A model generated the notes under the pieces. It ran no database searches. It was not told the DNA's origin and was given only the letters and a program-made list of their open reading frames with translations. This document shows, in pieces, positions 1-64,000 of a stretch of DNA of 64,000 bases; position 1 is the first letter of the stretch; each line of letters starts with the position of its first letter. The DNA lies in contig CAJTDX010000004.1 in the NCBI GenBank assembly GCA_910575155.1, positions 124,001 through 188,000 of the forward strand. The letters run 5' to 3'. A program made the position numbers and the translations under genes. The stretch is from Lachnospiraceae bacterium (GTDB lineage Bacteria; Bacillota; Clostridia; Lachnospirales; Lachnospiraceae).

Positions 1-49
1 CATATGCTACTGTCCCTTTTAAGGAATTTTAAGGAAACGGGAGGTAAAT

Positions 50-1315
50 ATGGCCGGAAGATTTGAAGACAGAATACGCTGTTCCTTCTGTGGCAAGACC
101 GATGGTCAGGTTCGTAAACTGATTGCCGGACCCAGCGGTGCGTATATCTGTGATGAATGTGTGGATATTTGTGCAGAGATCATTGAAGAGGAACTGGAAG
201 AAGAATTGGAAGAGGAAGAAGTTGTTGAGGAAGATACAGATGAAATCAACCTTCTGACTCCTGTGGAGATGAAGAAATTTTTAGATGATTATGTGATCGG
301 TCAGGAAGAGGCGAAGAAAGTACTCTCAGTAGCCGTTTACAATCATTATAAGAGGATTTTTGCGCCTCAGGATCTGGGCGTGGAACTGCAAAAGAGCAAT
401 ATTCTGATGCTGGGGCCGACCGGATGCGGCAAGACGCTTCTGGCACAGACGCTGGCGCGGGTATTGAACGTGCCCTTTGCCATTGCGGACGCCACAACTT
501 TGACGGAGGCAGGTTATGTGGGTGAGGATGTGGAAAATATCCTGCTGAAAATTATCCAGGCGGCAGACGGAGATATCCAGCGCGCCCAACGGGGAATTAT
601 CTATGTGGATGAGATTGACAAGATTACCAGAAAATCTGAGAATCCTTCCATCACCCGCGATGTGTCCGGCGAGGGCGTACAGCAGGCATTGCTGAAGATT
701 TTAGAGGGAACCGTGGCAAGCGTTCCGCCTCAGGGAGGCAGGAAGCATCCGCAGCAGGAGCTGCTTTCCATTGATACCACCAATATTTTATTTATCTGCG
801 GCGGCGCCTTTGAGGGTCTGGATAAGATTGTAGAAAGCAGAATGGATCAGAAATCCATGGGATTTAATGCAGAGATTGCAGATAAACGGGAGAAAAATGT
901 CGGCTTGATTTTAAAGAAGGTGCTTCCGCAGGATCTTGTGAAATTTGGGATGATCCCGGAATTTGTGGGACGTGTTCCCGTAACGGTTTCTCTGGACGCG
1001 CTGGATAAGGATGCGCTGGTACGAATCCTCAAGGAGCCTAAAAATTCTCTGATTCGCCAGTATGTGGCATTGTTCAGCATGGACGGCGTGGAGCTTACCT
1101 TTGATGAAGAAGCAATTGAAGCGATTGCGGAAAAGTCTGTGAAACGGAAAACCGGTGCGCGCGGACTGCGTGCGATTGTGGAAAAGGCGCTGATGGATCT
1201 GATGTACCGCGTGCCTTCCGATACGTCTATCACAAGCTGCAGAATTACAAAAGAAGTGATAGAGGAAAACAAAGAGATTGAAATTATGTATGGCAAAGAG
1301 AGTAAATCTGCCTGA
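50..1315 (+). CDS. clpX: ATP-dependent Clp protease ATP-binding subunit ClpX
   Basis: Cytosolic AAA+ unfoldase that recognises and unfolds substrates and feeds them to ClpP. The 421-residue length is normal. The N-terminal zinc-binding domain has its four cysteines at residues 11, 14, 34 and 37. A strongly acidic linker (about residues 46-65, nearly all Glu) precedes the AAA+ core, which has Walker A GPTGCGKT at about 122-129 and Walker B YVDEIDK. The ATG follows a GGGAGG ribosome binding site. lon starts 11 bp downstream, so the two protease genes are probably co-transcribed; clpP is expected just upstream, outside the window. The Glu-rich linker is longer than in many ClpX proteins but does not suggest a different function. 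Confidence 0.97.
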
Positions 1316-1326
1316 GGAGAGAAATT

Positions 1327-3648
1327 ATGAGTGAAGAATACAGAAAGGTTCCGGCAGTGGCACTTCGGGGAATGACGATTCTCCCTGGTATGGTGGCACA
1401 TTTTGACGTGAGCAGAAACAGATCCATCAAGGCATTGGAAAATGCCATGGTAGAGGATCAGACAGTATTTCTGATCACTCAGAAAAGCGTTGATAAGGAA
1501 GAACCGGAGAAGGCGGATTTATATCAAATCGGGGTTCTTGCCGTCATAAAGCAGGTCATCAAGCTTCAGAATAATGTGGTCCGCGTGCTGGTGGAAGGTG
1601 AAACCCGTGCGCGGCTTATGGAGCTTGTGGCAGAAGAATGTCTTTTTGCAGAGGTTCAGGCGCTGGAGCAGGAAGAGGAAGCGCTGCCGGCAGAAATGCA
1701 GGAGGCGATGCTCAGAGGGGTACAGGAGACTTTTGGACGTTACTGCAGACTGAATCCCAAACCGGGCAAGGAGCTGGCAAAGCAGATTCTGGATATGCAG
1801 GATTTATGCAGGCTTCTTGATTATGTGGGAAATAATCTTCCGGTGGGGTTCGAGGCAAAGCAGAAGCTGCTGGAGGCGGGAAGTCTCCAGGAGAGGTATG
1901 AGGAATTGATGCTCATACTGCTGAATGAGATTAATATTATTCAGATTAAAACAGAATTCCAGAGCAAGGTGAAGGAAAAAGTAGATAAGAACCAGAAAGA
2001 ATATATTCTGCGGGAACAGATGCGTCTGATCCGGGAAGAGCTGGGCGAAGACAATACGGTATCAGAGGCAGATCATTTTTTGCAGGAGACAGAAAAGCTG
2101 GAAGCGGACGAAGAAGTAAAGGCAAAGCTCAGAAAAGAGATTGAACGTTTTAAGAACGTTTCCTCTAATTCTTCAGAAAATGCAGTAATCCGGGGATATA
2201 TAGAAACCGTACTGGAACTGCCCTGGAATAAGGCGTCGAAAGATAACCGCAATCTTGAAGACGCCGAGAGAATATTGGACGAGGATCACTATGGTATGGA
2301 AAAGGTGAAAGAGCGTATGCTGGAATTTCTGGCGGTGCGCAACCTGACCGCCAAGGGGGACAGCCCGATCATCTGTCTGGTGGGGCCGCCCGGAACAGGC
2401 AAGACCAGTATCGCACGTTCTGTGGCGCGCGCGCTTGATAAGAAATATGTGCGCATCAGTCTGGGAGGAGTCCGGGATGAAGCGGAAATCAGGGGACACA
2501 GAAAGACCTATGTGGGAGCCATGCCGGGAAGAATTGCAAACGGACTGAAAAATGCCGGAGTGAAAAACCCTCTGATGCTGCTGGATGAAATTGACAAAAT
2601 CAGCAGTGATTATAAGGGAGACACAGCGTCCGCACTGCTGGAAGTGTTGGACAGCGAGCAGAACAGCCGCTTCCGCGATCACTATGTGGAACTGCCCCTG
2701 GATTTGTCTGAAGTGCTGTTTATTGCCACGGCAAATTCTTTGCAGGATATTCAAAAGCCTCTGCTGGACCGTATGGAAATTATTGAGGTCAGCAGTTATA
2801 CAGAAAATGAGAAGGCGCATATCGCCAGAGAACATCTGATCGCAAAGCAGATGGAGAAGAACGGATTGCAGGAAGGACAGCTTTCCATCAGTGATCACGC
2901 GCTGGAAAAACTGATACGCAGTTATACCAGGGAAGCGGGCGTCCGTAATCTGGAGCGCAAAATAGGACAGATCTGCCGTAAAGCGGCCAGAGAGCTGTAC
3001 CAGCAGGGAAAAACCCGGAAAAAGACGGTAAAAATTACGGAAAACAGTCTGGGGAAACTGCTTGGAAAAGAGAAATATAATTATGACCTGGTAAATGAAA
3101 GCGATGAGGTGGGAATTGTGCGGGGGCTTGCCTGGACCAGCGTGGGCGGAGATACTCTGCAGATTGAAGTAAATATTATGCCGGGCAAAGGAGAATTTCA
3201 GCTTACCGGACAGCTCGGAGATGTGATGAAGGAGTCCGCACAGGCGGGAATCAGTTATATACGCTCTGTCAGCCAGCAATATGGAATAGATAAGGAATTT
3301 TTTAAAGAGTACGATATCCATATCCATATTCCGGAGGGAGCAGTTCCCAAAGACGGCCCTTCGGCAGGCATTACCATGGCGACGGCTATGCTTTCCGCAA
3401 TAACGAAGCGAAAAGTGCGCAAGGATGTGGCCATGACCGGGGAAATTACCCTGCGGGGAAGAGTTCTTCCCATCGGAGGACTAAAGGAGAAGATTCTGGC
3501 GGCAAAGAACGCGGGCATCAAGACGATCTGCGTTCCTCAAAAGAACGAGCCGGATGTGGCGGAAATTTCCCAGGAGATCAAAAAGGGACTGGAAATTGTA
3601 TTTGTAGAGAACATGGAACAGGTATTAAAGACAGCCCTGGCAGAGTAA
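1327..3648 (+). CDS. lon: Endopeptidase La (Lon protease)
   Basis: ATP-dependent serine protease that degrades misfolded and regulatory proteins in the cytosol. The 773 residues show the full LonA order: N-terminal substrate-binding LAN domain (to about 200), coiled-coil linker, AAA+ module with Walker A GPPGTGKTS, and C-terminal protease domain with the catalytic serine in DGPSAGIT and the catalytic lysine in GGLKEKILAAK. The start is an ATG behind GGAGAGAAATT. It sits between clpX and engB with 11- and 10-bp gaps, the common Firmicute clpX-lon-engB cluster. No frameshift or unusual insertion is seen. Confidence 0.97.
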   Translation: MSEEYRKVPAVALRGMTILPGMVAHFDVSRNRSIKALENAMVEDQTVFLITQKSVDKEEPEKADLYQIGVLAVIKQVIKLQNNVVRVLVEGETRARLMELVAEECLFAEVQALEQEEEALPAEMQEAMLRGVQETFGRYCRLNPKPGKELAKQILDMQDLCRLLDYVGNNLPVGFEAKQKLLEAGSLQERYEELMLILLNEINIIQIKTEFQSKVKEKVDKNQKEYILREQMRLIREELGEDNTVSEADHFLQETEKLEADEEVKAKLRKEIERFKNVSSNSSENAVIRGYIETVLELPWNKASKDNRNLEDAERILDEDHYGMEKVKERMLEFLAVRNLTAKGDSPIICLVGPPGTGKTSIARSVARALDKKYVRISLGGVRDEAEIRGHRKTYVGAMPGRIANGLKNAGVKNPLMLLDEIDKISSDYKGDTASALLEVLDSEQNSRFRDHYVELPLDLSEVLFIATANSLQDIQKPLLDRMEIIEVSSYTENEKAHIAREHLIAKQMEKNGLQEGQLSISDHALEKLIRSYTREAGVRNLERKIGQICRKAARELYQQGKTRKKTVKITENSLGKLLGKEKYNYDLVNESDEVGIVRGLAWTSVGGDTLQIEVNIMPGKGEFQLTGQLGDVMKESAQAGISYIRSVSQQYGIDKEFFKEYDIHIHIPEGAVPKDGPSAGITMATAMLSAITKRKVRKDVAMTGEITLRGRVLPIGGLKEKILAAKNAGIKTICVPQKNEPDVAEISQEIKKGLEIVFVENMEQVLKTALAE

Positions 3649-3658
3649 GGAGAGATTT

Positions 3659-4261
3659 ATGGTAATAAAGAACGTGGAGTTGGAAATTGTATGCGGCGTT
3701 ACCAGTAAGCTGCCGGATACGGATAAGCCGGAGGTGGCGTTTGCAGGGAAATCCAATGTGGGAAAGTCATCCCTGATCAATGGACTGATGAACCGGAAAT
3801 CGCTGGCAAGAACTTCTGCACAGCCTGGAAAAACCCAGACCATTAATTATTACAACATTAATAACGCCATGTATCTGGTGGATCTTCCAGGTTACGGATA
3901 TGCCAGAGTTTCTGTAAAAGAAAAGGAAAAATGGGGACAGATGATCGAAAATTATCTCCATTCCTCCCGCCAGTTAAAAGCGGTGTTTTTGCTGATTGAT
4001 ATCCGGCATGAGCCTTCTGTCAATGATAAGCAGATGTATGACTGGGTGGTTTATCAGGGATATGATCCTATCATTATTGCAACGAAGCTGGACAAGATTA
4101 AGCGAAGCCAGGTGCAAAAGCATGTAAAAATGATAAAAGAAAAGCTGCAGGTGAAGCCGGGGACGCCGATTTTGCCTTATTCAGCGCTGTCAAAGCAGGG
4201 CAGAGAAGAAATATGGAATCTGATGGACGAGCTGCTGGGATTTGAACAGCAGACAGAATAG
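3659..4261 (+). CDS. ysxC: Ribosome biogenesis GTPase EngB/YsxC
   Basis: TrmE-Era-like GTPase needed for late assembly of the large ribosomal subunit. The 200 residues carry G1 GKSNVGKSS, G3 DLPGYGYA and G4 TKLDK. The ATG follows AAGGAGAG, 10 bp after the lon stop, which fits co-transcription with clpX-lon. Length and motifs are normal for the family. The name engB is used for the same gene. Confidence 0.95.
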   Translation: MVIKNVELEIVCGVTSKLPDTDKPEVAFAGKSNVGKSSLINGLMNRKSLARTSAQPGKTQTINYYNINNAMYLVDLPGYGYARVSVKEKEKWGQMIENYLHSSRQLKAVFLLIDIRHEPSVNDKQMYDWVVYQGYDPIIIATKLDKIKRSQVQKHVKMIKEKLQVKPGTPILPYSALSKQGREEIWNLMDELLGFEQQTE

Positions 4262-4269
4262 AGGATCAT

Positions 4270-5286
4270 ATGAAGAAAAGTAAATATTTGTTTGTTGCAC
4301 TCATGCTGCTTGCCATTACTTTGGCAAGCGGTATTTTTACAGGGACTTATATGAGCCTGGATGAGGGACGACAAAAGGATACCCGCCTCAGGGCGGTGAC
4401 TTCTTTTTATCCGGTGTATATTGCAGCCCTTAATGTGACAGAAAATGTTCCGGACGTGTCGCTGCAGAATCTGAGCGAGCCTCAGACAGGCTGTATGCAT
4501 GATTATCAGCTTACGCCTCAGGATATGATTTTATTGTCTCAGGCGGATCTTTTTCTGGTAAACGGCGGGGGGATTGAAAATTTTCTGACAGAAACAGCAG
4601 AGGCGTATCCTGCGCTTACCATTGCGCAGGCGTCCGGGGGGCTTAGTCTTTTGCCGGGAGAGGAAGAAAGCCATTCAGACGACGAACATCAACTGGAGAA
4701 CAGCCGGGAAGAACGTCATACAGAGGAGGAGCATCGGCAGGAGGACAGCCGGGAAGAAGCGCATGTTCACAGTGGCGAAAATGCGCATGTGTGGATGGAT
4801 ACAGAGCTTTACAGAGACATGGTTCAGAATATTGCCGCTGCTTTCAGCGCGGCAGACCCGCGGCATCAGCAGCGTTATCAGGAAAATGCAGAGGAGTACT
4901 GCAGAAAAATTGAGGAACTGACAGAGCAGATAGAAGAGCTGAAAACGCTGACAGAGAAAGAGCCGGTAGTGATTCTTCATGAGGCGTATGCCTATGTGGC
5001 AAAGCAGCTTGGGATGGAGGAACTGTATTGCCTGAATCTGGACGAAGAACGCCAGACCAGTGCCGGAGAGGCGGCGGAATTGATCAGGCAGATTTCAGAG
5101 CATGGAGTAAAGATTGTGCTTGCCGAGGAACGGTATGGCAAAGATCTGGGACAAATGCTGGAGGCGGAGACGGATGTGAAGGTTTGTTATCTGGATACGC
5201 TGGTTCGAGGAGAGTATCAGAAAGACAGTTATCTGTCTGCGGTGCAGAAAAATATTGAAATGCTGCGCAGTCTGTGGGAAGATTGA
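4270..5286 (+). CDS. Zinc/metal ABC transporter substrate-binding protein (ZnuA/AdcA-like)
   Basis: Extracytoplasmic metal-binding protein of a cluster A-I zinc/manganese importer. The 338 residues start with a Lys-rich N-terminus and one hydrophobic segment (about 7-28). I see no lipobox cysteine, so it is either secreted after cleavage or held by an uncleaved anchor, which is unusual for a Gram-positive binding protein. A long His/Glu/Asp-rich insertion (about 135-175, with DDEH, EEEH and HVHSGENAHVW) is the metal-scavenging loop typical of zinc rather than manganese proteins. Family features include MHDYQLTP and the later HEAYAY region. The ATPase and permease genes follow directly. No Zur operator was identified. 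Confidence 0.9.
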   Translation: MKKSKYLFVALMLLAITLASGIFTGTYMSLDEGRQKDTRLRAVTSFYPVYIAALNVTENVPDVSLQNLSEPQTGCMHDYQLTPQDMILLSQADLFLVNGGGIENFLTETAEAYPALTIAQASGGLSLLPGEEESHSDDEHQLENSREERHTEEEHRQEDSREEAHVHSGENAHVWMDTELYRDMVQNIAAAFSAADPRHQQRYQENAEEYCRKIEELTEQIEELKTLTEKEPVVILHEAYAYVAKQLGMEELYCLNLDEERQTSAGEAAELIRQISEHGVKIVLAEERYGKDLGQMLEAETDVKVCYLDTLVRGEYQKDSYLSAVQKNIEMLRSLWED

Positions 5287-5313
5287 GCGGCGGCAGGAAA
5301 AGGAAGAGTTTAA

Positions 5314-6060
5314 TTGCGAAAAATAATCAGGCCCTGCGGGCTTCATTGTATCAAAATTAATCATTTGGGCGTTACTCTGGGAAAACAGGAAATATTAAAG
5401 GATATCAATCTTCATATCCACTGCGGCAGCCTCAATGCAGTCGTGGGGCGGAACGGAGCAGGAAAATCAACGCTGATTCGCGCCATTCTTGGAGATTTGC
5501 CGCATACAGGGACGATTGAATTCAAGGACAGGGAAAATGGACATATTCAGAAATTAAAAATGGGTTATGTTCCACAGTCTATGAATGTGGAAAAACAGAC
5601 TCCGGTCAGTGTTTATGATATGATCGCGGCATATCAGAGCAATGTTCCGGTGTTTTTGACGCGGGGAAAGAAAATCCGCGGCAGGATTCTGGAGCATCTG
5701 CAGATTTTTGAGGCAGAGTATCTTTTGGACCAGCAGGTGTGCAACCTTTCCGGAGGAGAACTGCAGAGGGTACTTTTGTCAATGGCGCTGATGGATGATC
5801 CCAATCTGCTGTTATTGGACGAACCTGTTTCCGGTATTGACCAGAATGGCATGGAATTGTTCTACCACACCATATACAATCTCAAGGAACATTATGATCT
5901 GGCGGTAATCCTCATCTCCCATGATCTGGCTTATGTGAGGAAATATGCGGATAAGGTAATTTTGATAGATCAGACGGTGCAGAAACAGGGCGGCGCCAGA
6001 GAGGTGTTCGCCAGTCCGGAATTTCAGCAGGTATTTCCGTATGGGAAGGAGGAAGCGTAG
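5314..6060 (+). CDS. Metal ABC transporter ATP-binding protein (ZnuC-like)
   Basis: ATPase subunit that powers the zinc/manganese-type importer encoded by its neighbours. The 248 residues contain Walker A GRNGAGKST, signature LSGGELQR and Walker B LLLLDEP followed by the H-loop ISHD. The apparent start is TTG at 5314 behind AGGAAGAG; no better in-frame ATG precedes the first beta strand. The gene begins 28 bp after the binding protein and ends one base before the permease ATG, so the three form one operon. Confidence 0.92.
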   Translation: MRKIIRPCGLHCIKINHLGVTLGKQEILKDINLHIHCGSLNAVVGRNGAGKSTLIRAILGDLPHTGTIEFKDRENGHIQKLKMGYVPQSMNVEKQTPVSVYDMIAAYQSNVPVFLTRGKKIRGRILEHLQIFEAEYLLDQQVCNLSGGELQRVLLSMALMDDPNLLLLDEPVSGIDQNGMELFYHTIYNLKEHYDLAVILISHDLAYVRKYADKVILIDQTVQKQGGAREVFASPEFQQVFPYGKEEA

Positions 6061-6873
6061 ATGGAATGGTTCTCCTGGCTGCAATATGATTTTATGAAAT
6101 ATGCCGTTCTCGCCATTTTGGTTATTACGCCCCTGTTTGGTTTTATGGGAACTATGATTGTCAACCGCAAAATGGCGTTTTTTTCGGATGCGCTTGGTCA
6201 TTCCGCACTGACGGGAATCGCAGTGGGGGTGGTCCTTGGCGTAAATAATACCAGTATTTCCATGGTCATATTTGCAGTGATATTCGCGCTGCTGCTCAAT
6301 CAGATCAGCAGCCGGGTTTCCGCTTCCACAGATACTGTGATATCTGTTTTTTCTTCGTGCAGCATTGCCCTGGGGCTTGCGATTTTGTCCAGGGGAGGAA
6401 ATTTCAGCAAATATTCCGGTATTCTGGTGGGGGATATTTTAAGCATCACCCCGGAAGAACTCTGGTATCTTGCAGGTATTCTGGCGGTAGTTGCGGTATT
6501 CTGGCTGTTTGGTTTCAATAAACTTCTGGCGGTGAGTCTGAACCGCACCCTGGCAAAAAGCCGTCATATTTCGGCAGGCTGGATGGAGAATCTTTTTGCG
6601 GTGCTAACCGCCTTGATTGTGATGGTTTCCATCAAATGGATCGGAATACTGATAATCAACGCACTGCTGATTCTTCCGGCGGCGTCGTCGGCAAATATTT
6701 CCGAAAATATGCGGGAATACCATTTTTTTGCGGTGTTGTTTTCGATGTTTTCCGGGATTTTGGGAATCCTGGTGTCTTATTATGTAAATGTGGCCACGGG
6801 CCCGACGATTGTGATTCTGGCTTCCATCATTTATTTTATGACTTACTGGTGGGGCAGACGAAATAATTTGTAG
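6061..6873 (+). CDS. Metal ABC transporter permease (ZnuB-like)
   Basis: ABC-3 family inner-membrane permease of the zinc/manganese importer. The 270 residues form about eight or nine hydrophobic helices and contain the family segment FFSDALGHSALTGIAVG near residue 40 and the late helices ending in TGPTIVILASI. The ATG directly abuts the ATPase stop codon and follows GGAAGGAGGAAGCG inside that gene. It completes a binding protein-ATPase-permease set. Substrate is inferred as Zn(II) from the His-rich loop of the binding protein; Mn(II) cannot be excluded. Confidence 0.92.
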   Translation: MEWFSWLQYDFMKYAVLAILVITPLFGFMGTMIVNRKMAFFSDALGHSALTGIAVGVVLGVNNTSISMVIFAVIFALLLNQISSRVSASTDTVISVFSSCSIALGLAILSRGGNFSKYSGILVGDILSITPEELWYLAGILAVVAVFWLFGFNKLLAVSLNRTLAKSRHISAGWMENLFAVLTALIVMVSIKWIGILIINALLILPAASSANISENMREYHFFAVLFSMFSGILGILVSYYVNVATGPTIVILASIIYFMTYWWGRRNNL

Positions 6874-6884
6874 AGGATGCAGTT

Positions 6885-7139
6885 ATGGAACACAGTTATA
6901 AATATTTTAAAAATGAAAATTGTCAGTATTATCCATGCCACAGGGGAATGAGGACGGAATCGTTCAACTGCCTGTTCTGCTTCTGCCCAATGAATCCTTA
7001 TGACGACTGTACGGGGACGCCGCATATGATTCAAAGCTCGAAGGGCGGCTGGATCAAAGACTGCAGCAAGTGTACCTTTCCCCATGAGCCGCAGCATTAT
7101 GAGGCGATTATGGAATTTCTCAGAAGCAAAAACAAGTGA
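6885..7139 (+). CDS. Cysteine-rich small domain protein
   Basis: An 84-residue soluble protein matching the cysteine-rich small domain family (PF04071 type). Eight cysteines occur in the order CQYYPC, CLFCFC, DDC and CSKC, with conserved HxxPHxxQHYE-like residues at the end (FPHEPQHYE). The pattern suggests metal or Fe-S binding, but the function of the family is not established. It follows the metal importer by 12 bp and may be transcribed with it, which would fit a metal-related role. The start ATG lies behind a weak GAGGATGCAG. Confidence 0.85.
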   Translation: MEHSYKYFKNENCQYYPCHRGMRTESFNCLFCFCPMNPYDDCTGTPHMIQSSKGGWIKDCSKCTFPHEPQHYEAIMEFLRSKNK

Positions 7140-7214
7140 CTGGACGCAGATTAGATAGTGTGATAAGATGTTACCAGAGATTTAAGAAAGGACGCGCAGT
7201 AAGCGCAGAAGTCT

Positions 7215-7964
7215 ATGAGTGAAAAAATTTTAGCAGTAGCGGCGGGACATGAGATTACGGAACAGGAGCTGAGTGACGTGATTGACAATTATCCTCCCGA
7301 ACAGCAAATACATATGTCTGACTTAAAGGCGAGGCAGCAGGTGTTAGATCAGCTCATTGCCTTCCATCTGTTTCATAAAATGGCAGTGGAAGAAAAGATT
7401 ACAGAATCGCAGGAATATCTTAATTTGGCTGAAAAGCTGAACACAGAGCTGGCAAGCCAGATGGCGGCCGCCAGCGTAGTGGAAAACATTTCGGTAAATG
7501 AAGAGGAAGAGAAGCATTTTTACAGGGAAAATCCGCATCTGTTTGCCCCAAAGGCACAGGCCAGCGCCAGGCATATTCTGGTAGCTGAGGAAGAGCTTGC
7601 CCTGCGTGTGGCAAAAGAGATTGCAGAAGGTCTGTCATTTGCGGAGGCGGCCAGAACATATTCTACTTGCCCTTCCAGAGACAGGGGAGGAGATTTGGGA
7701 TATTTTTCCAAAGGCCAGATGGTGCCGGAGTTTGAAAAAGCGGCGTTTGCAGGTGAACTCAATCAGGTGCTGGGTCCCGTAAAGACCCAATTTGGATATC
7801 ATTTAATTTTGGTGGAGGATAGAAAGGAGGGGGAGGCGCTTGCCTTTGAGCAGGTACAAAGCCAGATCCACCAGCAATTGATTCAGAGCAAACAGCGCCG
7901 GGCATATGACGAAAAAGTGAAAGAGCTGGCAGAAAAATATGGTGTGGAGCGCAAAGAGGCGTAA
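7215..7964 (+). CDS. Parvulin-type peptidyl-prolyl isomerase (PpiC family), cytosolic
   Basis: Folding catalyst with a PpiC/parvulin domain at about residues 112-205, including ARHILV, GGDLGYFSKGQMVPEFEKAAF and TQFGYHLILVEDR. The N-terminal third is a SurA-like helical region. Unlike PrsA, the 249-residue protein has no signal peptide or lipobox, so it should act in the cytosol. The start ATG follows a GCAGAAGTCT leader without a strong Shine-Dalgarno; AGAAAGGACG lies further upstream. A 75-bp gap separates it from the preceding gene. Confidence 0.9.
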   Translation: MSEKILAVAAGHEITEQELSDVIDNYPPEQQIHMSDLKARQQVLDQLIAFHLFHKMAVEEKITESQEYLNLAEKLNTELASQMAAASVVENISVNEEEEKHFYRENPHLFAPKAQASARHILVAEEELALRVAKEIAEGLSFAEAARTYSTCPSRDRGGDLGYFSKGQMVPEFEKAAFAGELNQVLGPVKTQFGYHLILVEDRKEGEALAFEQVQSQIHQQLIQSKQRRAYDEKVKELAEKYGVERKEA

Positions 7965-7982
7965 TCATAAAGAGGTGATGGT

Positions 7983-9104
7983 ATGAAACGGTCTGAGAAG
8001 TATCTGAAGATCCTGGTAAACCTGCTGGTGGCAGTATTTACGATTGTTTGTCTGTGTTTTATTTTTCCCAGATTGATTGTGTTTTTTATGCCTTTTGTGA
8101 TTGGGTGGATCATTTCTATGATTGCCAATCCGCTGGTGCGTTTTCTGGAGAAAAAAGTGAAGATTGTAAGGAAACACAGCTCTATGCTGATTATTATAGC
8201 AGTGCTTGCAGGCGTGATCGGCCTGGGTTATCTGGGAATTTCCAAAATTGTTCAGGAATGTGTGAATGTGGTGGAAAATCTGCCGCAGATTTATTCGAAT
8301 TGGCAGAGGGATTTTGAGGAAATCGGAGAGAATCTTGAGACTTTCTATCACAGGCTTCCAAAGAATACCCAGGAGAGCATTCAGTCAGTTACCGCTGAGT
8401 TTGCCACTTATTTCGGAGATCTGGTACAGGCAATCGGAGAACCTACCTTCCAGGCAGCGGGAAATTTTGCCAAAAATGTGCCGGGAACGCTCATTTCCAT
8501 CATTATGTCGATTCTCTCAGCCTATTTCTTTACCGCAGAGCGTGACTTTATACTGAAAGGACTGAAAGAACATACGCCCGCCGTAATCTGGAACCGGGTA
8601 TCGGGGGTAATTCAGGATTTGAAACATGTAGTGGGAGGGTATTTCAAGGCGCAATTTAAGATTATGGGCGTTGTCTATGTGATTCTTATTGTTGGTCTTA
8701 TGATTCTGCGGGTGAATTATGCTTTGCTGATTGCTTTTCTGATTGCCTTTTTAGATATGCTTCCTTTTTTTGGAACAGGTACGGTGTTAGCCCCCTGGGC
8801 GGTAATCAAAATATTGTCTGCTGACTATCAGTTTGCCGTGGGACTCATTATTCTGTATGCGATTACTCAGGTTGTCCGGCAGGTGATTCAGCCTAAAATC
8901 GTTGGAGATACCATCGGTATGGATCCGCTGGCTACCCTGATTTTTATGTATATCGGTTACCGGATCAGCAGTATTATTGGTATGATCATTGCGGTGCCTG
9001 TGGGAATGATTCTTATCAATCTGTATAAGTCGGGTGTTTTTGACAATCAGATCCGCTGTCTCAGGGAGCTGGTAAATGATATTAATGAATTTCGAAAGTT
9101 CTGA
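7983..9104 (+). CDS. AI-2E family transporter (YtvI-like)
   Basis: A 373-residue integral membrane protein of the AI-2E/YdiK/YtvI superfamily. It has two N-terminal hydrophobic helices, a third at about 55-75, an amphipathic soluble stretch (about 85-150), then a C-terminal helix bundle with the family's IVGDTIGMDPLATLIFMYIG segment and the closing GMIIAVPVGMILINLY. The transported substrate is not known. The ATG follows AAAGAGGTGATGGT. The last bases of the gene lie in a strong bidirectional hairpin shared with the convergent phosphatase gene. Confidence 0.9.
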   Translation: MKRSEKYLKILVNLLVAVFTIVCLCFIFPRLIVFFMPFVIGWIISMIANPLVRFLEKKVKIVRKHSSMLIIIAVLAGVIGLGYLGISKIVQECVNVVENLPQIYSNWQRDFEEIGENLETFYHRLPKNTQESIQSVTAEFATYFGDLVQAIGEPTFQAAGNFAKNVPGTLISIIMSILSAYFFTAERDFILKGLKEHTPAVIWNRVSGVIQDLKHVVGGYFKAQFKIMGVVYVILIVGLMILRVNYALLIAFLIAFLDMLPFFGTGTVLAPWAVIKILSADYQFAVGLIILYAITQVVRQVIQPKIVGDTIGMDPLATLIFMYIGYRISSIIGMIIAVPVGMILINLYKSGVFDNQIRCLRELVNDINEFRKF

Positions 9105-9144
9105 CAGAACCCTTCCGGGGAAGTTATCCCTGGAAGGGTTCTGT
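9104..9144. terminator. Bidirectional intrinsic terminator
   Basis: A perfect 13-bp stem (ACAGAACCCTTCC with GGAAGGGTTCTGT) lies exactly between two convergent genes and overlaps the final codons of the minus-strand phosphatase. There is no long U-run, so efficiency is uncertain. Confidence 0.75.
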
Positions 9145-9840
9145 AAAGTAGCCATAGTGAGAGATTGGTTCGCCCCTTATCAGCAAATGGGAGGCGTCTC
9201 CCATTACCTGACAGCGGAAATATGCCTGCTCAGGGGTACGCTCTTCGGTACCTATAATTGTCACGGAAGTGGGAGCCAGGAAAAAGCCCTGCCACAGCTG
9301 GCTGGGAGTGGTGTTAATCAGGTGTGAAAGCAGCGCGCAGATGATTCCCAGGTGGCAGAAACAGACAACGACTGCGTCCTGCCGGGTACCGGGATTGGTG
9401 CGGTAGCGGTAGCCTTCGCGGACATATCCATACTGGGCGAGGAGGTCATCCAGTTTCTGACAGACCCGCCGGTATTCTGCGCCAACATTTCCCTCTGCCA
9501 TTACCGGATTTTCCTGCCAGTGGCGAAGGTCAAACAGTTCCGGGTGCGCCGTCACAAATTCCGGATAGAAATCCCATGGTACTTTGCGGCGCGTCATCAT
9601 TTCATCCCAGATGGGAGCGTCAAATTCCCGCAGCCATTCTAAGGTTGCGGCTTCTCTGCCGGTTTGTTCCAGCGTAGGCGCCGCAGTATCTCTGGCGCGT
9701 CCCAGGGGTGAACAGTAGAAATCAGTTACGTTCCATTTTGCGGTTCTTTCGGCGAGCAGCCTGGCTTCGCGGAAGCCTTTTTCTGTCAGTGAATCTATGG
9801 AATAATCGGGTTCGCCGTGTCTGATAAAGATTAGTTTCAT
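9124..9840 (-). CDS. Histidine phosphatase family protein
   Basis: Phosphoglycerate-mutase-like acid phosphatase of 238 residues. The catalytic RHG motif (IFIRHGEPDY) is at about residues 5-14, the second arginine-containing block is SPLGRARDTA, and the second catalytic histidine is in FCHLGIICALL. The substrate is unknown; small phosphometabolites are typical for the family. The ATG has AAGGAGATAC upstream on the minus strand. It converges with the AI-2E gene and is followed upstream by a 130-bp gap before the flippase gene. Confidence 0.88.
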   Translation of the reverse strand: MKLIFIRHGEPDYSIDSLTEKGFREARLLAERTAKWNVTDFYCSPLGRARDTAAPTLEQTGREAATLEWLREFDAPIWDEMMTRRKVPWDFYPEFVTAHPELFDLRHWQENPVMAEGNVGAEYRRVCQKLDDLLAQYGYVREGYRYRTNPGTRQDAVVVCFCHLGIICALLSHLINTTPSQLWQGFFLAPTSVTIIGTEERTPEQAYFRCQVMGDASHLLIRGEPISHYGYFTEPFQG

Positions 9841-9977
9841 AAGTATCTCCTTTAAGTTATCATCCGTTTTTATGGTAAAGAATCTCTACTCATTATAATT
9901 CATGTTTACAGGAAAAGCTATGTTTTTGCGGCAATTTTTTCAGCGTCCGTATAAATCTGGAACAATAGTGTTGTCTC

Positions 9978-11330
9978 TTAAAGCACCCGTGAACGGCGCA
10001 CTAACAGCATCAGCAGCGCGCCTGCCGCCATAACGATCTGACTTAGCAGCGCGCCCCATAGATAGCCTTTGATGCCGGCAAGGGGGATGACAAACAGCAC
10101 AAAGGCAATGCGGATTGCCAGGCCCAGTATGTTTAGGAAGAAAGTATGGGTGGTTTTGCCAAGCCCGTTTAAGATGCTGTGCAGTGTGGTGGACAGATAC
10201 AGGAAGGGACAGATCCAGCCTAAAGTGACGATAAAGGTTCCGGCAAGCGAATTGGAAAACAGAAATTCTCCCATCCATCTGCCGCAGATCAGAAACAGCA
10301 GCGTACAGAGGAACCCCAGAAGAAGGCTGTAGAAGCAGGTTTTCTTTACTGCATTGATGATATATCTGTGTTCCTTTTTTTCCTGTGCTTCTGCGATGAC
10401 GGGAAGCAGCATTACAGAGACAGAGTTGGTCAGTACCGAGGGAAACAGCACCATAGGAAGCGCCATTCCGGTAAGCGTGCCATAGACGCTTAAGGCTTCC
10501 GTATTGGAATAACCGTAGATTCTGAGCTGTCCGGGAAGCATGACGGCTTCCATGCTTTGCAGGATATTTACCAGGATGCGGTTTGCGCTTAAAGGCAGAG
10601 ACATGAACAGGATCTGCCCCAGGGCATGCACGCGGCTGCCCTGGCTTTTTCTATGCCGCAGGAAGCTTACAGAGAAGAGAACGGCGGCAAATTCTCCAAC
10701 AACCATACCCCATACGACAAGGTTCAGAGAGATGGCGTTGTGTTTTTCCATGGAAATCTGAAAGAACAGCCAGACGCTTAAAACGCGTGCAAGCTGTTCC
10801 AGTAATTGGGAGACAGCAGGAACGAAGGTTTTTTTCAGACCGTAAAAATATCCGTTTATGCAGGAGTGGATGGCTCCAAAAGGTATGGTGAAGGCGATAA
10901 TCTCCAGCAGCGGGGCGCATCGCGGTTCTTCCAGAAAGTGTACCGCCAGGTAAGGGGCGGACTGGTACAGGAAAACGGTACATAGAAAAGCCAGAGACAG
11001 CGAGAGCATGAGTCCGGCTCCAAGATAGCAGCTCTCGTTGCAGTGCATATGAGTTCTTCTGCCGGAAGGGGCAGACGCTTTCTGGGAAGTATTGACTGCC
11101 GCCTGCGCCACAAACCTGGAGATTGCAGTCTGTATGGCGGAGGAGGTCAGGGAAATGGTGAGAATGTGTATAGGAATGGTGAGCTGGTAAATTCCCATTC
11201 CCTCGGCACCAATTGTCTGAGAGAGGAATATTCTAAAGAAAAAGCCGATAACCCGGGAAAGAATTCCTGCCAGCGTCAGAAGCAGCGTGCCTGTAATCAA
11301 AGGGTGGTTGCGCAGTGAATCAGATGTCAT
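9978..11330 (-). CDS. SpoVB-like polysaccharide/lipid flippase (MOP superfamily)
   Basis: A 450-residue membrane protein with about 14 hydrophobic segments, starting with LITGTLLLTLAGILSRVIGF, the typical start of the SpoVB/MurJ-like branch of the MATE/MOP superfamily. It keeps the first-helix pattern GxLSRxxGFFFR and EGMGIYQL. Such proteins flip lipid-linked sugars and in spore formers contribute to cortex synthesis; paralogues are common, so a direct spoVB assignment is not safe. It is divergent from the rrf2-isc operon across a 100-200 bp regulatory region. Confidence 0.85.
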   Translation of the reverse strand: MTSDSLRNHPLITGTLLLTLAGILSRVIGFFFRIFLSQTIGAEGMGIYQLTIPIHILTISLTSSAIQTAISRFVAQAAVNTSQKASAPSGRRTHMHCNESCYLGAGLMLSLSLAFLCTVFLYQSAPYLAVHFLEEPRCAPLLEIIAFTIPFGAIHSCINGYFYGLKKTFVPAVSQLLEQLARVLSVWLFFQISMEKHNAISLNLVVWGMVVGEFAAVLFSVSFLRHRKSQGSRVHALGQILFMSLPLSANRILVNILQSMEAVMLPGQLRIYGYSNTEALSVYGTLTGMALPMVLFPSVLTNSVSVMLLPVIAEAQEKKEHRYIINAVKKTCFYSLLLGFLCTLLFLICGRWMGEFLFSNSLAGTFIVTLGWICPFLYLSTTLHSILNGLGKTTHTFFLNILGLAIRIAFVLFVIPLAGIKGYLWGALLSQIVMAAGALLMLLVRRSRVL

Positions 11331-11405
11331 AAAATCTCCGAATTGTCATGAAAAGTTATTTTTATTTTATGCGTGAAAAAATGCATCATGCATAGAAAAA
11401 GGAAC

Positions 11406-11434
11406 TTGACAGCAGAATAAAACCATGATACTAT
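11406..11434 (+). promoter_or_regulatory. SigA promoter of the rrf2-isc operon
   Basis: A perfect TTGACA (11406-11411) is followed by 17 bp and TACTAT (11429-11434), with an extended TG one base upstream of the -10. It lies about 90 bp before the Rrf2 start. Confidence 0.75.
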
Positions 11435-11446
11435 GCGAATGTAATA

Positions 11447-11471
11447 AATCCCGACTAAAACACTCGGAATT
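11447..11471 (+). promoter_or_regulatory. Candidate Rrf2/IscR operator palindrome
   Basis: An inverted repeat AATCCCGA - 9 bp - TCGGAATT with 7 of 8 positions complementary sits just downstream of the promoter, where binding would block initiation or escape. Rrf2 proteins bind such dyads as dimers and often repress their own operon. Assignment as the operator is inferred from position and symmetry. Confidence 0.6.
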
Positions 11472-11526
11472 TAAAAGGAATAGAAGAGCATTCATTCTGT
11501 ACAGAAACAAGATAGAAGGTGAAACG

Positions 11527-11964
11527 TTGAAATTATCTACAAAAGGAAGGTATGGTCTGAGAGCTTTTATTGATCTTGCAGTCTGTGGAGAGAGCCAGCC
11601 GGTGCCTCTGGCGAGTATCGCGCAGCGTCAGGAGATCTCCGTCAGTTATCTGGAACAGCTTATGGCAAAGCTTAAGAAGGCGGGACTGGTAAAGAGCGTC
11701 CGCGGCGTGAACGGCGGTTATTGTATGGCAAAACCGGCGTCTGAAGTTTCTGTGGGGGATGTATTGAGGGCGTTGGAAGGGGAGCTGATCCCTGTGGAAT
11801 GCGCGGGAATTGACAACAGCGGGTCGGCGCATTGCAACGGTTCTTCTCAGTGTGTCAGTAAGATTGTCTGGAAGCGGATTAACGACAGCATCAATGACAC
11901 GGTGGACAGCATTAAGATCGGTGAGCTGGTAGAGGAGAGCAGAGGTGCGAAAAATAACATATAG
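11527..11964 (+). CDS. Rrf2 family transcriptional regulator (IscR-like)
   Basis: A 145-residue winged-helix regulator that probably controls iron-sulfur cluster or cysteine metabolism genes. It begins KLSTKGRYGLRAFIDLA, the standard Rrf2 start, and contains the recognition-helix region ISVSYLEQLMAKLKKAGLVKSVRG. Three cysteines (CAGID, HCNG, CVSK, about residues 97-115) are placed like the Fe-S ligands of IscR. I chose the TTG at 11527, which has AGAAGGTG 6-8 bp upstream; a reading frame extends further upstream but crosses the promoter and operator. iscS follows in 11 bp, so this is the first gene of the isc-mnmA operon. Confidence 0.9.
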   Translation: MKLSTKGRYGLRAFIDLAVCGESQPVPLASIAQRQEISVSYLEQLMAKLKKAGLVKSVRGVNGGYCMAKPASEVSVGDVLRALEGELIPVECAGIDNSGSAHCNGSSQCVSKIVWKRINDSINDTVDSIKIGELVEESRGAKNNI

Positions 11965-11975
11965 AGGTGAAAATT

Positions 11976-13157
11976 ATGAAGAAAATGATATATCTGGATA
12001 ATGCAGCGACAACCCGGACGGCGCCGGAAGTTGTGGAGGCGATGCTTCCGTATTTCAGCGAATTTTACGGAAATGCGTCTACCGTGTACGAATTTGGCGG
12101 AAAGAGCAAGGAAGCAATTTCGAAGGCCAGAGAGATTATCGCGGGCGGCATCGGAGCCAGAGAAAACGAAATTTATTTTACTGCCGGGGGAAGCGAATCG
12201 GATAACTGGGCATTAAAGGCCGCGGCAGAAGCTTATAAAAGCAAGGGAAAACACATTATCACCAGTAAGATTGAACATCATGCCATTTTGCATACCTGCC
12301 AGTGGCTGGAGCAGAACGGATATGAGGTAACGTATCTGGATGTGGATGAGTTTGGCGTTGTGAAATTAGATGAACTGAAAAAAGCGATCCGCACAGATAC
12401 GATTCTTATTTCCATTATGTTTGCCAACAATGAGATTGGAACCATTGAGCCGGTGGCTGAGATTGGAACGATTGCCAGAGAACATGGGGTGCTGTTTCAT
12501 ACGGACGCCGTTCAGGCGTTTGGACAGGTGCCAATCAACGTGGACGAATTAAATATTGATATGTTAAGCAGCAGCGGCCACAAGTTAAACGGTCCCAAGG
12601 GAATCGGATTTCTTTATATCCGCAAAGGCGTAAAAATCCGTTCGTTCCTGCATGGAGGCGCACAGGAGCGGAAACGCCGGGCAGGGACTGAGAATGTGCC
12701 GGGGATTGTCGGCTTTGGAAAAGCAGTGGAGATGGCGCTGGCGACGATGAAAGAGCGTACCGACAAAGAGCGTCAGCTCAGGGATTATCTTATGGAGCGG
12801 GTCCTGAAAGAAATTCCGTTTACCAGGGTAAACGGCGACAGGACGAACCGTCTGCCCAATAATGTGAATCTCTGTTTTCAGTTTGTGGAGGGAGAATCTC
12901 TGCTGATTATGCTGGATATGAAAGGGATCTGCGGTTCTTCAGGTTCGGCGTGTACCTCAGGCTCTCTGGATCCGTCCCATGTGCTTCTTGCCATTGGCCT
13001 TCCCCATGAGATCGCGCACGGTTCCCTGCGTCTGACACTGGGAAGCGATACTACCAGAGAAGATCTTGATTATACGGTGGACGCCATGAAAGAAATCATT
13101 TCCCAGCTTCGGGAAATGTCTCCATTGTATGAAGATTATATGAAGAAAAACAGATAA
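11976..13157 (+). CDS. Cysteine desulfurase (IscS/NifS family)
   Basis: PLP enzyme that removes sulfur from cysteine and passes the persulfide to IscU and MnmA. The 393 residues show the PLP lysine in SSSGHKLNGPKG (about residue 205), upstream AGGSESDNWAL and HHAIL pocket residues, and the active-site cysteine in the mobile loop GSSGSACTSG near 325. I start at ATG 11976, which has AGAGGTGA six bases upstream; the GTG at 11967 lies within that ribosome binding site. Neighbours (Rrf2 regulator, NifU scaffold, MnmA) show a role in both Fe-S assembly and tRNA thiolation. Confidence 0.95.
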   Translation: MKKMIYLDNAATTRTAPEVVEAMLPYFSEFYGNASTVYEFGGKSKEAISKAREIIAGGIGARENEIYFTAGGSESDNWALKAAAEAYKSKGKHIITSKIEHHAILHTCQWLEQNGYEVTYLDVDEFGVVKLDELKKAIRTDTILISIMFANNEIGTIEPVAEIGTIAREHGVLFHTDAVQAFGQVPINVDELNIDMLSSSGHKLNGPKGIGFLYIRKGVKIRSFLHGGAQERKRRAGTENVPGIVGFGKAVEMALATMKERTDKERQLRDYLMERVLKEIPFTRVNGDRTNRLPNNVNLCFQFVEGESLLIMLDMKGICGSSGSACTSGSLDPSHVLLAIGLPHEIAHGSLRLTLGSDTTREDLDYTVDAMKEIISQLREMSPLYEDYMKKNR

Positions 13158-13227
13158 CGATACACCGGCAGTCTGGCTGATTTTGCTTTTGGGCAGGCTG
13201 TAATACGAAAAATCTGGAGGAAAACAA

Positions 13228-13665
13228 ATGTATAGTGAAAAGGTAATGGACCATTTTAAAAATCCGAGAAATGTAGGAGAAATAGAAAACGCCAGCGGCG
13301 TTGGCACGGTAGGAAATGCAAAATGCGGCGATATTATGCGTATTTTTCTGGATATTGATGACGATGGAATTATTCAGGACGTCAAATTTAAGACCTTTGG
13401 CTGCGGGGCTGCCGTAGCTACAAGTTCCATGGCGACAGAGCTTGTAAAAGGAAAGACGGTGCAGGAGGCGTTGCAGGTCACGAATAAGGCCGTTATGGAA
13501 GCGTTAGACGGACTTCCCCCGGTGAAAGTGCATTGTTCCCTGCTTGCCGAGGAGGCAATCCATGCGGCTCTTTGGGATTATGCGGAAAAGAACGGGCTTA
13601 CGATTGAAGGATTGGAAAAGCCCAAAGATGACATCAGCGAGGAAGAGGAAGAAGAGGATTATTAA
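13228..13665 (+). CDS. Fe-S cluster assembly scaffold protein NifU/IscU
   Basis: A 145-residue U-type scaffold on which iron-sulfur clusters are built before transfer to apoproteins. It opens MYSEKVMDHFKNPRNVG and keeps the three ligand cysteines in GNAKCGDIM, TFGCGAAVA and KVHCSLLAEEA. The C-terminal tail is very acidic (ISEEEEEEDY), a common feature of clostridial NifU-like scaffolds. The ATG follows TCTGGAGGAAAAC. It lies between iscS and mnmA and is part of the same operon. Confidence 0.94.
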   Translation: MYSEKVMDHFKNPRNVGEIENASGVGTVGNAKCGDIMRIFLDIDDDGIIQDVKFKTFGCGAAVATSSMATELVKGKTVQEALQVTNKAVMEALDGLPPVKVHCSLLAEEAIHAALWDYAEKNGLTIEGLEKPKDDISEEEEEEDY

Positions 13666-13718
13666 AATCTGGAAACGGCTGATATCGCGCGGCAGCTTTC
13701 AGATCACAGGGACAATTT

Positions 13719-14795
13719 ATGAAAAAGAAAAAAGTTGTAGTGGGAATGTCCGGCGGCGTGGATTCTTCCGTGGCGGCGTGGCTTTTAAAAGAGCAGGGCT
13801 ACGAGGTAATCGGCGTTACCATGCAGATCTGGCAGGAAGAAGCGCAGCCGCGGGAGGAAGACGGCGGCTGCTGCGGACTGTCGGCGGTGGAAGATGCCAG
13901 GCGGGTGGCGTATATGCTGGATATTCCTTATTATGTGATGAATTTCAGGAAAGAATTTAAGAAACATGTCATGGATTATTTTGTGGCGGAATATTTGCGG
14001 GGACGCACGCCCAATCCCTGTATTGCCTGCAACCGTTATGTGAAATGGGAATCTCTGTTAAAGAGAAGTATGGACATCGGAGCGGATTATATCGCTACCG
14101 GGCATTACGCAAGGATTGTCCGTCTTGCGAATGGCAGATATACGCTGCGCTGCTCTAAGACAGCAGCCAAAGACCAGACATATGCTCTGTATAATCTGAC
14201 CCAGGAACAGCTCGCCCATACGCTGATGCCGGCAGGAGATTATACCAAAGACGAAATCCGCGCCATAGCTCAGAACATAGGTCTGCGCACGGCAAATAAA
14301 CCGGACAGTCAGGAAATCTGTTTTATACCGGATCATAATTATGCGGGCTTTATTGACCGGGAAACCGGAAATCAGGCGCCTCCCGAGGGGAATTTTGTAA
14401 CCAGGGACGGCAGGATTCTGGGACGCCATAAGGGAATCACCCATTATACCATCGGGCAGCGCAAGGGACTGGGAATTGCGCTGGGAACGCCTGTATTTGT
14501 TACGGAGATTCGCCCGCACACAAATGAAGTGGTGCTGGGCGGCAATGAGGAAGTATTTGGAAACAGTGTCTGCGCAGACCAGCTGAATTTTATGTCAGTC
14601 CCCGATCTGGAAGGTGAGATGGAAGTGACGGCAAAGATCCGCTACAGCCATAAAGGAGCACCCTGTACGATCCGCAAGGTGGAGCGTGATAAGGCGCTCT
14701 GCGAATTTACGGAGCCTGTGCGGGCCATTACCCCGGGACAGGCGGTGGTTTTTTATCAGGGAGATCTGGTAGTAGGAGGCGGCTGTATACTATAA
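13719..14795 (+). CDS. mnmA: tRNA 2-thiouridine(34) synthase MnmA
   Basis: ATP-dependent thiouridylase that makes 2-thiouridine at the wobble position of tRNA Lys, Glu and Gln using sulfur from the desulfurase encoded upstream. The 358 residues have the PP-loop GMSGGVDSS at about 8-16, the first catalytic cysteine in [12 protein letters not shown] and the second in SQEICFIPD. The ATG has a weak ribosome binding site (ACAGGGACAATTT). Clustering with iscS and iscU is typical of Clostridia. Confidence 0.95.
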
Positions 14796-14819
14796 GCAGA
14801 AACTAAGGAGGAAGCTTTT

Positions 14820-16115
14820 GTGAAAGAGATGGGAAAGAGAAAAAAAATGATGCAGACGGCCTTTGCTGTGCTGGCGTTTTTATTGTTCCTGGATGGATTT
14901 GTTTCGACTATGATACTGCAGATTGTGGCAAATGATAAAATGTCTGCTATGAGTGGAACAGTGAGTCTGATTGGTACGCTGCTGGCGGTGCTGGCAGCGA
15001 TGTTTTTCATGGTGAAGCGGATGGCGGATCAGATTCAGGGTTTTGTAGAAGAACTCGATGAGGTTACAGAGGGAAAACTTGCCGGAAAAGAGGGCAAATT
15101 GGCGGAGCAGGGAAATGAGCTGGAGGAAATTGTGCGTTCCATGAATGGTATGACGGAAAACTTCAGTCAGATTATTACAGGGGTGAAATCAGCTACAGCA
15201 TCTTTGCGGGACGTGTCAGAGGATTTCACGCAGTCTTTCCAGGAGATGACAGCTTCCATGGAGCAGATCAGCAGCGAGGTGACTGCCATCAGCGAGAACA
15301 CCATTTCCCAGTCAGAGCAGACAAATGAGATCCGTTCCGGCATTATGGAATTGAACGAGGCGGTTGAAGGGATTGCGGAATATGTGGAGACGCTGCTGGG
15401 CAGTACGGAGAAGATGAAAGAGTGCAGTCAGACCGCGGGCAGGCTTATGGAAGAACTGGAACATATAGACGAGGCCGCCAGCAGTATGCTTGCAAAGAAG
15501 CGCAGCCGCACAGATGCAGTTTATTATTTTGCAGAACGCAGCCAGATGGTTGCGGAGATTGTGTCAGGAATTTGCGGTCAGACAAATCTGCTTGCTCTGA
15601 ATGCAAGTATTGAAGCGGCGAAGGCAGGCGAGGCTGGGAAAGGATTTGCCTTGGTGGCAGAGGAGATTCAGGCTTTTGCAGATCAGTCCAGGAAATCGTT
15701 AGATCAGATCAATGCTATCGTCAATGAGCTGACAGACAGTTCGAACGACAATGTGGATACGACTCAAAAAATAACAGCGTTTTTTGAACAGCAGACAGAG
15801 AAAATTTCACAGGCAAAAGATATCTTTACATCTTTGAATCAGGAAATGGATCAGGTGAGCAGCGCAGTTCATAAAATTGCAGATCAGTCGGCGGAATGGA
15901 AGAAATCGAAGGAAGCTATTGACGACGGCATGGCGTCGCTGTCACGGGCGGCGGAAGAAAATACGGCAAGCGCCAGGGAAACCCTTCATGCCATGGACGC
16001 GTTCGGAGCGATGGTAGGAGACTGCAAAGAAACGACAGACCAGGTTAAGACCGTATCAAAAGAGCTGATTGACCATATCGGCAAGTTTAAAATTACAGAT
16101 TTCCGGGAAAGATGA
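14820..16115 (+). CDS. Methyl-accepting chemotaxis protein without an extracellular sensor domain
   Basis: A 431-residue chemoreceptor-like protein. Two hydrophobic helices (about 14-36 and 46-65) are separated by only about ten residues, so there is no room for a periplasmic ligand domain. A short HAMP-like linker follows, then a long coiled coil with the hairpin tip around [21 protein letters not shown] and [15 protein letters not shown]. It probably senses a cytoplasmic or membrane signal and relays it to CheA. The start is GTG at 14820 behind AAGGAGGAAGC. No chemotaxis kinase genes are nearby. A long-loop terminator follows. Confidence 0.9.
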
Positions 16116-16148
16116 AGGAGCATTTAGAAGATACAGTAAAAATAATGT

Positions 16149-16218
16149 AAAAATCAGCAGGAGGATTTCTATTTAAAAGGATGTATGCTTTTGGATGGAA
16201 GGTTCTGCTGATTTTTTT
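16149..16218 (+). terminator. Intrinsic terminator after the chemoreceptor gene
   Basis: AAATCAGCAG pairs with CTGCTGATTT across a 45-nt loop and is followed by a run of T residues. The stem is stable, though the loop is long. Confidence 0.65.
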
Positions 16219-16292
16219 GTATATCATGCAACATTTGGGAACAAACAGGACTCTTAATAGATGAAATGCATTTCAAGGGAGGTTGAGGACAT

Positions 16293-16769
16293 ATGGAAGA
16301 ATTTATGCGGTATTATGAGAAGGTCTACCCGCAGATGTACCGAACCGCTTTATACTATATGAGAAACTGCCAGGAAGCGGAAGATGCAGTGCAGGATGCG
16401 GCGTTGACAGCGTATGAGAAGTTTTATCAGCTTAAAGACAGGGAAAAGTTTGCTCCCTGGATTATGCAGATTTTGGTGAATCGGTGCCGGAGAAGAATGA
16501 AAGACTGGTTTCGCAGAGAAGAGGATATTCAGAATATTTCTGTATCCGCAGAACGCGCATTGTCCCGGGAAACAGATTTTGCAATGGCAGCGGCAGTGAA
16601 GCAGGTGTTTTGGGAACTGAAAGAGGAGGAGCGCCTGATTGTGGCGTTATCAGTATTTGGCGGTTATACCAGTCAGGAAATTGCCGGGATTATGAAACAA
16701 AATCATAGTACAGTCCGTTCCAGGTATCGGAGGGCGCTTCAAAAAATGAAAAAGAGGTTGGAGGTGTGA
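16293..16769 (+). CDS. ECF-type RNA polymerase sigma factor
   Basis: A 158-residue sigma-70 family protein with region 2 (about 8-75, including AEDAVQDAALTAYEKFYQL) and region 4 (about 105-155, with LIVALSVFGGYTSQEIAGIM and TVRSRYRRALQKMKKRL) but no region 1 or 3, the layout of extracytoplasmic-function factors. It overlaps the next gene, a membrane-anchored beta-propeller protein, in a TGATG arrangement; that partner is the likely anti-sigma factor. AACATTT upstream at about 16224 resembles an ECF -35 but I could not define a -10 with confidence. Confidence 0.88.
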   Translation: MEEFMRYYEKVYPQMYRTALYYMRNCQEAEDAVQDAALTAYEKFYQLKDREKFAPWIMQILVNRCRRRMKDWFRREEDIQNISVSAERALSRETDFAMAAAVKQVFWELKEEERLIVALSVFGGYTSQEIAGIMKQNHSTVRSRYRRALQKMKKRLEV

Positions 16770-16771
16770 TG

Positions 16772-19087
16772 ATGCGTAAGCGTGATATGGAAAAGAAATG
16801 GGAAGAAACGGATATCAGAAATGTTCTGGAGCAAGGCGCGAAAGATCAGGAGATCCCCCGGAGCCTTCTGCCGGAGCAGATGGAGAAATGGCTCAGACAG
16901 CAAACTTCCGGCGAGTCCGAAAGAAAAGAGACCCTGGGAGGAGAACCAAAGGAGAATCAGAAGAGTCCGAAGAGAAATAAATATTTAGGCTGGTGGTGCG
17001 GCTCCTTTGCGGCTGCAGCATGTATGGCGTTTGTACTGTTTGCGGTGGGAAGGAATGTGGACTGGAAGCCTGAGGTTGCAAAAGACAGATCCTGCGCCCC
17101 GGAAGAAATGAGCGAGACAGTGAATGAAAGCGCAAAATCTGCGGGAGAGGGAACCACTTACGAGAAATTGTACCAGGCTTTTGATCAGACATGGACGGAG
17201 CAGGAACAGCTCTATCGGGAGGAAAGGGAGTATGCAGAAACTGAGGATATCAAGGATGAGGCTGTAGATGACGCCGCTGCAGACGATGCTGCTGCGGATG
17301 CCGGTTCATCCGGGGAGGCAGGAATGATTACAGAATCTGTGGAGGATACGTCAGATGCTTCTGCAGATATGGCTGAGAGCAGCGAAACCGCTAAGGAAGA
17401 TTATGGTAAGACCAATCAGCAGGAAGAAGAGGTGGAAGAAGCCGATATTCTTAAAAATGACGGTCGGTATTTATACCAGGCAGTTATGCAGCAGGGGGAT
17501 GGAAGTTATACGGTAAGAATTGCCGACACCAAAGACGGGTTGGCAGAGACGGCGCGCGTCGGCCGCTTCGAGATGATTCAGGATATTTATGTGTGGAACG
17601 ATAAACTTGTGGTTTTGGAGCCGGGATGGGCAGAAAATGCCAGTGAAACAGATACAGAGCGTCCGCAGCGGACACAGTATTCCGATGAAGAAGATGGCGG
17701 AGGGTTTGTACAGCTGTTAAAAGACGGTTTACAGGGGATTTTTGCTAAGATGAGCAGTACGGATACAGACATTGCGGAAATGGATGATATGGTTTCCGGA
17801 TCTGCATACTGCCGGATTCATATTTATGATATCTCCAGTAGGAATGACCCCAGGGAGTATCACACGTTTACCATAAAAGGAAGTTATATGGATTCCCGTA
17901 TATCAGACGGATACTTGTATTTCTTTTCTTCCTGTGATACCAGCAGGCCGGCGAAGGCGGAAAATCTCAGTTCTTATGTGCCTGTGCTGGATGGAAAGCC
18001 TATGGCGGAAGAGCAGATTATGCTTCCGGAGAATACAGACGCCGCTTCTTATCTGGTGATGGCGTCCGTAAATATGGAGCAGCCGGATACATTTGCGGAC
18101 ACGAAGGCATTGGTAACATCGGCAGATAAATTTTATGTAAGTAAGAACAATATCTATGTGGCGGACAGCCAATATACTTCTTACAATAAAGTGGGCAAGA
18201 CGACAGACAGTACGAGACTGTTCCGCTATTCCTATAAGGATGGAATGATGAACAAGGCGGCGGAGGGAACGGTGAAAGGGACTTTGCGCGATGATATGGC
18301 GATGAATGAATACCAGGATTACCTGCGCCTGGTTACTACGGTAGAGAATAATAATATTAAGGAAATCGTGGACGATGTCAGCGGAGAGGTTATCGGTTAT
18401 GACAGCACAGAATCTGAAACCACAAACAGTTTGTATGTGCTGGACCAGGACCTGCAGACGGCAGGTAAAATTGAAAATCTTGCCAGAGATGAGCGGATAT
18501 ATTCTGCGAGGTTTATGGGGGATGCAGGCTATTTCGTTACATTCCGGGAGACAGATCCTTTGTTTTCGGTTGATTTGTCCAATCCGGAGCAGCCAAAGAT
18601 TTTAGGAGAGCTTAAGATCAGCGGCTTTTCAGAATATCTTCATTTTTATTCAGAAAATATGCTTTTGGGCATCGGTATGGAAGCGGATGAGCGTACAGGA
18701 GAGACGCAGGGAATAAAACTTTCCATGTTTGATATCTCCAATCCTGCGGATGTAAAGGAGCAGTCAAAGCTGAATCTGTCAGAATATGATTATTCGGATG
18801 CGTTGTATAATTATAAAGCAGTGCTTATTGACACCGATCAGAATCTTTTTGGATTTTCAGCCGAGGGTTATGGGGAAGATGGCAATGATCGCGCATATTT
18901 GCTATTTTCTTATGAAAATGGAGAGTTCCGGCAGCTTATGAAAGTTGACTGCAGCGACGATAAACGCTGGAGCTGGACGATTCGCGGAACTTATATAAAA
19001 GACAGGTTTTTCCTGTTGGGAGATAATGGCCGCATTGAGGAATACAGCTTAAAAGATTATAGTCGCACCAGGGAACTGGAGCCATAG
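16772..19087 (+). CDS. Membrane-anchored beta-propeller domain protein, probable anti-sigma partner
   Basis: About 771 residues. A basic N-terminal cytosolic segment (about 1-70) leads to one transmembrane helix (WWCGSFAAAACMAFVLF), then an acidic, Ala/Asp/Glu-rich spacer (about 140-210) and a large extracytoplasmic domain with repeated blade motifs such as VYVADSQYTSYN, MFDISNPADVKEQS and FSVDLSNPEQPKILG, matching the bacterial beta-propeller family PF09826. The topology and the overlap with the ECF sigma gene suggest that the N-terminus holds the sigma factor while the outer propeller senses a signal. That role is inferred. Possible starts are GTG 16766, ATG 16769 and ATG 16772; GGAGGTG spacing favours 16772. 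Confidence 0.85.
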   Translation: MRKRDMEKKWEETDIRNVLEQGAKDQEIPRSLLPEQMEKWLRQQTSGESERKETLGGEPKENQKSPKRNKYLGWWCGSFAAAACMAFVLFAVGRNVDWKPEVAKDRSCAPEEMSETVNESAKSAGEGTTYEKLYQAFDQTWTEQEQLYREEREYAETEDIKDEAVDDAAADDAAADAGSSGEAGMITESVEDTSDASADMAESSETAKEDYGKTNQQEEEVEEADILKNDGRYLYQAVMQQGDGSYTVRIADTKDGLAETARVGRFEMIQDIYVWNDKLVVLEPGWAENASETDTERPQRTQYSDEEDGGGFVQLLKDGLQGIFAKMSSTDTDIAEMDDMVSGSAYCRIHIYDISSRNDPREYHTFTIKGSYMDSRISDGYLYFFSSCDTSRPAKAENLSSYVPVLDGKPMAEEQIMLPENTDAASYLVMASVNMEQPDTFADTKALVTSADKFYVSKNNIYVADSQYTSYNKVGKTTDSTRLFRYSYKDGMMNKAAEGTVKGTLRDDMAMNEYQDYLRLVTTVENNNIKEIVDDVSGEVIGYDSTESETTNSLYVLDQDLQTAGKIENLARDERIYSARFMGDAGYFVTFRETDPLFSVDLSNPEQPKILGELKISGFSEYLHFYSENMLLGIGMEADERTGETQGIKLSMFDISNPADVKEQSKLNLSEYDYSDALYNYKAVLIDTDQNLFGFSAEGYGEDGNDRAYLLFSYENGEFRQLMKVDCSDDKRWSWTIRGTYIKDRFFLLGDNGRIEEYSLKDYSRTRELEP

Positions 19088-19126
19088 ATTTAATGGTGTT
19101 CTAGTACATCGTTGCGCAAATAAAGA

Positions 19127-19174
19127 AACACCTCTATAGGAATCTGCCGTATAGTTTCTATAGGGGTGTTTTTT
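19127..19174 (+). terminator. Strong intrinsic terminator after the beta-propeller gene
   Basis: AACACCTCTATAG pairs with CTATAGGGGTGTT and is followed directly by six T residues. Confidence 0.85.
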
Positions 19175-19178
19175 CATT

Positions 19179-19365
19179 CTTATAGGAAATTCCTTCGGAT
19201 TCCCTATAAGATAAAAAACAATGATCGTACTGCGGCGGAAAAGAAATATGTACACTCGCACAAGAGGTAAAATATTGCTTCGCAATTGTGCTCGGCGCGC
19301 AAAGTGTCCAGGCCCCTCATGATTGAGGGGGTAGGGGAGTTGAAGTGGGCATGCCCACTTTGTTC
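19179..19365 (+). repeat. Dispersed structured repeat, copy A (full length, 187 bp)
   Basis: This intergenic element recurs in the window: copy B at 47809-47992 is almost the exact reverse complement, copy C (50549-50668) keeps the right 120 bp and copy D (41631-41703) the left 72 bp. Its parts are a left hairpin (CTTATAGGAAATTCC with GGATTCCCTATAAG), a spacer with CAATGATCGTACTGCGGCGG, a small hairpin ATTGCTTCGCAAT, a hairpin CCCCTCA-TGA-TTGAGGGG and a perfect 18-bp palindrome AAGTGGGCATGCCCACTT at the right end. It has no coding capacity. It is repeat- or REP-like; mobility is not shown. Confidence 0.9.
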
Positions 19366-19373
19366 TAATCAAT

Positions 19374-19451
19374 GAGTATTACTCCAGCGGTTAAATATCA
19401 CAGTTTTTACTTGTCTAAATTTCCACGATATTTAACCGCCGGAGTAATATC
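19374..19451 (+). repeat. 78-bp long-arm inverted repeat (MITE- or REP-like)
   Basis: Arms of about 25 bp (19374-19399 and 19427-19451) are complementary with one or two mismatches; each carries the core ACTCCNGCGGTTAAATATC. The centre is AT-rich. The arm end ACCGCCGGAGTAATA occurs again, 15 of 15 bases, at 38993-39007, so this is a repeated unit rather than a simple terminator. With copy A it fills most of the 437-bp gap after the beta-propeller gene. Confidence 0.7.
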
Positions 19452-19474
19452 TGATATGATATAAGATCTGATCA

Positions 19475-19490
19475 CCGGGATTCTTACCCT
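19475..19490 (+). repeat. 16-bp inverted repeat, 3' side of the BIG2 gene
   Basis: CCGGGATTCTTACCCT is the exact reverse complement of the 16 bases at 20561-20576. The pair brackets the minus-strand BIG2 gene, one in its leader and one in its 3' untranslated region. Confidence 0.85.
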
Positions 19491-19524
19491 GTTTTTTTTG
19501 ATATCTGGATATTAAGAAACAGTA

Positions 19525-20541
19525 TTAGTTCTGTTTTACGATGATGCGCATACGGCTTTTTACGCCGTCCTCGCTGGCATAGATATAAGCTTTGCCCTGC
19601 TCGTGCGCCAGAATAGTTCCGTATTCGTCTACGGTAGCGATGCAGGTATTAGAGCTTGAAAAGACAGGTTTATTTCCAGAAGAAACGGATACTTTGACTG
19701 TTTTTTTCTTTCCGACAGCAAGTGTAAGCTCGCTTTTTTCAAAGGTAACGACAGGTTTTTTTACGGTAATCTCACAGCTTTTGCTGACGCCGTCTACGGT
19801 TGCAGTGATCACTGCCGTGCCATTTTTTACAGCAGTCACAGTTCCGCTGCTGTCTACGGTGGCTACGCTTTTTTTGCTGCTTTTCCACTTTGGAGTACTT
19901 TTGGAACTGGATTTGACAGTCAGACGCACCGTTTGTCTGCGGTAAAGGGAAGCGGAAGTTTTGCTGAGGCTGACCGCAGGCTTCTTTACGGTAACTGTAC
20001 AGCTTACAGCAGTTTGGTCTGCCCGGGCCGTGATGGTTGCGGTACCCGGTTTTTTGGCGGTGATCAATCCGTGCTCGTCCACGGTGGCGATACTCTTTTT
20101 ATTCGAGCGGAAGGTGACGGTATGTCCGTTGGAAGCTGTTGCATTTAATTTTGCAGTATAGCCGTTTTCCAGAGAGATTTGTTTTGCACTGAGCTGAATT
20201 TTTGTCGCCTCCACCCGTACGATGCAGCTTGCCTCGCCATTTTTTATTTTGGCGGTGATTTTAGCAATGCCGGCTTTTTTGGCGGTGATTTTTCCATAGG
20301 TGTTCACAGAGGCAACTTTGCTGCTGCTGGAAGTGAATGTGGGCTTTTTGCCATTGGAAGTAAAAGCAACAAGGAAGCATTCATCTCCGATGTTCAGTGT
20401 TTTGGAATAGGAATTTAAAATTACCAGTCCGATGCCGGAGGCTGCATGTGCCTTTGCGGGCGGAGCGATTGAAATAAACAGTACGGACGCGATGAGAAGC
20501 GCTGTGAGCATTGTGTGTAAAAATTTGTGTTTTTTTGACAT
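19525..20541 (-). CDS. Secreted protein of four BIG2 immunoglobulin-like repeats
   Basis: A 338-residue exported protein. A classical signal peptide (MSKKHKFLHTM..., hydrophobic core 12-26, cleavage near AKAHA-ASG) is followed by four tandem repeats of about 75 residues, each with a SKTxxL-type start, a central W/F-x-S-S-x-x-x-V/I-A-T-V-D core and a GxxxAxKxGTAxITA strand, matching Ig-like group 2 (BIG2). It carries no catalytic domain, LPXTG or S-layer motif, so it is a small wall-associated or secreted structural or binding protein. The ATG has GGAGGAATTTCA upstream, and that Shine-Dalgarno can be masked by a CCTCCA-GAA-TGGAGG hairpin. Basic and Ser/Thr/Lys-rich composition. Confidence 0.9.
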   Translation of the reverse strand: MSKKHKFLHTMLTALLIASVLFISIAPPAKAHAASGIGLVILNSYSKTLNIGDECFLVAFTSNGKKPTFTSSSSKVASVNTYGKITAKKAGIAKITAKIKNGEASCIVRVEATKIQLSAKQISLENGYTAKLNATASNGHTVTFRSNKKSIATVDEHGLITAKKPGTATITARADQTAVSCTVTVKKPAVSLSKTSASLYRRQTVRLTVKSSSKSTPKWKSSKKSVATVDSSGTVTAVKNGTAVITATVDGVSKSCEITVKKPVVTFEKSELTLAVGKKKTVKVSVSSGNKPVFSSSNTCIATVDEYGTILAHEQGKAYIYASEDGVKSRMRIIVKQN

Positions 20542-20544
20542 TGA

Positions 20545-20576
20545 AATTCCTCCATTCTGGAGGGTAAGAATCCCGG
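20545..20576 (-). promoter_or_regulatory. BIG2 mRNA leader with a hairpin over the ribosome binding site
   Basis: On the minus strand, CCTCCA and TGGAGG form a 6-bp stem with a GAA loop that contains the Shine-Dalgarno. The left arm overlaps the last bases of the 16-mer that is complementary to the 3' untranslated region, so the two pairings exclude each other. Confidence 0.55.
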
Positions 20577-20642
20577 CTGGCTGATGGAACTATTGTGCTC
20601 CGCCGCCGTAAATCAGAAACCACAGATTTTGTGGGTGCTCTA

Positions 20643-20671
20643 ACTATAGCATGGAAAGAGGAATTTGTAAA
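20643..20671 (-). promoter_or_regulatory. Promoter of the BIG2 gene
   Basis: On the minus strand TTTACA (20671-20666), 17 bp, TATAGT (20648-20643), with an extended TGC before the -10. It would give a leader of about 95 nt. Confidence 0.65.
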
Positions 20672-20862
20672 GAAGAAAAGTCTTGAGTTTCCACAGATTT
20701 ATCCACAGAACCCTAATTCCTTCAAATTTATGATACACAATTTTCAAAAAATGCCAAAATATAAGGAATCCTTTCCCTTTTTAAAGTAATGATTTGAACG
20801 AAGCCCCCTTATTTTTTCGGAGGGTTTCAAATAGCCCTCCAGACGAAAGAAAGGGCGATGCA

Positions 20863-20901
20863 ATGTACGTTACATATCAGGATTTGATTTGGCTTCCATA
20901 A
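20863..20901 (+). pseudogene. Remnant of a small holin-like (type I toxin-like) peptide gene
   Basis: The ORF reads MYVTYQDLIWLP and stops after 12 codons. The first nine residues resemble the start of the short putative holin-like toxins common in Clostridia, whose single hydrophobic helix is missing here. Just upstream a GGAGGG...CCCTCC hairpin (about 20818-20840) and AGAAAGGGCGATG leader resemble the 5' regions of such loci. Interpreted as a truncated copy; the resemblance is from memory and short. Confidence 0.4.
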
Positions 20902-20918
20902 AAAAACAGGAGGAGGAA

Positions 20919-21035
20919 TTGTATAATAAGCTTTCCCACATCGATGCGGGAGGATTCTTTGATAAAATTTCCGGGTTTTTCAAATCGATTGTAGATTTCT
21001 TTAAAGTTTTGTTCTCTACTATCATGATAAATTGA
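20919..21035 (+). CDS. Candidate 38-residue amphipathic peptide
   Basis: A TTG-started ORF directly behind CAGGAGGAGGAA encodes 38 residues. After a short polar start (MYNKLSHIDAGG) the sequence is FFDKISGFFKSIVDFFKVLF-STIMIN, in which Phe, Ile, Val and Leu recur every three to four residues with Lys and Asp between, as in an amphipathic membrane-active helix. No family is recognised. It could be a small toxin, a phenol-soluble-modulin-like peptide or chance. It lies 18 bp after the holin-like remnant and upstream of flagellin. Evidence is the strong ribosome binding site and residue pattern only. Confidence 0.4.
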   Translation: MYNKLSHIDAGGFFDKISGFFKSIVDFFKVLFSTIMIN

Positions 21036-21091
21036 AATATGATGATATTCTTGATAAAATATAAATAGGGGTTTGGATTTTTGTGTAATGT

Positions 21092-21099
21092 GCCGATAA
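21092..21099 (+). promoter_or_regulatory. SigD/sigma-28-like -10 element of the flagellin gene
   Basis: GCCGATAA is an exact sigma-28 -10 motif, about 75 bp before the flagellin start. The -35 region at the expected distance is not a good TAAA match, so support rests on the -10 and the downstream gene. Confidence 0.5.
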
Positions 21100-21174
21100 C
21101 ACTAACGTCCATATTATTAATTTTGCAATGTAAGCGGTTTGAGAATATGCGAGCTATGAAGAAAGTAGGAACAT

Positions 21175-22164
21175 ATGGTTATACAACATAATTTACAGGC
21201 ACAAAATGCAAACAGGATGTTAAAAGGCGTTACATCCAATCAATCTAAATCGGTTAAAAAGCTTTCTTCCGGATATAAGGTGAACAGTGCGGCGGATGAT
21301 GCGGCAGGTTTATCAATATCTGAAAAAATGCGCTATCAGATCCGGGGATTGAACAAAGCTTCTAATAATGCGCAGGATGGAGTTTCTTTGATTCAAGTGG
21401 CGGAAGGAGCTTTGAATGAGGTTCATTCCATTCTTCAAAGAATGAATGAGCTGACAGTGCAGGCGGCGAACGATACGAACACTTCGTTTGACCGTGGACA
21501 AATAAAAAAAGAAATTGATCAGCTCGCAATCGAAATTGACCATGTTGCCAGTGCAACGCAGTTTAATACCATGAATTTATTGGATGGTTCGTTTAGGGAT
21601 AAGAACTTTCAGGTAGGCGCCCTTGCGGGACAAGGAATTCAGATTGAAATTATGGCAATGGATACGCATGGGCTGGGTTTGGCGTTTGATATTTACTCTT
21701 CTCATATTGACAAAATATTGGCTACCAGGCCTTCGATTCAGTATATAGAGAGGGATCAATATGGAAATTACAATGAGACTAACACAGCATATCCAAAGTA
21801 TCAGTCAGCTCTTATGACAGATGTAAACAAGAAAAACAGTTATAGTCAGAATCCACAGCGATGTCTGAGCGTCGAGTCTTATGAGATGGCGGGGAAGTCA
21901 ATGAAGCTTATTCAGAACGCGGTCGACTTGGTGTCGGAGATGCGTGCTTCACTGGGGACGATACAGAACCGTTTGGAACATACGATGGCAAATCTTGACA
22001 ATATTTCAGAGAATACAACTACTGCGGAGTCAAGAATCCGTGACACGGATGTGGCGGAGGAGATGGTTGCATATAGTAAGAATAATATTCTTGTGCAGGC
22101 GGGACAGAGCGTGCTTGCGCAGGCAAACCAAAATACGCAGGGAGTGTTATCTCTTTTGCAGTAA
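21175..22164 (+). CDS. Flagellin
   Basis: Structural subunit of the flagellar filament, 329 residues. The N-terminal D0/D1 region (MVIQHNLQAQNANRM, then KLSSGYKVNSAADDAAGLSIS and the NxLTVQAANDT block) and the C-terminal D1/D0 region (GTIQNRLEHTMANLDNISEN, RDTDVAEEMV, QANQNTQGVLSLLQ) are complete. The variable middle (about 150-235) is short. The ATG follows AAGTAGGAAC. It is a lone flagellin: no other flagellar gene is in the window. A hairpin directly after the stop codon is shared with the end of a group II intron remnant. Confidence 0.95.
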   Translation: MVIQHNLQAQNANRMLKGVTSNQSKSVKKLSSGYKVNSAADDAAGLSISEKMRYQIRGLNKASNNAQDGVSLIQVAEGALNEVHSILQRMNELTVQAANDTNTSFDRGQIKKEIDQLAIEIDHVASATQFNTMNLLDGSFRDKNFQVGALAGQGIQIEIMAMDTHGLGLAFDIYSSHIDKILATRPSIQYIERDQYGNYNETNTAYPKYQSALMTDVNKKNSYSQNPQRCLSVESYEMAGKSMKLIQNAVDLVSEMRASLGTIQNRLEHTMANLDNISENTTTAESRIRDTDVAEEMVAYSKNNILVQAGQSVLAQANQNTQGVLSLLQ

Positions 22165-22600
22165 GTTAAAAACTCTGTGAATGTTGGATATCCAAGTTCA
22201 CGGAGTTTCTTGTTGTTAAATGCAGTCTGCAATACGAAATTTGTCTTGACTTTCTTCCATTGTTTCCAGTAGATGGTTCTTATCTTATGTCTTAGCCATT
22301 CATCGGTTTCCCTCAAAAGTCCTTTCATATTTGCAGGTGAGAAATAATTTACCCATCCTCTGGCAAACTGCGTCAGTTTCATGGCTCTGTATTCATTTCC
22401 CCATCCGTTACTTCTTTTTGTCAGTTCCCTGTCCGGTTCATTCAGCATGATATTACTAAGCAATGGACTTAGCGGCCCGCCTTGCGGCATTCCTGTTTCT
22501 GTCTGTTCAGATATCCCTCCGTTGATAATCCCTGCATTGAGGTATTTATGTATCAGCGATATTACCCGCCCATCTTTGATGGTTTGATCAGTTTGTTACA
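22165..22600 (-). pseudogene. ltrA: Group II intron reverse transcriptase/maturase remnant
   Basis: On the minus strand the frame reads KDGRVISLIHKYLNAGIINGG, then MPQGGPLSPLLSNIMLNE, typical RT blocks, and continues into the maturase region MKLTQFARGWVNYFSPANMKG and RTIYWKQWKKVKT. The catalytic YADD block and thumb are missing: the sequence jumps from LTKRSNGWGNEYRAMKL straight into the maturase. A second deletion joins KKVKTNF to the C-terminal NNKKLRELGYPTFTEF. The 5' half of the gene is absent. It cannot be functional. It ends exactly at the flagellin stop codon and abuts a truncated Rpn gene. Confidence 0.88.
22170..22208. terminator. Hairpin terminator after flagellin, formed by the intron ORF end
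   Basis: AAACTCTGTGAA pairs with TTCACGGAGTTT (one G-U or mismatch) around a TTGGATATCCAA palindrome, followed by CTTGTTGTT. On the other strand the same bases encode the RT C-terminal motif LRELGYPTFTE. Confidence 0.7.
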
Positions 22601-22895
22601 ATATTGTAAAAGAAGTACGTTGGATAATCCGGAAATAGTATCAGCTGATAAACGGCTTATAGAATTGGACAGTATTGTAACAGAAGTAAAAGAAAGCGAA
22701 GAATGGGAGGCGGTACAGGTGAATATTCTGGAAATTGGAATGGAAATAGGAATCGAGCAGGGGATTGAACAGGGTGAGAATCGTTTAGGGCTGTTAAATA
22801 AAAAATTGCTGGAGGAAAATCGTTTGGATGATCTCAAACAAGGGTTAGAGGATGTGGAATACCGAAAAAAACTGTACAGGGAGTACCAGATTTGA
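22600..22895 (+). pseudogene. C-terminal fragment of an Rpn-family (PD-(D/E)XK) nuclease/transposase-like gene
   Basis: The reading frame from about STLDNPEIVSADKRLIELD through EVKESEEWEAVQVNILEIG and a Gly/Ile/Glu repeat (GIEQGIEQG) matches the C-terminal third of Rpn-type recombination-promoting nucleases common in Lachnospiraceae. The nuclease core is absent; upstream codons in this frame are antisense to the intron remnant. It was probably cut by the intron-related rearrangement. The identification rests on recalled family features and composition. Confidence 0.65.
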
Positions 22896-23065
22896 CAAGA
22901 TTATAGTGTTCAGACCACCTGTGTATTTCAATGAACCGACGATATAAAATCTATGGATCTTCTGGCGATCAGCGCCTTGTAAGAGGAGAGCAGCGTATGG
23001 AGACCGCATATATCAAAAATGGAAGAGAAAGTTTGAAGAACATCAGATTGCTGTTAAACAGCAGG

Positions 23066-23100
23066 CAGGCGGGAAAATTTGTAAGAAACGTTCCCGCCTG
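23066..23100. terminator. Terminator-like hairpin 3' of the CPBP gene
   Basis: A perfect 10-bp stem CAGGCGGGAA / TTCCCGCCTG with a 15-nt loop lies just past the end of the minus-strand protease gene. No good U-run follows on either strand. Confidence 0.5.
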
Positions 23101-23105
23101 TCGCA

Positions 23106-23993
23106 TTAATCAGAAATGTTCCTATATGCTTCGGGCATGGGCCTGCGTTTCTCAATGCCTTTGCGGTATAAGAATATTCCCAGAGCTGCTGCGCACACGG
23201 CAGAGGCAAAAATTGCAAGATGAATGACAATAGAATTACCAGAATAAGATAACGATTCTGGCGTAAAGGTGCCCCAGATATTGAACAGCATATGGAATAA
23301 AACGGACAGATAGATGCTGCCGCCTTTATAACATACGTAACCGCAGAACAGGCCGACCACAAAGGCATAGGCGCCCTGAATTACATTTCCGTGAAATGCG
23401 CCGAAAAGAAATGCCTGGAATATATTTGCGGCAAAAAAAGGCATGGCGTTTTTGGCGTATTTCAATGTGACGCCCCGGAAAATCAACTCTTCGCTAATGG
23501 GGGCGATCAGGATAGAATACAGTGCGAGCAGCGGCGTGACATTTCCAAAACCGATGCTTTTCATCAATTCTTCATAAGTGTGGTACCAGTCCGGATTGAC
23601 GGCGGCAAGAAATGCCACCACGTAAGTGGATATGTACTGCATACCAAGCATCAATAACAGTAAAGCAGCGGCGATCCGGGGATTGATCAGAGAAGAAATT
23701 TCCCGCCGGGGCTGTTTTTTCGGCACAAAACGTTTCCAGTACCAAAAACCAAGCGCCAGAGCTGCAATCACGGCATAAACTGCAGAGATTCCGGCAAGAA
23801 ACTGACTGTCCATGAGAACGTTCATCATATAGCCGGGGTCAGTCATTTGCGCAAGGGTGTCCGGATTCGAGATAATTTCCAGAAACAGTTTCACAAATAC
23901 GCCGGCAATGGAAACGATGAACTGGATGCCCAAAGCAAGGAGCACCGGGAGCAGACAGAATAAAATGCGGCCTGTTTTTTTCAATATGTTCAT
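23106..23993 (-). CDS. CPBP family intramembrane glutamic endopeptidase
   Basis: A 295-residue polytopic membrane protein with about eight hydrophobic segments. The three active-site motifs of the Abi/CPBP (Rce1-like) family are present: EELIFR at about 175, FGAFHG at about 211 and HMLFN near 247. Members cleave peptides within or next to the membrane and in Firmicutes often relate to bacteriocin or small-peptide self-immunity, but the substrate here is unknown. The start ATG lies behind ATTCCTTTC complement (GAAAGGAAT). It is a single-gene unit between the accessory debris and the amino-acid transporter. Confidence 0.9.
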   Translation of the reverse strand: MNILKKTGRILFCLLPVLLALGIQFIVSIAGVFVKLFLEIISNPDTLAQMTDPGYMMNVLMDSQFLAGISAVYAVIAALALGFWYWKRFVPKKQPRREISSLINPRIAAALLLLMLGMQYISTYVVAFLAAVNPDWYHTYEELMKSIGFGNVTPLLALYSILIAPISEELIFRGVTLKYAKNAMPFFAANIFQAFLFGAFHGNVIQGAYAFVVGLFCGYVCYKGGSIYLSVLFHMLFNIWGTFTPESLSYSGNSIVIHLAIFASAVCAAALGIFLYRKGIEKRRPMPEAYRNISD

Positions 23994-24174
23994 AAAATAT
24001 GATTCCTTTCTGTGGATGATAGTACTATTATTGTACTATTGTAGCAGTACAGACAAGGGATTGCAACTATGTTTTATGAAAAATAAGGGGAAATCTGTTG
24101 CTTTTTTCACCAAATTGTTATAAGATACAATTTAGCGTATATTTATACATTGTTTGTCAGGAGGATTAATATTT

Positions 24175-24975
24175 ATGAAAAATTGGAAAAGATTAGCGGC
24201 ATTATTACTGACAGGAGCTATGATCACAGGTATTATGGGCTGCGGAGTTCCGGCAAATACCGTTCATGCGCCGGAGGATATGGCGGGGAAGAAAATCGGC
24301 GTACAGCTTGGAACCACCGGAGATACGCTGGTGACAGATGAATTTGAGGGCGACAACAGCACAACAGTCGAGCGTTATAAAAAAGGAGCGGACGCTGTAC
24401 AGTCCTTAAAACAGGGTAAGATTGACTGTGTGGTGATTGACTCTGAGCCGGCAAAGGCGTTTGCGGACCAGAATAAGGATCTGACCATATTGGACACAGA
24501 ATACACAGATGAAGATTACGCCATTGCGATCGCCAAAGAGAACACAGAGCTGAAAGAAAAGATCAACGGCGCTCTTACAGAGTTAAAAGAAGACGGCACC
24601 CTTGATCAGATTATGGCAAATTATACAGGCGACGATACCATGGGAACCTGCCCTTACGAGTCCCCGGAAGATGTGGATACCTCCAATGGTAAGCTGGTTA
24701 TGGCCACGAACGCTGCTTTCAAGCCTTATGAATATTATGAGGATAACAAGATTGTAGGTATTGACGCAGAGATGGCGCAGGCAGTTGCAGACAAGCTGGG
24801 CATGGAACTTGAGATTCTCGATATGGATTTTGACGCAATCATCAATGCCGTGCAGTCCGGCAAAGCGGATATCGGCGTGGCAGGAATGACGGTCAACGAG
24901 GAACGTCTGCAGAGCATTGATTTCAGTGATACTTATGCAAAAGCAAAACAGGTGATCATTGTGCGTGCAAAATAG
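24175..24975 (+). CDS. Circularly permuted amino-acid ABC transporter substrate-binding lipoprotein
   Basis: A 266-residue exported protein with a signal peptide ending GIMGC, so probably lipidated at Cys22-23. The order of the SBP_bac_3 halves is inverted. Residues about 35-145 (AGKKIGVQLGTTGD, IDCVVIDSEPAKAF, LKEDGTLDQIMANY) are what normally forms lobe 2 and the C-terminus. Residues about 165-266 (KLVMATNAAFKPYEYYEDNKIVGIDAE as separate blocks, QSGKADIGVAGMTV, IDFSDTY, QVIIV) are the usual N-terminal lobe 1. The two halves are joined by a TCPYESPEDVDTSNG linker. Both are intact and in frame, so this is a permutation, not a truncation. ATG 24175 follows AGGAGGATTAA; permease and ATPase genes follow. 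Confidence 0.92.
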   Translation: MKNWKRLAALLLTGAMITGIMGCGVPANTVHAPEDMAGKKIGVQLGTTGDTLVTDEFEGDNSTTVERYKKGADAVQSLKQGKIDCVVIDSEPAKAFADQNKDLTILDTEYTDEDYAIAIAKENTELKEKINGALTELKEDGTLDQIMANYTGDDTMGTCPYESPEDVDTSNGKLVMATNAAFKPYEYYEDNKIVGIDAEMAQAVADKLGMELEILDMDFDAIINAVQSGKADIGVAGMTVNEERLQSIDFSDTYAKAKQVIIVRAK

Positions 24976-24989
24976 GAGGAAATACCGTT

Positions 24990-25679
24990 GTGCAGAACTT
25001 TATCGATGAATTTACGCTGAATTTTATAGAAAAAAACCGATATCAGTACATAGCAGAAGGCTTTATCAATACCATGATTATTTCTCTGTTCGCGGTTCTG
25101 GTGGGAATTGCGATCGGATTTCTGGTAGCCATTATCCGCTCCAGCCATGATAAAACCGGGCATATGAAGGCGGCAAATTTTATCTGCAGAATATACCTCA
25201 CAGTGATGCGGGGAACGCCTACCATGATTCAGCTTTTGATTATTTATTACGTCATATTTGCCACGGTAAATATTCCCAAGGTTTTTGTGGCGGTTGTGGC
25301 GTTCGGCCTCAATTCCGGCGCTTATGTGGCGGAGATTGTCCGTTCCGGCATCATGTCTGTGGATGAAGGGCAGTTTGAAGCCGGCAGAAGCCTGGGGTTA
25401 AATTACCGCCAGACCATGCAGTTTATCATTATGCCACAGGCGTTTAAAAATGTGCTTCCGGCGCTGGGAAATGAATTTATCGTATTATTGAAAGAAACTT
25501 CTATCAGCGGTTACATTGGGCTGACAGACCTGACCCATGGCGGAGACATTATAAGGGGAATCACTTTTTCTGCGTTTATGCCCCTGATTGCGGTGGCGCT
25601 GATCTATCTGCTGCTGGTGACCGGGCTTTCCTGGTGTGTGAATAAGCTGGAGAGGAGGCTGAGAGTCAATGAGCGGTAA
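24990..25679 (+). CDS. Amino-acid ABC transporter permease
   Basis: HisMQ/GlnP-type inner-membrane permease, 229 residues with five hydrophobic segments. The EAA loop that contacts the ATPase is [25 protein letters not shown] as overlapping blocks, and the family segment [18 protein letters not shown] is present. The start is GTG 24990 behind TAGGAGGAAATACC. It overlaps the ATPase gene by 11 bp. It probably works as a homodimer, importing a polar amino acid such as glutamine; the substrate is not determined by the sequence. Confidence 0.93.
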
Positions 25680-26406
25680 CGTATTGCTGGAAGTAAAAGA
25701 CTTAAAGAAAGATTTTGGAGACCATGCGGTACTGCGGGGCATCAGCACCCGCATCTGTCAGGGCGAAGTGGTGGCGATTATCGGACCTTCCGGCTGCGGA
25801 AAATCCACCTTTCTGCGCTCTCTGAATCTGCTGGAAGCTCCCACCGGGGGAAGCGTAATCTTTGAGGGAAATGAGATAACGGCGCCGGGAACGGATGTCA
25901 ATAAGATCCGCCAGAAAATCGGCATGGTATTCCAGCAGTTTAATCTGTTTGCGAACCTGACCATTGAGGATAACATCACCCTGGCTCCGGTTAAGCTGGG
26001 ACTGATGGACAAAGAACAGGCACAAAAACGGGCCAAGGAGCTGCTGGGCAGGGTAGGGCTTCCGGATAAGGCGGACGCTTATCCGGCAATGCTCTCAGGC
26101 GGACAAAAACAGCGGATAGCCATTGCCCGCTCCCTGGCCATGAATCCGGATGTCATGCTGTTTGATGAGCCGACATCGGCGCTGGATCCTGAGATGGTGG
26201 GAGAGGTACTGGAATTGATGAAAGAACTTGCGGCGGACGGCATGACCATGGTTGTGGTAACTCATGAAATGGGGTTTGCCAGAGAAGTGGCAACCAGAGT
26301 GATGTTTATTGACGAGGGCGTAATCTGTGAAGAGAATACGCCCAGGGAATTTTTTGAACATCCCGGGAATCAGAGACTGCAGGAATTTCTATCCAAAGTA
26401 TTGTAA
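25669..26406 (+). CDS. Amino-acid ABC transporter ATP-binding protein (GlnQ-like)
   Basis: A 245-residue ATPase with Walker [11 protein letters not shown]-loop VFQQFNLF, signature LSGGQKQR, Walker [15 protein letters not shown] and H-loop VVTHEMGFA, all typical of the polar amino-acid transporter (PAAT) class. It overlaps the permease gene and ends the operon, which closes with a strong terminator. Confidence 0.95.
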
Positions 26407-26414
26407 ATAAAGCG

Positions 26415-26444
26415 CGCCGGCAGGAGTAAATCCTCCGGCGTTTT
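26415..26444 (+). terminator. Intrinsic terminator of the amino-acid ABC operon
   Basis: CGCCGGCAGGA pairs with TCCTCCGGCG around GTAAA, followed by TTTTGTTGT. Confidence 0.8.
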
Positions 26445-26490
26445 GTTGTAGTAATAATTTTGTCAGATGACGGCAGAGAGGAGGAGCAGA

Positions 26491-29400
26491 ATGTCATTTG
26501 CACATCTTCATGTTCATACGGAGTACAGCCTTCTGGACGGCTCCAATAAAATTAAAGAATATGTCTCCAGGGTAAAAGAACTGGGTATGAATGCGGCGGC
26601 AATTACGGATCATGGCGTTATGTACGGCGTGATTGATTTTTACCGTGCGGCGAAAGAAGCGGGCATTAAGCCGATTCTGGGCTGTGAAGTTTATGTGGCG
26701 CCAGGTTCCAGATTTGACAGAGAAAAGGTAGAAGGAGAAGACCGTTACTTCCATCTCATCCTTCTTGCTGAGAATAATACCGGGTATCAGAACCTGATGA
26801 AAATCGTTTCCAGAGGTTTTACAGAAGGATATTATTACCGTCCCAGAGTAGACAGGGAAGTGCTGGAGAACTATCATGAGGGTCTGATTGTGCTGAGCGC
26901 CTGTCTGGCCGGAGAAGTACAGAAGCTTTTGCTGCGCGGCGCATATCAGGAAGCCAGAGAAGCGGCGCTGTGGCATGACAGAACCTTTGGCCATGGAAAT
27001 TATTTTCTGGAGCTGCAGGATCACGGTCTTCCGGAACAGCGCCATGTCAACCAGCAGCTTATGCGTCTGAGCCAGGAAACCGGAATTGAACTGGCGGCTA
27101 CCAATGACGTACACTATACGTATGAGACGGACGTGGATTCTCATGATATTCTTCTGTGCATTCAGACCGGGAAAAAACTTTCAGATGAAAACAGAATGCG
27201 CTATGAGGGCGGGCAGTATTTTGTGAAATCAGAAGAGCAGATGCGTCTCCTGTTTCCTTATGCGCAGCAGGCTTTGGACAATACGCAGAAAATTGCCGAC
27301 CGCTGCAATGTGGAAATCGAATTTGGCGTCACAAAGCTCCCCAAATATGATGTTCCGGACGGTTACACTTCCTGGGAGTATCTAAATAAACTGTGCCATC
27401 AGGGGTTAAAACAGCGTTATCCTCAGAAAGACGGCGTGGTGTGTATCCCGGGAAGGGAAGAACCTCTGAATATGGAGGAACTGAAAGAAAAGCTTCAGTA
27501 TGAGCTGGATATAATCAATCAAATGGGGTATGTGGACTACTTTTTGATTGTGTGGGATTTTATACATTTTGCCAGAAAAAACGGCATTGCCGTGGGGCCT
27601 GGCCGCGGCAGCGCTGCGGGAAGCCTGGTGTCTTATACCCTGGAGATTACCAATATAGATCCGCTCCGCTATCATTTGATTTTTGAACGTTTTCTCAATC
27701 CGGAGCGGGTTACCATGCCGGATATTGATATTGATTTCTGTGTGGAGCGGCGGCAGGAAGTAATTGATTACGTCAGCGGGAAATACGGCAAGGATCGCGT
27801 GGTACAGATCGTTACCTTTGGTACCATGGCGGCAAGAGGCGTGATCCGCGATGTGGGACGCGTGATGGATCTGCCGTATGCTTTTGTGGACAATATCGCA
27901 AAGCAGATTCCCACAGAACTTGGGATTACCATAGACAGAGCGTTGAAGATGAATCCGGAGCTGAGAAGCAATTATGAAAACGATGAGAGCGTCCATACGC
28001 TTATAGATATGTCAAAACGTCTCGAAGGGCTGCCAAGACATACCTCCATGCACGCGGCGGGAGTAGTGATCAGCTCCAAAGCAGTCGAAGAGTTTGTGCC
28101 TCTTTCCAGAGGAAGCGACGGCGCCATTACCACGCAGTTTACCATGACGACGCTGGAAGAATTAGGACTTCTGAAAATGGATTTTCTGGGCCTTCGAAAT
28201 CTCACTGTGATTCAAAATGCCGTGAATCTCATTCATGTCAGCCAGAGAAAGGCAGATCCCAGGATCACAGAAGAGCAGCTTCTTAATGTCGACGAGATTG
28301 ATTTTGACGATAAAGCAGTGCTGGCGTCACTGGGGACCGGGCGCACAGACGGCGTCTTCCAATTGGAAAGCGCGGGGATGAAAAACTTTATGAAAGAGTT
28401 AAAGCCTCAGAGCTTAGAAGATATCATTGCGGGAATTTCTCTCTACCGTCCGGGACCTATGGATTTTATTCCGGCATATATCCGGGGAAAGAACAACCAT
28501 CAGACGGTCACTTATGACTGCCCCAAACTGGAACCTATTTTGGAGCCGACCTACGGCTGTATCGTCTACCAGGAACAGGTGATGCAGATTGTACGGGATC
28601 TTGCCGGATATACGCTGGGACGAAGCGATTTGGTACGCCGTGCCATGTCCAAGAAAAAAGTATCTGTGATGGAACAGGAACGGAAAAATTTTATCTATGG
28701 AAATCCCCAAGAAGGCGTTCCCGGCTGTGTCAAAAATGGAATCAGCGAGCAGATTGCCAATAAGATTTTTGACGATATGACCGATTTTGCCAAATATGCG
28801 TTTAACAAGTCTCATGCGGCAGCCTATGCAGTGATAGCGTATCAGACTGCTTATTTAAAATATTATTATCCTCTGGAATACATGGCTGCGCTTATGAGTT
28901 CTGTTATGGACCATGTCGGAAAGATTTCTGAATATATCTATACCTGCCGCCAGATGGGGCTTCAGGTGCTGCCTCCCAGTGTGAACGAAGGCGAGAGCGG
29001 ATTTTCTGTGTCAGGCAATGGCATCCGTTACGGGCTGTCAGCGATTAAAAGCGTCAGTCATATCTTTATCGAAAAGATGTGCCGGGAGCGGGAGGAACGG
29101 GGCAGATTTACCAGCCTTAAGGATTTTCTGACCCGTATGGCAGACCGTGAAATCAATAAGCGGGTAGTGGAGAATCTTATTAAATCAGGCGCTTTGGACA
29201 ATCTTGGCGCAACTAGAAAACAGAGTATGATGGTGTATGCGGGAATTATGGAAAGCATTGCCCAGGATAAGAAAAATAACATGGCGGGGCAGATGACGTT
29301 ATTTGATGTTGCCGGGGAGGAAACCAAAGCGGATTTTGAAGTAAAGCTTCCCGATGTGGGAGAATATTCCAAAGAAGTGTATCTGGGATTTGAAAAAGAA

Positions 29401-30030
29401 GTGCTGGGCGTATACATCAGCGGGCATCCACTGGAAGAATATGAAGAAAAATGGCAAAAAAACATCACCAGGCCGACCATGGATTTCCAGCTTGAAGAAG
29501 AGAGCGGGCAGACCAGGGTAAAAGAAGGGGAACTGGCAACGGTGGGAGGCATGATTGTGGATAAAACGATCAAGTATACCAGAAACAATCAGGCGATGGC
29601 GTTTATCACACTGGAGGATTTGGTGGGTACGCTGGAAATTGTTATTTTTCCCAATAGCTATGAAAAAAACAGCCGTCTTCTGAATGTGGATGAGAAGGTA
29701 TTTGTGCGGGGAAGGGTGCAGACGGAGGATGAAAAAAACGCCAAACTGATCTGTGAGCGGATTTATTCGTTTGACGATACCAGAAAAGAACTGTGGCTGC
29801 AGTTTTCCACCAGAGAAGAGTATGGACTGCAGGAGGCGCATATTTTGGAATTATTAAAGGAAAGCGATGGAAAAGACAGCGTTATAATCTATATTTCCAG
29901 TGAAAAGCAGATGAAACGTCTGCCTCCCGGCCGCAGTATTTCCGTACGTCCGGAACTGGTAAGTAAACTAAAAGAGCAGTTGGGAGAAAATAATGTAAAA
30001 GTTGTAGAAAAAAGCATTGAAAAACTTTGA
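26491..30030 (+). CDS. dnaE: DNA polymerase III subunit alpha (DnaE)
   Basis: Replicative C-family polymerase of 1179 residues. The N-terminal PHP domain begins FAHLHVHTEYSLLDGS; the palm carries GPGRGSAAGS and the catalytic PDIDIDF; the fingers follow, then the helix-hairpin-helix region, an OB-fold (GEEATVGGM-like block VGGMIVDKTIKYTRNN) and a C-terminal tail. It is the DnaE1-like form without a 3'-5' exonuclease; PolC would be the second polymerase in this group. I start at ATG 26491 behind AGAGGAGGAGCAGA; an ATG at 26467 would be upstream of that site and add residues not found in the family. Confidence 0.95.
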   Translation: MSFAHLHVHTEYSLLDGSNKIKEYVSRVKELGMNAAAITDHGVMYGVIDFYRAAKEAGIKPILGCEVYVAPGSRFDREKVEGEDRYFHLILLAENNTGYQNLMKIVSRGFTEGYYYRPRVDREVLENYHEGLIVLSACLAGEVQKLLLRGAYQEAREAALWHDRTFGHGNYFLELQDHGLPEQRHVNQQLMRLSQETGIELAATNDVHYTYETDVDSHDILLCIQTGKKLSDENRMRYEGGQYFVKSEEQMRLLFPYAQQALDNTQKIADRCNVEIEFGVTKLPKYDVPDGYTSWEYLNKLCHQGLKQRYPQKDGVVCIPGREEPLNMEELKEKLQYELDIINQMGYVDYFLIVWDFIHFARKNGIAVGPGRGSAAGSLVSYTLEITNIDPLRYHLIFERFLNPERVTMPDIDIDFCVERRQEVIDYVSGKYGKDRVVQIVTFGTMAARGVIRDVGRVMDLPYAFVDNIAKQIPTELGITIDRALKMNPELRSNYENDESVHTLIDMSKRLEGLPRHTSMHAAGVVISSKAVEEFVPLSRGSDGAITTQFTMTTLEELGLLKMDFLGLRNLTVIQNAVNLIHVSQRKADPRITEEQLLNVDEIDFDDKAVLASLGTGRTDGVFQLESAGMKNFMKELKPQSLEDIIAGISLYRPGPMDFIPAYIRGKNNHQTVTYDCPKLEPILEPTYGCIVYQEQVMQIVRDLAGYTLGRSDLVRRAMSKKKVSVMEQERKNFIYGNPQEGVPGCVKNGISEQIANKIFDDMTDFAKYAFNKSHAAAYAVIAYQTAYLKYYYPLEYMAALMSSVMDHVGKISEYIYTCRQMGLQVLPPSVNEGESGFSVSGNGIRYGLSAIKSVSHIFIEKMCREREERGRFTSLKDFLTRMADREINKRVVENLIKSGALDNLGATRKQSMMVYAGIMESIAQDKKNNMAGQMTLFDVAGEETKADFEVKLPDVGEYSKEVYLGFEKEVLGVYISGHPLEEYEEKWQKNITRPTMDFQLEEESGQTRVKEGELATVGGMIVDKTIKYTRNNQAMAFITLEDLVGTLEIVIFPNSYEKNSRLLNVDEKVFVRGRVQTEDEKNAKLICERIYSFDDTRKELWLQFSTREEYGLQEAHILELLKESDGKDSVIIYISSEKQMKRLPPGRSISVRPELVSKLKEQLGENNVKVVEKSIEKL

Positions 30031-30096
30031 AAAAGAGATTAGAATGGAATAGATTGAATCAATGAGTTGAAAAAAGAAAGACAGGAGGGAAACGTT

Positions 30097-31071
30097 ATGG
30101 CCAAGGAGATTAAAACGATCGGTGTGCTTACCAGCGGCGGCGACGCACCGGGAATGAACGCTGCCATTCGTGCAGTTGTCCGGCAGGCAATCGTGAAAGG
30201 GAAGAAGGTAAAAGGAATTAAGAGAGGTTATGCGGGTCTGCTGCAGGAAGAAATTGCAGATATGCAGGCATGTGATGTTTCAGATATCATCCAGCGGGGC
30301 GGTACCATCCTGCAGACGGCAAGGTGTAAAGAATTTACGACGGCAGAGGGACAGCAGTTAGGGGCGGAAATCTGCAGAAAACACGACATTGACGGTGTGA
30401 TTGTAATCGGCGGAGACGGTTCTTTTAAGGGCGCCCAGAAGCTTGCCTCACTGGGGATCAATACCATCGGCATTCCGGGAACCATAGATTTGGATATTGC
30501 GTGTACGGAGTATACGATTGGATTCGATACGGCAGTCAATACAGCGATGGAAGCCATTGATAAGGTTCGTGATACCTCAACTTCCCATGAGAGGTGCTCT
30601 ATTATTGAAGTTATGGGGCGCGGCGCCGGTTATATCGCTTTATGGTGCGGCATTGCCAACGGTGCGGAGGACATCCTTCTTCCGGAGAAATATAACTATG
30701 ACGAGCAGGCTCTGGTAAATAATATCATTGCCAACCGTAAGAAAGGCAAGAAACATCATATTGTGATCAATGCAGAAGGAATCGGTCACTCTGCAAGTAT
30801 GGCAAAACGGATTGAGTCCGCTACCGGAGTAGAGACGCGCGCTACGATTTTGGGCCATATGCAGCGAGGCGGAAGCCCTACCTGCAAAGACCGCGTTTAT
30901 GCCTCTACAATGGGAGCCTACGCAGTGGACCTGCTCTGCCAGGGCAAATCCAACCGCGTGGTGGGATACCGCGACGGCGAGTATGTGGATTTTGATATTG
31001 ACGAGGCGCTTGCTATGCACAAGGAGATTTCTGATTACCAGTTTGAAATCTGCAGGAATCTGAGTCTGTAA
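30097..31071 (+). CDS. pfkA: ATP-dependent 6-phosphofructokinase
   Basis: Glycolytic enzyme that phosphorylates fructose 6-phosphate to the 1,6-bisphosphate. The 324 residues contain the nucleotide loop TSGGDAPGMNAAIR, GGDGSFKGAQ, the catalytic PGTIDLDIACTEYTIGFDTA (split over two strands) and the allosteric/substrate MGRGAGYIAL motif. The ATP-type glycine GGDGS rather than GGDDT indicates ATP use. ATG 30097 is preceded by CAGGAGGGAAACG. A 66-bp gap follows dnaE, a gene order common in Clostridia. Confidence 0.96.
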   Translation: MAKEIKTIGVLTSGGDAPGMNAAIRAVVRQAIVKGKKVKGIKRGYAGLLQEEIADMQACDVSDIIQRGGTILQTARCKEFTTAEGQQLGAEICRKHDIDGVIVIGGDGSFKGAQKLASLGINTIGIPGTIDLDIACTEYTIGFDTAVNTAMEAIDKVRDTSTSHERCSIIEVMGRGAGYIALWCGIANGAEDILLPEKYNYDEQALVNNIIANRKKGKKHHIVINAEGIGHSASMAKRIESATGVETRATILGHMQRGGSPTCKDRVYASTMGAYAVDLLCQGKSNRVVGYRDGEYVDFDIDEALAMHKEISDYQFEICRNLSL

Positions 31072-31082
31072 GGAGTGCGGGT

Positions 31083-31865
31083 ATGATTACAAGTACTTCC
31101 AATCCACAGATGAAATATATCATGCAGTTGAATAAAAAGGCAAAAACCCGCTATGAACAGCGGGTTTTTGTGGTAGAAGGGGTGAAAATGTGCCGGGAAA
31201 CCCCAAAAGAACAGATTGAGAAAATCTATGTATCGGAACGTTTTATGCAGACTTCAGACAAAGCGGAATTATGGAAAAAATGCGCTTATGAGGTGGTGTC
31301 GGAGCGGGTGTTTCAGGGAATCTGCGATACAAAAACGCCTCAGGGGATTCTCTGCCTGGTGAAAATGCCGCAATATGAATTGCAGGATTTACTGGTGAAA
31401 AAGGCGCATCTGCTGATTTTAGAGGATATCCAGGATCCCGGAAATCTGGGAACCATGCTGCGTACCGGGGAAGGCGCAGGCATTACAGGCGTTATCATGA
31501 GCAGAGGGACGGTAGATATTTTTCATCCCAAAGTCATTCGGTCCACGATGGGGTCTTTATTTCGCGTACCCTTTTATGTTGCCGAAGACCTTTCCCATAC
31601 CATTCATAGCATAAAAGAACAGGGAGTCACAGTCTATGCCGCTCATTTAAAGGGCAGTTTGTCCTATGATAAAGCGGATTACACAGATTCCTGCGGTTTT
31701 CTGATTGGCAATGAGGGAAACGGTCTGAGCGCGGAAATTGCTTCGCTGGCAGATACCTATATCCGCATTCCCATGCAGGGAAAGATAGAGTCTCTCAATG
31801 CCGCCACGGCAGCGGCATTGCTGATGTATGAGGCGGGCAGGCAGCGCAGATCATTTCAGGAATGA
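31083..31865 (+). CDS. TrmH/SpoU family RNA 2'-O-methyltransferase
   Basis: A 260-residue SPOUT-fold enzyme that uses SAM to methylate a ribose 2'-hydroxyl in rRNA or tRNA. The N-terminal substrate-binding domain (to about 95) is followed by the three SPOUT motifs: LEDIQDPGNLGTMLRTGEGAG (in overlapping blocks), FLIGNEGNGLSAEI and IPMQGKIESLNAATAAALLMYE. The target nucleotide is unknown. The ATG follows AAGGAGTGCGGGT, 11 bp after pfkA, so they are likely co-transcribed. Confidence 0.92.
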   Translation: MITSTSNPQMKYIMQLNKKAKTRYEQRVFVVEGVKMCRETPKEQIEKIYVSERFMQTSDKAELWKKCAYEVVSERVFQGICDTKTPQGILCLVKMPQYELQDLLVKKAHLLILEDIQDPGNLGTMLRTGEGAGITGVIMSRGTVDIFHPKVIRSTMGSLFRVPFYVAEDLSHTIHSIKEQGVTVYAAHLKGSLSYDKADYTDSCGFLIGNEGNGLSAEIASLADTYIRIPMQGKIESLNAATAAALLMYEAGRQRRSFQE

Positions 31866-31874
31866 TAGAGCGGC

Positions 31875-32135
31875 TTATTCTTCAATGACATGGATTTCAA
31901 GAAAATCAAAATCAATGTCTTCCACAAAATTGTCCTGGTAAAATCTTGCTTTGGCGCGGCGTTTAAATTCTGATACCGTGGCGTCCAGCCACAGCGGCTT
32001 GCTTAAATCAAAGTCATAGCAGACCTGCTCCAGCGCGCGGAATATTTTGTGCGTACGGGTGTCTTCGCTTTCATCCGTGACGACGGTGTCTCGTAAGAGA
32101 TGGTTATCTTTGAATATTTTAAACCAGATTCGCAT
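31875..32135 (-). CDS. Conserved hypothetical protein (86 residues)
   Basis: An 86-residue soluble protein rich in charged residues. It contains WFKIFKDNHLLRD, ALEQVCYDFDLSKPLWL and a C-terminal acidic VEDIDFDFLEIHVIEE. I recognise it only as a type of short hypothetical seen in Lachnospiraceae; no domain or function is known to me. The ATG has a GAAAGGGCC-type site upstream on the minus strand. It converges on the methyltransferase gene and its upstream side faces the promoter of the structured RNA. Confidence 0.75.
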   Translation of the reverse strand: MRIWFKIFKDNHLLRDTVVTDESEDTRTHKIFRALEQVCYDFDLSKPLWLDATVSEFKRRAKARFYQDNFVEDIDFDFLEIHVIEE

Positions 32136-32204
32136 AATTGGCCCTTTCTGTAGTAGTATTTTTCAATATCTTAGTATAAAAGAAAGAGGAATGCAAGATG
32201 AAGG

Positions 32205-32233
32205 TTTACACTTTTTGCGAAATCTGCTATAAT
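32205..32233 (+). promoter_or_regulatory. Strong SigA promoter driving an unassigned RNA
   Basis: TTTACA (32205-32210), 17 bp, perfect TATAAT (32228-32233), with an extended TGC just before the -10. Transcription should start near 32240. Confidence 0.75.
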
Positions 32234-32239
32234 ACTTAC

Positions 32240-32426
32240 ACTATAAATCATATGGAATTTGCGGGAAGCAGATGAGATGATGACAGAACAGGAAGCTGTT
32301 TTCGCGCGACATAGTGGAAGATTAGATGAATAGCGTCCGGTGTTAATTTTGAGAACTGGATCTTATATTTAGAACAGAAAAGAGTGTAGATTCTATTGCA
32401 TATGAAAATAGATTTACGCTCTTTTT
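32240..32426 (+). ncRNA. Unassigned structured RNA of about 187 nt (small RNA or leader)
   Basis: Between the strong promoter and a terminator-like hairpin lies about 190 nt with no credible ORF. Visible hairpins are AACAG-GAAG-CTGTT (about 32289-32302), a TCCGGT...ACTGGA stem (about 32337-32361) and the 3' stem at 32378-32426. The next gene, FIST-GGDEF, starts at 32490. It could be a free small RNA or an attenuating leader of that gene. It does not match a riboswitch or 6S RNA consensus that I can recall. Confidence 0.5.
32378..32426 (+). terminator. Terminator-like hairpin at the 3' end of the unassigned RNA
   Basis: AAAAGAGTGTAGATTCTATT pairs imperfectly with AATAGATTTACGCTCTTTTT around GCATATGAA; the T-run is the end of the stem. 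Confidence 0.65.
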
Positions 32427-32489
32427 CCGCCTGTGGTTTCATCTGGGCATATTATGCGGTTTACTAATATAGAAAAGGATGAGGGTTTT

Positions 32490-35778
<3,289 letters not shown>

Positions 35779-35784
35779 AGATAC

Positions 35785-37218
35785 ATGTATGACGTAGTGA
35801 TTATAGGCGCGGGAGTTTCAGGATGCGCCGCAGCGAGAGAGCTTTCCAGATATCAGCTGAATATCTGCGTGATCGAAAAAGAGGAGGATGTGTGCTGCGG
35901 GACTTCCAAGGCAAACAGCGCCATTGTCCATGCAGGATTTGACGCGCCCGGCGGTTCTCTTATGGCAAAACTGAATGTGGAAGGAAATGAGCGAATGGAG
36001 GAGCTTTCAAAAGAACTGGATGTTCCTTTTCGAAGAAACGGTTCTTTGGTAGTCTGCCTGCATGAGGAAGAATTGCCGGGTTTAAAAACATTGTATGAGA
36101 GAGGCCTGAAAAACGGCGTCAGAAATCTGCGGATTATTGACAGAGAAGAACTGAAAGAGCTGGAGCCAAATATTTCAGACGACGCAGTGGCAGCGCTGTA
36201 TGCGCCCACCGCAGGCATTATATGTCCCTTTGCCCTGAATCTTGCATTGGCTGAAAATGCCGCCGTCAACGGCGTGGAGTTCTGGTTTGATACAGAAGTC
36301 ACCGGGTTTGGCAGAGGCGAAGGATGCTGGAACATCCACACGAGCCAGGGAGAATTTAAGAGCCGCTATGTGGTAAACGCGGCGGGCGTTTACGCCGACC
36401 TGCTGCACAATATGGTAAGCGGCAGAAAGCTTCACATTACTCCCCGGCGGGGAGAATACTGTCTGCTGGACCGTTCTGCCGCTGGTTTCGTGACGCATAC
36501 CATGTTCCAGCTTCCCGGCAAATATGGTAAAGGCGTGCTGGTAACGCCTACGGTTCATGGGAATATTCTGATAGGTCCCACAGCGGAAGATCTCGAGGAC
36601 AGAGAAGGAACCAATACCACTCAGGCGGGAATACAGGAACTGATGAAAAAGGCGGAAGCTACGGTAAAAGGGATTCCTTTTCATGAGGTGATTACCTCTT
36701 TTGCAGGACTGCGCGCGCACGAAGACGGACACGAATTCTGTATTGGAGAGGTGGAAGACGCGCCGGGATTTATTGACTGCGCCGGGATTGAATCCCCTGG
36801 ACTTACTGCCTCTCCTGTCATCGGCAGCATGGTGGCAGATATCATATACAGACTGGAACAGCCCCGGTTGAATCCCGATTTTACAGGGAGCAGAAAGGGA
36901 ATCCTGGACCCGAAAACCCTGAGTACGGAAGAACATGCGGCGTTAATCCGCACAAATCCGGCATATGGAAATATTGTCTGCCGCTGCGAGATGATCACAG
37001 AGGGAGAGATTCTGGATGCTGTCAACCGTCCTTTGGGGGCAAAATCTTTAGATGGCGTAAAGCGCAGGACGAGGGCGGGGATGGGACGCTGCCAGGGGGG
37101 ATTCTGTTCCCCGAAGGTGATGGAACTCCTCGCAGGAGAACGGAATATCAAGATTTCTGAGATTACCAAATCTGGAGGAGCGTCTCAGATGATTGCGGGC
37201 ATCAATAAGGACAGATAA
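35785..37218 (+). CDS. FAD-dependent glycerol-3-phosphate dehydrogenase-like protein with BFD-like [2Fe-2S] domain
   Basis: A 477-residue GlpA/GlpO-type oxidoreductase. It has the N-terminal FAD fold VVIIGAGVSGCAAAREL, DAO-family blocks (GTSKANSAIVHAGFD, YVVNAAGVYADLL) and a C-terminal BFD-like domain with cysteines CRC (about 398-400) and CQGGFC, which should bind an iron-sulfur cluster. With the kinase upstream and an NAD(P)/FAD disulfide-fold partner downstream it likely oxidises glycerol 3-phosphate to dihydroxyacetone phosphate in an anaerobic complex. No GlpC-like gene is present, so the electron acceptor is open. Confidence 0.9.
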   Translation: MYDVVIIGAGVSGCAAARELSRYQLNICVIEKEEDVCCGTSKANSAIVHAGFDAPGGSLMAKLNVEGNERMEELSKELDVPFRRNGSLVVCLHEEELPGLKTLYERGLKNGVRNLRIIDREELKELEPNISDDAVAALYAPTAGIICPFALNLALAENAAVNGVEFWFDTEVTGFGRGEGCWNIHTSQGEFKSRYVVNAAGVYADLLHNMVSGRKLHITPRRGEYCLLDRSAAGFVTHTMFQLPGKYGKGVLVTPTVHGNILIGPTAEDLEDREGTNTTQAGIQELMKKAEATVKGIPFHEVITSFAGLRAHEDGHEFCIGEVEDAPGFIDCAGIESPGLTASPVIGSMVADIIYRLEQPRLNPDFTGSRKGILDPKTLSTEEHAALIRTNPAYGNIVCRCEMITEGEILDAVNRPLGAKSLDGVKRRTRAGMGRCQGGFCSPKVMELLAGERNIKISEITKSGGASQMIAGINKDR

Positions 37219-37266
37219 GACGTTTGGCAGGAAGCGGCTGACGAAGATATGGATGAGGAAAAGAAC

Positions 37267-38532
37267 ATGCAAAATTATGACATTGTAATTGTGGGAGGCG
37301 GTCCGGCGGGACTGGCGGCAGCCATAGCGGCAAAGGAACATGGCGTGGAATCCATTTTGGTACTGGAACGGGATCAGGAGCTTGGAGGAATTTTAAATCA
37401 ATGTATCCACAATGGATTTGGCCTTCACACCTTTGAGGAAGAACTTACCGGGCCGGAATATGCGGCAAGGTTTATTGAGCGGCTGCTGGAAGCAGGAATT
37501 TCGTATAAATTAAATACGATGGTACTGGAAATTTCAGCCCAAAAGGTGGTAACTGCCATGAACCGCACGGAGGGAATCATGCAGATTTCTGCGCAGGCGG
37601 TGATCCTTGCCATGGGATGCAGGGAACGTTCCAGGGGCGCTTTGAATATTCCGGGATTTCGGCCGGCAGGAATTTACTCTGCGGGAACGGCGCAGAGGCT
37701 GGTCAATATGGAGGGATATCTGCCGGGACGCCGGGCAGTGATTCTGGGTTCCGGCGATATCGGGCTTATCATGGCCAGAAGAATGACCCTGGAAGGCGCG
37801 AAAGTTCAGGTGGTGGCAGAACTGCTCCCTTATTCCGGAGGCTTGAAAAGGAACATCGTGCAGTGTCTGGATGATTTTGGCATTCCTCTGAAATTAAGCC
37901 ATACGGTTGTCAATATCCACGGCAGGAAGCGGGTGGAAGGAGTTACCATAGCCCGGGTGGATGATAACAGAAAACCTGTGCCGGGGACGGAAGAATATTA
38001 TGAATGCGACACGCTGCTTTTGTCCTGTGGTCTGATCCCGGAGAATGAATTGTCAAAGGGACTGGGAATTGAAATGAATCCTGTAACCTCCGGTCCCAAA
38101 GTAAACGAAAGTTTTCAGACCAGCGCGGAGGGAGTATTCGCCTGTGGAAATGTGCTGCACGTTCATGATCTGGTAGACTTTGTTTCCAGAGAAGCGCAGG
38201 CGGCGGGGAAATATGCGGCGTTGTATGTAAAAAATCAGGCGGGGCATGAAGAATTTGGAGATATCCCAGTTGCAGCAGAGCAGGGCGTGCGTTATACGGT
38301 ACCAAATACCGTCAATCCCGGACGGATGGAGGAAGCGCTTACACTGCGCTTTCGGGTGGGAGATGTATACAAAAACTGTTATGTGGCGGTTTACCTCAAT
38401 GATCAGAGGATCTGTCACAGGAAAAAGCAGGTGCTGGCGCCGGGAGAGATGGAAGAAGTGGTATTGAAAAAGGAAGAACTGCACGCAGTGGCTGATTTGA
38501 CTCAGATTACGGTGAAACTGGAGGAGGACTGA
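37267..38532 (+). CDS. NAD(P)/FAD-dependent oxidoreductase of the glycerol operon
   Basis: A 421-residue flavoprotein with an FAD-binding GGGPAGLAAAIAA at about residues 10-22, the LNQCIHNGFGLH segment, a second dinucleotide fold ILGSGDIGLIMARR and the C-terminal VFACGNVLHVHDLVD motif. It belongs to the pyridine nucleotide-disulfide family and is the regular partner of the BFD-containing oxidoreductase and DUF1667 protein, probably passing electrons to or from NAD(P). I start at ATG 37267, which has GATGAGGAAAAGAAC upstream; an in-frame ATG at 37249 has no clear ribosome binding site. Confidence 0.9.
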   Translation: MQNYDIVIVGGGPAGLAAAIAAKEHGVESILVLERDQELGGILNQCIHNGFGLHTFEEELTGPEYAARFIERLLEAGISYKLNTMVLEISAQKVVTAMNRTEGIMQISAQAVILAMGCRERSRGALNIPGFRPAGIYSAGTAQRLVNMEGYLPGRRAVILGSGDIGLIMARRMTLEGAKVQVVAELLPYSGGLKRNIVQCLDDFGIPLKLSHTVVNIHGRKRVEGVTIARVDDNRKPVPGTEEYYECDTLLLSCGLIPENELSKGLGIEMNPVTSGPKVNESFQTSAEGVFACGNVLHVHDLVDFVSREAQAAGKYAALYVKNQAGHEEFGDIPVAAEQGVRYTVPNTVNPGRMEEALTLRFRVGDVYKNCYVAVYLNDQRICHRKKQVLAPGEMEEVVLKKEELHAVADLTQITVKLEED

Positions 38533-38536
38533 GAAC

Positions 38537-38914
38537 ATGGAAACAAGGGAATTGATTTGTATTGGCTGTCCTCTGGGCTGTCCGCTCAAGGTAAAAACAG
38601 AACAGGGACAGGCGCCTGAGGTCACTGGAAATACCTGCAGGAGGGGAGAAGTATATGCAAGAAAAGAAGTCGCCAACCCCACCAGGATTGTCACAAGTTC
38701 CGTGTCAGTGGAAGGAGGCAGACAGAAGGTAGTTTCCGTTAAAACCAGAGAGGATATTCCCAAAGAAAAAATCTTTGCGGTGATAGAAGCTCTGAAAGGA
38801 GTAAAAGTACAGGCTCCGATTCAAATCGGCGACGTGATTGTCAGCAATGCGGCGGACACAGGGGTGGATGTGGTTGCTACCCGTAAATGTCCTGTGTTAA
38901 ATGATCTTTTGTAA
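38537..38914 (+). CDS. DUF1667 domain-containing protein
   Basis: A 125-residue protein of DUF1667. It starts with a cysteine cluster CIGCPLGCPL and continues GNTCRRGEVYARKEVANP; these four cysteines (about residues 9, 12, 16 and 34) suggest a bound iron-sulfur cluster. The rest is an alpha/beta domain ending ATRKCPVL. Its position just after the two FAD oxidoreductases (4-bp gap) supports a role as the small electron-transfer subunit of the glycerol 3-phosphate dehydrogenase complex. That role is inferred from context. Confidence 0.88.
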   Translation: METRELICIGCPLGCPLKVKTEQGQAPEVTGNTCRRGEVYARKEVANPTRIVTSSVSVEGGRQKVVSVKTREDIPKEKIFAVIEALKGVKVQAPIQIGDVIVSNAADTGVDVVATRKCPVLNDLL

Positions 38915-38922
38915 AATGTCAC

Positions 38923-38963
38923 AGTACTCCCTTTGCAGCATATGATAATGCAGAGGGAGTATT
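38923..38963 (+). terminator. Terminator-like hairpin of the glycerol operon
   Basis: AGTACTCCCTTTGCA pairs with TGCAGAGGGAGTATT (one mismatch) across a CATATGATAA loop. The following T content is modest. Confidence 0.6.
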
Positions 38964-38992
38964 GTATGTTATGATTCCTGCCTTAACGTTTC

Positions 38993-39007
38993 ACCGCCGG
39001 AGTAATA
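38993..39007 (+). repeat. Fragment of the 19.4-kb inverted-repeat element
   Basis: ACCGCCGGAGTAATA is identical to the end of the 78-bp palindromic element at 19374-19451. Only one half-arm is present here. It sits between the glycerol operon terminator and ymxH. Confidence 0.5.
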
Positions 39008-39043
39008 ACGTTGTCCCTGATTACATATTCCGGGAGGAGAGCC

Positions 39044-39289
39044 ATGCGTCTGTGTGAATTGAGAGAAAAAGAAGTTATTAATGTCTGCAACTGCAAATGT
39101 CTTGGATTTGTGGCGGACGTTGATATCGACGTCTGCACCGGAATGGTGCTGGCGCTGATTATTCCAGGCTGCGGAAAAGTATGGGGAATTTTTGGAAAAG
39201 GAAGTGAAATGCTCATTCCCTGGAAACAGGTGGTACGAGTGGGGCCGGATATCATTCTGGTAGAAATTCCGGAGTCGGAACACAGATAG
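39044..39289 (+). CDS. ymxH: YlmC/YmxH family sporulation protein (PRC-barrel)
   Basis: An 81-residue PRC-barrel-like protein, the YlmC/YmxH family associated with sporulation in Firmicutes. It starts MRLCELREKEVINVCNC and holds the beta-barrel motifs LGFVADVDIDVCTG and CGKVWGIFGKG, ending VGPDIILVEIP. The precise biochemical role is unknown. ATG 39044 follows CCGGGAGGAGAGCC, which fixes the start; an in-frame upstream start at 39011 is unlikely. Length fits the family. Confidence 0.88.
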   Translation: MRLCELREKEVINVCNCKCLGFVADVDIDVCTGMVLALIIPGCGKVWGIFGKGSEMLIPWKQVVRVGPDIILVEIPESEHR

Positions 39290-39451
39290 ACTGTGAAAGA
39301 AAAACCGGAGAAAAATGGCGCCTGCCAGGATCTTTTCACATCCATCCATAAAGGAACAGAGATTTTGCGAAAATACTTTGCATTTAAACAGAAATATGCT
39401 AGTATGAAATCGTAATGTCTTGTTGAATATCCGTACCAAGGAGGAACTTCT

Positions 39452-39904
39452 ATGAAATGTCCGTTTTGCAGCAGCGATAATACCAGGGTGATTGATTCCA
39501 GGCCGGCAGATGATAATAATTCTATTCGGAGGCGCCGGCTCTGCGATGAATGTAAAAAACGCTTTACTACCTATGAGAAAGTGGAGACGATTCCCCTGAT
39601 TGTGATTAAGAAAGATGATAACAGAGAGCAGTATGACCGTTCCAAGCTGGAAGCAGGCATTCTCAGGGCATGTCATAAGCGCCCGGTATCCGCCTCGCAG
39701 ATCGGCGAGTTGGTGGATCTGGTTGAGGTCGATATTTTTAACAAAGAAGAAAGAGAAATTTTCAGTTCCAAGATCGGAGAAATGGTTATGAACCGCCTTC
39801 AGGAACTGGATCCGGTGGCTTATGTCCGTTTTGCATCTGTGTATCGCGAATTTAAGGATGTAAATACCTTTATGGATGAATTGAAAAAAATGCTGGACAA
39901 TTAG
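39452..39904 (+). CDS. nrdR: Transcriptional repressor NrdR
   Basis: A 150-residue ATP-cone repressor of ribonucleotide reductase genes. The zinc ribbon MKCPFCSS...LCDECKKRFTTYE (cysteines 3, 6, 31, 34) is followed by the ATP-cone domain (about 45-140, KKDDNREQYDRSKLEAGILRA in blocks, FASVYREFKD). ATG follows CAAGGAGGAACTTCT. It lies upstream of yqeG, a frequent Lachnospiraceae order. No nrd operon is within the window. Confidence 0.95.
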   Translation: MKCPFCSSDNTRVIDSRPADDNNSIRRRRLCDECKKRFTTYEKVETIPLIVIKKDDNREQYDRSKLEAGILRACHKRPVSASQIGELVDLVEVDIFNKEEREIFSSKIGEMVMNRLQELDPVAYVRFASVYREFKDVNTFMDELKKMLDN

Positions 39905-39930
39905 AAGTCCTGTTACAGGAGATTAAGAGT

Positions 39931-40425
39931 ATGCTGGAAAAATTCTATCCGGATGAATATCTGGATTCTGCCTATCAGATTGAGTTTGACCGATTATATC
40001 AGGAAGGATACCGGGGTATTATTTTTGATGTGGACAATACGCTGGTGCCTCATGGAGCCCCGGCGGACGATCGTGCCAGAAGGTTGTTTATCCATTTGCG
40101 GGAACTGGGCTATCAGTGCTGCCTGCTTTCTAATAATAAAGAGCCGAGAGTAAAAACATTCAATGACGCGGTGCAGGCGCAGTACATTTTCAAAGCGGGA
40201 AAGCCCAGGATTTCCGGTTATGAGCGCGCTATGGAACTTATGGGGACCAATAAGAAAAACACCCTGTTTGTGGGAGATCAGATTTTTACAGACGTATATG
40301 GCGCGAACCGTGCCGGAATCTATACCATATTAACAAAGCCTATTCATCCCAAAGAGGAGATTCAGATTGTGCTGAAACGGTATCTTGAGAGAATTGTGTT
40401 GTTTTTTTATCAGAGAAGGAAATAA
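39931..40425 (+). CDS. yqeG: YqeG family HAD IIIA-type phosphatase
   Basis: A 164-residue HAD phosphatase. Motif I is IIFDVDNTLVPHG near residues 31-43, motif II LLSNNKE, motif III KAGKPRISGYERAM and motif IV FVGDQIFTDVYGANRAGI. This is the phosphatidylglycerophosphatase-like YqeG/YqeG1 family; the substrate in this lineage is not established. The ATG follows AGGAGATTAAGAGT. It follows nrdR after 26 bp. Confidence 0.9.
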   Translation: MLEKFYPDEYLDSAYQIEFDRLYQEGYRGIIFDVDNTLVPHGAPADDRARRLFIHLRELGYQCCLLSNNKEPRVKTFNDAVQAQYIFKAGKPRISGYERAMELMGTNKKNTLFVGDQIFTDVYGANRAGIYTILTKPIHPKEEIQIVLKRYLERIVLFFYQRRK

Positions 40426-40493
40426 TAGGCGTAGAGAATACTGATTTGGCACAATTTTAAGAATCTTGAGAATCTGAAATGGAGGAATCATTA

Positions 40494-40937
40494 ATGAAGG
40501 TAGCAATTGGAAACGATCACACAGCGGTTGATTTGAAAATGGAAATCATGGAATATGTCAGGAGTCTGGGACATGAAGCGGTGAATCTGGGCACGGACAG
40601 TACAGAGAGCTGTCATTATCCGGTATATGGCGAGAAAGTAGGACGCGCGGTGGCGGCAGGGGAAGCGGACTGCGGAATCCTCATCTGCGGGACAGGCGTT
40701 GGCATTTCTCTGGCGGCGAATAAGATCAGAGGAATACGCTGCGCTGTCTGTTCAGACGTGACAACGGCGCATCTGACGAAAGAGCACAATAATGCCAATA
40801 TCATTGCTTTTGGAGCAAGAATTGTGGGAAATGAGCAGGCGAAGGATATTGTAAAGGCATATCTGGAGGCGGAATTTATGGGAGGAAGGCATCAGACCCG
40901 TTTGGACATGATCCATGAGATTGAAGAAAAAGGTTGA
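40494..40937 (+). CDS. rpiB: Ribose 5-phosphate isomerase B
   Basis: Sugar-phosphate isomerase of 147 residues that interconverts ribulose and ribose 5-phosphate in the pentose phosphate pathway. It shows KVAIGNDHTAVDLK, GILICGTGVGISLAANKIRG and CSDVTTAHLTKEHNNANI, the RpiB/LacA family signature with the catalytic Cys in CGTG. ATG 40494 has TGGAGGAATCATTA upstream; an in-frame ATG at 40479 overlaps this site. Confidence 0.94.
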   Translation: MKVAIGNDHTAVDLKMEIMEYVRSLGHEAVNLGTDSTESCHYPVYGEKVGRAVAAGEADCGILICGTGVGISLAANKIRGIRCAVCSDVTTAHLTKEHNNANIIAFGARIVGNEQAKDIVKAYLEAEFMGGRHQTRLDMIHEIEEKG

Positions 40938-41015
40938 AAATTCTTCCAATATAGTATAGAATGAAAAAAGTATGCGGGTAATTGGCCCAAGCCATAGTTT
41001 AAGGAGGAAGTTTGA

Positions 41016-41573
41016 ATGATTTCAGCAGGAGATTTTAGAAACGGTATTACCATTGAAATGGATAATAATATTTACCAGATTATTGAATTTCAGCATGTTA
41101 AGCCAGGAAAGGGCGCGGCATTTGTGCGGACGAAATTAAAAAATATCAAGAACGGCGGCGTTGTGGAGAAGACCTTCCGTCCCACTGAGAAATGTCCTCA
41201 GGCGCGAATTGACAGAGCGGACATGCAGTACTTATATTCAGACGGCGATCTCTTTCATTTTATGGATGTGGAGACTTATGAGCAGATCGCACTGGACGCA
41301 GAGGCAATCGGCGACGCGCTGAAATTTGTAAAAGAGAATGAAATGGTGAAAATGTGTTCCCACAATGGCAGCGTGTTTGCAGTGGAGCCGCCGCTGTTTG
41401 TGGAATTAAAGATAACAGATACCGAGCCGGGCTTCAAGGGAGATACGGCTACCGGAGCAACCAAGCCGGCAGTAGTGGAGACGGGAGCTACCGTTTATGT
41501 TCCGCTGTTTGTAGAGCAGGAGGATGTCATTAAGATTGACACCAGAACAGGCGAGTATTTGTCAAGAGTATAA
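41016..41573 (+). CDS. efp: Translation elongation factor P
   Basis: EF-P of 185 residues, which relieves ribosome stalling at polyproline sequences. Domain I starts [22 protein letters not shown] and has the modifiable loop [15 protein letters not shown] (Lys32 tip); the OB domains II and III follow, ending [12 protein letters not shown]. The ATG follows AAGGAGGAAGTTTGA. Standard length; single-gene unit closed by a terminator. Confidence 0.97.
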
Positions 41574-41597
41574 AGGTGAATAGATAGAGAAAGATTG

Positions 41598-41630
41598 CGG
41601 TATAGTCGTTTCGGCTATACCGTTTTATTA
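41598..41630 (+). terminator. Intrinsic terminator after efp
   Basis: CGGTATAG pairs with CTATACCG around TCGTTTCGG, followed by TTTTATTATT. Confidence 0.8.
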
Positions 41631-41703
41631 TTTTATAGAAAATTCCTTCGGAATCCCTATAAAATAAAAAACAATGATCGCACTGCGGCGGAACAGAAAT
41701 GTA
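41631..41703 (+). repeat. Dispersed structured repeat, copy D (left 72 bp only)
   Basis: It carries the left hairpin (TTTTATAGAAAATTCC...GAATCCCTATAAAA) and the CAATGATCGCACTGCGGCGGAA block of copy A and then stops. The right-hand part with the CCCCTCA hairpin and palindrome is missing. It abuts the tandem regulator sites upstream of the two-component genes. Confidence 0.75.
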
Positions 41704-41725
41704 TTTAAGGAATTTTTAAGAAATT
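41704..41725 (+). promoter_or_regulatory. Candidate OmpR-type operator: two 11-bp direct repeats
   Basis: TTTAAGGAATT and TTTAAGAAATT are tandem, 11 bp apart (41704 and 41715), the spacing bound head-to-tail by OmpR/PhoB-family dimers. A TATAAT follows at 41752. Autoregulation by the downstream response regulator is inferred. Confidence 0.55.
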
Positions 41726-41792
41726 TCTTGAGTTTTATTTTTGAAATCCTTATTATAATGGCAGAGTAAAAAGAAGCAAGGAGCGAAAGAAC

Positions 41793-42497
41793 ATGGAACA
41801 ACAGACAATTCTGGTGGTGGATGACAACAAAGAAATCGTATTCTCTCTGGGCAAACTGCTGGAGTATGACGGTTACCGGGTTCTGAAAGCATATGACGGG
41901 ATAGAGGCGCTGGAGGTTTTAAAAGAAAATCAGGTGGATCTGATCCTTCTGGATATCATGATGCCCAGGCTGAATGGGTTGTCAGCGCTGATGAAAATCA
42001 GGGAAAGTAACCAGATTCCCGTGATCATCCTGTCGGCAAAAACCCAGGAGAGCGATAAGGTGTCCGGGCTTGTCATGGGAGCGGACGATTATGTGGAAAA
42101 ACCGTATAATCCGGCGGAGCTTACGGCAAGGGTGGCGGCGCAGCTGCGGCGTTACCATACCTGGGGCGGCAGCGCGCCCAAAGCAGAAGCGCAGCAGCTT
42201 GTAAATGGAGGCGTGGTTTTGAACAAGCAGACTAAAAAAGCCATTGTCGACGGTGCGGAAGTAAAACTGACTGCCACAGAGTATAAAATTTTAGAGCTGC
42301 TGATGGAGCATCCCGGACAGGTATTTTCCGCAGAGAAGATCTATGAACGGGTCTGGAAGGAGCTTGCAGCAGGAGCAGTAGAAAATACGGTGATGGTACA
42401 TATCCGTCATATTCGGGAGAAACTTGAAATTGATACCAAAAATCCAAAGTATATAAAGGTGGTGTGGGGCATTGGCTACAAAATGGAAAAATACTGA
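41793..42497 (+). CDS. Response regulator transcription factor (OmpR/VanR-like)
   Basis: A 234-residue two-component regulator. The receiver domain has the acidic pair DD (VVDDNK), the phosphoacceptor Asp in LILLDIMMPRLNG (about residue 53), Thr/Ser in IILSAK and Lys in YVEKPYNP. The C-terminal winged helix contains VKLTATEYKILELLMEHPGQVFS-type blocks and VHIRHIREKLE. VanR-like in overall look. Start ATG 41793 has AAGGAGCGAAAGAAC. The kinase gene follows immediately, and tandem repeats upstream may be its own operator. Confidence 0.93.
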   Translation: MEQQTILVVDDNKEIVFSLGKLLEYDGYRVLKAYDGIEALEVLKENQVDLILLDIMMPRLNGLSALMKIRESNQIPVIILSAKTQESDKVSGLVMGADDYVEKPYNPAELTARVAAQLRRYHTWGGSAPKAEAQQLVNGGVVLNKQTKKAIVDGAEVKLTATEYKILELLMEHPGQVFSAEKIYERVWKELAAGAVENTVMVHIRHIREKLEIDTKNPKYIKVVWGIGYKMEKY

Positions 42498-42513
42498 AAA
42501 TGGGAAAGAATGG

Positions 42514-43704
42514 ATGGAAAAATTGTTAAAACGGGAAGAACTGCCGCTGCTTTTTGGGTTATGCTGCATGATTCCCGCGCTGCTTTTGTTTGACGATATT
42601 TTACATGGAAAGTGGTTTGCCACAGAGCGGACGCTGCGAGAGGGAGGGGCTATGAACCTGTTTCTGGGCCTGGGAATCTGGAGGATGTTAAGTTTTGTAC
42701 TTCATTTCCGAAACCGCAGATGGAATACCGGACATGACAGATTCTATCAGGAATGGAAGCAGAAATTAAAAAAACAGCAGATTTGGTTTGGGGCGGCAGA
42801 GATGGCGGCATTGTGCGCGGCGCTTATAAATTTTAAGTATATTTATGAGCACAGTTGGAAGTATGCCAATTACAGTACAGGATATGCCTTAGTGATCACA
42901 GTCCTGGTCCAGGGGATCGTGTGCGAAGTGGTTTTGCTGTCTTATATGAAAAAGAAGCTGGAAGAGTACATGGAAGCCCTGGAACAGATTAACAGGAAAA
43001 ATCTGGAAGCCGCGCTGCGCAGTGAACAGATGAAGGTGGACTTAATCTCCAATGTTTCTCATGATCTGAAAACGCCTCTGACCTCCATGGTAGGCTATAT
43101 TGAACTGATAAAAAAAGAAGAGCTGACGGATGTGCTCAGCGATTATGTGGAAGTGCTTTCCAGAAAAGCGCAGAAATTAAAAGAGATGATTGACAGCCTT
43201 TTTGACCTTGCAAAGACCAGCAGCGGCAACGTAGATCTGAACATGGAGCCTCTGGAAATGAACCGCCTGATCGAGCAGGTATATGCGGACATGGAAGACC
43301 GGATCTTGCAGAGCGGAAGGGAGCTTGTGGTATCTCTGGCAAAAGAAGATACCGGGTTTACCGCTGACAGTGGTTATATGTACCGTATCTGCCAGAATTT
43401 GCTGGAAAATGCCCTGAAATATTCCCAGGAGTATACCAGAATTTTCCTGAAAACACTGGTATTGTCCGATCAGGTAGGACAACAGAAAGTGCGTTTTGAA
43501 ATCACAAATACGGCGGGGTACCGGATGGAATTTACCAAAGAACAGATTGTAGAGCGGTTTGCGCGCGGTGATGAATCCAGAACTACAGACGGGAACGGAC
43601 TGGGACTTGCCATTGTCAATACCTATACGGCGGCTCTGGGAGGTACTTTTGACGTAAATATTGACTGCGACCAGTTTAAGGCAGCAGTGGAATTTTTGAA
43701 ATAA
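42514..43704 (+). CDS. Sensor histidine kinase (VanS-like)
   Basis: About 396 residues. Two hydrophobic stretches (LPLLFGLCCMIPALLLF and, after a loop, MAALCAALINF with a further TM at about 120-140) anchor the protein. A coiled coil leads to the phosphoacceptor box SNVSHDLKTPLTSMVGYIE and an HATPase domain with N box NLLENALKYS, FARGDESRTTDGNGLGLAI. Cognate partner of the regulator upstream; the signal is unknown. TTG at 42472, overlapping the regulator gene behind AAGGTGGTG, is an alternative start. Confidence 0.88.
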   Translation: MEKLLKREELPLLFGLCCMIPALLLFDDILHGKWFATERTLREGGAMNLFLGLGIWRMLSFVLHFRNRRWNTGHDRFYQEWKQKLKKQQIWFGAAEMAALCAALINFKYIYEHSWKYANYSTGYALVITVLVQGIVCEVVLLSYMKKKLEEYMEALEQINRKNLEAALRSEQMKVDLISNVSHDLKTPLTSMVGYIELIKKEELTDVLSDYVEVLSRKAQKLKEMIDSLFDLAKTSSGNVDLNMEPLEMNRLIEQVYADMEDRILQSGRELVVSLAKEDTGFTADSGYMYRICQNLLENALKYSQEYTRIFLKTLVLSDQVGQQKVRFEITNTAGYRMEFTKEQIVERFARGDESRTTDGNGLGLAIVNTYTAALGGTFDVNIDCDQFKAAVEFLK

Positions 43705-43708
43705 TGCT

Positions 43709-43736
43709 TTGCATATGCATAAAAGTATGATATACT
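43709..43736 (+). promoter_or_regulatory. SigA promoter of the SCIFF gene
   Basis: TTGCAT (43709-43714), 16 bp, TATACT (43731-43736), about 90 bp before the precursor ATG and directly after the kinase stop codon. The locus therefore has its own promoter. Confidence 0.6.
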
Positions 43737-43824
43737 AAACCTGATATTTCCGTAACTGGGAAGATAGTTCAGCGTTCCGGACGATCTGAAATGTCCGGAC
43801 CATTTAAAGAAAGGAAGCAGGATT

Positions 43825-43965
43825 ATGAAGCACGTAAAGACATTAAATACAAGAAAACTGCAGAACACAGTGAAAAAAGGCGGCTGCGGCGAATGCCAGA
43901 CCTCCTGCCAGTCTGCATGCAAGACAAGCTGCACAGTGGGAAATCAGAGCTGTGAGAACAAATAA
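43825..43965 (+). CDS. SCIFF ranthipeptide precursor (six cysteines in forty-five residues)
   Basis: A 46-residue ribosomally made peptide. It begins MKHVKTLNTRKLQNTVKKGG and has cysteines at 21, 24, 28, 32, 36 and 43 with small polar spacers (CGEC, TSC, SAC, TSC). This is the SCIFF family, one of the most conserved modified peptides of Clostridia; its radical SAM maturase makes thioether cross-links to alpha or gamma carbons of Thr-type residues (ranthipeptides). The ATG follows AAAGGAAGCAGGATT. The maturase gene starts 230 bp downstream. Its small size means gene callers can miss it. Biological role is not settled. Confidence 0.93.
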   Translation: MKHVKTLNTRKLQNTVKKGGCGECQTSCQSACKTSCTVGNQSCENK

Positions 43966-44154
43966 TGATCAGAACATAAGCAAGCATAAGCTGGCGTGCC
44001 TGTTATAGTACGCCGGAACACAGACCGTTCGCCGCAGACGAGCGGTCATTTGTGCGTTATATCAGCAAAGCAGTCTGCACGTTGAGGAACAAAGCGGACA
44101 AGTCTGCTTCCGCGCCCTGAAAGTCTCATGGATAAAGGACGCGGGCGGTTGGCC

Positions 44155-44173
44155 GCGCTGAGCACAATTGCGA
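44155..44173 (-). repeat. 19-nt fragment of the dispersed repeat before the maturase start
   Basis: GCGCTGAGCACAATTGCGA is identical to the inner part of copy B (and reverse-complementary to copies A and C). It lies a few bases upstream of the maturase ribosome binding site. Confidence 0.55.
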
Positions 44174-44194
44174 GTAGAAAGAGAGGAATCAGCA

Positions 44195-45553
44195 GTGGTT
44201 CACCAGTATAAGAACAACGGCTACAACATTGTTTTAGATGTCAACAGCGGCGCGGTGCATGTGGTGGATGATGTTACTTATGAAGTAATTTCCCTGTTTG
44301 AGTCAGGTACCAGAGAAGAGATCACAGAACGTTTGAAGGAAACTTATTCAGAGACAGAGATTGCGGAGAGTTACGGGGAAATACAGGAACTTGTGGCAAA
44401 TGGCGAGCTGTTTACGGAGGATGAGTATCAGGATTATATTGAGCAGTTTCAGACAAGGCCCACAGTGGTAAAGGCATTATGTCTGCATATTGCCCATGAC
44501 TGTAATCTCAAGTGCCGCTATTGTTTTGCGGAAGAAGGAGAGTACCATGGGAAAAGGGCATTGATGTCTTTTGAGACCGGAAAAGCGGCTCTGGATTTTC
44601 TGATTGCAAATTCCGGGAACCGCCGTAATCTGGAAGTGGATTTTTTTGGCGGCGAGCCTCTGATGAACTTTGACGTGGTAAAAAAACTGGTATCATACGG
44701 CAGAGAGCAGGAGAAAATTCACAATAAGAAGTTCCGGTTTACGCTTACTACAAACGGAGTGCTTTTGGATGACGAAGCTATGGAGTTTGCCAATCAGGAA
44801 ATGGCGAACGTGGTATTAAGCATCGACGGGCGCAAGGAAGTGCATGACAGGATGCGTCCGTTCCCGAAGGGAGCAGGCAGCTATGATCTGATTGTGCCGA
44901 AGTTTCAGAAGCTTGCAGACAGCCGGAATCAGGAACGGTATTATGTGAGAGGAACGTTCACCCGCTATAATCCGGATTTTTCGCAGGATGTTCTGCATCT
45001 TGCAGATTTGGGATTCAAACAGATTTCTGTAGAGCCTGTGGTGGCGCAGCCGGAAGATGATTATGCTTTGAGGGAAGAGGATCTTCCCGGGCTGTTCGAA
45101 GAATATGACAGGCTCGCGGTGGAACTCATTCGACGCCGCAGAGAGGGAAAAGATTTTAATTTCTTTCATTTTATGATTGATTTAGAAGGCGGTCCCTGTG
45201 TGGCAAAACGGTTATCCGGCTGCGGCTCGGGCACGGAGTATCTGGCGGTGACGCCCTGGGGTGATTTTTATCCCTGTCATCAGTTTGTGGGAAACGAAGC
45301 GTTTTTGATGGGAAATGTCAAAGACGGTATTTGGAATGAAAAACTGCAGAACGAATTTAAGTCCTGTAATGTTTACGCCAAGGAAAAATGCCGGGATTGT
45401 TTCGCAAGATTTTACTGCAGCGGCGGCTGTGCGGCCAATTCCTATAATTTTCATGGAAGTATTACAGACGCCTATGATCTGGGGTGCCGGCTTCAGAAGA
45501 AGCGAATCGAATGCGCGATTATGATCCAGGCGGCGTTAGCGGAGGAAAGCTGA
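44195..45553 (+). CDS. SCIFF peptide maturase (radical SAM/SPASM thioether-forming enzyme)
   Basis: A 452-residue radical SAM enzyme that modifies the precursor encoded just upstream. Order: N-terminal peptide-recognition (RRE-like) part starting VHQYKNNGYNIVLDVN, the radical SAM cluster CNLKCRYCFA at about residues 105-113, FFGGEPLMNFDVV, and a C-terminal SPASM domain with cysteines GSGTEYLAVTPWGDFYPCH, CRDCFARFYCSGGCAAN. SAM is cleaved to start thioether cross-linking. I start at GTG 44195 behind AGAGAGGAATC, giving the family's usual (M)VHQYKNN; the reading frame extends to a TTG at 44168 inside a repeat fragment. Confidence 0.93.
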   Translation: MVHQYKNNGYNIVLDVNSGAVHVVDDVTYEVISLFESGTREEITERLKETYSETEIAESYGEIQELVANGELFTEDEYQDYIEQFQTRPTVVKALCLHIAHDCNLKCRYCFAEEGEYHGKRALMSFETGKAALDFLIANSGNRRNLEVDFFGGEPLMNFDVVKKLVSYGREQEKIHNKKFRFTLTTNGVLLDDEAMEFANQEMANVVLSIDGRKEVHDRMRPFPKGAGSYDLIVPKFQKLADSRNQERYYVRGTFTRYNPDFSQDVLHLADLGFKQISVEPVVAQPEDDYALREEDLPGLFEEYDRLAVELIRRRREGKDFNFFHFMIDLEGGPCVAKRLSGCGSGTEYLAVTPWGDFYPCHQFVGNEAFLMGNVKDGIWNEKLQNEFKSCNVYAKEKCRDCFARFYCSGGCAANSYNFHGSITDAYDLGCRLQKKRIECAIMIQAALAEES

Positions 45554-45639
45554 TGGCTGTGGAGTTTGCAGACATTCAGGCAACTGTTAAAAATCCGGTT
45601 ATGGTTTCTTTGCGGGGACTGTATTTGCCGGTAAGATAA
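45553..45639 (+). CDS. Candidate 28-residue ORF coupled to the SCIFF maturase
   Basis: The ATG overlaps the maturase TGA (TGATG) and has GGAGGAAAGC six bases upstream, so it would be translated by coupling. The 28 residues are MAVEFADIQATVKNPVMVSL then RGLYLPVR: mixed, with no transmembrane helix and no cysteine. No family is recognised. It ends 21 bp before the secDF start. It may be a third component of the locus or merely a fortuitous short frame. Confidence 0.45.
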   Translation: MAVEFADIQATVKNPVMVSLRGLYLPVR

Positions 45640-45660
45640 AAGACAAGAGAGGACAAAATC

Positions 45661-47802
45661 ATGAAAAAAAGCAAAGCTTTGGGGATTCTGGTTCTGATTT
45701 TAGCGATTATGGCAGGGATGTCCTGGTATGCCGGAACCATTATCTCGACGGTTGGTGTAGGAGAGAACCGTAACATCAAGCTGGGACTGGACCTTGCGGG
45801 CGGTGTCAGCATCACCTACGGAGCAGTGGAAGACAATCCTTCCGAGGAAGACATGAAGGATACCATTTATAAGCTGCAGAAGCGTGTGGAAAACTACAGT
45901 ACAGAGGCAAGCGTGTATCAGGAAGGCAATAACCGGATTAATATCGAAATTCCCGGCGTTTCGGATGCCAACGCTATTTTGGAAGAACTTGGTAAGCCCG
46001 GCTCTATGGAATTTCAGAACGAAGCCGGAGAGACTTTAGTAAGCGGTACTGATATTAAGAACGCTCAGGCTGCGTCTTATAAGAATGAGATGGGCAATAC
46101 CGAATATGTGGTAGAACTTACGCTGACAGATGAAGGAGCAGTAAAATTTGAGCAGGCAACCTCAGACAACGTGGGAAAGACTATGCCGATTGTCTACGAC
46201 GGAGAGACCATCAGCGCGCCTCAGGTTAAATCAGCCATCAGCGGCGGAAGCGCGCAGATTGACGGTATGGAGAGCTTTGAAGCGGCAGAAAATCTGGCTT
46301 CAACCATTCGTATCGGTTCTTTGTCTTTAGAGCTTGAAGAACTGAATTCTAAAGTAGTAGGCGCACAGCTTGGAGAAGAAGCCATTTCCACCAGTTTGAA
46401 GGCTGCGGCGATCGGTCTGGTGCTGGTCATGATTTTTATGATTATCATGTATCTTCTGCCAGGATTTACAGCCAGCCTTGCGTTGATCTTATATTCTGCA
46501 CTGACCGTATACGCATTGTGGATTTTTGATATTACCCTTACCCTGCCGGGTATTGCAGGTATCATTTTGTCGATTGGTATGGCGGTAGACGCCAATGTTA
46601 TTATCTTTGCCCGTATCCGTGAGGAGATTGCGGCAGGAAAGACCGTCAATACAGCGATTAAGCTTGGATATGAGAAAGCGTTGTCTGCGATTGTGGACGG
46701 CAATATCACCACATTGATTGCGGCGGTGGTTTTGGGAATGAGAGGTTCCGGTCCGGTGAAAGGATTTGCCTATACGCTGGGAATCGGTATCGTATTGTCC
46801 ATGTTTACAGCGCTGGTAGTCACCCGCTGGCTGATGAAATGTTTCTATGCACTGGGACTTCAGGATGCGAAGTTCTATGGTAAGGCAAAAGAACGCAAGA
46901 CCATCAATTTCCTTGGTAAGAAGGCAATTTTCTTTGCACTGTCCGTCGTAGTAATTGTGGCGGGATTTGTGGGAATGGGAATTAATGCTTCCAAAGGAAA
47001 TGCATTGAATTACAGTCTTGATTTTGTGGGCGGTACTTCCACCACAGTTACTTTTAACGAAGATTATTCCATTGCAGAAATTGATGAAAAGATTGTGCCT
47101 GTGGTAGAGAAGGTTACCAATGACCCGAACGTGCAGACGCAGAAGATTGAAGGCGGCAATCAGGTAGTTATTAAGACGCGTTCCTTAGAGCTTTCGGAGC
47201 GTGAGGCGTTAAATCAGGCGTTAGTAGATGAATTTAAAGTGGACGAAGCAGGAATTACTGCGGAGAATATCAGCTCCACCATCAGTTCTGAAATGCGTTC
47301 GGATGCAGTCTGGGCGGTTGTAATCGCTACAATCTGTATGCTGATTTACATCTGGTTTCGGTTCAAGGACATCCGTTTTGCCGGAAGCGCGGTGCTGGCG
47401 CTGGTTCACGACGTGCTGGTAGTGCTTGCATTCTATGCAATTGTACGGATTTCCGTAGGAAATACCTTTATCGCGTGTATGCTGACAATTGTAGGTTACT
47501 CAATTAATGCCACCATTGTAATCTTTGACCGTATTCGTGAGAATATGGGAGGCTCAAGGAAGAAAGATCCCGAAAGTCTGATGGAAATTGCAAACAGAAG
47601 TATTACACAGACATTGACAAGAAGTATCAATACCTCGCTGACCACCTTTATCATGGTATTTGTTCTGTTTATACTGGGCGTCAGCTCTGTGCGGGAGTTT
47701 GCGCTTCCACTGATGGCAGGTATTGTCTGCGGCGGTTATTCCTCTGTATGTATTACAGGTGCGCTGTGGTATGTATTTAAAGTAAAATTTGCTAAGAAAT
47801 AA
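45661..47802 (+). CDS. secDF: Fused protein translocase subunit SecDF
   Basis: A 713-residue fusion of SecD and SecF that uses the ion gradient to help pull proteins out of the Sec channel. SecD half: NIKLGLDLAGGVSITYG, a periplasmic P1 domain and GMAVDANVIIFARIREE near residue 310. SecF half from about 440: LDFVGGTSTTVTFNE and GYSINATIVIFDRIRENMG, then six hydrophobic helices in all per half. The fused form is common in Firmicutes. It follows the SCIFF locus, a conserved neighbourhood that may relate to peptide export. ATG after GAGAGGACAAAATC. Confidence 0.95.
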   Translation: MKKSKALGILVLILAIMAGMSWYAGTIISTVGVGENRNIKLGLDLAGGVSITYGAVEDNPSEEDMKDTIYKLQKRVENYSTEASVYQEGNNRINIEIPGVSDANAILEELGKPGSMEFQNEAGETLVSGTDIKNAQAASYKNEMGNTEYVVELTLTDEGAVKFEQATSDNVGKTMPIVYDGETISAPQVKSAISGGSAQIDGMESFEAAENLASTIRIGSLSLELEELNSKVVGAQLGEEAISTSLKAAAIGLVLVMIFMIIMYLLPGFTASLALILYSALTVYALWIFDITLTLPGIAGIILSIGMAVDANVIIFARIREEIAAGKTVNTAIKLGYEKALSAIVDGNITTLIAAVVLGMRGSGPVKGFAYTLGIGIVLSMFTALVVTRWLMKCFYALGLQDAKFYGKAKERKTINFLGKKAIFFALSVVVIVAGFVGMGINASKGNALNYSLDFVGGTSTTVTFNEDYSIAEIDEKIVPVVEKVTNDPNVQTQKIEGGNQVVIKTRSLELSEREALNQALVDEFKVDEAGITAENISSTISSEMRSDAVWAVVIATICMLIYIWFRFKDIRFAGSAVLALVHDVLVVLAFYAIVRISVGNTFIACMLTIVGYSINATIVIFDRIRENMGGSRKKDPESLMEIANRSITQTLTRSINTSLTTFIMVFVLFILGVSSVREFALPLMAGIVCGGYSSVCITGALWYVFKVKFAKK

Positions 47803-47808
47803 GTGATA

Positions 47809-47992
47809 GAACAAAGTGGGCATGCCCACTTCAACTCCCCTACCCCCTCAATCATGAGGGGCCTGGACACTTTGCGCGCTGAGCACAATTGCGAAGCAAT
47901 ATTTTACCTCTTGTGCGAGTGCGCATATTTCTTTTCCGGCGCAGTGCGATCATTGTTTTTTATTTTACAGGGAATCCGAAGGAATTTCCTAA
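47809..47992 (-). repeat. Dispersed structured repeat, copy B (full length, reverse orientation)
   Basis: Nearly the exact reverse complement of copy A, including the 18-bp palindrome AAGTGGGCATGCCCACTT, the CCCCTCA hairpin, GAGCACAATTGCGAAGC and the left hairpin. It starts 7 bp after the secDF stop codon. Confidence 0.9.
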
Positions 47993-48000
47993 TAAAATAA

Positions 48001-48035
48001 AAAGCCCCGGCAGCGTTGTGACTGCCGGGGCTTTT
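48001..48035. terminator. Bidirectional terminator between secDF/repeat and the antiporter pseudogene
   Basis: AAAAGCCCCGGCAG pairs perfectly with CTGCCGGGGCTTTT around an 8-nt loop; A- and T-runs suit both directions. Confidence 0.9.
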
Positions 48036-48048
48036 GGATATGAATGAA

Positions 48049-48767
48049 TTATTTGTAAATTACAACCTGGTCGCCGGGATGGATTACGGCGCCTCCCTGT
48101 GGAATGATATTTTCATCGCCCCGCTTAATCAGGGCAATCAAGATATTCTGGGGAAGGTTTAATTCTGCGATGGAAGAATTGCACCAGTCGTGATCAGGCT
48201 CAATCTGGATTTCTTTTAATTTTCCATCGTTTTCACTGTGGTATGCGGGAACGCTTAAAATGATTGTATCGCCAGTCAGAATCCTGGTATTTCCTCGCGG
48301 AATCAGCGTGTCTTTGTCGCGTTTGATCATAAGCGCCAGAGAGCCGGTGGGAAAGTTCAAAGTATGGAAAAAACGGAAGAGGAGTCTGTCGAGCTTAAAA
48401 CAGCGCCGATGAGAAAGCTTTCTGCGAAGGAAAAATGAAGAACCTGATTGCAGAACAGGCAGGTCAGCAGCGCGGTGACGATAACGCCCAGGGTGGACAG
48501 CAGCACAGATTTTACCGCTACGGGGCGCGCAGTCTGCCATTTCGTTCCAAATCCGCCGTAGAACATGATAAAAATTAATGCAATCGTACAGAGCTGTTCT
48601 GTGATCAGGTAGTTGTTGAAGGAGATTTTAAATAGTCCGTCAGAACCGAATATCATACCAAGAGCCATGAAGCACAGAAGTGCGGGCATTCCGAATTTGC
48701 TGGAAAAACGATTTGCTATGATACAGGAGAGGATGACGGCACAGCATAAGAGAAGCATAATAGCCAT
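48049..48767 (-). pseudogene. Internally deleted, frameshifted cation/proton antiporter (CvrA/NhaP2 type)
   Basis: The first part (from ATG 48767) reads MAIMLLLCCAVILSCIIANR with transmembrane helices up to GAVLSSTDSSSVFS, the CPA1/CPA2 antiporter N-terminus. The frame then breaks; in another frame the C-terminal ligand-binding TrkA_C/RCK_C domain follows (LNFPTGSLALMIKRDKDTL, ending GAVIHPGDQVVIYK). An intact protein needs about 250 more residues covering helices 5-12. The two pieces abut near 48365, so a deletion with a frameshift destroyed the gene. It would have exported K+ or Na+ against protons. Confidence 0.85.
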
Positions 48768-48899
48768 AACCTTGCGTCCTTTCTGTATAAAACTGAATGG
48801 TGAGTAGATATCATAAACGCTGCGCAGGGAAAAGTCAAATTCAAGCGCTTTTTCATTCATAGTTCAATGAAAAACGCAGAATCAAATATGCACACGGAC

Positions 48900-49008
48900 A
48901 AAAAGAGACTGCTGCATGAAAGAATTACACGCAGGATATTAAAAAGAGGGGTTCGATATCAAAAGGTATCTCCTGTGCGTCAAGTCTTACTTGCGGCAGT
49001 CTCTTTTT
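48900..49008. other. Nested inverted repeat, possible structured RNA
   Basis: AAAAAGAGACTGC (48900-48912) and GCAGTCTCTTTTT (48996-49008) are perfect 13-bp complements enclosing 83 nt that contain ACGCA/TGCGT and GATA/TATC stems. Either strand could make a closed RNA ending in a T-run. It lies in the gap between the antiporter remnant and the membrane-protein pair. Confidence 0.5.
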
Positions 49009-49058
49009 CATGACGAGACTGTAATCTGGTACAGTTTATGTATGATGCATGGTACTGT

Positions 49059-49379
49059 TTAGGAACTACCGTCTTTGTGCAGAGCCTGTCGGACTACGCC
49101 TTTTGGATCATGAAACAGCAGCAGTGCAAGCCAGATGATCAGCCCCAATGCCGTTACGGAAAGGCCCAGGAAGAAATCATTGAGCATTTCTCCCGGCGCT
49201 GGCGTGAAATATTCCATTCCCAGTTCAGCGTAGGCAAAGACAGCGTCTGCTGTCCACATCAGTGCGGCGCCCCAGTACATCAGGCTGAGCGTGCCCAGTT
49301 TGATCTGGTTTTTACTGTCTTTGAAGTACCACAGGACAGTGGAAGAAACTGCTGCAAAAACAGCGGTCAGTAATGTCAT
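49059..49379 (-). CDS. Small membrane protein of unknown function (106 residues)
   Basis: A 106-residue protein with three hydrophobic segments: LLTAVFAAVSSTVLWYF, LSLMYWGAALMWTADAVFAY and FFLGLSVTALGLIIWLALLLF, and a Lys/Asp-rich tail. I do not recognise it. Its ATG overlaps the stop of the upstream membrane gene (ATGA-type overlap, four bases), so the two are translationally coupled and probably act together. Both are downstream of a riboswitch-like leader. Confidence 0.75.
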   Translation of the reverse strand: MTLLTAVFAAVSSTVLWYFKDSKNQIKLGTLSLMYWGAALMWTADAVFAYAELGMEYFTPAPGEMLNDFFLGLSVTALGLIIWLALLLFHDPKGVVRQALHKDGSS

Positions 49380-49789
49380 GACAATTCTCCCTGTTCCGTT
49401 TCCTGTTGGGAACGTTTTTCAATTACGTTTGATACTACAGCCATGATCCCCCATACTCCGGTGACCAATACTGCCATGGTAACGCCGACCGTGGACATTT
49501 CGTGCAGCATTTGAGCGGTTTCTCCGGCAGAATTTGCTGCGGATAAAAATGGAAACCACGGGGTTACTTCCCCATGCCAGAGGTGCTCAAAAGCAAGAAG
49601 CGCAGAGCCGCCCCAAAGCATATTGTTCAGCCATTTCAGTTTATGGGAAAAAGGAATCTTTTTGGATTCTGCTGTTTCCATGTTCAGACTGCCGGGCGCA
49701 GCGCTTTCTTTTTTCTCCTTTGCGGTTACTACCTTATGTACTACGGTTGTCACAACGGCTTCCGCAGCTGGAACTACAAAACATGCCAT
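49376..49789 (-). CDS. Membrane protein of unknown function (137 residues), partner of the next gene
   Basis: A 137-residue protein. The N-terminus (MACFVVPAAEAVVTTVVHKVV) is hydrophobic, followed by a Lys/Glu/Ser-rich loop, then two hydrophobic helices (MLWGGSALLAFEHLWHGE and VGVTMAVLVTGVWGIMAVVS) containing conserved-looking His-Glu pairs (FEHLWHGE, LHEMSTVG) that could bind a metal. No family is recognised. The ATG follows AAGGAGGATAAG. Expression is expected to be controlled by the structured leader upstream. Confidence 0.75.
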   Translation of the reverse strand: MACFVVPAAEAVVTTVVHKVVTAKEKKESAAPGSLNMETAESKKIPFSHKLKWLNNMLWGGSALLAFEHLWHGEVTPWFPFLSAANSAGETAQMLHEMSTVGVTMAVLVTGVWGIMAVVSNVIEKRSQQETEQGELS

Positions 49790-49835
49790 ATCTTATCCTC
49801 CTTTTTATGTTTGCGCGAATACAGAAAATGCGTAT

Positions 49836-49873
49836 AAAAAGCATACAATTTCCTTCAGGAAATCATATGCTTT
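49836..49873 (-). terminator. Terminator hairpin inside the leader of the membrane gene pair
   Basis: On the minus strand AAAGCATATGATTTCC pairs with GGAAATTGTATGCTTT (two wobble or mismatch positions) around TGAA and is followed by TTTTT. It lies about 45 nt before the start codon, as in attenuators. Confidence 0.75.
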
Positions 49874-49895
49874 CATTAGCAGCTATAAATGAAAC

Positions 49896-49984
49896 ATTCC
49901 GTGATTCGTGCAGACACTTCTGTGTGAACTGCCAGCTTCTTATCTGGCGTTTGCTTCCTTACTCCGCTGAAATATCCACGGAAT
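49896..49984 (-). promoter_or_regulatory. Unassigned riboswitch-like RNA domain (89 nt)
   Basis: The predicted +1 coincides with the start of ATTCCGTG, which pairs perfectly over 8 bp with CACGGAAT at the other end (49896-49903). Inside are a GCCAG/CTGGC hairpin and an ACAC-AGAA-GTGT hairpin, plus a 28-nt purine-rich single strand with GGAGTAAGGAAGCAAAC. A terminator follows 23 nt later. It does not match riboswitch classes I can recall (T-box, SAM, TPP, FMN, cobalamin, Mn, fluoride, c-di-GMP and others). Confidence 0.6.
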
Positions 49985-49990
49985 AATATT

Positions 49991-50019
49991 ATTATAACTT
50001 TGCCGGAATAAAATGTCAA
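49991..50019 (-). promoter_or_regulatory. Consensus SigA promoter of the membrane gene pair
   Basis: TTGACA (50019-50014), 17 bp, TATAAT (49996-49991): twelve of twelve consensus bases. The -35 overlaps the end of the DUF3842 gene, which lies upstream on the same strand. Confidence 0.85.
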
Positions 50020-50432
50020 TGTTTTGCGCTGGATTCTAAGTAGTTGAGGATGTGAGAGATTATATCATTCACAGAAATGCCGACGGCGCCCAGTACAATA
50101 TTATCGCATTGATTGATAGGAATGAGCAGACGCTTTGCCTGGCTCTGGCCGACAGCGGCAGCCATTTTGGGAGTCACCTCGCCAAAAAGTGAATCTGCAA
50201 TTACAATCCCGATAGGTCCGATAATAAGATCTGCTTTTCGGCAGCCCACAACCACGGCATTTTCACCGGTGGCGGCATGGTCGGCTCCGGCTTTCAGCAT
50301 ATTTGCGGTGGCAGTGGAATTTGTCCCTACTGCCGTTATGGAGAGTTTTGGATATACGTTTTTAATGGCAGATATGATTTGCTTTCCCAGTCCGCCGCCC
50401 TGTGCGTCAATAATTAAAATGTTCAAAGCCAA
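50016..50432 (-). CDS. DUF3842 family protein
   Basis: A 138-residue soluble protein of DUF3842, found in Clostridia. It begins NILIIDAQGGGLGKQIISAI with a glycine-rich loop like a nucleotide-binding fold, then AVGTNSTATANMLKAGADHAATGENA and GPIGIVIADSLFGEVTP. Function unknown. The ATG has AAAAAGGAGTATT upstream. It precedes the two membrane-protein genes but they have their own promoter. Confidence 0.85.
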   Translation of the reverse strand: MALNILIIDAQGGGLGKQIISAIKNVYPKLSITAVGTNSTATANMLKAGADHAATGENAVVVGCRKADLIIGPIGIVIADSLFGEVTPKMAAAVGQSQAKRLLIPINQCDNIVLGAVGISVNDIISHILNYLESSAKH

Positions 50433-50548
50433 TACTCCTTTTTAGTTGTTGTTATAGAAAATTCTGAGAGGCTTGCCCCTATGTTCTCCTATAGGAAAGA
50501 CCTTGTCACGCTAATGTGTGAAAGTATCTTTCCTATAAGAGAAAGATA

Positions 50549-50668
50549 ATATGCGCACTCGCACAAGAGGTAAAATATTGCTTTGCAATTGTGCTCGGCG
50601 CGCAAAGTGTCCAGGCCCCTCATGATTGAGGGGGTAGGGGAGTTGAAGTGGGCATGCCCACTTTGTTC
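50549..50668 (+). repeat. Dispersed structured repeat, copy C (right 120 bp)
   Basis: Identical to copy A from CGCACTCGCACAAGAGG to the palindrome AAGTGGGCATGCCCACTT, with one or two substitutions. The left arm is replaced by a different inverted repeat, TATAGGAAAGA/TCTTTCCTATA (50490-50500 and 50527-50537). This fills most of the 315-bp gap upstream of DUF3842. Confidence 0.88.
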
Positions 50669-50692
50669 CGTATTCTTTGGAAGACATAGAAA

Positions 50693-50720
50693 GAAAGCAT
50701 CCCGTAAAAGAGATGCTTTC
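50693..50720 (-). terminator. Intrinsic terminator after the hypothetical gene
   Basis: On the minus strand GAAAGCATC pairs with GATGCTTTC around a 10-nt loop, followed by TTTC. Confidence 0.7.
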
Positions 50721-50747
50721 CATTGGATACATTCGTATTTTCCAGGT

Positions 50748-51341
50748 CTATGCTTTTGTCTCTACGCCTGCCCAGTCGTCAAACTTATCCATGACAGCAT
50801 CGTAAGTTCTCTGGGAAATGCTTGGGAGTTCTTTGCCCCAGGATTTGGTAGCGGCCTTGAAGCCCTTCTCAAAAGCAGCGCGCATCTGCTCTGCCTTCTC
50901 CGGATCATCGCCTACCAGAGCTTTCGCAAATTCAATGATACGGTCAGAGGTCTGATTTACACCCCAGTAGCCGTCGTCTGCGATATCCTTCTGTGCCTGT
51001 GCTTTTACCTCGGGGCTGACTGTGAAATCACCTTTTGCCAGGAATCTCCACATGTCGTCTGCCTGTCCGATTTTGCCTCCCTGGTTGCCCATCATCTGCT
51101 GAACCAGACTTCTGAGCTGATTGGTTCTGTCTTCGGCGTCTTTTTTCATGCATGCCACTACGTCTTCCTTTGCATAGACATTTTTGGAAGCAGCAGTGCT
51201 TTTTTCATATACTACGCCCTGATTCTTATCCTTGTCTTTATCATCAGTCCTGGAAGTATTGGCGTCATACCTGTAATTGTTCTGATAAACATTGGATGTA
51301 TAAGCCGCAGTACTGGTATTGCTTACATTGTTTACACTCAT
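50748..51341 (-). CDS. Conserved hypothetical protein (197 residues)
   Basis: A soluble protein, no signal peptide. The first 45 residues are Asn/Ser/Thr/Asp-rich and look disordered (MSVNNVSNTSTAAYTSNVYQ); the rest is helical, with a conserved-looking DDGYWGVNQTSDRIIEFAKAL, DPEKAEQMRAAFEKGFKAA and LPSISQRTYDAVMDKFDDWAG. Similar proteins occur in Clostridia (DUF5610-like by recall), function unknown. The ATG follows CAAGGAGGGGCAC. Single gene closed by a terminator. Confidence 0.82.
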   Translation of the reverse strand: MSVNNVSNTSTAAYTSNVYQNNYRYDANTSRTDDKDKDKNQGVVYEKSTAASKNVYAKEDVVACMKKDAEDRTNQLRSLVQQMMGNQGGKIGQADDMWRFLAKGDFTVSPEVKAQAQKDIADDGYWGVNQTSDRIIEFAKALVGDDPEKAEQMRAAFEKGFKAATKSWGKELPSISQRTYDAVMDKFDDWAGVETKA

Positions 51342-51574
51342 AATGTGCCCCTCCTTGGCAATAAAAATATGGTTATCCTTAACCTTGCTTGGTTTCTATA
51401 GTTCTATAACTTATATCGGAAGCAGAAGGAAAAAATTAACACTGTTTCTTAAAAAAAGGTCCTATAAATTTAAAGAAGTTTCCGTGAAAATCCAGTAGGA
51501 TCAACAATTGACTTTTCATAAAAAAAATGTTTAACTACTAATATAGAGTGTATACAAAATACAGGAGAAATACA

Positions 51575-52447
51575 ATGATGGAGATAAAATTAAAAGCATT
51601 TGCCAAAATTAACCTTGGTCTTGATGTGTTAAGGCGCCGGGAGGATGGATATCATGAGGTGCGCATGATTATGCAGACAATCAGCCTCTACGATAAGATC
51701 GTCATGCAGAAATTGAAACAGCCGGAAATACAGGTAAAGACGAACCTGTTTTACGTTCCGGAAAATGAAAATAACCTGGCGTATCAGGCGGCGAAGCTTC
51801 TGATGGATGAATTTGGTCTGGAATCCGGCGTATATATTGATTTGCAGAAGTATATCCCTGTGGCAGCCGGAATGGCAGGCGGCAGTTCCGACGCCGCCGC
51901 CGTATTATATGGTATGAATCAGATGTTCCATTTGAATTTGTCAAAAAGAGAACTGATGAAGCGCGGGGTGAAAATCGGAGCGGACGTACCTTATTGTATT
52001 ATGCGCGGAACAGCTTTGGCTGAGGGAATCGGAGAGAAGCTTTCCCCGCTGCCGCCTATGCCAAACTGCAAAGTGCTGGTGGCAAAGCCTCCGGTCAGCG
52101 TTTCTACCAAATTTGTCTATGAAAATCTCAAACTGGAGGACACGGCGGCGCATCCCGATATCGACATACTTCTGGCAGGGCTGCAGGAAGGGAATTTAAG
52201 GAAAATTGCTGCCAATATGGGAAATATGCTGGAGAGCGTTACCATTCCCCATTATCCGGTTATCAGTGAAATCCGGGATGAAATGCTCAGATCTGGAGCC
52301 TTAAATGCGATGATGAGCGGCAGCGGCCCTACCGTATTCGGACTGTTTGAGGACGAAAAGCAGGCGGAGGAAGCCTGTGTCAGCCTGCGGGAGGGGGATC
52401 TGGCGAAACAGGTATATTTGACGGACATATACAATAATAGACGATGA
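51575..52447 (+). CDS. ispE: 4-diphosphocytidyl-2-C-methyl-D-erythritol kinase
   Basis: GHMP kinase of the MEP isoprenoid pathway, 290 residues. It has AFAKINLGLDVLRRREDGYHEV at the start, the ATP loop PVAAGMAGGSSDAAAVL (near residue 100) and the GSGPTVFGLF motif near the C-terminus. The ATG at 51575 (or 51578, since it is ATGATG) follows ACAGGAGAAATACA. It starts a run of core genes; a GntR regulator follows 10 bp after. Confidence 0.94.
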   Translation: MMEIKLKAFAKINLGLDVLRRREDGYHEVRMIMQTISLYDKIVMQKLKQPEIQVKTNLFYVPENENNLAYQAAKLLMDEFGLESGVYIDLQKYIPVAAGMAGGSSDAAAVLYGMNQMFHLNLSKRELMKRGVKIGADVPYCIMRGTALAEGIGEKLSPLPPMPNCKVLVAKPPVSVSTKFVYENLKLEDTAAHPDIDILLAGLQEGNLRKIAANMGNMLESVTIPHYPVISEIRDEMLRSGALNAMMSGSGPTVFGLFEDEKQAEEACVSLREGDLAKQVYLTDIYNNRR

Positions 52448-52457
52448 GGTGGAACAA

Positions 52458-53132
52458 ATGACAGATCAGTTGAGATTGAATATGAATGCTTACCTTCCTC
52501 TGCGCGATGTGGTATTCCATACTTTGCGCGAAGCCATACTGAAGGGAGAATTGAAGCCCGGAGAGCGGCTGATGGAGCTGCAGCTTGCGGCAAAGCTGGG
52601 CGTGAGCCGCACGCCGATTCGCGAGGCAATCCGTATGCTGGAGCTGGAGGGACTGGCGGTAACATTTCCCAGAAAAGGCGCGGAAGTGGCAAAGATGACA
52701 GAAAAGGATATGGAGGATGTGTTAAAGATCCGCCGCGCTCTGGACGAGCTGGCAGTGGGGCTTGCATGTGATAATATGACAGAGGAAAAGCTGGAGGAGC
52801 TTTATGAGGCGTTGCTCCGTTTTGAAAAGAGTACCAGGACGGGAGATGTAAAGCAGATTGCCCAGACCGATATTGAGTTTCATGAGGTCATATACCAGAC
52901 GGCCGATAATCCCAAACTGGTAAATCTTCTGAATAATCTCAGGGAGCAGATGTACCGCTACCGGGTGGAATATCTGAAAAACGACGATATCTATCCGGTG
53001 CTGGTCGAGGAGCACAAGAAGATTTATGAAGGGCTGAAGCATAAAGATAAGAAGATGGTGGTGGAGCTTGTGGGCTGCCATGTGGTAAATCAGGAAATTA
53101 TGGTAAAAAATATTATTCATAAACAGGAATAA
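52458..53132 (+). CDS. GntR family regulator (FadR/FCD subgroup)
   Basis: A 224-residue DNA-binding regulator. The N-terminal winged helix contains LREAILKGELKPGERLMELQLA and GVSRTPIREAIRMLELEGL; the C-terminal FCD helical domain (about 90-215) has the metal ligands DIEFHEVIYQ, and later H in HVVNQE-type positions. The inducer is unknown, often a carboxylate. ATG 52458 lies behind GATGAGGTGGAAC; GTG 52449 is less likely. It may be co-transcribed with ispE. Confidence 0.9.
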   Translation: MTDQLRLNMNAYLPLRDVVFHTLREAILKGELKPGERLMELQLAAKLGVSRTPIREAIRMLELEGLAVTFPRKGAEVAKMTEKDMEDVLKIRRALDELAVGLACDNMTEEKLEELYEALLRFEKSTRTGDVKQIAQTDIEFHEVIYQTADNPKLVNLLNNLREQMYRYRVEYLKNDDIYPVLVEEHKKIYEGLKHKDKKMVVELVGCHVVNQEIMVKNIIHKQE

Positions 53133-53170
53133 ACAGGAAAATATGGGAAAACATAATAAATAATAAGAAA

Positions 53171-53199
53171 AAGAATAGGATCGTACCTGTTCTTTTTTT
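53171..53199 (+). terminator. Intrinsic terminator after the GntR gene
   Basis: AGAATAGG pairs with CCTGTTCT around ATCGTA and is followed by seven T residues. Confidence 0.75.
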
Positions 53200-53311
53200 G
53201 TATGTACACGGGCGTTTAAATAACGATGTCGGCAAGCTGACGGACGCCCGGCGCACGATCAGGGGAAGAGGAATCTTCTCTGTTCGATGGAACGAAAATA
53301 AGGAGGGAGAT

Positions 53312-54811
53312 ATGTCTATTCAGATTACGTCTGATTTACAGGAAAACATCAGAAATTTTGAGGAGCTTTTTTCCGATTGCCAGGACATCAAAAAGCGGAA
53401 AATTAAGGTGGGCGAGCATCTGCAGCAGGAATGTTACATTGCCTATATTGAAGTAACCTTAAGCAGCGTGGATTTTAAGGATTCCGCCGTAGGCAAGCTT
53501 TTGGGAAAACTGCGCGCACTGCCGGAGCAGGAACTTACCGCTTATGTTAAGAATAACATTGAGGATATTTCAGATTCCCAGCCCTTTCCTACCATAGAAA
53601 AGGCGGCGGAGGGAATGCTTACCGGAGACGTACTGTTTTTTCTGGACGGCTATAATAAGGCGTTAAAAATTCCCGATAAGGGATATCCGGGACGGGGGGT
53701 GTACGAGACCGAATCGGAAAAAGTAATCCGCGGTTCCAATGAAGGATTTTCAGAGTCCATCAAACTGAATACGGCGCTGATTCGCAAACGTCTGCGCAGC
53801 CCGCATGTAAAAGTGAAAGAAACCTTTGCCGGAAGGCGTACCAACACCAATGTGGATCTGGTCTATCTGAAAGATCTGATTTATCCGGGAATGCTGGAAG
53901 AAATTGAAAAGAGGCTCGGTGAATTTGAGATTGACGGGACGCTGGACAGTGGAATTATCGAACAGCTTACTGAACGAAGAAAGTATTCCCCTTTTCCGCA
54001 GTTTCAGACGACGCAGCGTCCGGACCGGGCGGCCATGGCGATTCTGGAAGGCAGGATTGTGTTATTGTCAGACAACTCTCCCGTGGCGTTGATTCTCCCG
54101 GCAACTTACAATACCTTTATTCAGACCAGCGACGATTATTACAGCCGTTGGGAAATTGCCTCCTTTACCAGAGCGCTTCGGTATCTGGCGTCTTTTCTTG
54201 CCATGGTATTTCCGGGCCTGTACCTTGCGATTACCAATTTCCATACCCAGATTCTGCCTACCGACCTGCTGCTGTCTCTGGCGGCGGCGAGACAGGGAGT
54301 TCCCTTTCCGGCGATGGTGGAGGTTATTCTTATGGAAATAGCTTTTGAACTGCTGCGGGAGGCGGGCGTGCGTCTGCCGGGGGCCAACGGCAATACCATT
54401 GGTATTGTGGGGGGACTGATTATCGGCCAGGCGGCGGTGGACGCCAATATTGTCAGTCCCATTGTGGTGATTGTGGTGGCGCTGACGGCATTGTGTTCTT
54501 TTGCAGTGCCCAACGAAGAATTTGCCACGGCGTTCCGCATTTTGAAATTTCTGTTTATCTTCCTCTGCGGTTCTCTTGGATTCTTTGGATTTCTGGCAGG
54601 GATTTTAGCAGTTCTGATACACCTGTCTCATCTGGAAAGTTTTGGCATCCCTTACCTGGCGCCGTTTGTGGGCGCGGACTTGAACGGTTATCAGGATGAG
54701 CGCGATACCTTCTTAAGGCTGCCTCTCAATTATTTAAAAAAGCGTCCGGTATATACCAGAGAAGGCGCCCGCACCAGGCTTCGCCTGCATAAGGAGAACG
54801 AAAAGAAATAA
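53312..54811 (+). CDS. Spore germination protein GerAA-type receptor subunit A
   Basis: A 499-residue subunit of a Ger-type nutrient receptor in the spore inner membrane. It has a soluble N-terminal domain (about 1-230), then the family membrane domain with YPGMLEEIEKRLGEFEIDG, FPQFQTTQRPDRAAMAILEGR and several helices near the C-terminus, ending with basic residues. ATG 53312 follows AAGGAGGGAGATAT; upstream codons in frame have no ribosome binding site. The B and C subunit genes follow with 19-bp gap and TGATG overlap respectively. Confidence 0.93.
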   Translation: MSIQITSDLQENIRNFEELFSDCQDIKKRKIKVGEHLQQECYIAYIEVTLSSVDFKDSAVGKLLGKLRALPEQELTAYVKNNIEDISDSQPFPTIEKAAEGMLTGDVLFFLDGYNKALKIPDKGYPGRGVYETESEKVIRGSNEGFSESIKLNTALIRKRLRSPHVKVKETFAGRRTNTNVDLVYLKDLIYPGMLEEIEKRLGEFEIDGTLDSGIIEQLTERRKYSPFPQFQTTQRPDRAAMAILEGRIVLLSDNSPVALILPATYNTFIQTSDDYYSRWEIASFTRALRYLASFLAMVFPGLYLAITNFHTQILPTDLLLSLAAARQGVPFPAMVEVILMEIAFELLREAGVRLPGANGNTIGIVGGLIIGQAAVDANIVSPIVVIVVALTALCSFAVPNEEFATAFRILKFLFIFLCGSLGFFGFLAGILAVLIHLSHLESFGIPYLAPFVGADLNGYQDERDTFLRLPLNYLKKRPVYTREGARTRLRLHKENEKK

Positions 54812-54830
54812 GGAGAAAAAAGAAAGTATT

Positions 54831-55940
54831 ATGTTTGCAGATAATTGGAAAATATCGTTACGACAGATAAGAAGGCTTTTTATCATGGATATTTTTGGCA
54901 TGAGCAGCCTGATGCTTCCGGGAATGTTGTCTTCCATGTCAGGTGCGGACGGTATTTTCTGTCTGCTTTTGGGAATGGCGGCGGGAGCGCTGCTTTTGTG
55001 CCTGGTGGGAGCAAATTTAAAACATATCAGAAAAGATTATTACAGTTATATGAAAGAGACGGCGGGGCAGTTTTTTGGAGATATTTTTATGGTGTTTTAT
55101 TTTCTGTATTTTGTCTCCCTGTGCGGTTATGTGCTGTATCAGCTTACCACGTTGTCGCTGACATGGCTGCTGCCGGACGGCTCCCGGGTGGGAATCAGCC
55201 TGATCCTTTTGCTTCTTGCAATGTATGGAAGCGCCAGAGGCATTGAGGGCCGGGCGAGGGTATATGAGATTATTTTCTGGTTTTTGGGGATTCCGCTTGC
55301 GATTATGCTGCTTTTTGCCATGTCCGATGTCAATACGGCATACTATACGCCCCTTGTGTCTTCGGACGTTACGGCGCTTGTTGAGGGGAGCGTTGCAGCG
55401 CTGGTCTTTTTGCTGCCCTTGACAACATTGCTGTTTTTAAAACCCTTTTGCAGAAAGCCGGAAAAGATGGTTTCCTGCGGGAACGTGGCCATGGTGACAG
55501 TGGTTCTTTTAAATATCGTCATCTATCTGGTTCTTCTGGGCGTTTTTGGCAAAAATACCATGGGTGTTCTTGAGCGTCCGGTCATTACGCTGATGGGTAT
55601 GGTAAATCTGCCGGGAGGATTTTTTACCAGGCAGGATGTGCTGATGACAGCCGTATGGTTTTTTGCATTGTTTGCTTTGCTGAATACAGGGATGTTCCAG
55701 GGAACGCTGGTGCTGCAGCAGCTGTGCCAGATGCCGGGGAACCGTTTTAGCCTCTGGGTGGTGGCCGTGATTGCGTTTGCCATAGGAAAAGGATTTTTTG
55801 ACCACAGTTTTCTTATGGAAGTATTTGAAACTTATCAGGTTTGGGTAGCGCTGCCGGGAATGTTTTTGATTTTACTGGTTTTGCTGCTGGCGCATTGGCT
55901 CAGGGCGGATAAAAAGGGGCGGAAAGGAGGAAATGTCTGA
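54831..55940 (+). CDS. Spore germination receptor subunit B (GerAB type)
   Basis: A 369-residue amino-acid permease-like protein of the APC superfamily with ten hydrophobic helices, starting LRQIRRLFIMDIFGMSSLMLPGM and typical SDVTALVEGSVAALVFLLP. In Ger receptors it forms the germinant-binding channel. The gene overlaps the C-subunit start by a TGATG and follows the A subunit by 19 bp. Confidence 0.92.
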   Translation: MFADNWKISLRQIRRLFIMDIFGMSSLMLPGMLSSMSGADGIFCLLLGMAAGALLLCLVGANLKHIRKDYYSYMKETAGQFFGDIFMVFYFLYFVSLCGYVLYQLTTLSLTWLLPDGSRVGISLILLLLAMYGSARGIEGRARVYEIIFWFLGIPLAIMLLFAMSDVNTAYYTPLVSSDVTALVEGSVAALVFLLPLTTLLFLKPFCRKPEKMVSCGNVAMVTVVLLNIVIYLVLLGVFGKNTMGVLERPVITLMGMVNLPGGFFTRQDVLMTAVWFFALFALLNTGMFQGTLVLQQLCQMPGNRFSLWVVAVIAFAIGKGFFDHSFLMEVFETYQVWVALPGMFLILLVLLLAHWLRADKKGRKGGNV

Positions 55941-57037
55941 TGTGGAAAAGAGCGGGCGCCGCATTAATAGCGATGCTGTTTCTCTGCGGCTGTGAAGCTG
56001 TGCAGCTCGAAGAGCGCAGCTTTCCTCTTGCCGCAGGCATTGACCTGCAGCGGGAGGAGGATACCGAAGAAGGAGAAGAGCGCAAACTGGTGGTGAGCTT
56101 TGATTTTCCCGATCTTGCGCAGATCTCAGAAAAAGGCAAAACCACAGATACCCCTATGGGCATGTCTCTGGAGGGAGCAGACATGTATCATGTGGAAAAA
56201 TCCTATGAAAATAATACCAACCGCCTTCTCGATTACAATCATATGAAAGCAGTCGTGCTGGGAGAAGATTTGCTCCGCAGTCAGAAGCAGCTCAGAAGAT
56301 TTCTGCTTGCCTGGGAGCAGCAGGAGAATGCGGCCAGAAATATTAATTTGTTTCTGGGAAAAGATTCGGCGGCCCAAATCCTCTCTCTCACCGGGGAAAC
56401 GGAAGGGTCCATGGGAAAATACCTGGAAGAAATGCTGGAAAGCCAGAAGGATTTCAGACAGAAAAAAACGGCGACTCTGGGAACGCTTATGAATCAGTGG
56501 CATAATCAGGATGAACTTTTGCTGATCCCCGTGCTGACTGAGCAGGGAAACCGTCCCGCAGTTACCGGATACGGGGCGGTGCTTAATTTTGAGTACTGCG
56601 GGATTTTGTCTGTGGAAGAAGCGATGAAAATTTTTCTGTGCCAGAACCTGCTGAGAAAATTTACCTGTGAGTTATCGGACTATGAAGTGGCGGAGCTTTC
56701 AGGACTGCAGGCGGCGGTTTCCGTAGAAGAAACGGAAGACGCTCCCGTAGTGACGGTTTCTGTTACCGGAAAAGCGAAGATGGTCACAGGACAGGTAAGC
56801 TCCGCGGTGCAGCAGTACCGGCTGGAGGAAAAAATCGAAAAGCGCCTTACGGCGGGATTGCAGGAGACGTCGGAGAAGTTGAGGAAGAATTATGGGATCG
56901 ATTTGACAAATTCTTATAGTTCGCTGGGAGGTTTAAACCGCAGACTTTACAGGGAATATCAGAATCAGCCCCAATTGTATAACCAGGAAGTACAGCAGGT
57001 GTTCGAAGTGGACATCGACCTTTTAAACTGGGATTGA
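55940..57037 (+). CDS. Spore germination receptor subunit C (GerAC lipoprotein)
   Basis: A 365-residue lipoprotein. The signal peptide ends with the lipobox LCGC (Cys18 region), then the GerAC-type domains: LAAGIDLQREEDTEEGEERK, NRLLDYNHMKAVVLGEDL, and the closing KLRKNYGIDLTNSYSSLG, FEVDIDLLNWD. It is attached to the outer face of the spore inner membrane and completes the receptor. The start ATG overlaps the B-subunit stop. Confidence 0.92.
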   Translation: MWKRAGAALIAMLFLCGCEAVQLEERSFPLAAGIDLQREEDTEEGEERKLVVSFDFPDLAQISEKGKTTDTPMGMSLEGADMYHVEKSYENNTNRLLDYNHMKAVVLGEDLLRSQKQLRRFLLAWEQQENAARNINLFLGKDSAAQILSLTGETEGSMGKYLEEMLESQKDFRQKKTATLGTLMNQWHNQDELLLIPVLTEQGNRPAVTGYGAVLNFEYCGILSVEEAMKIFLCQNLLRKFTCELSDYEVAELSGLQAAVSVEETEDAPVVTVSVTGKAKMVTGQVSSAVQQYRLEEKIEKRLTAGLQETSEKLRKNYGIDLTNSYSSLGGLNRRLYREYQNQPQLYNQEVQQVFEVDIDLLNWD

Positions 57038-57126
57038 AAATAAATGTATATAAAATGTATAAACCTGTTTTTTCCGGGAATATTCTTATTATCAAAAAGC
57101 AGTCAAAGGTAAGGATGGTAAGAATA

Positions 57127-57750
57127 ATGAAAGAGTGGATAAAAAAAGGAATCGTATTGGCAATAGCTGCGCTGCTGCTGGGGGGAGCCTGGCAGTACAG
57201 GCAGCAGTGTATGACAGAGGAGATTGCGGGAAAGGTGATCCGCTTTCATGTGCGGGCAAACAGCGATACCCGGGCAGACCAGGATTTAAAGCTGAAGGTG
57301 CGGGACGCAGTCGGCGCCTATATGCAGCCGCGTCTTGCGGGAATCACAGATATAACGGAAAGCCGCCGGATCGTCAAAGACAGCCTCTCCGGAATTGAAA
57401 GCACGGCCTCTGATGTGATTGCGCAGGAGGGTTATACATATGAAGTGGCGGCGTCTCTGGCAGTGACGGATTTTCCCGAGAAAACGTACGGGGATTATAC
57501 CTTTCGGGCAGGAACGTACGAGGCGCTGGAGGTAGTAATCGGAGAAGGCCGGGGGCATAACTGGTGGTGCGTGATGTACCCGAACCTGTGCTTTTTTAAC
57601 AGCGTCTATCAGGTAGTGGACGAGGAGGCCGAAGAGTCTCTGAAAAAAACGCTCACTCAGGAAGAGTATAAAAGCCTGATGGAAGAAAAAAATTATAAAG
57701 TGAGGTTTGCCCTGGCAGAACGGATACAGGAAATATTTGAAAATCTCTGA
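57127..57750 (+). CDS. spoIIR: Stage II sporulation protein R (SpoIIR)
   Basis: Signalling protein made in the forespore and secreted to activate the SpoIIGA protease in the mother cell, which processes pro-sigma E. The 207 residues begin with a signal/anchor (IKKGIVLAIAALLLGGAWQY), then VIRFHVRANSDTRADQDLKLKVRDAV in blocks, a typical SpoIIR motif, and the C-terminal GRGHNWWCVMYPNLCF. ATG 57127 has AAGGATGGTAAGAAT upstream; in-frame ATG 57115 is a close alternative. Confidence 0.92.
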   Translation: MKEWIKKGIVLAIAALLLGGAWQYRQQCMTEEIAGKVIRFHVRANSDTRADQDLKLKVRDAVGAYMQPRLAGITDITESRRIVKDSLSGIESTASDVIAQEGYTYEVAASLAVTDFPEKTYGDYTFRAGTYEALEVVIGEGRGHNWWCVMYPNLCFFNSVYQVVDEEAEESLKKTLTQEEYKSLMEEKNYKVRFALAERIQEIFENL

Positions 57751-57819
57751 TGACTCTTGCATTTTTACGTTAAAACAGGTAATATACATGTGTATGACCT
57801 ATTTTGTGGAGAAAATGAG

Positions 57820-58650
57820 ATGGACCAATCAGTTGAGAATAAAAAATATGCCCCCATTGGGGTGTTCGATTCCGGTGTGGGAGGACTGACGGTAGCGCGG
57901 GAAATCATGCGTCAGCTTCCGCAGGAGCGGATTATCTATTTTGGAGATACGGCGCGGGTGCCGTACGGAAGCAAATCCAAAGAAACGATTATCCGCTATT
58001 CCAGGCAGATTATTCATTTTCTGGAATCCAAAGGGGTAAAGGCGATTGTGGTGGCATGTAATACGGCAAGCGCTTTTGCCTTAGAGGAAATCCGTCCGGA
58101 AATGAAGATGCCGATTATCGGCGTGGTTAAGCCGGGCGCCAGAGTGGCGGCTCAGATTACCAAGAATGGCAGGATCGGCGTTATTGGAACCGAGGGAACG
58201 GTGGGAAGCCGCATTTATACGGAAATGATACACAGGCATAATCCTGAGGCAGTCGTAGAAGGCAAAGCATGTCCCCTGTTCGTTCCGCTGGTGGAGGAAG
58301 GCTGGCTGAAAGATCCGGTCACGATTGAGGTGGCGAAGCGGTATCTGTCTTCTTTTCAGGAATCGGATATTGATACCCTGATACTGGGGTGTACGCATTA
58401 TCCGCTGCTTCGTTCCATGATCCATGAGATTATGGGAGAACAGGTGAATCTGGTAAATCCCGCCTATGAGACTGCACAGGGGCTGAAACGGCTGCTGGAA
58501 CAGCGGCAGCTGGTCAATGACGGCAGGGAAACCGGCAGGCCTATGTATCAGTTTTATGTCAGTGATGCCGCAGAGAAATTTAAAAACTTTGCCAATTCTA
58601 TTTTGCCCTGTGAGATAGAAAAGGCGCGCTTAATACATATAGAGGAGTAG
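57820..58650 (+). CDS. murI: Glutamate racemase
   Basis: Cofactor-independent racemase that makes D-glutamate for peptidoglycan. The 276 residues carry IGVFDSGVGGLTV at the start, YFGDTARVPYGSKS, the first catalytic cysteine in VACNTASAFAL and the second in LGCTHYPLL. I chose ATG 57820 after TGGAGAAAATGAG; the frame extends upstream with no family resemblance. Confidence 0.95.
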   Translation: MDQSVENKKYAPIGVFDSGVGGLTVAREIMRQLPQERIIYFGDTARVPYGSKSKETIIRYSRQIIHFLESKGVKAIVVACNTASAFALEEIRPEMKMPIIGVVKPGARVAAQITKNGRIGVIGTEGTVGSRIYTEMIHRHNPEAVVEGKACPLFVPLVEEGWLKDPVTIEVAKRYLSSFQESDIDTLILGCTHYPLLRSMIHEIMGEQVNLVNPAYETAQGLKRLLEQRQLVNDGRETGRPMYQFYVSDAAEKFKNFANSILPCEIEKARLIHIEE

Positions 58651-58652
58651 CT

Positions 58653-59105
58653 ATGACGAAAGATGTACTGTTATCCATCCGGGGACTGCAGTTTGTCTCC
58701 CAGGAGGAGGAAGAAGTAGAACCAGTGGAGGTAATTACTGCCGGAGATTATTATAAGAAAAATGGGAAACATTATATTCTGTACGATGAAGTGATGGAAG
58801 GCTTTGACGGAAATACCAGAAATATCATCAAGCTTACGGATGATTCCCTTGATATTACGAAAAAAGGCGTTTCCAATGTACATATGGTGTTTGAGAAAAA
58901 TAAGAAAAATGTTTCTTATTATAATACGCCGTTTGGCAGCCTGCTGATTGGCATCGACGCCAAGAGTGTGGATATTGCGGAGACAGAAAGCGATATTGAT
59001 GTAAATATAAAATATAATCTGGAAGTGAATTATGAGCATCTGGCGGACTGTTCCATCCGTATGCATATCAAATCCAAAGAAGCCAGAGATTTTACATTAT
59101 CTTAA
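58653..59105 (+). CDS. DUF1934 family protein
   Basis: A 150-residue cytosolic protein of DUF1934, a lipocalin-like beta-barrel family of Firmicutes (YwiB-like). It shows alternating beta patterns such as KHYILYDEVMEG, NIIKLTDDSLDITKKG, VHMVFEKNKKN and YNTPFGSLLIGIDAK. Function unknown. It follows murI by two bases and probably is co-translated. Confidence 0.87.
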   Translation: MTKDVLLSIRGLQFVSQEEEEVEPVEVITAGDYYKKNGKHYILYDEVMEGFDGNTRNIIKLTDDSLDITKKGVSNVHMVFEKNKKNVSYYNTPFGSLLIGIDAKSVDIAETESDIDVNIKYNLEVNYEHLADCSIRMHIKSKEARDFTLS

Positions 59106-59143
59106 AATAAGAAATCAGATACATAACAGGAAAGGAGAGGTGC

Positions 59144-60037
59144 ATGATGAAAGTGAGGAAAGCGATCATCCCTGCAGCGGGACTGGGGACAAGATTTCTG
59201 CCCGCTACAAAGGCGCAGCCAAAAGAGATGCTGCCGATTGTGGACAAACCTACGATTCAGTATATTATTGAGGAAGCTGCAGAGGCGGGGATTCAGGATA
59301 TTATCGTAGTCACAGGACGGAATAAACGTTCCATTGAAGACCATTTTGACCGTTCCATCGAGCTGGAGCTGGAGCTGGAAAAAAGCGGCAAACAGGAAGT
59401 TCTGGCTATGGTAAAGGAAATATCCGAGAAGGCAAATATCCATTATATCCGCCAGAAAGAACCCAGAGGACTGGGGCACGCCATTCTTGCGGCAAGGCAT
59501 TTTATCGGGGAAGAACCGTTTGCCGTGCTTCTGGGAGACGACGTGGTTGTATCAAAACAGCCCTGCCTGGGGCAGATGCTGGATGTATTCCGGGAGTATC
59601 AGACTTCTATTCTGGGCGTGCAGACGGTATCGCATGAGGTGGTAAATAAATATGGCATTATTGCAGGAAAACAGGTGGACGAGCGTGTATATAAGGTAAA
59701 TGATATGGTTGAGAAGCCTGCTCTGGAGGAAGCGCCTTCCAATGTGGCGGTGCTGGGCCGGTATATTATCACGCCGGAGATTTTCCGTTTTCTGGAGACG
59801 CAGGACGCCGGAAAGGGCGGAGAGATTCAGCTTACGGACGCCTTAAAGCGGCTGGCAAAGGAACAGGCCATGTATGCCTATGATTTCAAAGGGCACCGCT
59901 ACGACGTGGGAAGCAAAACGGGATTTATTCAGGCAAATATTGAGTTTGCACTGCGCAGTGATGAATTAAAAGAGGAAATGAAAGAATATCTGCAGAAGCT
60001 CAATGAGCATATGGATGAGATGCTGCAGTATGATTAA
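59144..60037 (+). CDS. galU: UTP-glucose-1-phosphate uridylyltransferase
   Basis: Makes UDP-glucose from UTP and glucose 1-phosphate for cell-surface glycan synthesis. The 297 residues have AIIPAAGLGTRFLPATKAQPKEM, ARHFIGEEPFAVLLGDDVV and YDVGSKTGFIQANIEFALR, all GalU motifs. The start is ATG 59144 or the adjacent 59147, behind AAGGAGAGGTGC. A hairpin follows the gene. Confidence 0.96.
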   Translation: MMKVRKAIIPAAGLGTRFLPATKAQPKEMLPIVDKPTIQYIIEEAAEAGIQDIIVVTGRNKRSIEDHFDRSIELELELEKSGKQEVLAMVKEISEKANIHYIRQKEPRGLGHAILAARHFIGEEPFAVLLGDDVVVSKQPCLGQMLDVFREYQTSILGVQTVSHEVVNKYGIIAGKQVDERVYKVNDMVEKPALEEAPSNVAVLGRYIITPEIFRFLETQDAGKGGEIQLTDALKRLAKEQAMYAYDFKGHRYDVGSKTGFIQANIEFALRSDELKEEMKEYLQKLNEHMDEMLQYD

Positions 60038-60045
60038 GCGTTTTA

Positions 60046-60072
60046 TGTCATCAAACCTTTGGTTTGGTGACA
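60046..60072 (+). terminator. Terminator-like hairpin after galU
   Basis: TGTCATCAAACC pairs with GGTTTGGTGACA around TTT, then TTTTGC. Confidence 0.65.
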
Positions 60073-60150
60073 TTTTGCAGTACAAGAATGTCAGGGACGG
60101 AACGATTTTATCTCTGGCGCGATACAATCAGGCAAGGAGGACATGGAAGT

Positions 60151-61065
60151 ATGGAAAAACCAGCATTGGTGATTATGGCGGCAGGTATGGGAAGCCGTTA
60201 CGGAGGTTTGAAACAGATTGATCCTGTGGATGAACAGGGGCATATTATCATGGATTTTTCAATTTATGACGCCATGGAGGCAGGCTTTGAAAAGGTAGTA
60301 TTTATTATTAAAAAAGCAAATGAGAAACTGTTTAAGGAGAGTATCGGAAACCGTGTTTCTCAAAAAATACAGGTGGAGTATGTCTATCAGGAACTGGAAA
60401 AGATACCGCAGGGATTTACTGTTCCGCAGGGCAGGGAAAAACCGTTTGGAACAGGTCACGCGCTCCTTTGCTGCAAGGAGGTTTTAGACGGGCCGTTTGC
60501 AGTAATCAATGCCGACGATTATTATGGAAAACATGCGTATCAGGCAATTTATGACTATCTCATACATCATGAAGATGATGAGAAGTACCGTTATACCATG
60601 GCGGGTTACGCATTGAAAAATACTCTGACTGAAAACGGGCATGTGGCCAGAGGAATCTGCAGAATGGATTCCCGGGGATTTTTGACTGGCATTGATGAAC
60701 GCACTCATATTGAGAAACAGGGTGAGAAGGCGGTATATACGGAGGATGAAGGGAAGACCTGGACGGAGATCTCAATGGAGAGTACCGTTTCCATGAATAT
60801 GTGGGGATTTTCCAAGAGTATTTTAAAGGAGCTGGAAACAGGATTTGCAGAATTTTTAAAACATGACCTGCCGGATAATCCGAACAAGGCAGAGTATTTC
60901 CTTCCCATGGCTGTGGACGCGCTTTTGCAGGAAGGGAAGGCGAGCGTGCAGGTTCAGGCTTCCAGGGATAAGTGGTATGGCGTTACTTACAAAGAGGATA
61001 AGCAGCAGGTGGTTGCCGCGATCGCTCAATTGAAGCAGCAGGGCTTATATCCGCAGGAATTTTAA
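60151..61065 (+). CDS. NDP-sugar nucleotidyltransferase family protein
   Basis: A 304-residue protein with the nucleotidyltransferase N-terminus MAAGMGSRYGGLKQIDPVD and the acidic pair NADDYYG. It resembles GlmU/GalU-like nucleotidyltransferases but lacks the left-handed helix; the exact sugar is unknown. Start ATG 60151 behind CAAGGAGGACATGGAAGT; the frame upstream of it crosses a terminator and is not coding. Confidence 0.85.
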   Translation: MEKPALVIMAAGMGSRYGGLKQIDPVDEQGHIIMDFSIYDAMEAGFEKVVFIIKKANEKLFKESIGNRVSQKIQVEYVYQELEKIPQGFTVPQGREKPFGTGHALLCCKEVLDGPFAVINADDYYGKHAYQAIYDYLIHHEDDEKYRYTMAGYALKNTLTENGHVARGICRMDSRGFLTGIDERTHIEKQGEKAVYTEDEGKTWTEISMESTVSMNMWGFSKSILKELETGFAEFLKHDLPDNPNKAEYFLPMAVDALLQEGKASVQVQASRDKWYGVTYKEDKQQVVAAIAQLKQQGLYPQEF

Positions 61066-61096
61066 GAATGACAAACATAATACGTTGGAGAAAAAT

Positions 61097-61945
61097 ATGA
61101 GTTTAGCAGATACAATTTTTATAAATATGTGCCGGGATATTCTGGAAAACGGCGTCAGCACAGAGGGGGAGAAGGTGCGCCCCCACTGGGCCGACGGAAG
61201 CAGCGCATACACGATTAAGAAGTTTGGCGTGGTCAGCCGTTACCGTCTGTCGGAGGAATTTCCGGCAATTACACTGCGCAGAACCGCAATCAAGAGCTGT
61301 ACGGACGAGATACTCTGGATCTGGCAGAAGAAATCCAATAATATCCATGAACTGAACAGCCATATATGGGATGAATGGGCAGATGAGACAGGCTCTATCG
61401 GCAAAGCGTACGGTTATCAGATGGGTGTGAAGCATCAATACAAAGAGGGCAGGATGGATCAGGTAGACCGGGTGATTTATGATTTGAAACATAATCCGTT
61501 CAGCAGACGGATTATGACGAATCTCTATGTGCATCAGGATTTAAGTGAGATGAATCTCTATCCCTGCGCCCACAGTATGACGTTTAATGTGACGCAGAAG
61601 CCGGGAGAGGAAAAATTGATTCTCAACGCGATTTTAAACCAGCGTTCCCAGGATATCCTCACAGCGAATAACTGGAATGTATGCCAGTACGCGGTATTGA
61701 TGCATATGCTGGCGCAGGTATGCGATATGGAAGTGGGAGAACTGGTGCATGTCATTGCAGACGCTCATATTTACGACCGCCATATTCCTCTGGTGGAGGA
61801 ACTGATTACACGAAAACCCTATGAGGCTCCCGTATTCTGGCTGAATCCGGAAATTAAGGACTTTTATCAATTTACCAGGGATGACGTGAGACTGGAAAAC
61901 TATGTGACAGGGCCGCAGATTGAGGATATTCCGGTAGCGGTATAA
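61097..61945 (+). CDS. thyA: Thymidylate synthase (ThyA)
   Basis: Methylates dUMP to dTMP with methylene tetrahydrofolate. The 282-residue protein is of the Bacillus subtilis ThyA type: LWIWQKKSNNIHELN, IWDEWADETGSIGKAYGYQ, the active-site cysteine in LYPCAHSMTFNV, and QRSQDILTANNWNVCQYAVL. Start ATG 61097 behind TTGGAGAAAAAT. folA follows after 15 bp, the standard thyA-folA pair. Confidence 0.94.
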   Translation: MSLADTIFINMCRDILENGVSTEGEKVRPHWADGSSAYTIKKFGVVSRYRLSEEFPAITLRRTAIKSCTDEILWIWQKKSNNIHELNSHIWDEWADETGSIGKAYGYQMGVKHQYKEGRMDQVDRVIYDLKHNPFSRRIMTNLYVHQDLSEMNLYPCAHSMTFNVTQKPGEEKLILNAILNQRSQDILTANNWNVCQYAVLMHMLAQVCDMEVGELVHVIADAHIYDRHIPLVEELITRKPYEAPVFWLNPEIKDFYQFTRDDVRLENYVTGPQIEDIPVAV

Positions 61946-61960
61946 GAGCAGGAGGCAGAG

Positions 61961-62455
61961 ATGAATTTAATTGCAGCAGTAGACAAAAACTGGGGAATCG
62001 GACTGAATAATGCGTTATTGGTACGGATTCCGGACGATATGAAACGCTTCCGGCAGATTACCACGGGGAATGTGGTGGTGATGGGCCGCAAAACGCTGGA
62101 AAGCTTTCCGGGAGGGCAGCCTTTGAAAAACCGTACGAATATCGTAATAACTGCGGACAGAGAATACCGTGTGAAGGGGGCTGTGTGCGTTCACAGCATG
62201 GACGAGCTTGCCGCAGAACTGGAAAAATACCAGAGCGCAGAGATCTATATTATTGGCGGCGAGAGCATTTACCGTCAGCTTTTAGATCAGTGCGATACGG
62301 CGCTTATCACAAAAATTGAGTATGAATACCAGGCGGACGCCTGGTTTCCTGATCTGGAACAGATGCAGAACTGGGAGCTGACAGAGCAGAGTGAGGAGCA
62401 GACGTATTTTGATCTGGAATATTATTTCTGTAAATATGAGAGGAAGCGCATATAA
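61961..62455 (+). CDS. folA: Dihydrofolate reductase
   Basis: NADPH-dependent reductase of 164 residues that regenerates tetrahydrofolate. It has LIAAVDKNWGIGLNNALL, DMKRFRQITTGNVVVMGRKT, and IYIIGGESIYRQLL. The ATG follows AGCAGGAGGCAGAG. The AEC transporter ATG abuts its stop codon, so the genes are probably co-transcribed. Confidence 0.95.
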   Translation: MNLIAAVDKNWGIGLNNALLVRIPDDMKRFRQITTGNVVVMGRKTLESFPGGQPLKNRTNIVITADREYRVKGAVCVHSMDELAAELEKYQSAEIYIIGGESIYRQLLDQCDTALITKIEYEYQADAWFPDLEQMQNWELTEQSEEQTYFDLEYYFCKYERKRI

Positions 62456-63406
62456 ATGGAAAATTTTATATTCAGCCTCAATGTGACGATCCCTGTTTTT
62501 CTGGTGATGGTTTTAGGATGGGTATTAAAACAGACGTGTATGCTCAATGATCACTTTGTTGCAGCGGCGAATAAGTTTAATTTTAATGTGACGCTGCCTG
62601 TGCTGTTGTTTCGGGATATTTCTTCTGTTGACATCCGGGCAGTATTTGACCTGGAATATGTATTATTCTGCGCGGCGGCAAGTTCTGTCTGTTTCTGGCT
62701 GATCTGGGGCGGTACGAAACTGTTTTTAAAAGACAGATCCATGACGGGAGCCTTTGTGCAGGCGTCGTTTCGCAGCAGCGCGGCGGTGATGGGGCTTGCA
62801 TTTATCCAGAATTTGTACGGACAGTCGGCAATGGGGCCTTTGATGATTATCGGGGCGGTTCCTCTTTATAACATCTATTCTGTCATTGTGCTCACGTTTG
62901 AAGGAGCTGCAAAGGAAAAAGAAGCCAATTCTGACAAAATCCGCGAAGCGGCGCTTAATGTTCTCAAAAATCCGATTATCATCAGCATTTTCCTGGGCTT
63001 ACTGGCGTCATTTTTTGCAATTGATTTTCCGGTGGCGGTGGATAAAACGGTAGCCAGCGTCGCGCAGATGGCAACGCCTCTGGCTTTGATTTCTCTGGGA
63101 GCAGGGTATGAGGGCAGGAAAGCCCTGGCGAAAATAAAACCCAGTTTTGCGGCGGCGTTGATCAAGCTGGTGGCGCAGCCGGCGCTTTTGGTTCCCGCAG
63201 CGGCGGCCATGGGATTTACCGGGGAGAAGATGATAGGAATCTTGATTATGCTGGCAAGTCCCACGACGCCGAGCTGTTACATTATGGCAAAAAATATGAA
63301 AAACGACGGAACCCTGACGGCGAGCATTGTAGTAATGACGACGCTTCTTGCTTCGTTCACCCTGACAGGGTGGATTTTTCTGCTGAGGACGGTGGGATAT
63401 ATCTGA
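62456..63406 (+). CDS. AEC family transporter (auxin efflux carrier-like)
   Basis: A 316-residue permease with ten hydrophobic helices in two halves, with the characteristic FNVTLPVLLFRDIS and a C-terminal LIMLASPTTPSCYIMAKNM motif. Members export organic anions or malonate-like substrates; the substrate is not known. The start ATG directly follows the folA stop behind GAGAGGAAGCG. Confidence 0.88.
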   Translation: MENFIFSLNVTIPVFLVMVLGWVLKQTCMLNDHFVAAANKFNFNVTLPVLLFRDISSVDIRAVFDLEYVLFCAAASSVCFWLIWGGTKLFLKDRSMTGAFVQASFRSSAAVMGLAFIQNLYGQSAMGPLMIIGAVPLYNIYSVIVLTFEGAAKEKEANSDKIREAALNVLKNPIIISIFLGLLASFFAIDFPVAVDKTVASVAQMATPLALISLGAGYEGRKALAKIKPSFAAALIKLVAQPALLVPAAAAMGFTGEKMIGILIMLASPTTPSCYIMAKNMKNDGTLTASIVVMTTLLASFTLTGWIFLLRTVGYI

Positions 63407-63476
63407 AAAAAAGGACTTCCACAATACGTATTTATCTGTTACAATAACAGGAAAACATTTTATTGAGGTGATGGAG

Positions 63477-64000
63477 ATGGCAATGGATATAACAGGAAGA
63501 AAACTCTTTGTAAAAGCGCTTCTTGAAGAGGGCGTGGATACGGTATTTGGTTATCCTGGCGGCATGGTAACTGATATTTTGGATGAATTATATAAACATG
63601 AAGAAATTGAACTGGTCCTGCCCCGCCATGAACAGGGCTTGATCCATGAAGCGGAGGGATATGCCCGCGCCACGAACAGGACAGGTGTCTGTATTGTAAC
63701 CAGCGGACCGGGAGCGACCAATATTATCACAGGGCTGGCGGACGCCCATTACGACAGTATTCCTCTGGTGTGCATAACCGGACAGGTGCCGTTGAACCTG
63801 ATTGGAAATGATGCGTTTCAGGAAGTGGATATTGTCGGTATGACCAGAAGCATCACAAAATATGGCGTGACAGTTCGCGACCGTAAGGATCTGGGCAGAA
63901 TATTGAAAATGGCGTTCCACATTGCTCAAACCGGAAGACCCGGCCCGGTGCTGATTGATCTGCCCAAGGATATCCAGACGGCCATGGGACCGGGAGAATA
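63477..64000 (+). CDS. ilvB: Acetolactate synthase large subunit (N-terminal part, runs off the window)
   Basis: The first 174 residues of a TPP enzyme: ITGRKLFVKALLEEGVDTVFGYPGG, LPRHEQGLIHEAEGYARAT with the catalytic Glu, SGPGATNIITGLADA, FQEVDIVGMTRSITKYG. These are the acetohydroxyacid synthase motifs (branched-chain amino-acid synthesis). Start is ATG 63477 or 63483 behind TTGAGGTGATGG. The gene continues past the window end. The pyruvate oxidase or benzaldehyde lyase family is less likely given FQEVDIVG. Confidence 0.88.
   Translation, partial: MAMDITGRKLFVKALLEEGVDTVFGYPGGMVTDILDELYKHEEIELVLPRHEQGLIHEAEGYARATNRTGVCIVTSGPGATNIITGLADAHYDSIPLVCITGQVPLNLIGNDAFQEVDIVGMTRSITKYGVTVRDRKDLGRILKMAFHIAQTGRPGPVLIDLPKDIQTAMGPGE

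Follow-up and report, generated by a model that had tools for sequence, protein, structure and literature searches.

A GAA-hairpin leader RNA family upstream of nickel-linked genes in Clostridia, with DUF3842 as its candidate protein partner

In the window, i.e. the whole stretch of 64,000 nucleotides of Lachnospiraceae DNA analysed here, two membrane-protein genes are preceded by a leader that belongs to an RNA family with covarying helices, which matches no Rfam class. We consider it probable that this leader is a default-off attenuator of a Clostridia regulon for nickel and the nickel-pincer cofactor, operated by protein-dependent antitermination, with the DUF3842 protein as the most likely binder. 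The RNA family, its covariation, its two alternative folds, its association with genes and its co-occurrence with DUF3842 are direct observations. If the reading is true, DUF3842 and a widespread pair of membrane proteins would gain a function, a nickel regulon of gut Clostridia would be controlled at transcript elongation, and a new and testable code of RNA-protein recognition would be at hand. In the literature searched, whose scope left subscription journals mostly outside, no mention of DUF3842 was found, and by title and abstract none of the matches listed described a leader RNA for nickel uptake or the pincer cofactor.

The window leader and its RNA family

All elements of the locus lie on the minus strand, with the DUF3842 gene directly 5' of the leader:

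50016..50426, minus strand: DUF3842 (PF12953) gene, Pfam E value 3.1e-49, from a longer open reading frame starting at 50432
49991..50019, minus strand: SigA-type promoter TTGACA-17-TATAAT, 12/12 consensus matches
49896..49984, minus strand: region within an 8-bp complement (49984-49977/49903-49896), whose 5' part, 49984-49949, is an insert
49931..49948, minus strand: hairpin H1, arms GCCAG/CUGGC, loop AUAAGAAG (covariation, loop census)
49914..49925, minus strand: hairpin H2, arms ACAC/GUGU, loop AGAA (covariation, loop census)
49868..49881, minus strand: hairpin H3, the antiterminator, arms UGCU/AGCA, loop AAUGAA (covariation)
49836..49874, minus strand: intrinsic terminator, 17 pairs, loop UGAA, U run (folding, covariation)
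49797..49802, minus strand: ribosome binding site AGGAGG (sequence), 5' of the ATG at 49789
49376..49789, minus strand: 137-aa membrane protein family (MACF...), without assignment in Pfam or NCBIfam
49059..49379, minus strand: 106-aa membrane protein (MTLL...), without assignment in Pfam or NCBIfam; overlaps the end of the 137-aa gene

Much of this layout had been read by the initial annotation, and its perfect SigA promoter, its strong terminator hairpin and its ribosome binding site before the two uncharacterised membrane proteins were all recovered. The two internal hairpins it described are present as well and are conserved as the GAA-loop hairpins H1 and H2; the conserved third GAA hairpin, H3, was missed in its list. 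The terminator takes as its 5' arm the 3' arm of H3, a strand thus common to both structures, and the proposed transcription-attenuating layout is borne out by the conserved, covarying leader and terminator. Less remains of the ligand-binding junction. It had been described as an 89-nt junction closed by an 8-bp stem, and the complement itself, ATTCCGTG/CACGGAAT (49984-49977 with 49903-49896), does exist. One of its arms is carried by the insert between promoter and H1, which is absent from L033 and from the sister species L002, where the hairpin pair lies directly 3' of the promoter, and which differs in L031; a conserved junction was therefore not found. The purine-rich single strand described with it is not conserved in the sister species either, and we regard a ligand-binding junction made of this stem and strand as doubtful or wrong.

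In folding calculations the 196-nt leader was more stable than 200 of 200 shuffles (z -4.8), with H1 and the terminator present and H2 not formed. The unconstrained single-sequence fold of the window copy reached -45.9 kcal/mol; here both H1 and H2 are absent and a local 5' hairpin replaces the 8-bp stem. Forcing H1, H2 and the terminator gave -44.9 kcal/mol, and the 8-bp stem returned, while forcing H1, H2 and H3 gave -40.9 kcal/mol.

The earlier suggestion that no known class fits agrees with the Rfam searches, as no family matched at gathering score anywhere in the 64-kb window. A low-threshold scan of the window leader gave two weak, chance-like matches, and that of the leader at locus L090 chance-level matches only. 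Across 40 related loci nothing was found at the leader, and elsewhere one cobalamin riboswitch and three tRNAs were detected. The cobalamin riboswitch, at locus L108 (3338-3567), lies 3' of the 137/106-aa genes. At L090 (about 2340-2485), two stretches on either side of the terminator, the first of them in the linker, are complementary (TGTGCAGCAATC/GATTGCTGCACA), possibly a second folding layer.

The pattern shared by the leaders consists of H1 with a loop NNGAA closed by C-G, H2 with a loop NGAA, a variable linker and a GAA hairpin H3 that overlaps the terminator. A covariance model, R1, was built from 22 sequences including the window copy, which as a training sequence scores 82.4 bits. The alignment A2, fitted to R1, holds 55 leaders from the 55 loci given, with duplicates and weaker loci omitted and with the 22 sequences used to train R1, including the window copy, retained. 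In A2, 26 of the 28 pairs showed changes on both sides and 93.2% of cells pair; thus the covariation looked for in homologous leaders was found. The covariation score was 0.637, compared to 0.286 +- 0.011 in shuffled and at most 0.185 in slid controls. Changes on both sides were seen in all 6 modelled pairs of H1 and all 4 core pairs of H2. For H3 the score was 0.491 (shuffled 0.342 +- 0.018, slid at most 0.159), and 37 of its cells were doubly changed compared to 14.5 in shuffles; the number of doubly changed H3 pairs, 4 of 7, was not above that of the shuffles (3.8). Because the terminator also holds the 3' arm of H3, the signals of these two elements are not independent.

A GAA loop end was found in 51 of 55 H1 and 46 of 55 H2 loops (AGAA in 32), and the three H3 loop columns carry G in 54, A in 52 and A in 55 of the 55 leaders. 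By reading of the alignments A1 and A2, the invariant and near-invariant columns fall into hairpins and terminator, and no ligand-binding core conserved outside the hairpin loops was found in them; linkers are variable and some copies lack H2. At 29 of 79 loci the 137-aa gene is preceded by two or more GAA hairpins, where dinucleotide shuffles predict 0.1. In 44 of the 55 leaders a promoter with at least 9/12 matches is found no more than 60 nt from the model start, and in 34 of these the -10 element ends 4-9 nt before that start. As a control, regions another 300 nt upstream were scanned where present, and three promoters qualified. In the window copy the 5' insert places the promoter beyond the 60-nt limit.

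Genes under the leader

Of 200 genomes from the same bacterial family, 30 carry the 137-aa gene, and 382 relatives were obtained among 403 pattern matches in a species collection. The best 80 of these 382 were retained (L032, a copy of L002, was omitted from this 80-locus set), and the best 80 loci minus one duplicate are the 79 genomes used here. A search of the PDB by sequence gave no hit for the 137-aa family. Among 110 loci of the family, the 106-aa gene accompanies it in 56, LarC in 42, LarB in 40, DUF3842 in 17 and a LarE-like gene in 11. In the 200-genome sample (G000-G199), 28 of the 30 genomes carrying the 137-aa gene also have LarC, compared to 89 of the 170 others (p 1e-5).

At an E value of 0.001, R1 matched in 40 of 397 genomes of the family and 15 of 398 of the phylum. 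In the family sample, accepted leaders come from 30 genomes, namely all those with a match of at least 37 bits save G138, which was left out for its unrelated next genes (37.5 bits, DUF3842 absent; if included, DUF3842 would be present in 30/31). One accepted genome, G743, scored 37.0 bits in one search and 55.2 in another. Weak matches in whole genomes, of about 28-36 bits, are mostly chance terminators; the nine genomes at 29-36 bits were scored as leader-negative, including G173, whose match before an ECF-S gene looks genuine.

The first genes under the 30 accepted leaders were the 137/106-aa pair in eight cases and LarE/LarB arrangements in 11: LarE then LarB in six, LarB then CbiM in three, LarB with FecCD in one and a fragment followed by LarB in one. 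Further targets were SBP_bac_5 (NikA-like) in four, ECF-S in four, FecCD in one and Peripla_BP_2 in one; in the last case an IS66-like insertion, so labelled by resemblance, precedes the 106-aa gene (G716, L139/L190). Families were checked with HMMs on representatives and the remaining genes assigned by resemblance. As judged from these families, most targets belong to the synthesis of the nickel-pincer cofactor and, likely, to the uptake of nickel. The SBP_bac_5 proteins score well below the NikA model cut-offs, so their nickel specificity is putative, and the ECF-S targets may have a nickel link. This bears on the ion or small metabolite that had been suggested as ligand: the link to an ion is supported by the nickel-cofactor genes beside many relatives, and the repeated hairpin loops fit a bound protein more readily than a small-molecule aptamer.

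The user of the pincer cofactor was considered separately. A strong LarA (E < 1e-20; counts from the LarC genomes tested) is rare both with the 137-aa gene (1/23) and without it (2/14), and occurred in one of seven further LarC genomes. A simple substitution of LarA by the 137/106-aa pair is therefore not supported. Most tested LarC genomes thus lack a strong LarA, and the pair is one candidate for the cofactor user there. In genomes without detected LarC, a strong LarA was present in 11 of 21 with DUF3842 (G735, G733, G063, G048, G015, G666, G708, G119, G114, G651, G198) and in none of 17 without it, the latter being those that happened to be listed (p 3e-4). In some of these LarC-less LarA/DUF3842 genomes, an ECF-S gene and one resembling uridine kinase lie close to DUF3842, perhaps for the uptake of a cofactor precursor.

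DUF3842 co-occurrence, proposed mechanism and alternatives

DUF3842 is present in 94 of the 397 family genomes: in all 30 with an accepted leader and in 64 of the 367 others (p 3e-21, a value which, like the other co-occurrence p values, is weakened by the relatedness of the genomes). In 20 of the 30 it lies directly upstream on the same strand, at a distance of 24-373 nt and before several kinds of target; gene adjacency by itself could explain part of the co-occurrence. In the 200-genome sample the 137-aa gene occurs in 30 genomes, of which the four with an accepted leader are exactly the four with DUF3842. The same was seen in the 79 genomes, which all carry the 137-aa gene and 30 of which have DUF3842: at least two GAA hairpins precede this gene in 26 of 30 with DUF3842 versus 3 of 49 without (p 1.5e-13), and an R1 match of at least 40 bits was found in 21/30 versus 3/49. 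Three of the four DUF3842 genomes that fail the two-hairpin rule (L089, L102, L104) have one GAA hairpin. On the 137-aa protein tree, 18 changes were counted for the leader label and 17 for DUF3842. A tree-based test had six supported independent pairs, which agreed in 3.6 on average with none opposed, and was not significant (median p 0.125).

The association has exceptions on both sides. Of the phylum genomes that reach 40 bits (G000, G263, G366, G440, G266), all except G366 have DUF3842. This genome, rated 96% complete (L062), together with L098 and L108 has a leader without DUF3842; the three are MAGs of 2.4, 1.5 and 1.5 Mb, respectively. G230, without DUF3842, has a leader-like match of 33 bits before a Peripla_BP_2 gene (L125), and L071 and L093, also without it, have R1 matches of 29-31 bits and no GAA hairpin by the rule. 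Conversely, 64 family genomes have DUF3842 and no accepted leader. In 40 of these, examined near DUF3842, R1 gave a single match of more than 40 bits and six others at 24-36 bits, and in about nine GAA hairpins were seen by eye just 3' of DUF3842, with none in the others. A GAA hairpin lies at most 330 nt downstream of 33 of 65 parsed DUF3842 genes, a set biased by its inclusion of loci selected for the leader. On plasmids, two partial DUF3842 matches were found among 72,556 records.

These exceptions also bear on whether DUF3842 is merely a co-travelling protein of nickel metabolism, with the leader read by another protein. Leaders without DUF3842 would be expected in that case, and its invariant Gly, Asn and Cys residues and glycine-rich start could equally be those of an enzyme. 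As DUF3842 remains predictive of the leader among genomes that share the downstream gene, we consider this quite improbable.

Under protein-dependent antitermination with DUF3842 as the binder, the nascent RNA would form the GAA-loop hairpins H1 and H2 and then either H3 or the terminator. A protein recognizing GAA loops, most likely DUF3842, would bind H1/H2 and stabilise H3, and with H3 held the polymerase would read through into the nickel genes. The default state is probably off, because in the window copy the fold with the terminator has the lower energy (-45.9 vs -40.9 kcal/mol). In some leaders near DUF3842 (e.g. L242, L235, L221), the H3 loop can by eye pair with the 3' strand of the terminator, which fits a loop-binding factor. 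As the genes switched on would be those of uptake and cofactor synthesis, nickel shortage is suggested as the probable signal; it may instead be the cofactor imported from outside. The pincer cofactor made by LarB/C/E is weakened as the signal, since LarC was not detected in five of the 30 accepted leader genomes (G699, G198, G678, G114, G175, rated 93-100% complete), where such a signal is unlikely. We infer protein binding, DUF3842 as binder, the direction of control and nickel as signal from these patterns. More tentatively, DUF3842 might be a nickel-responsive RNA-binding antiterminator, and with it a new family of regulators reading GAA-loop hairpins, for nickel import, pincer-cofactor synthesis and perhaps ECF-S salvage of the cofactor or a precursor across Clostridia.

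A true riboswitch, in which H1-H2-H3 would be a protein-free aptamer for Ni2+ or another small nickel-linked ligand, shares several of these observations, i.e. the attenuator layout, the lack of an Rfam class, the nickel-linked genes and a covarying structure upstream of related genes. We regard it as unlikely. Sequence conservation is concentrated in the hairpin loops, the linkers vary and H2 is missing in some copies; these features point to a protein rather than to a small-molecule aptamer, and repeated similar loops suit a multimeric protein. The tight co-occurrence with DUF3842 also speaks against a protein-free switch. The NiCo (czcD) riboswitch, known from a nickel/cobalt context, is a four-way junction over efflux genes; here the genes are those of uptake and cofactor synthesis, and Rfam gave no match to it in the window or the 40 related loci. 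CsrA, whose motif is GGA in loops, was rejected as a binder since the base preceding GAA varies.

Known antitermination systems are instructive for comparison. For a small metal-dependent antiterminator, the nearest logic by analogy would be that of HutP: in the hut system of Bacillus subtilis, a small regulator gene sits upstream of its own terminator target, and HutP is metal-dependent. Its antitermination requires Mg2+ as the metal ion together with L-histidine (PMC7430163). The HutP hexamer recognises NAG repeats, whereas the leader family has GAA loops, and DUF3842 has no significant solved relative in a PDB sequence search (best E value 0.8). The pan motif, with tandem simple stems 5' of pantothenate genes and proposed to bind a dimeric protein (PMC2864571), differs in its bulged A residues and in its genes.

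The leader works most like those controlled by ANTAR-domain antiterminators. ANTAR target RNAs (the eut, nasF and amiE leaders) have tandem small hairpins with conserved loop letters, the last of which overlaps the terminator, and the 3' arm of H3 is shared in just this way. Shared with the eut element, AGCAANGRRGCUY (PMC3369931), are the tandem hairpins, the terminator overlap and a G-A-A before the closing G. Still, the family fails ANTAR membership by its loop type and by its occurrence in ANTAR-less genomes. Instead of A1/G4 hexaloops in both hairpins, it has mostly GAA-ended loops of four or five nucleotides and very different linker lengths: by the model boundaries none of the 55 H1 loops is such a hexaloop and H2 has a tetraloop in 49 of 55 leaders, while some copies do have H3 hexaloops of A1/G4 type, the AAUGAA of the window included. 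Met172 of EutV may exclude smaller loops (PMC8934654). An ANTAR protein was found in 27 of 35 leader-match genomes and not found in eight, among them G263, G366 and G440 with leaders of 90-96 bits. An ANTAR protein as the reader of this leader is thus highly improbable.

Other features of the window

Some further elements were observed around the locus. At 48049-48860 lies a K+/H+ antiporter remnant, of which the N-terminal part and the TrkA_C end match and the middle is absent; the sister species L002 has a longer open frame at this locus. A long inverted repeat, AAAAAGAGACTGC...GCAGTCTCTTTTT, occupies 48900-49008 between the 106-aa gene and this remnant. The hairpin TGTGCGAGTGCGCATA occurs with similar flanks at 47912-47927 (plus strand) and 50550-50565 (minus strand), and the two copies are probably a small interspersed repeat. 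Finally, 44168-45553 encodes a radical SAM/SPASM protein with the look of a peptide maturase, whose PqqD match stays under the family cut-off.
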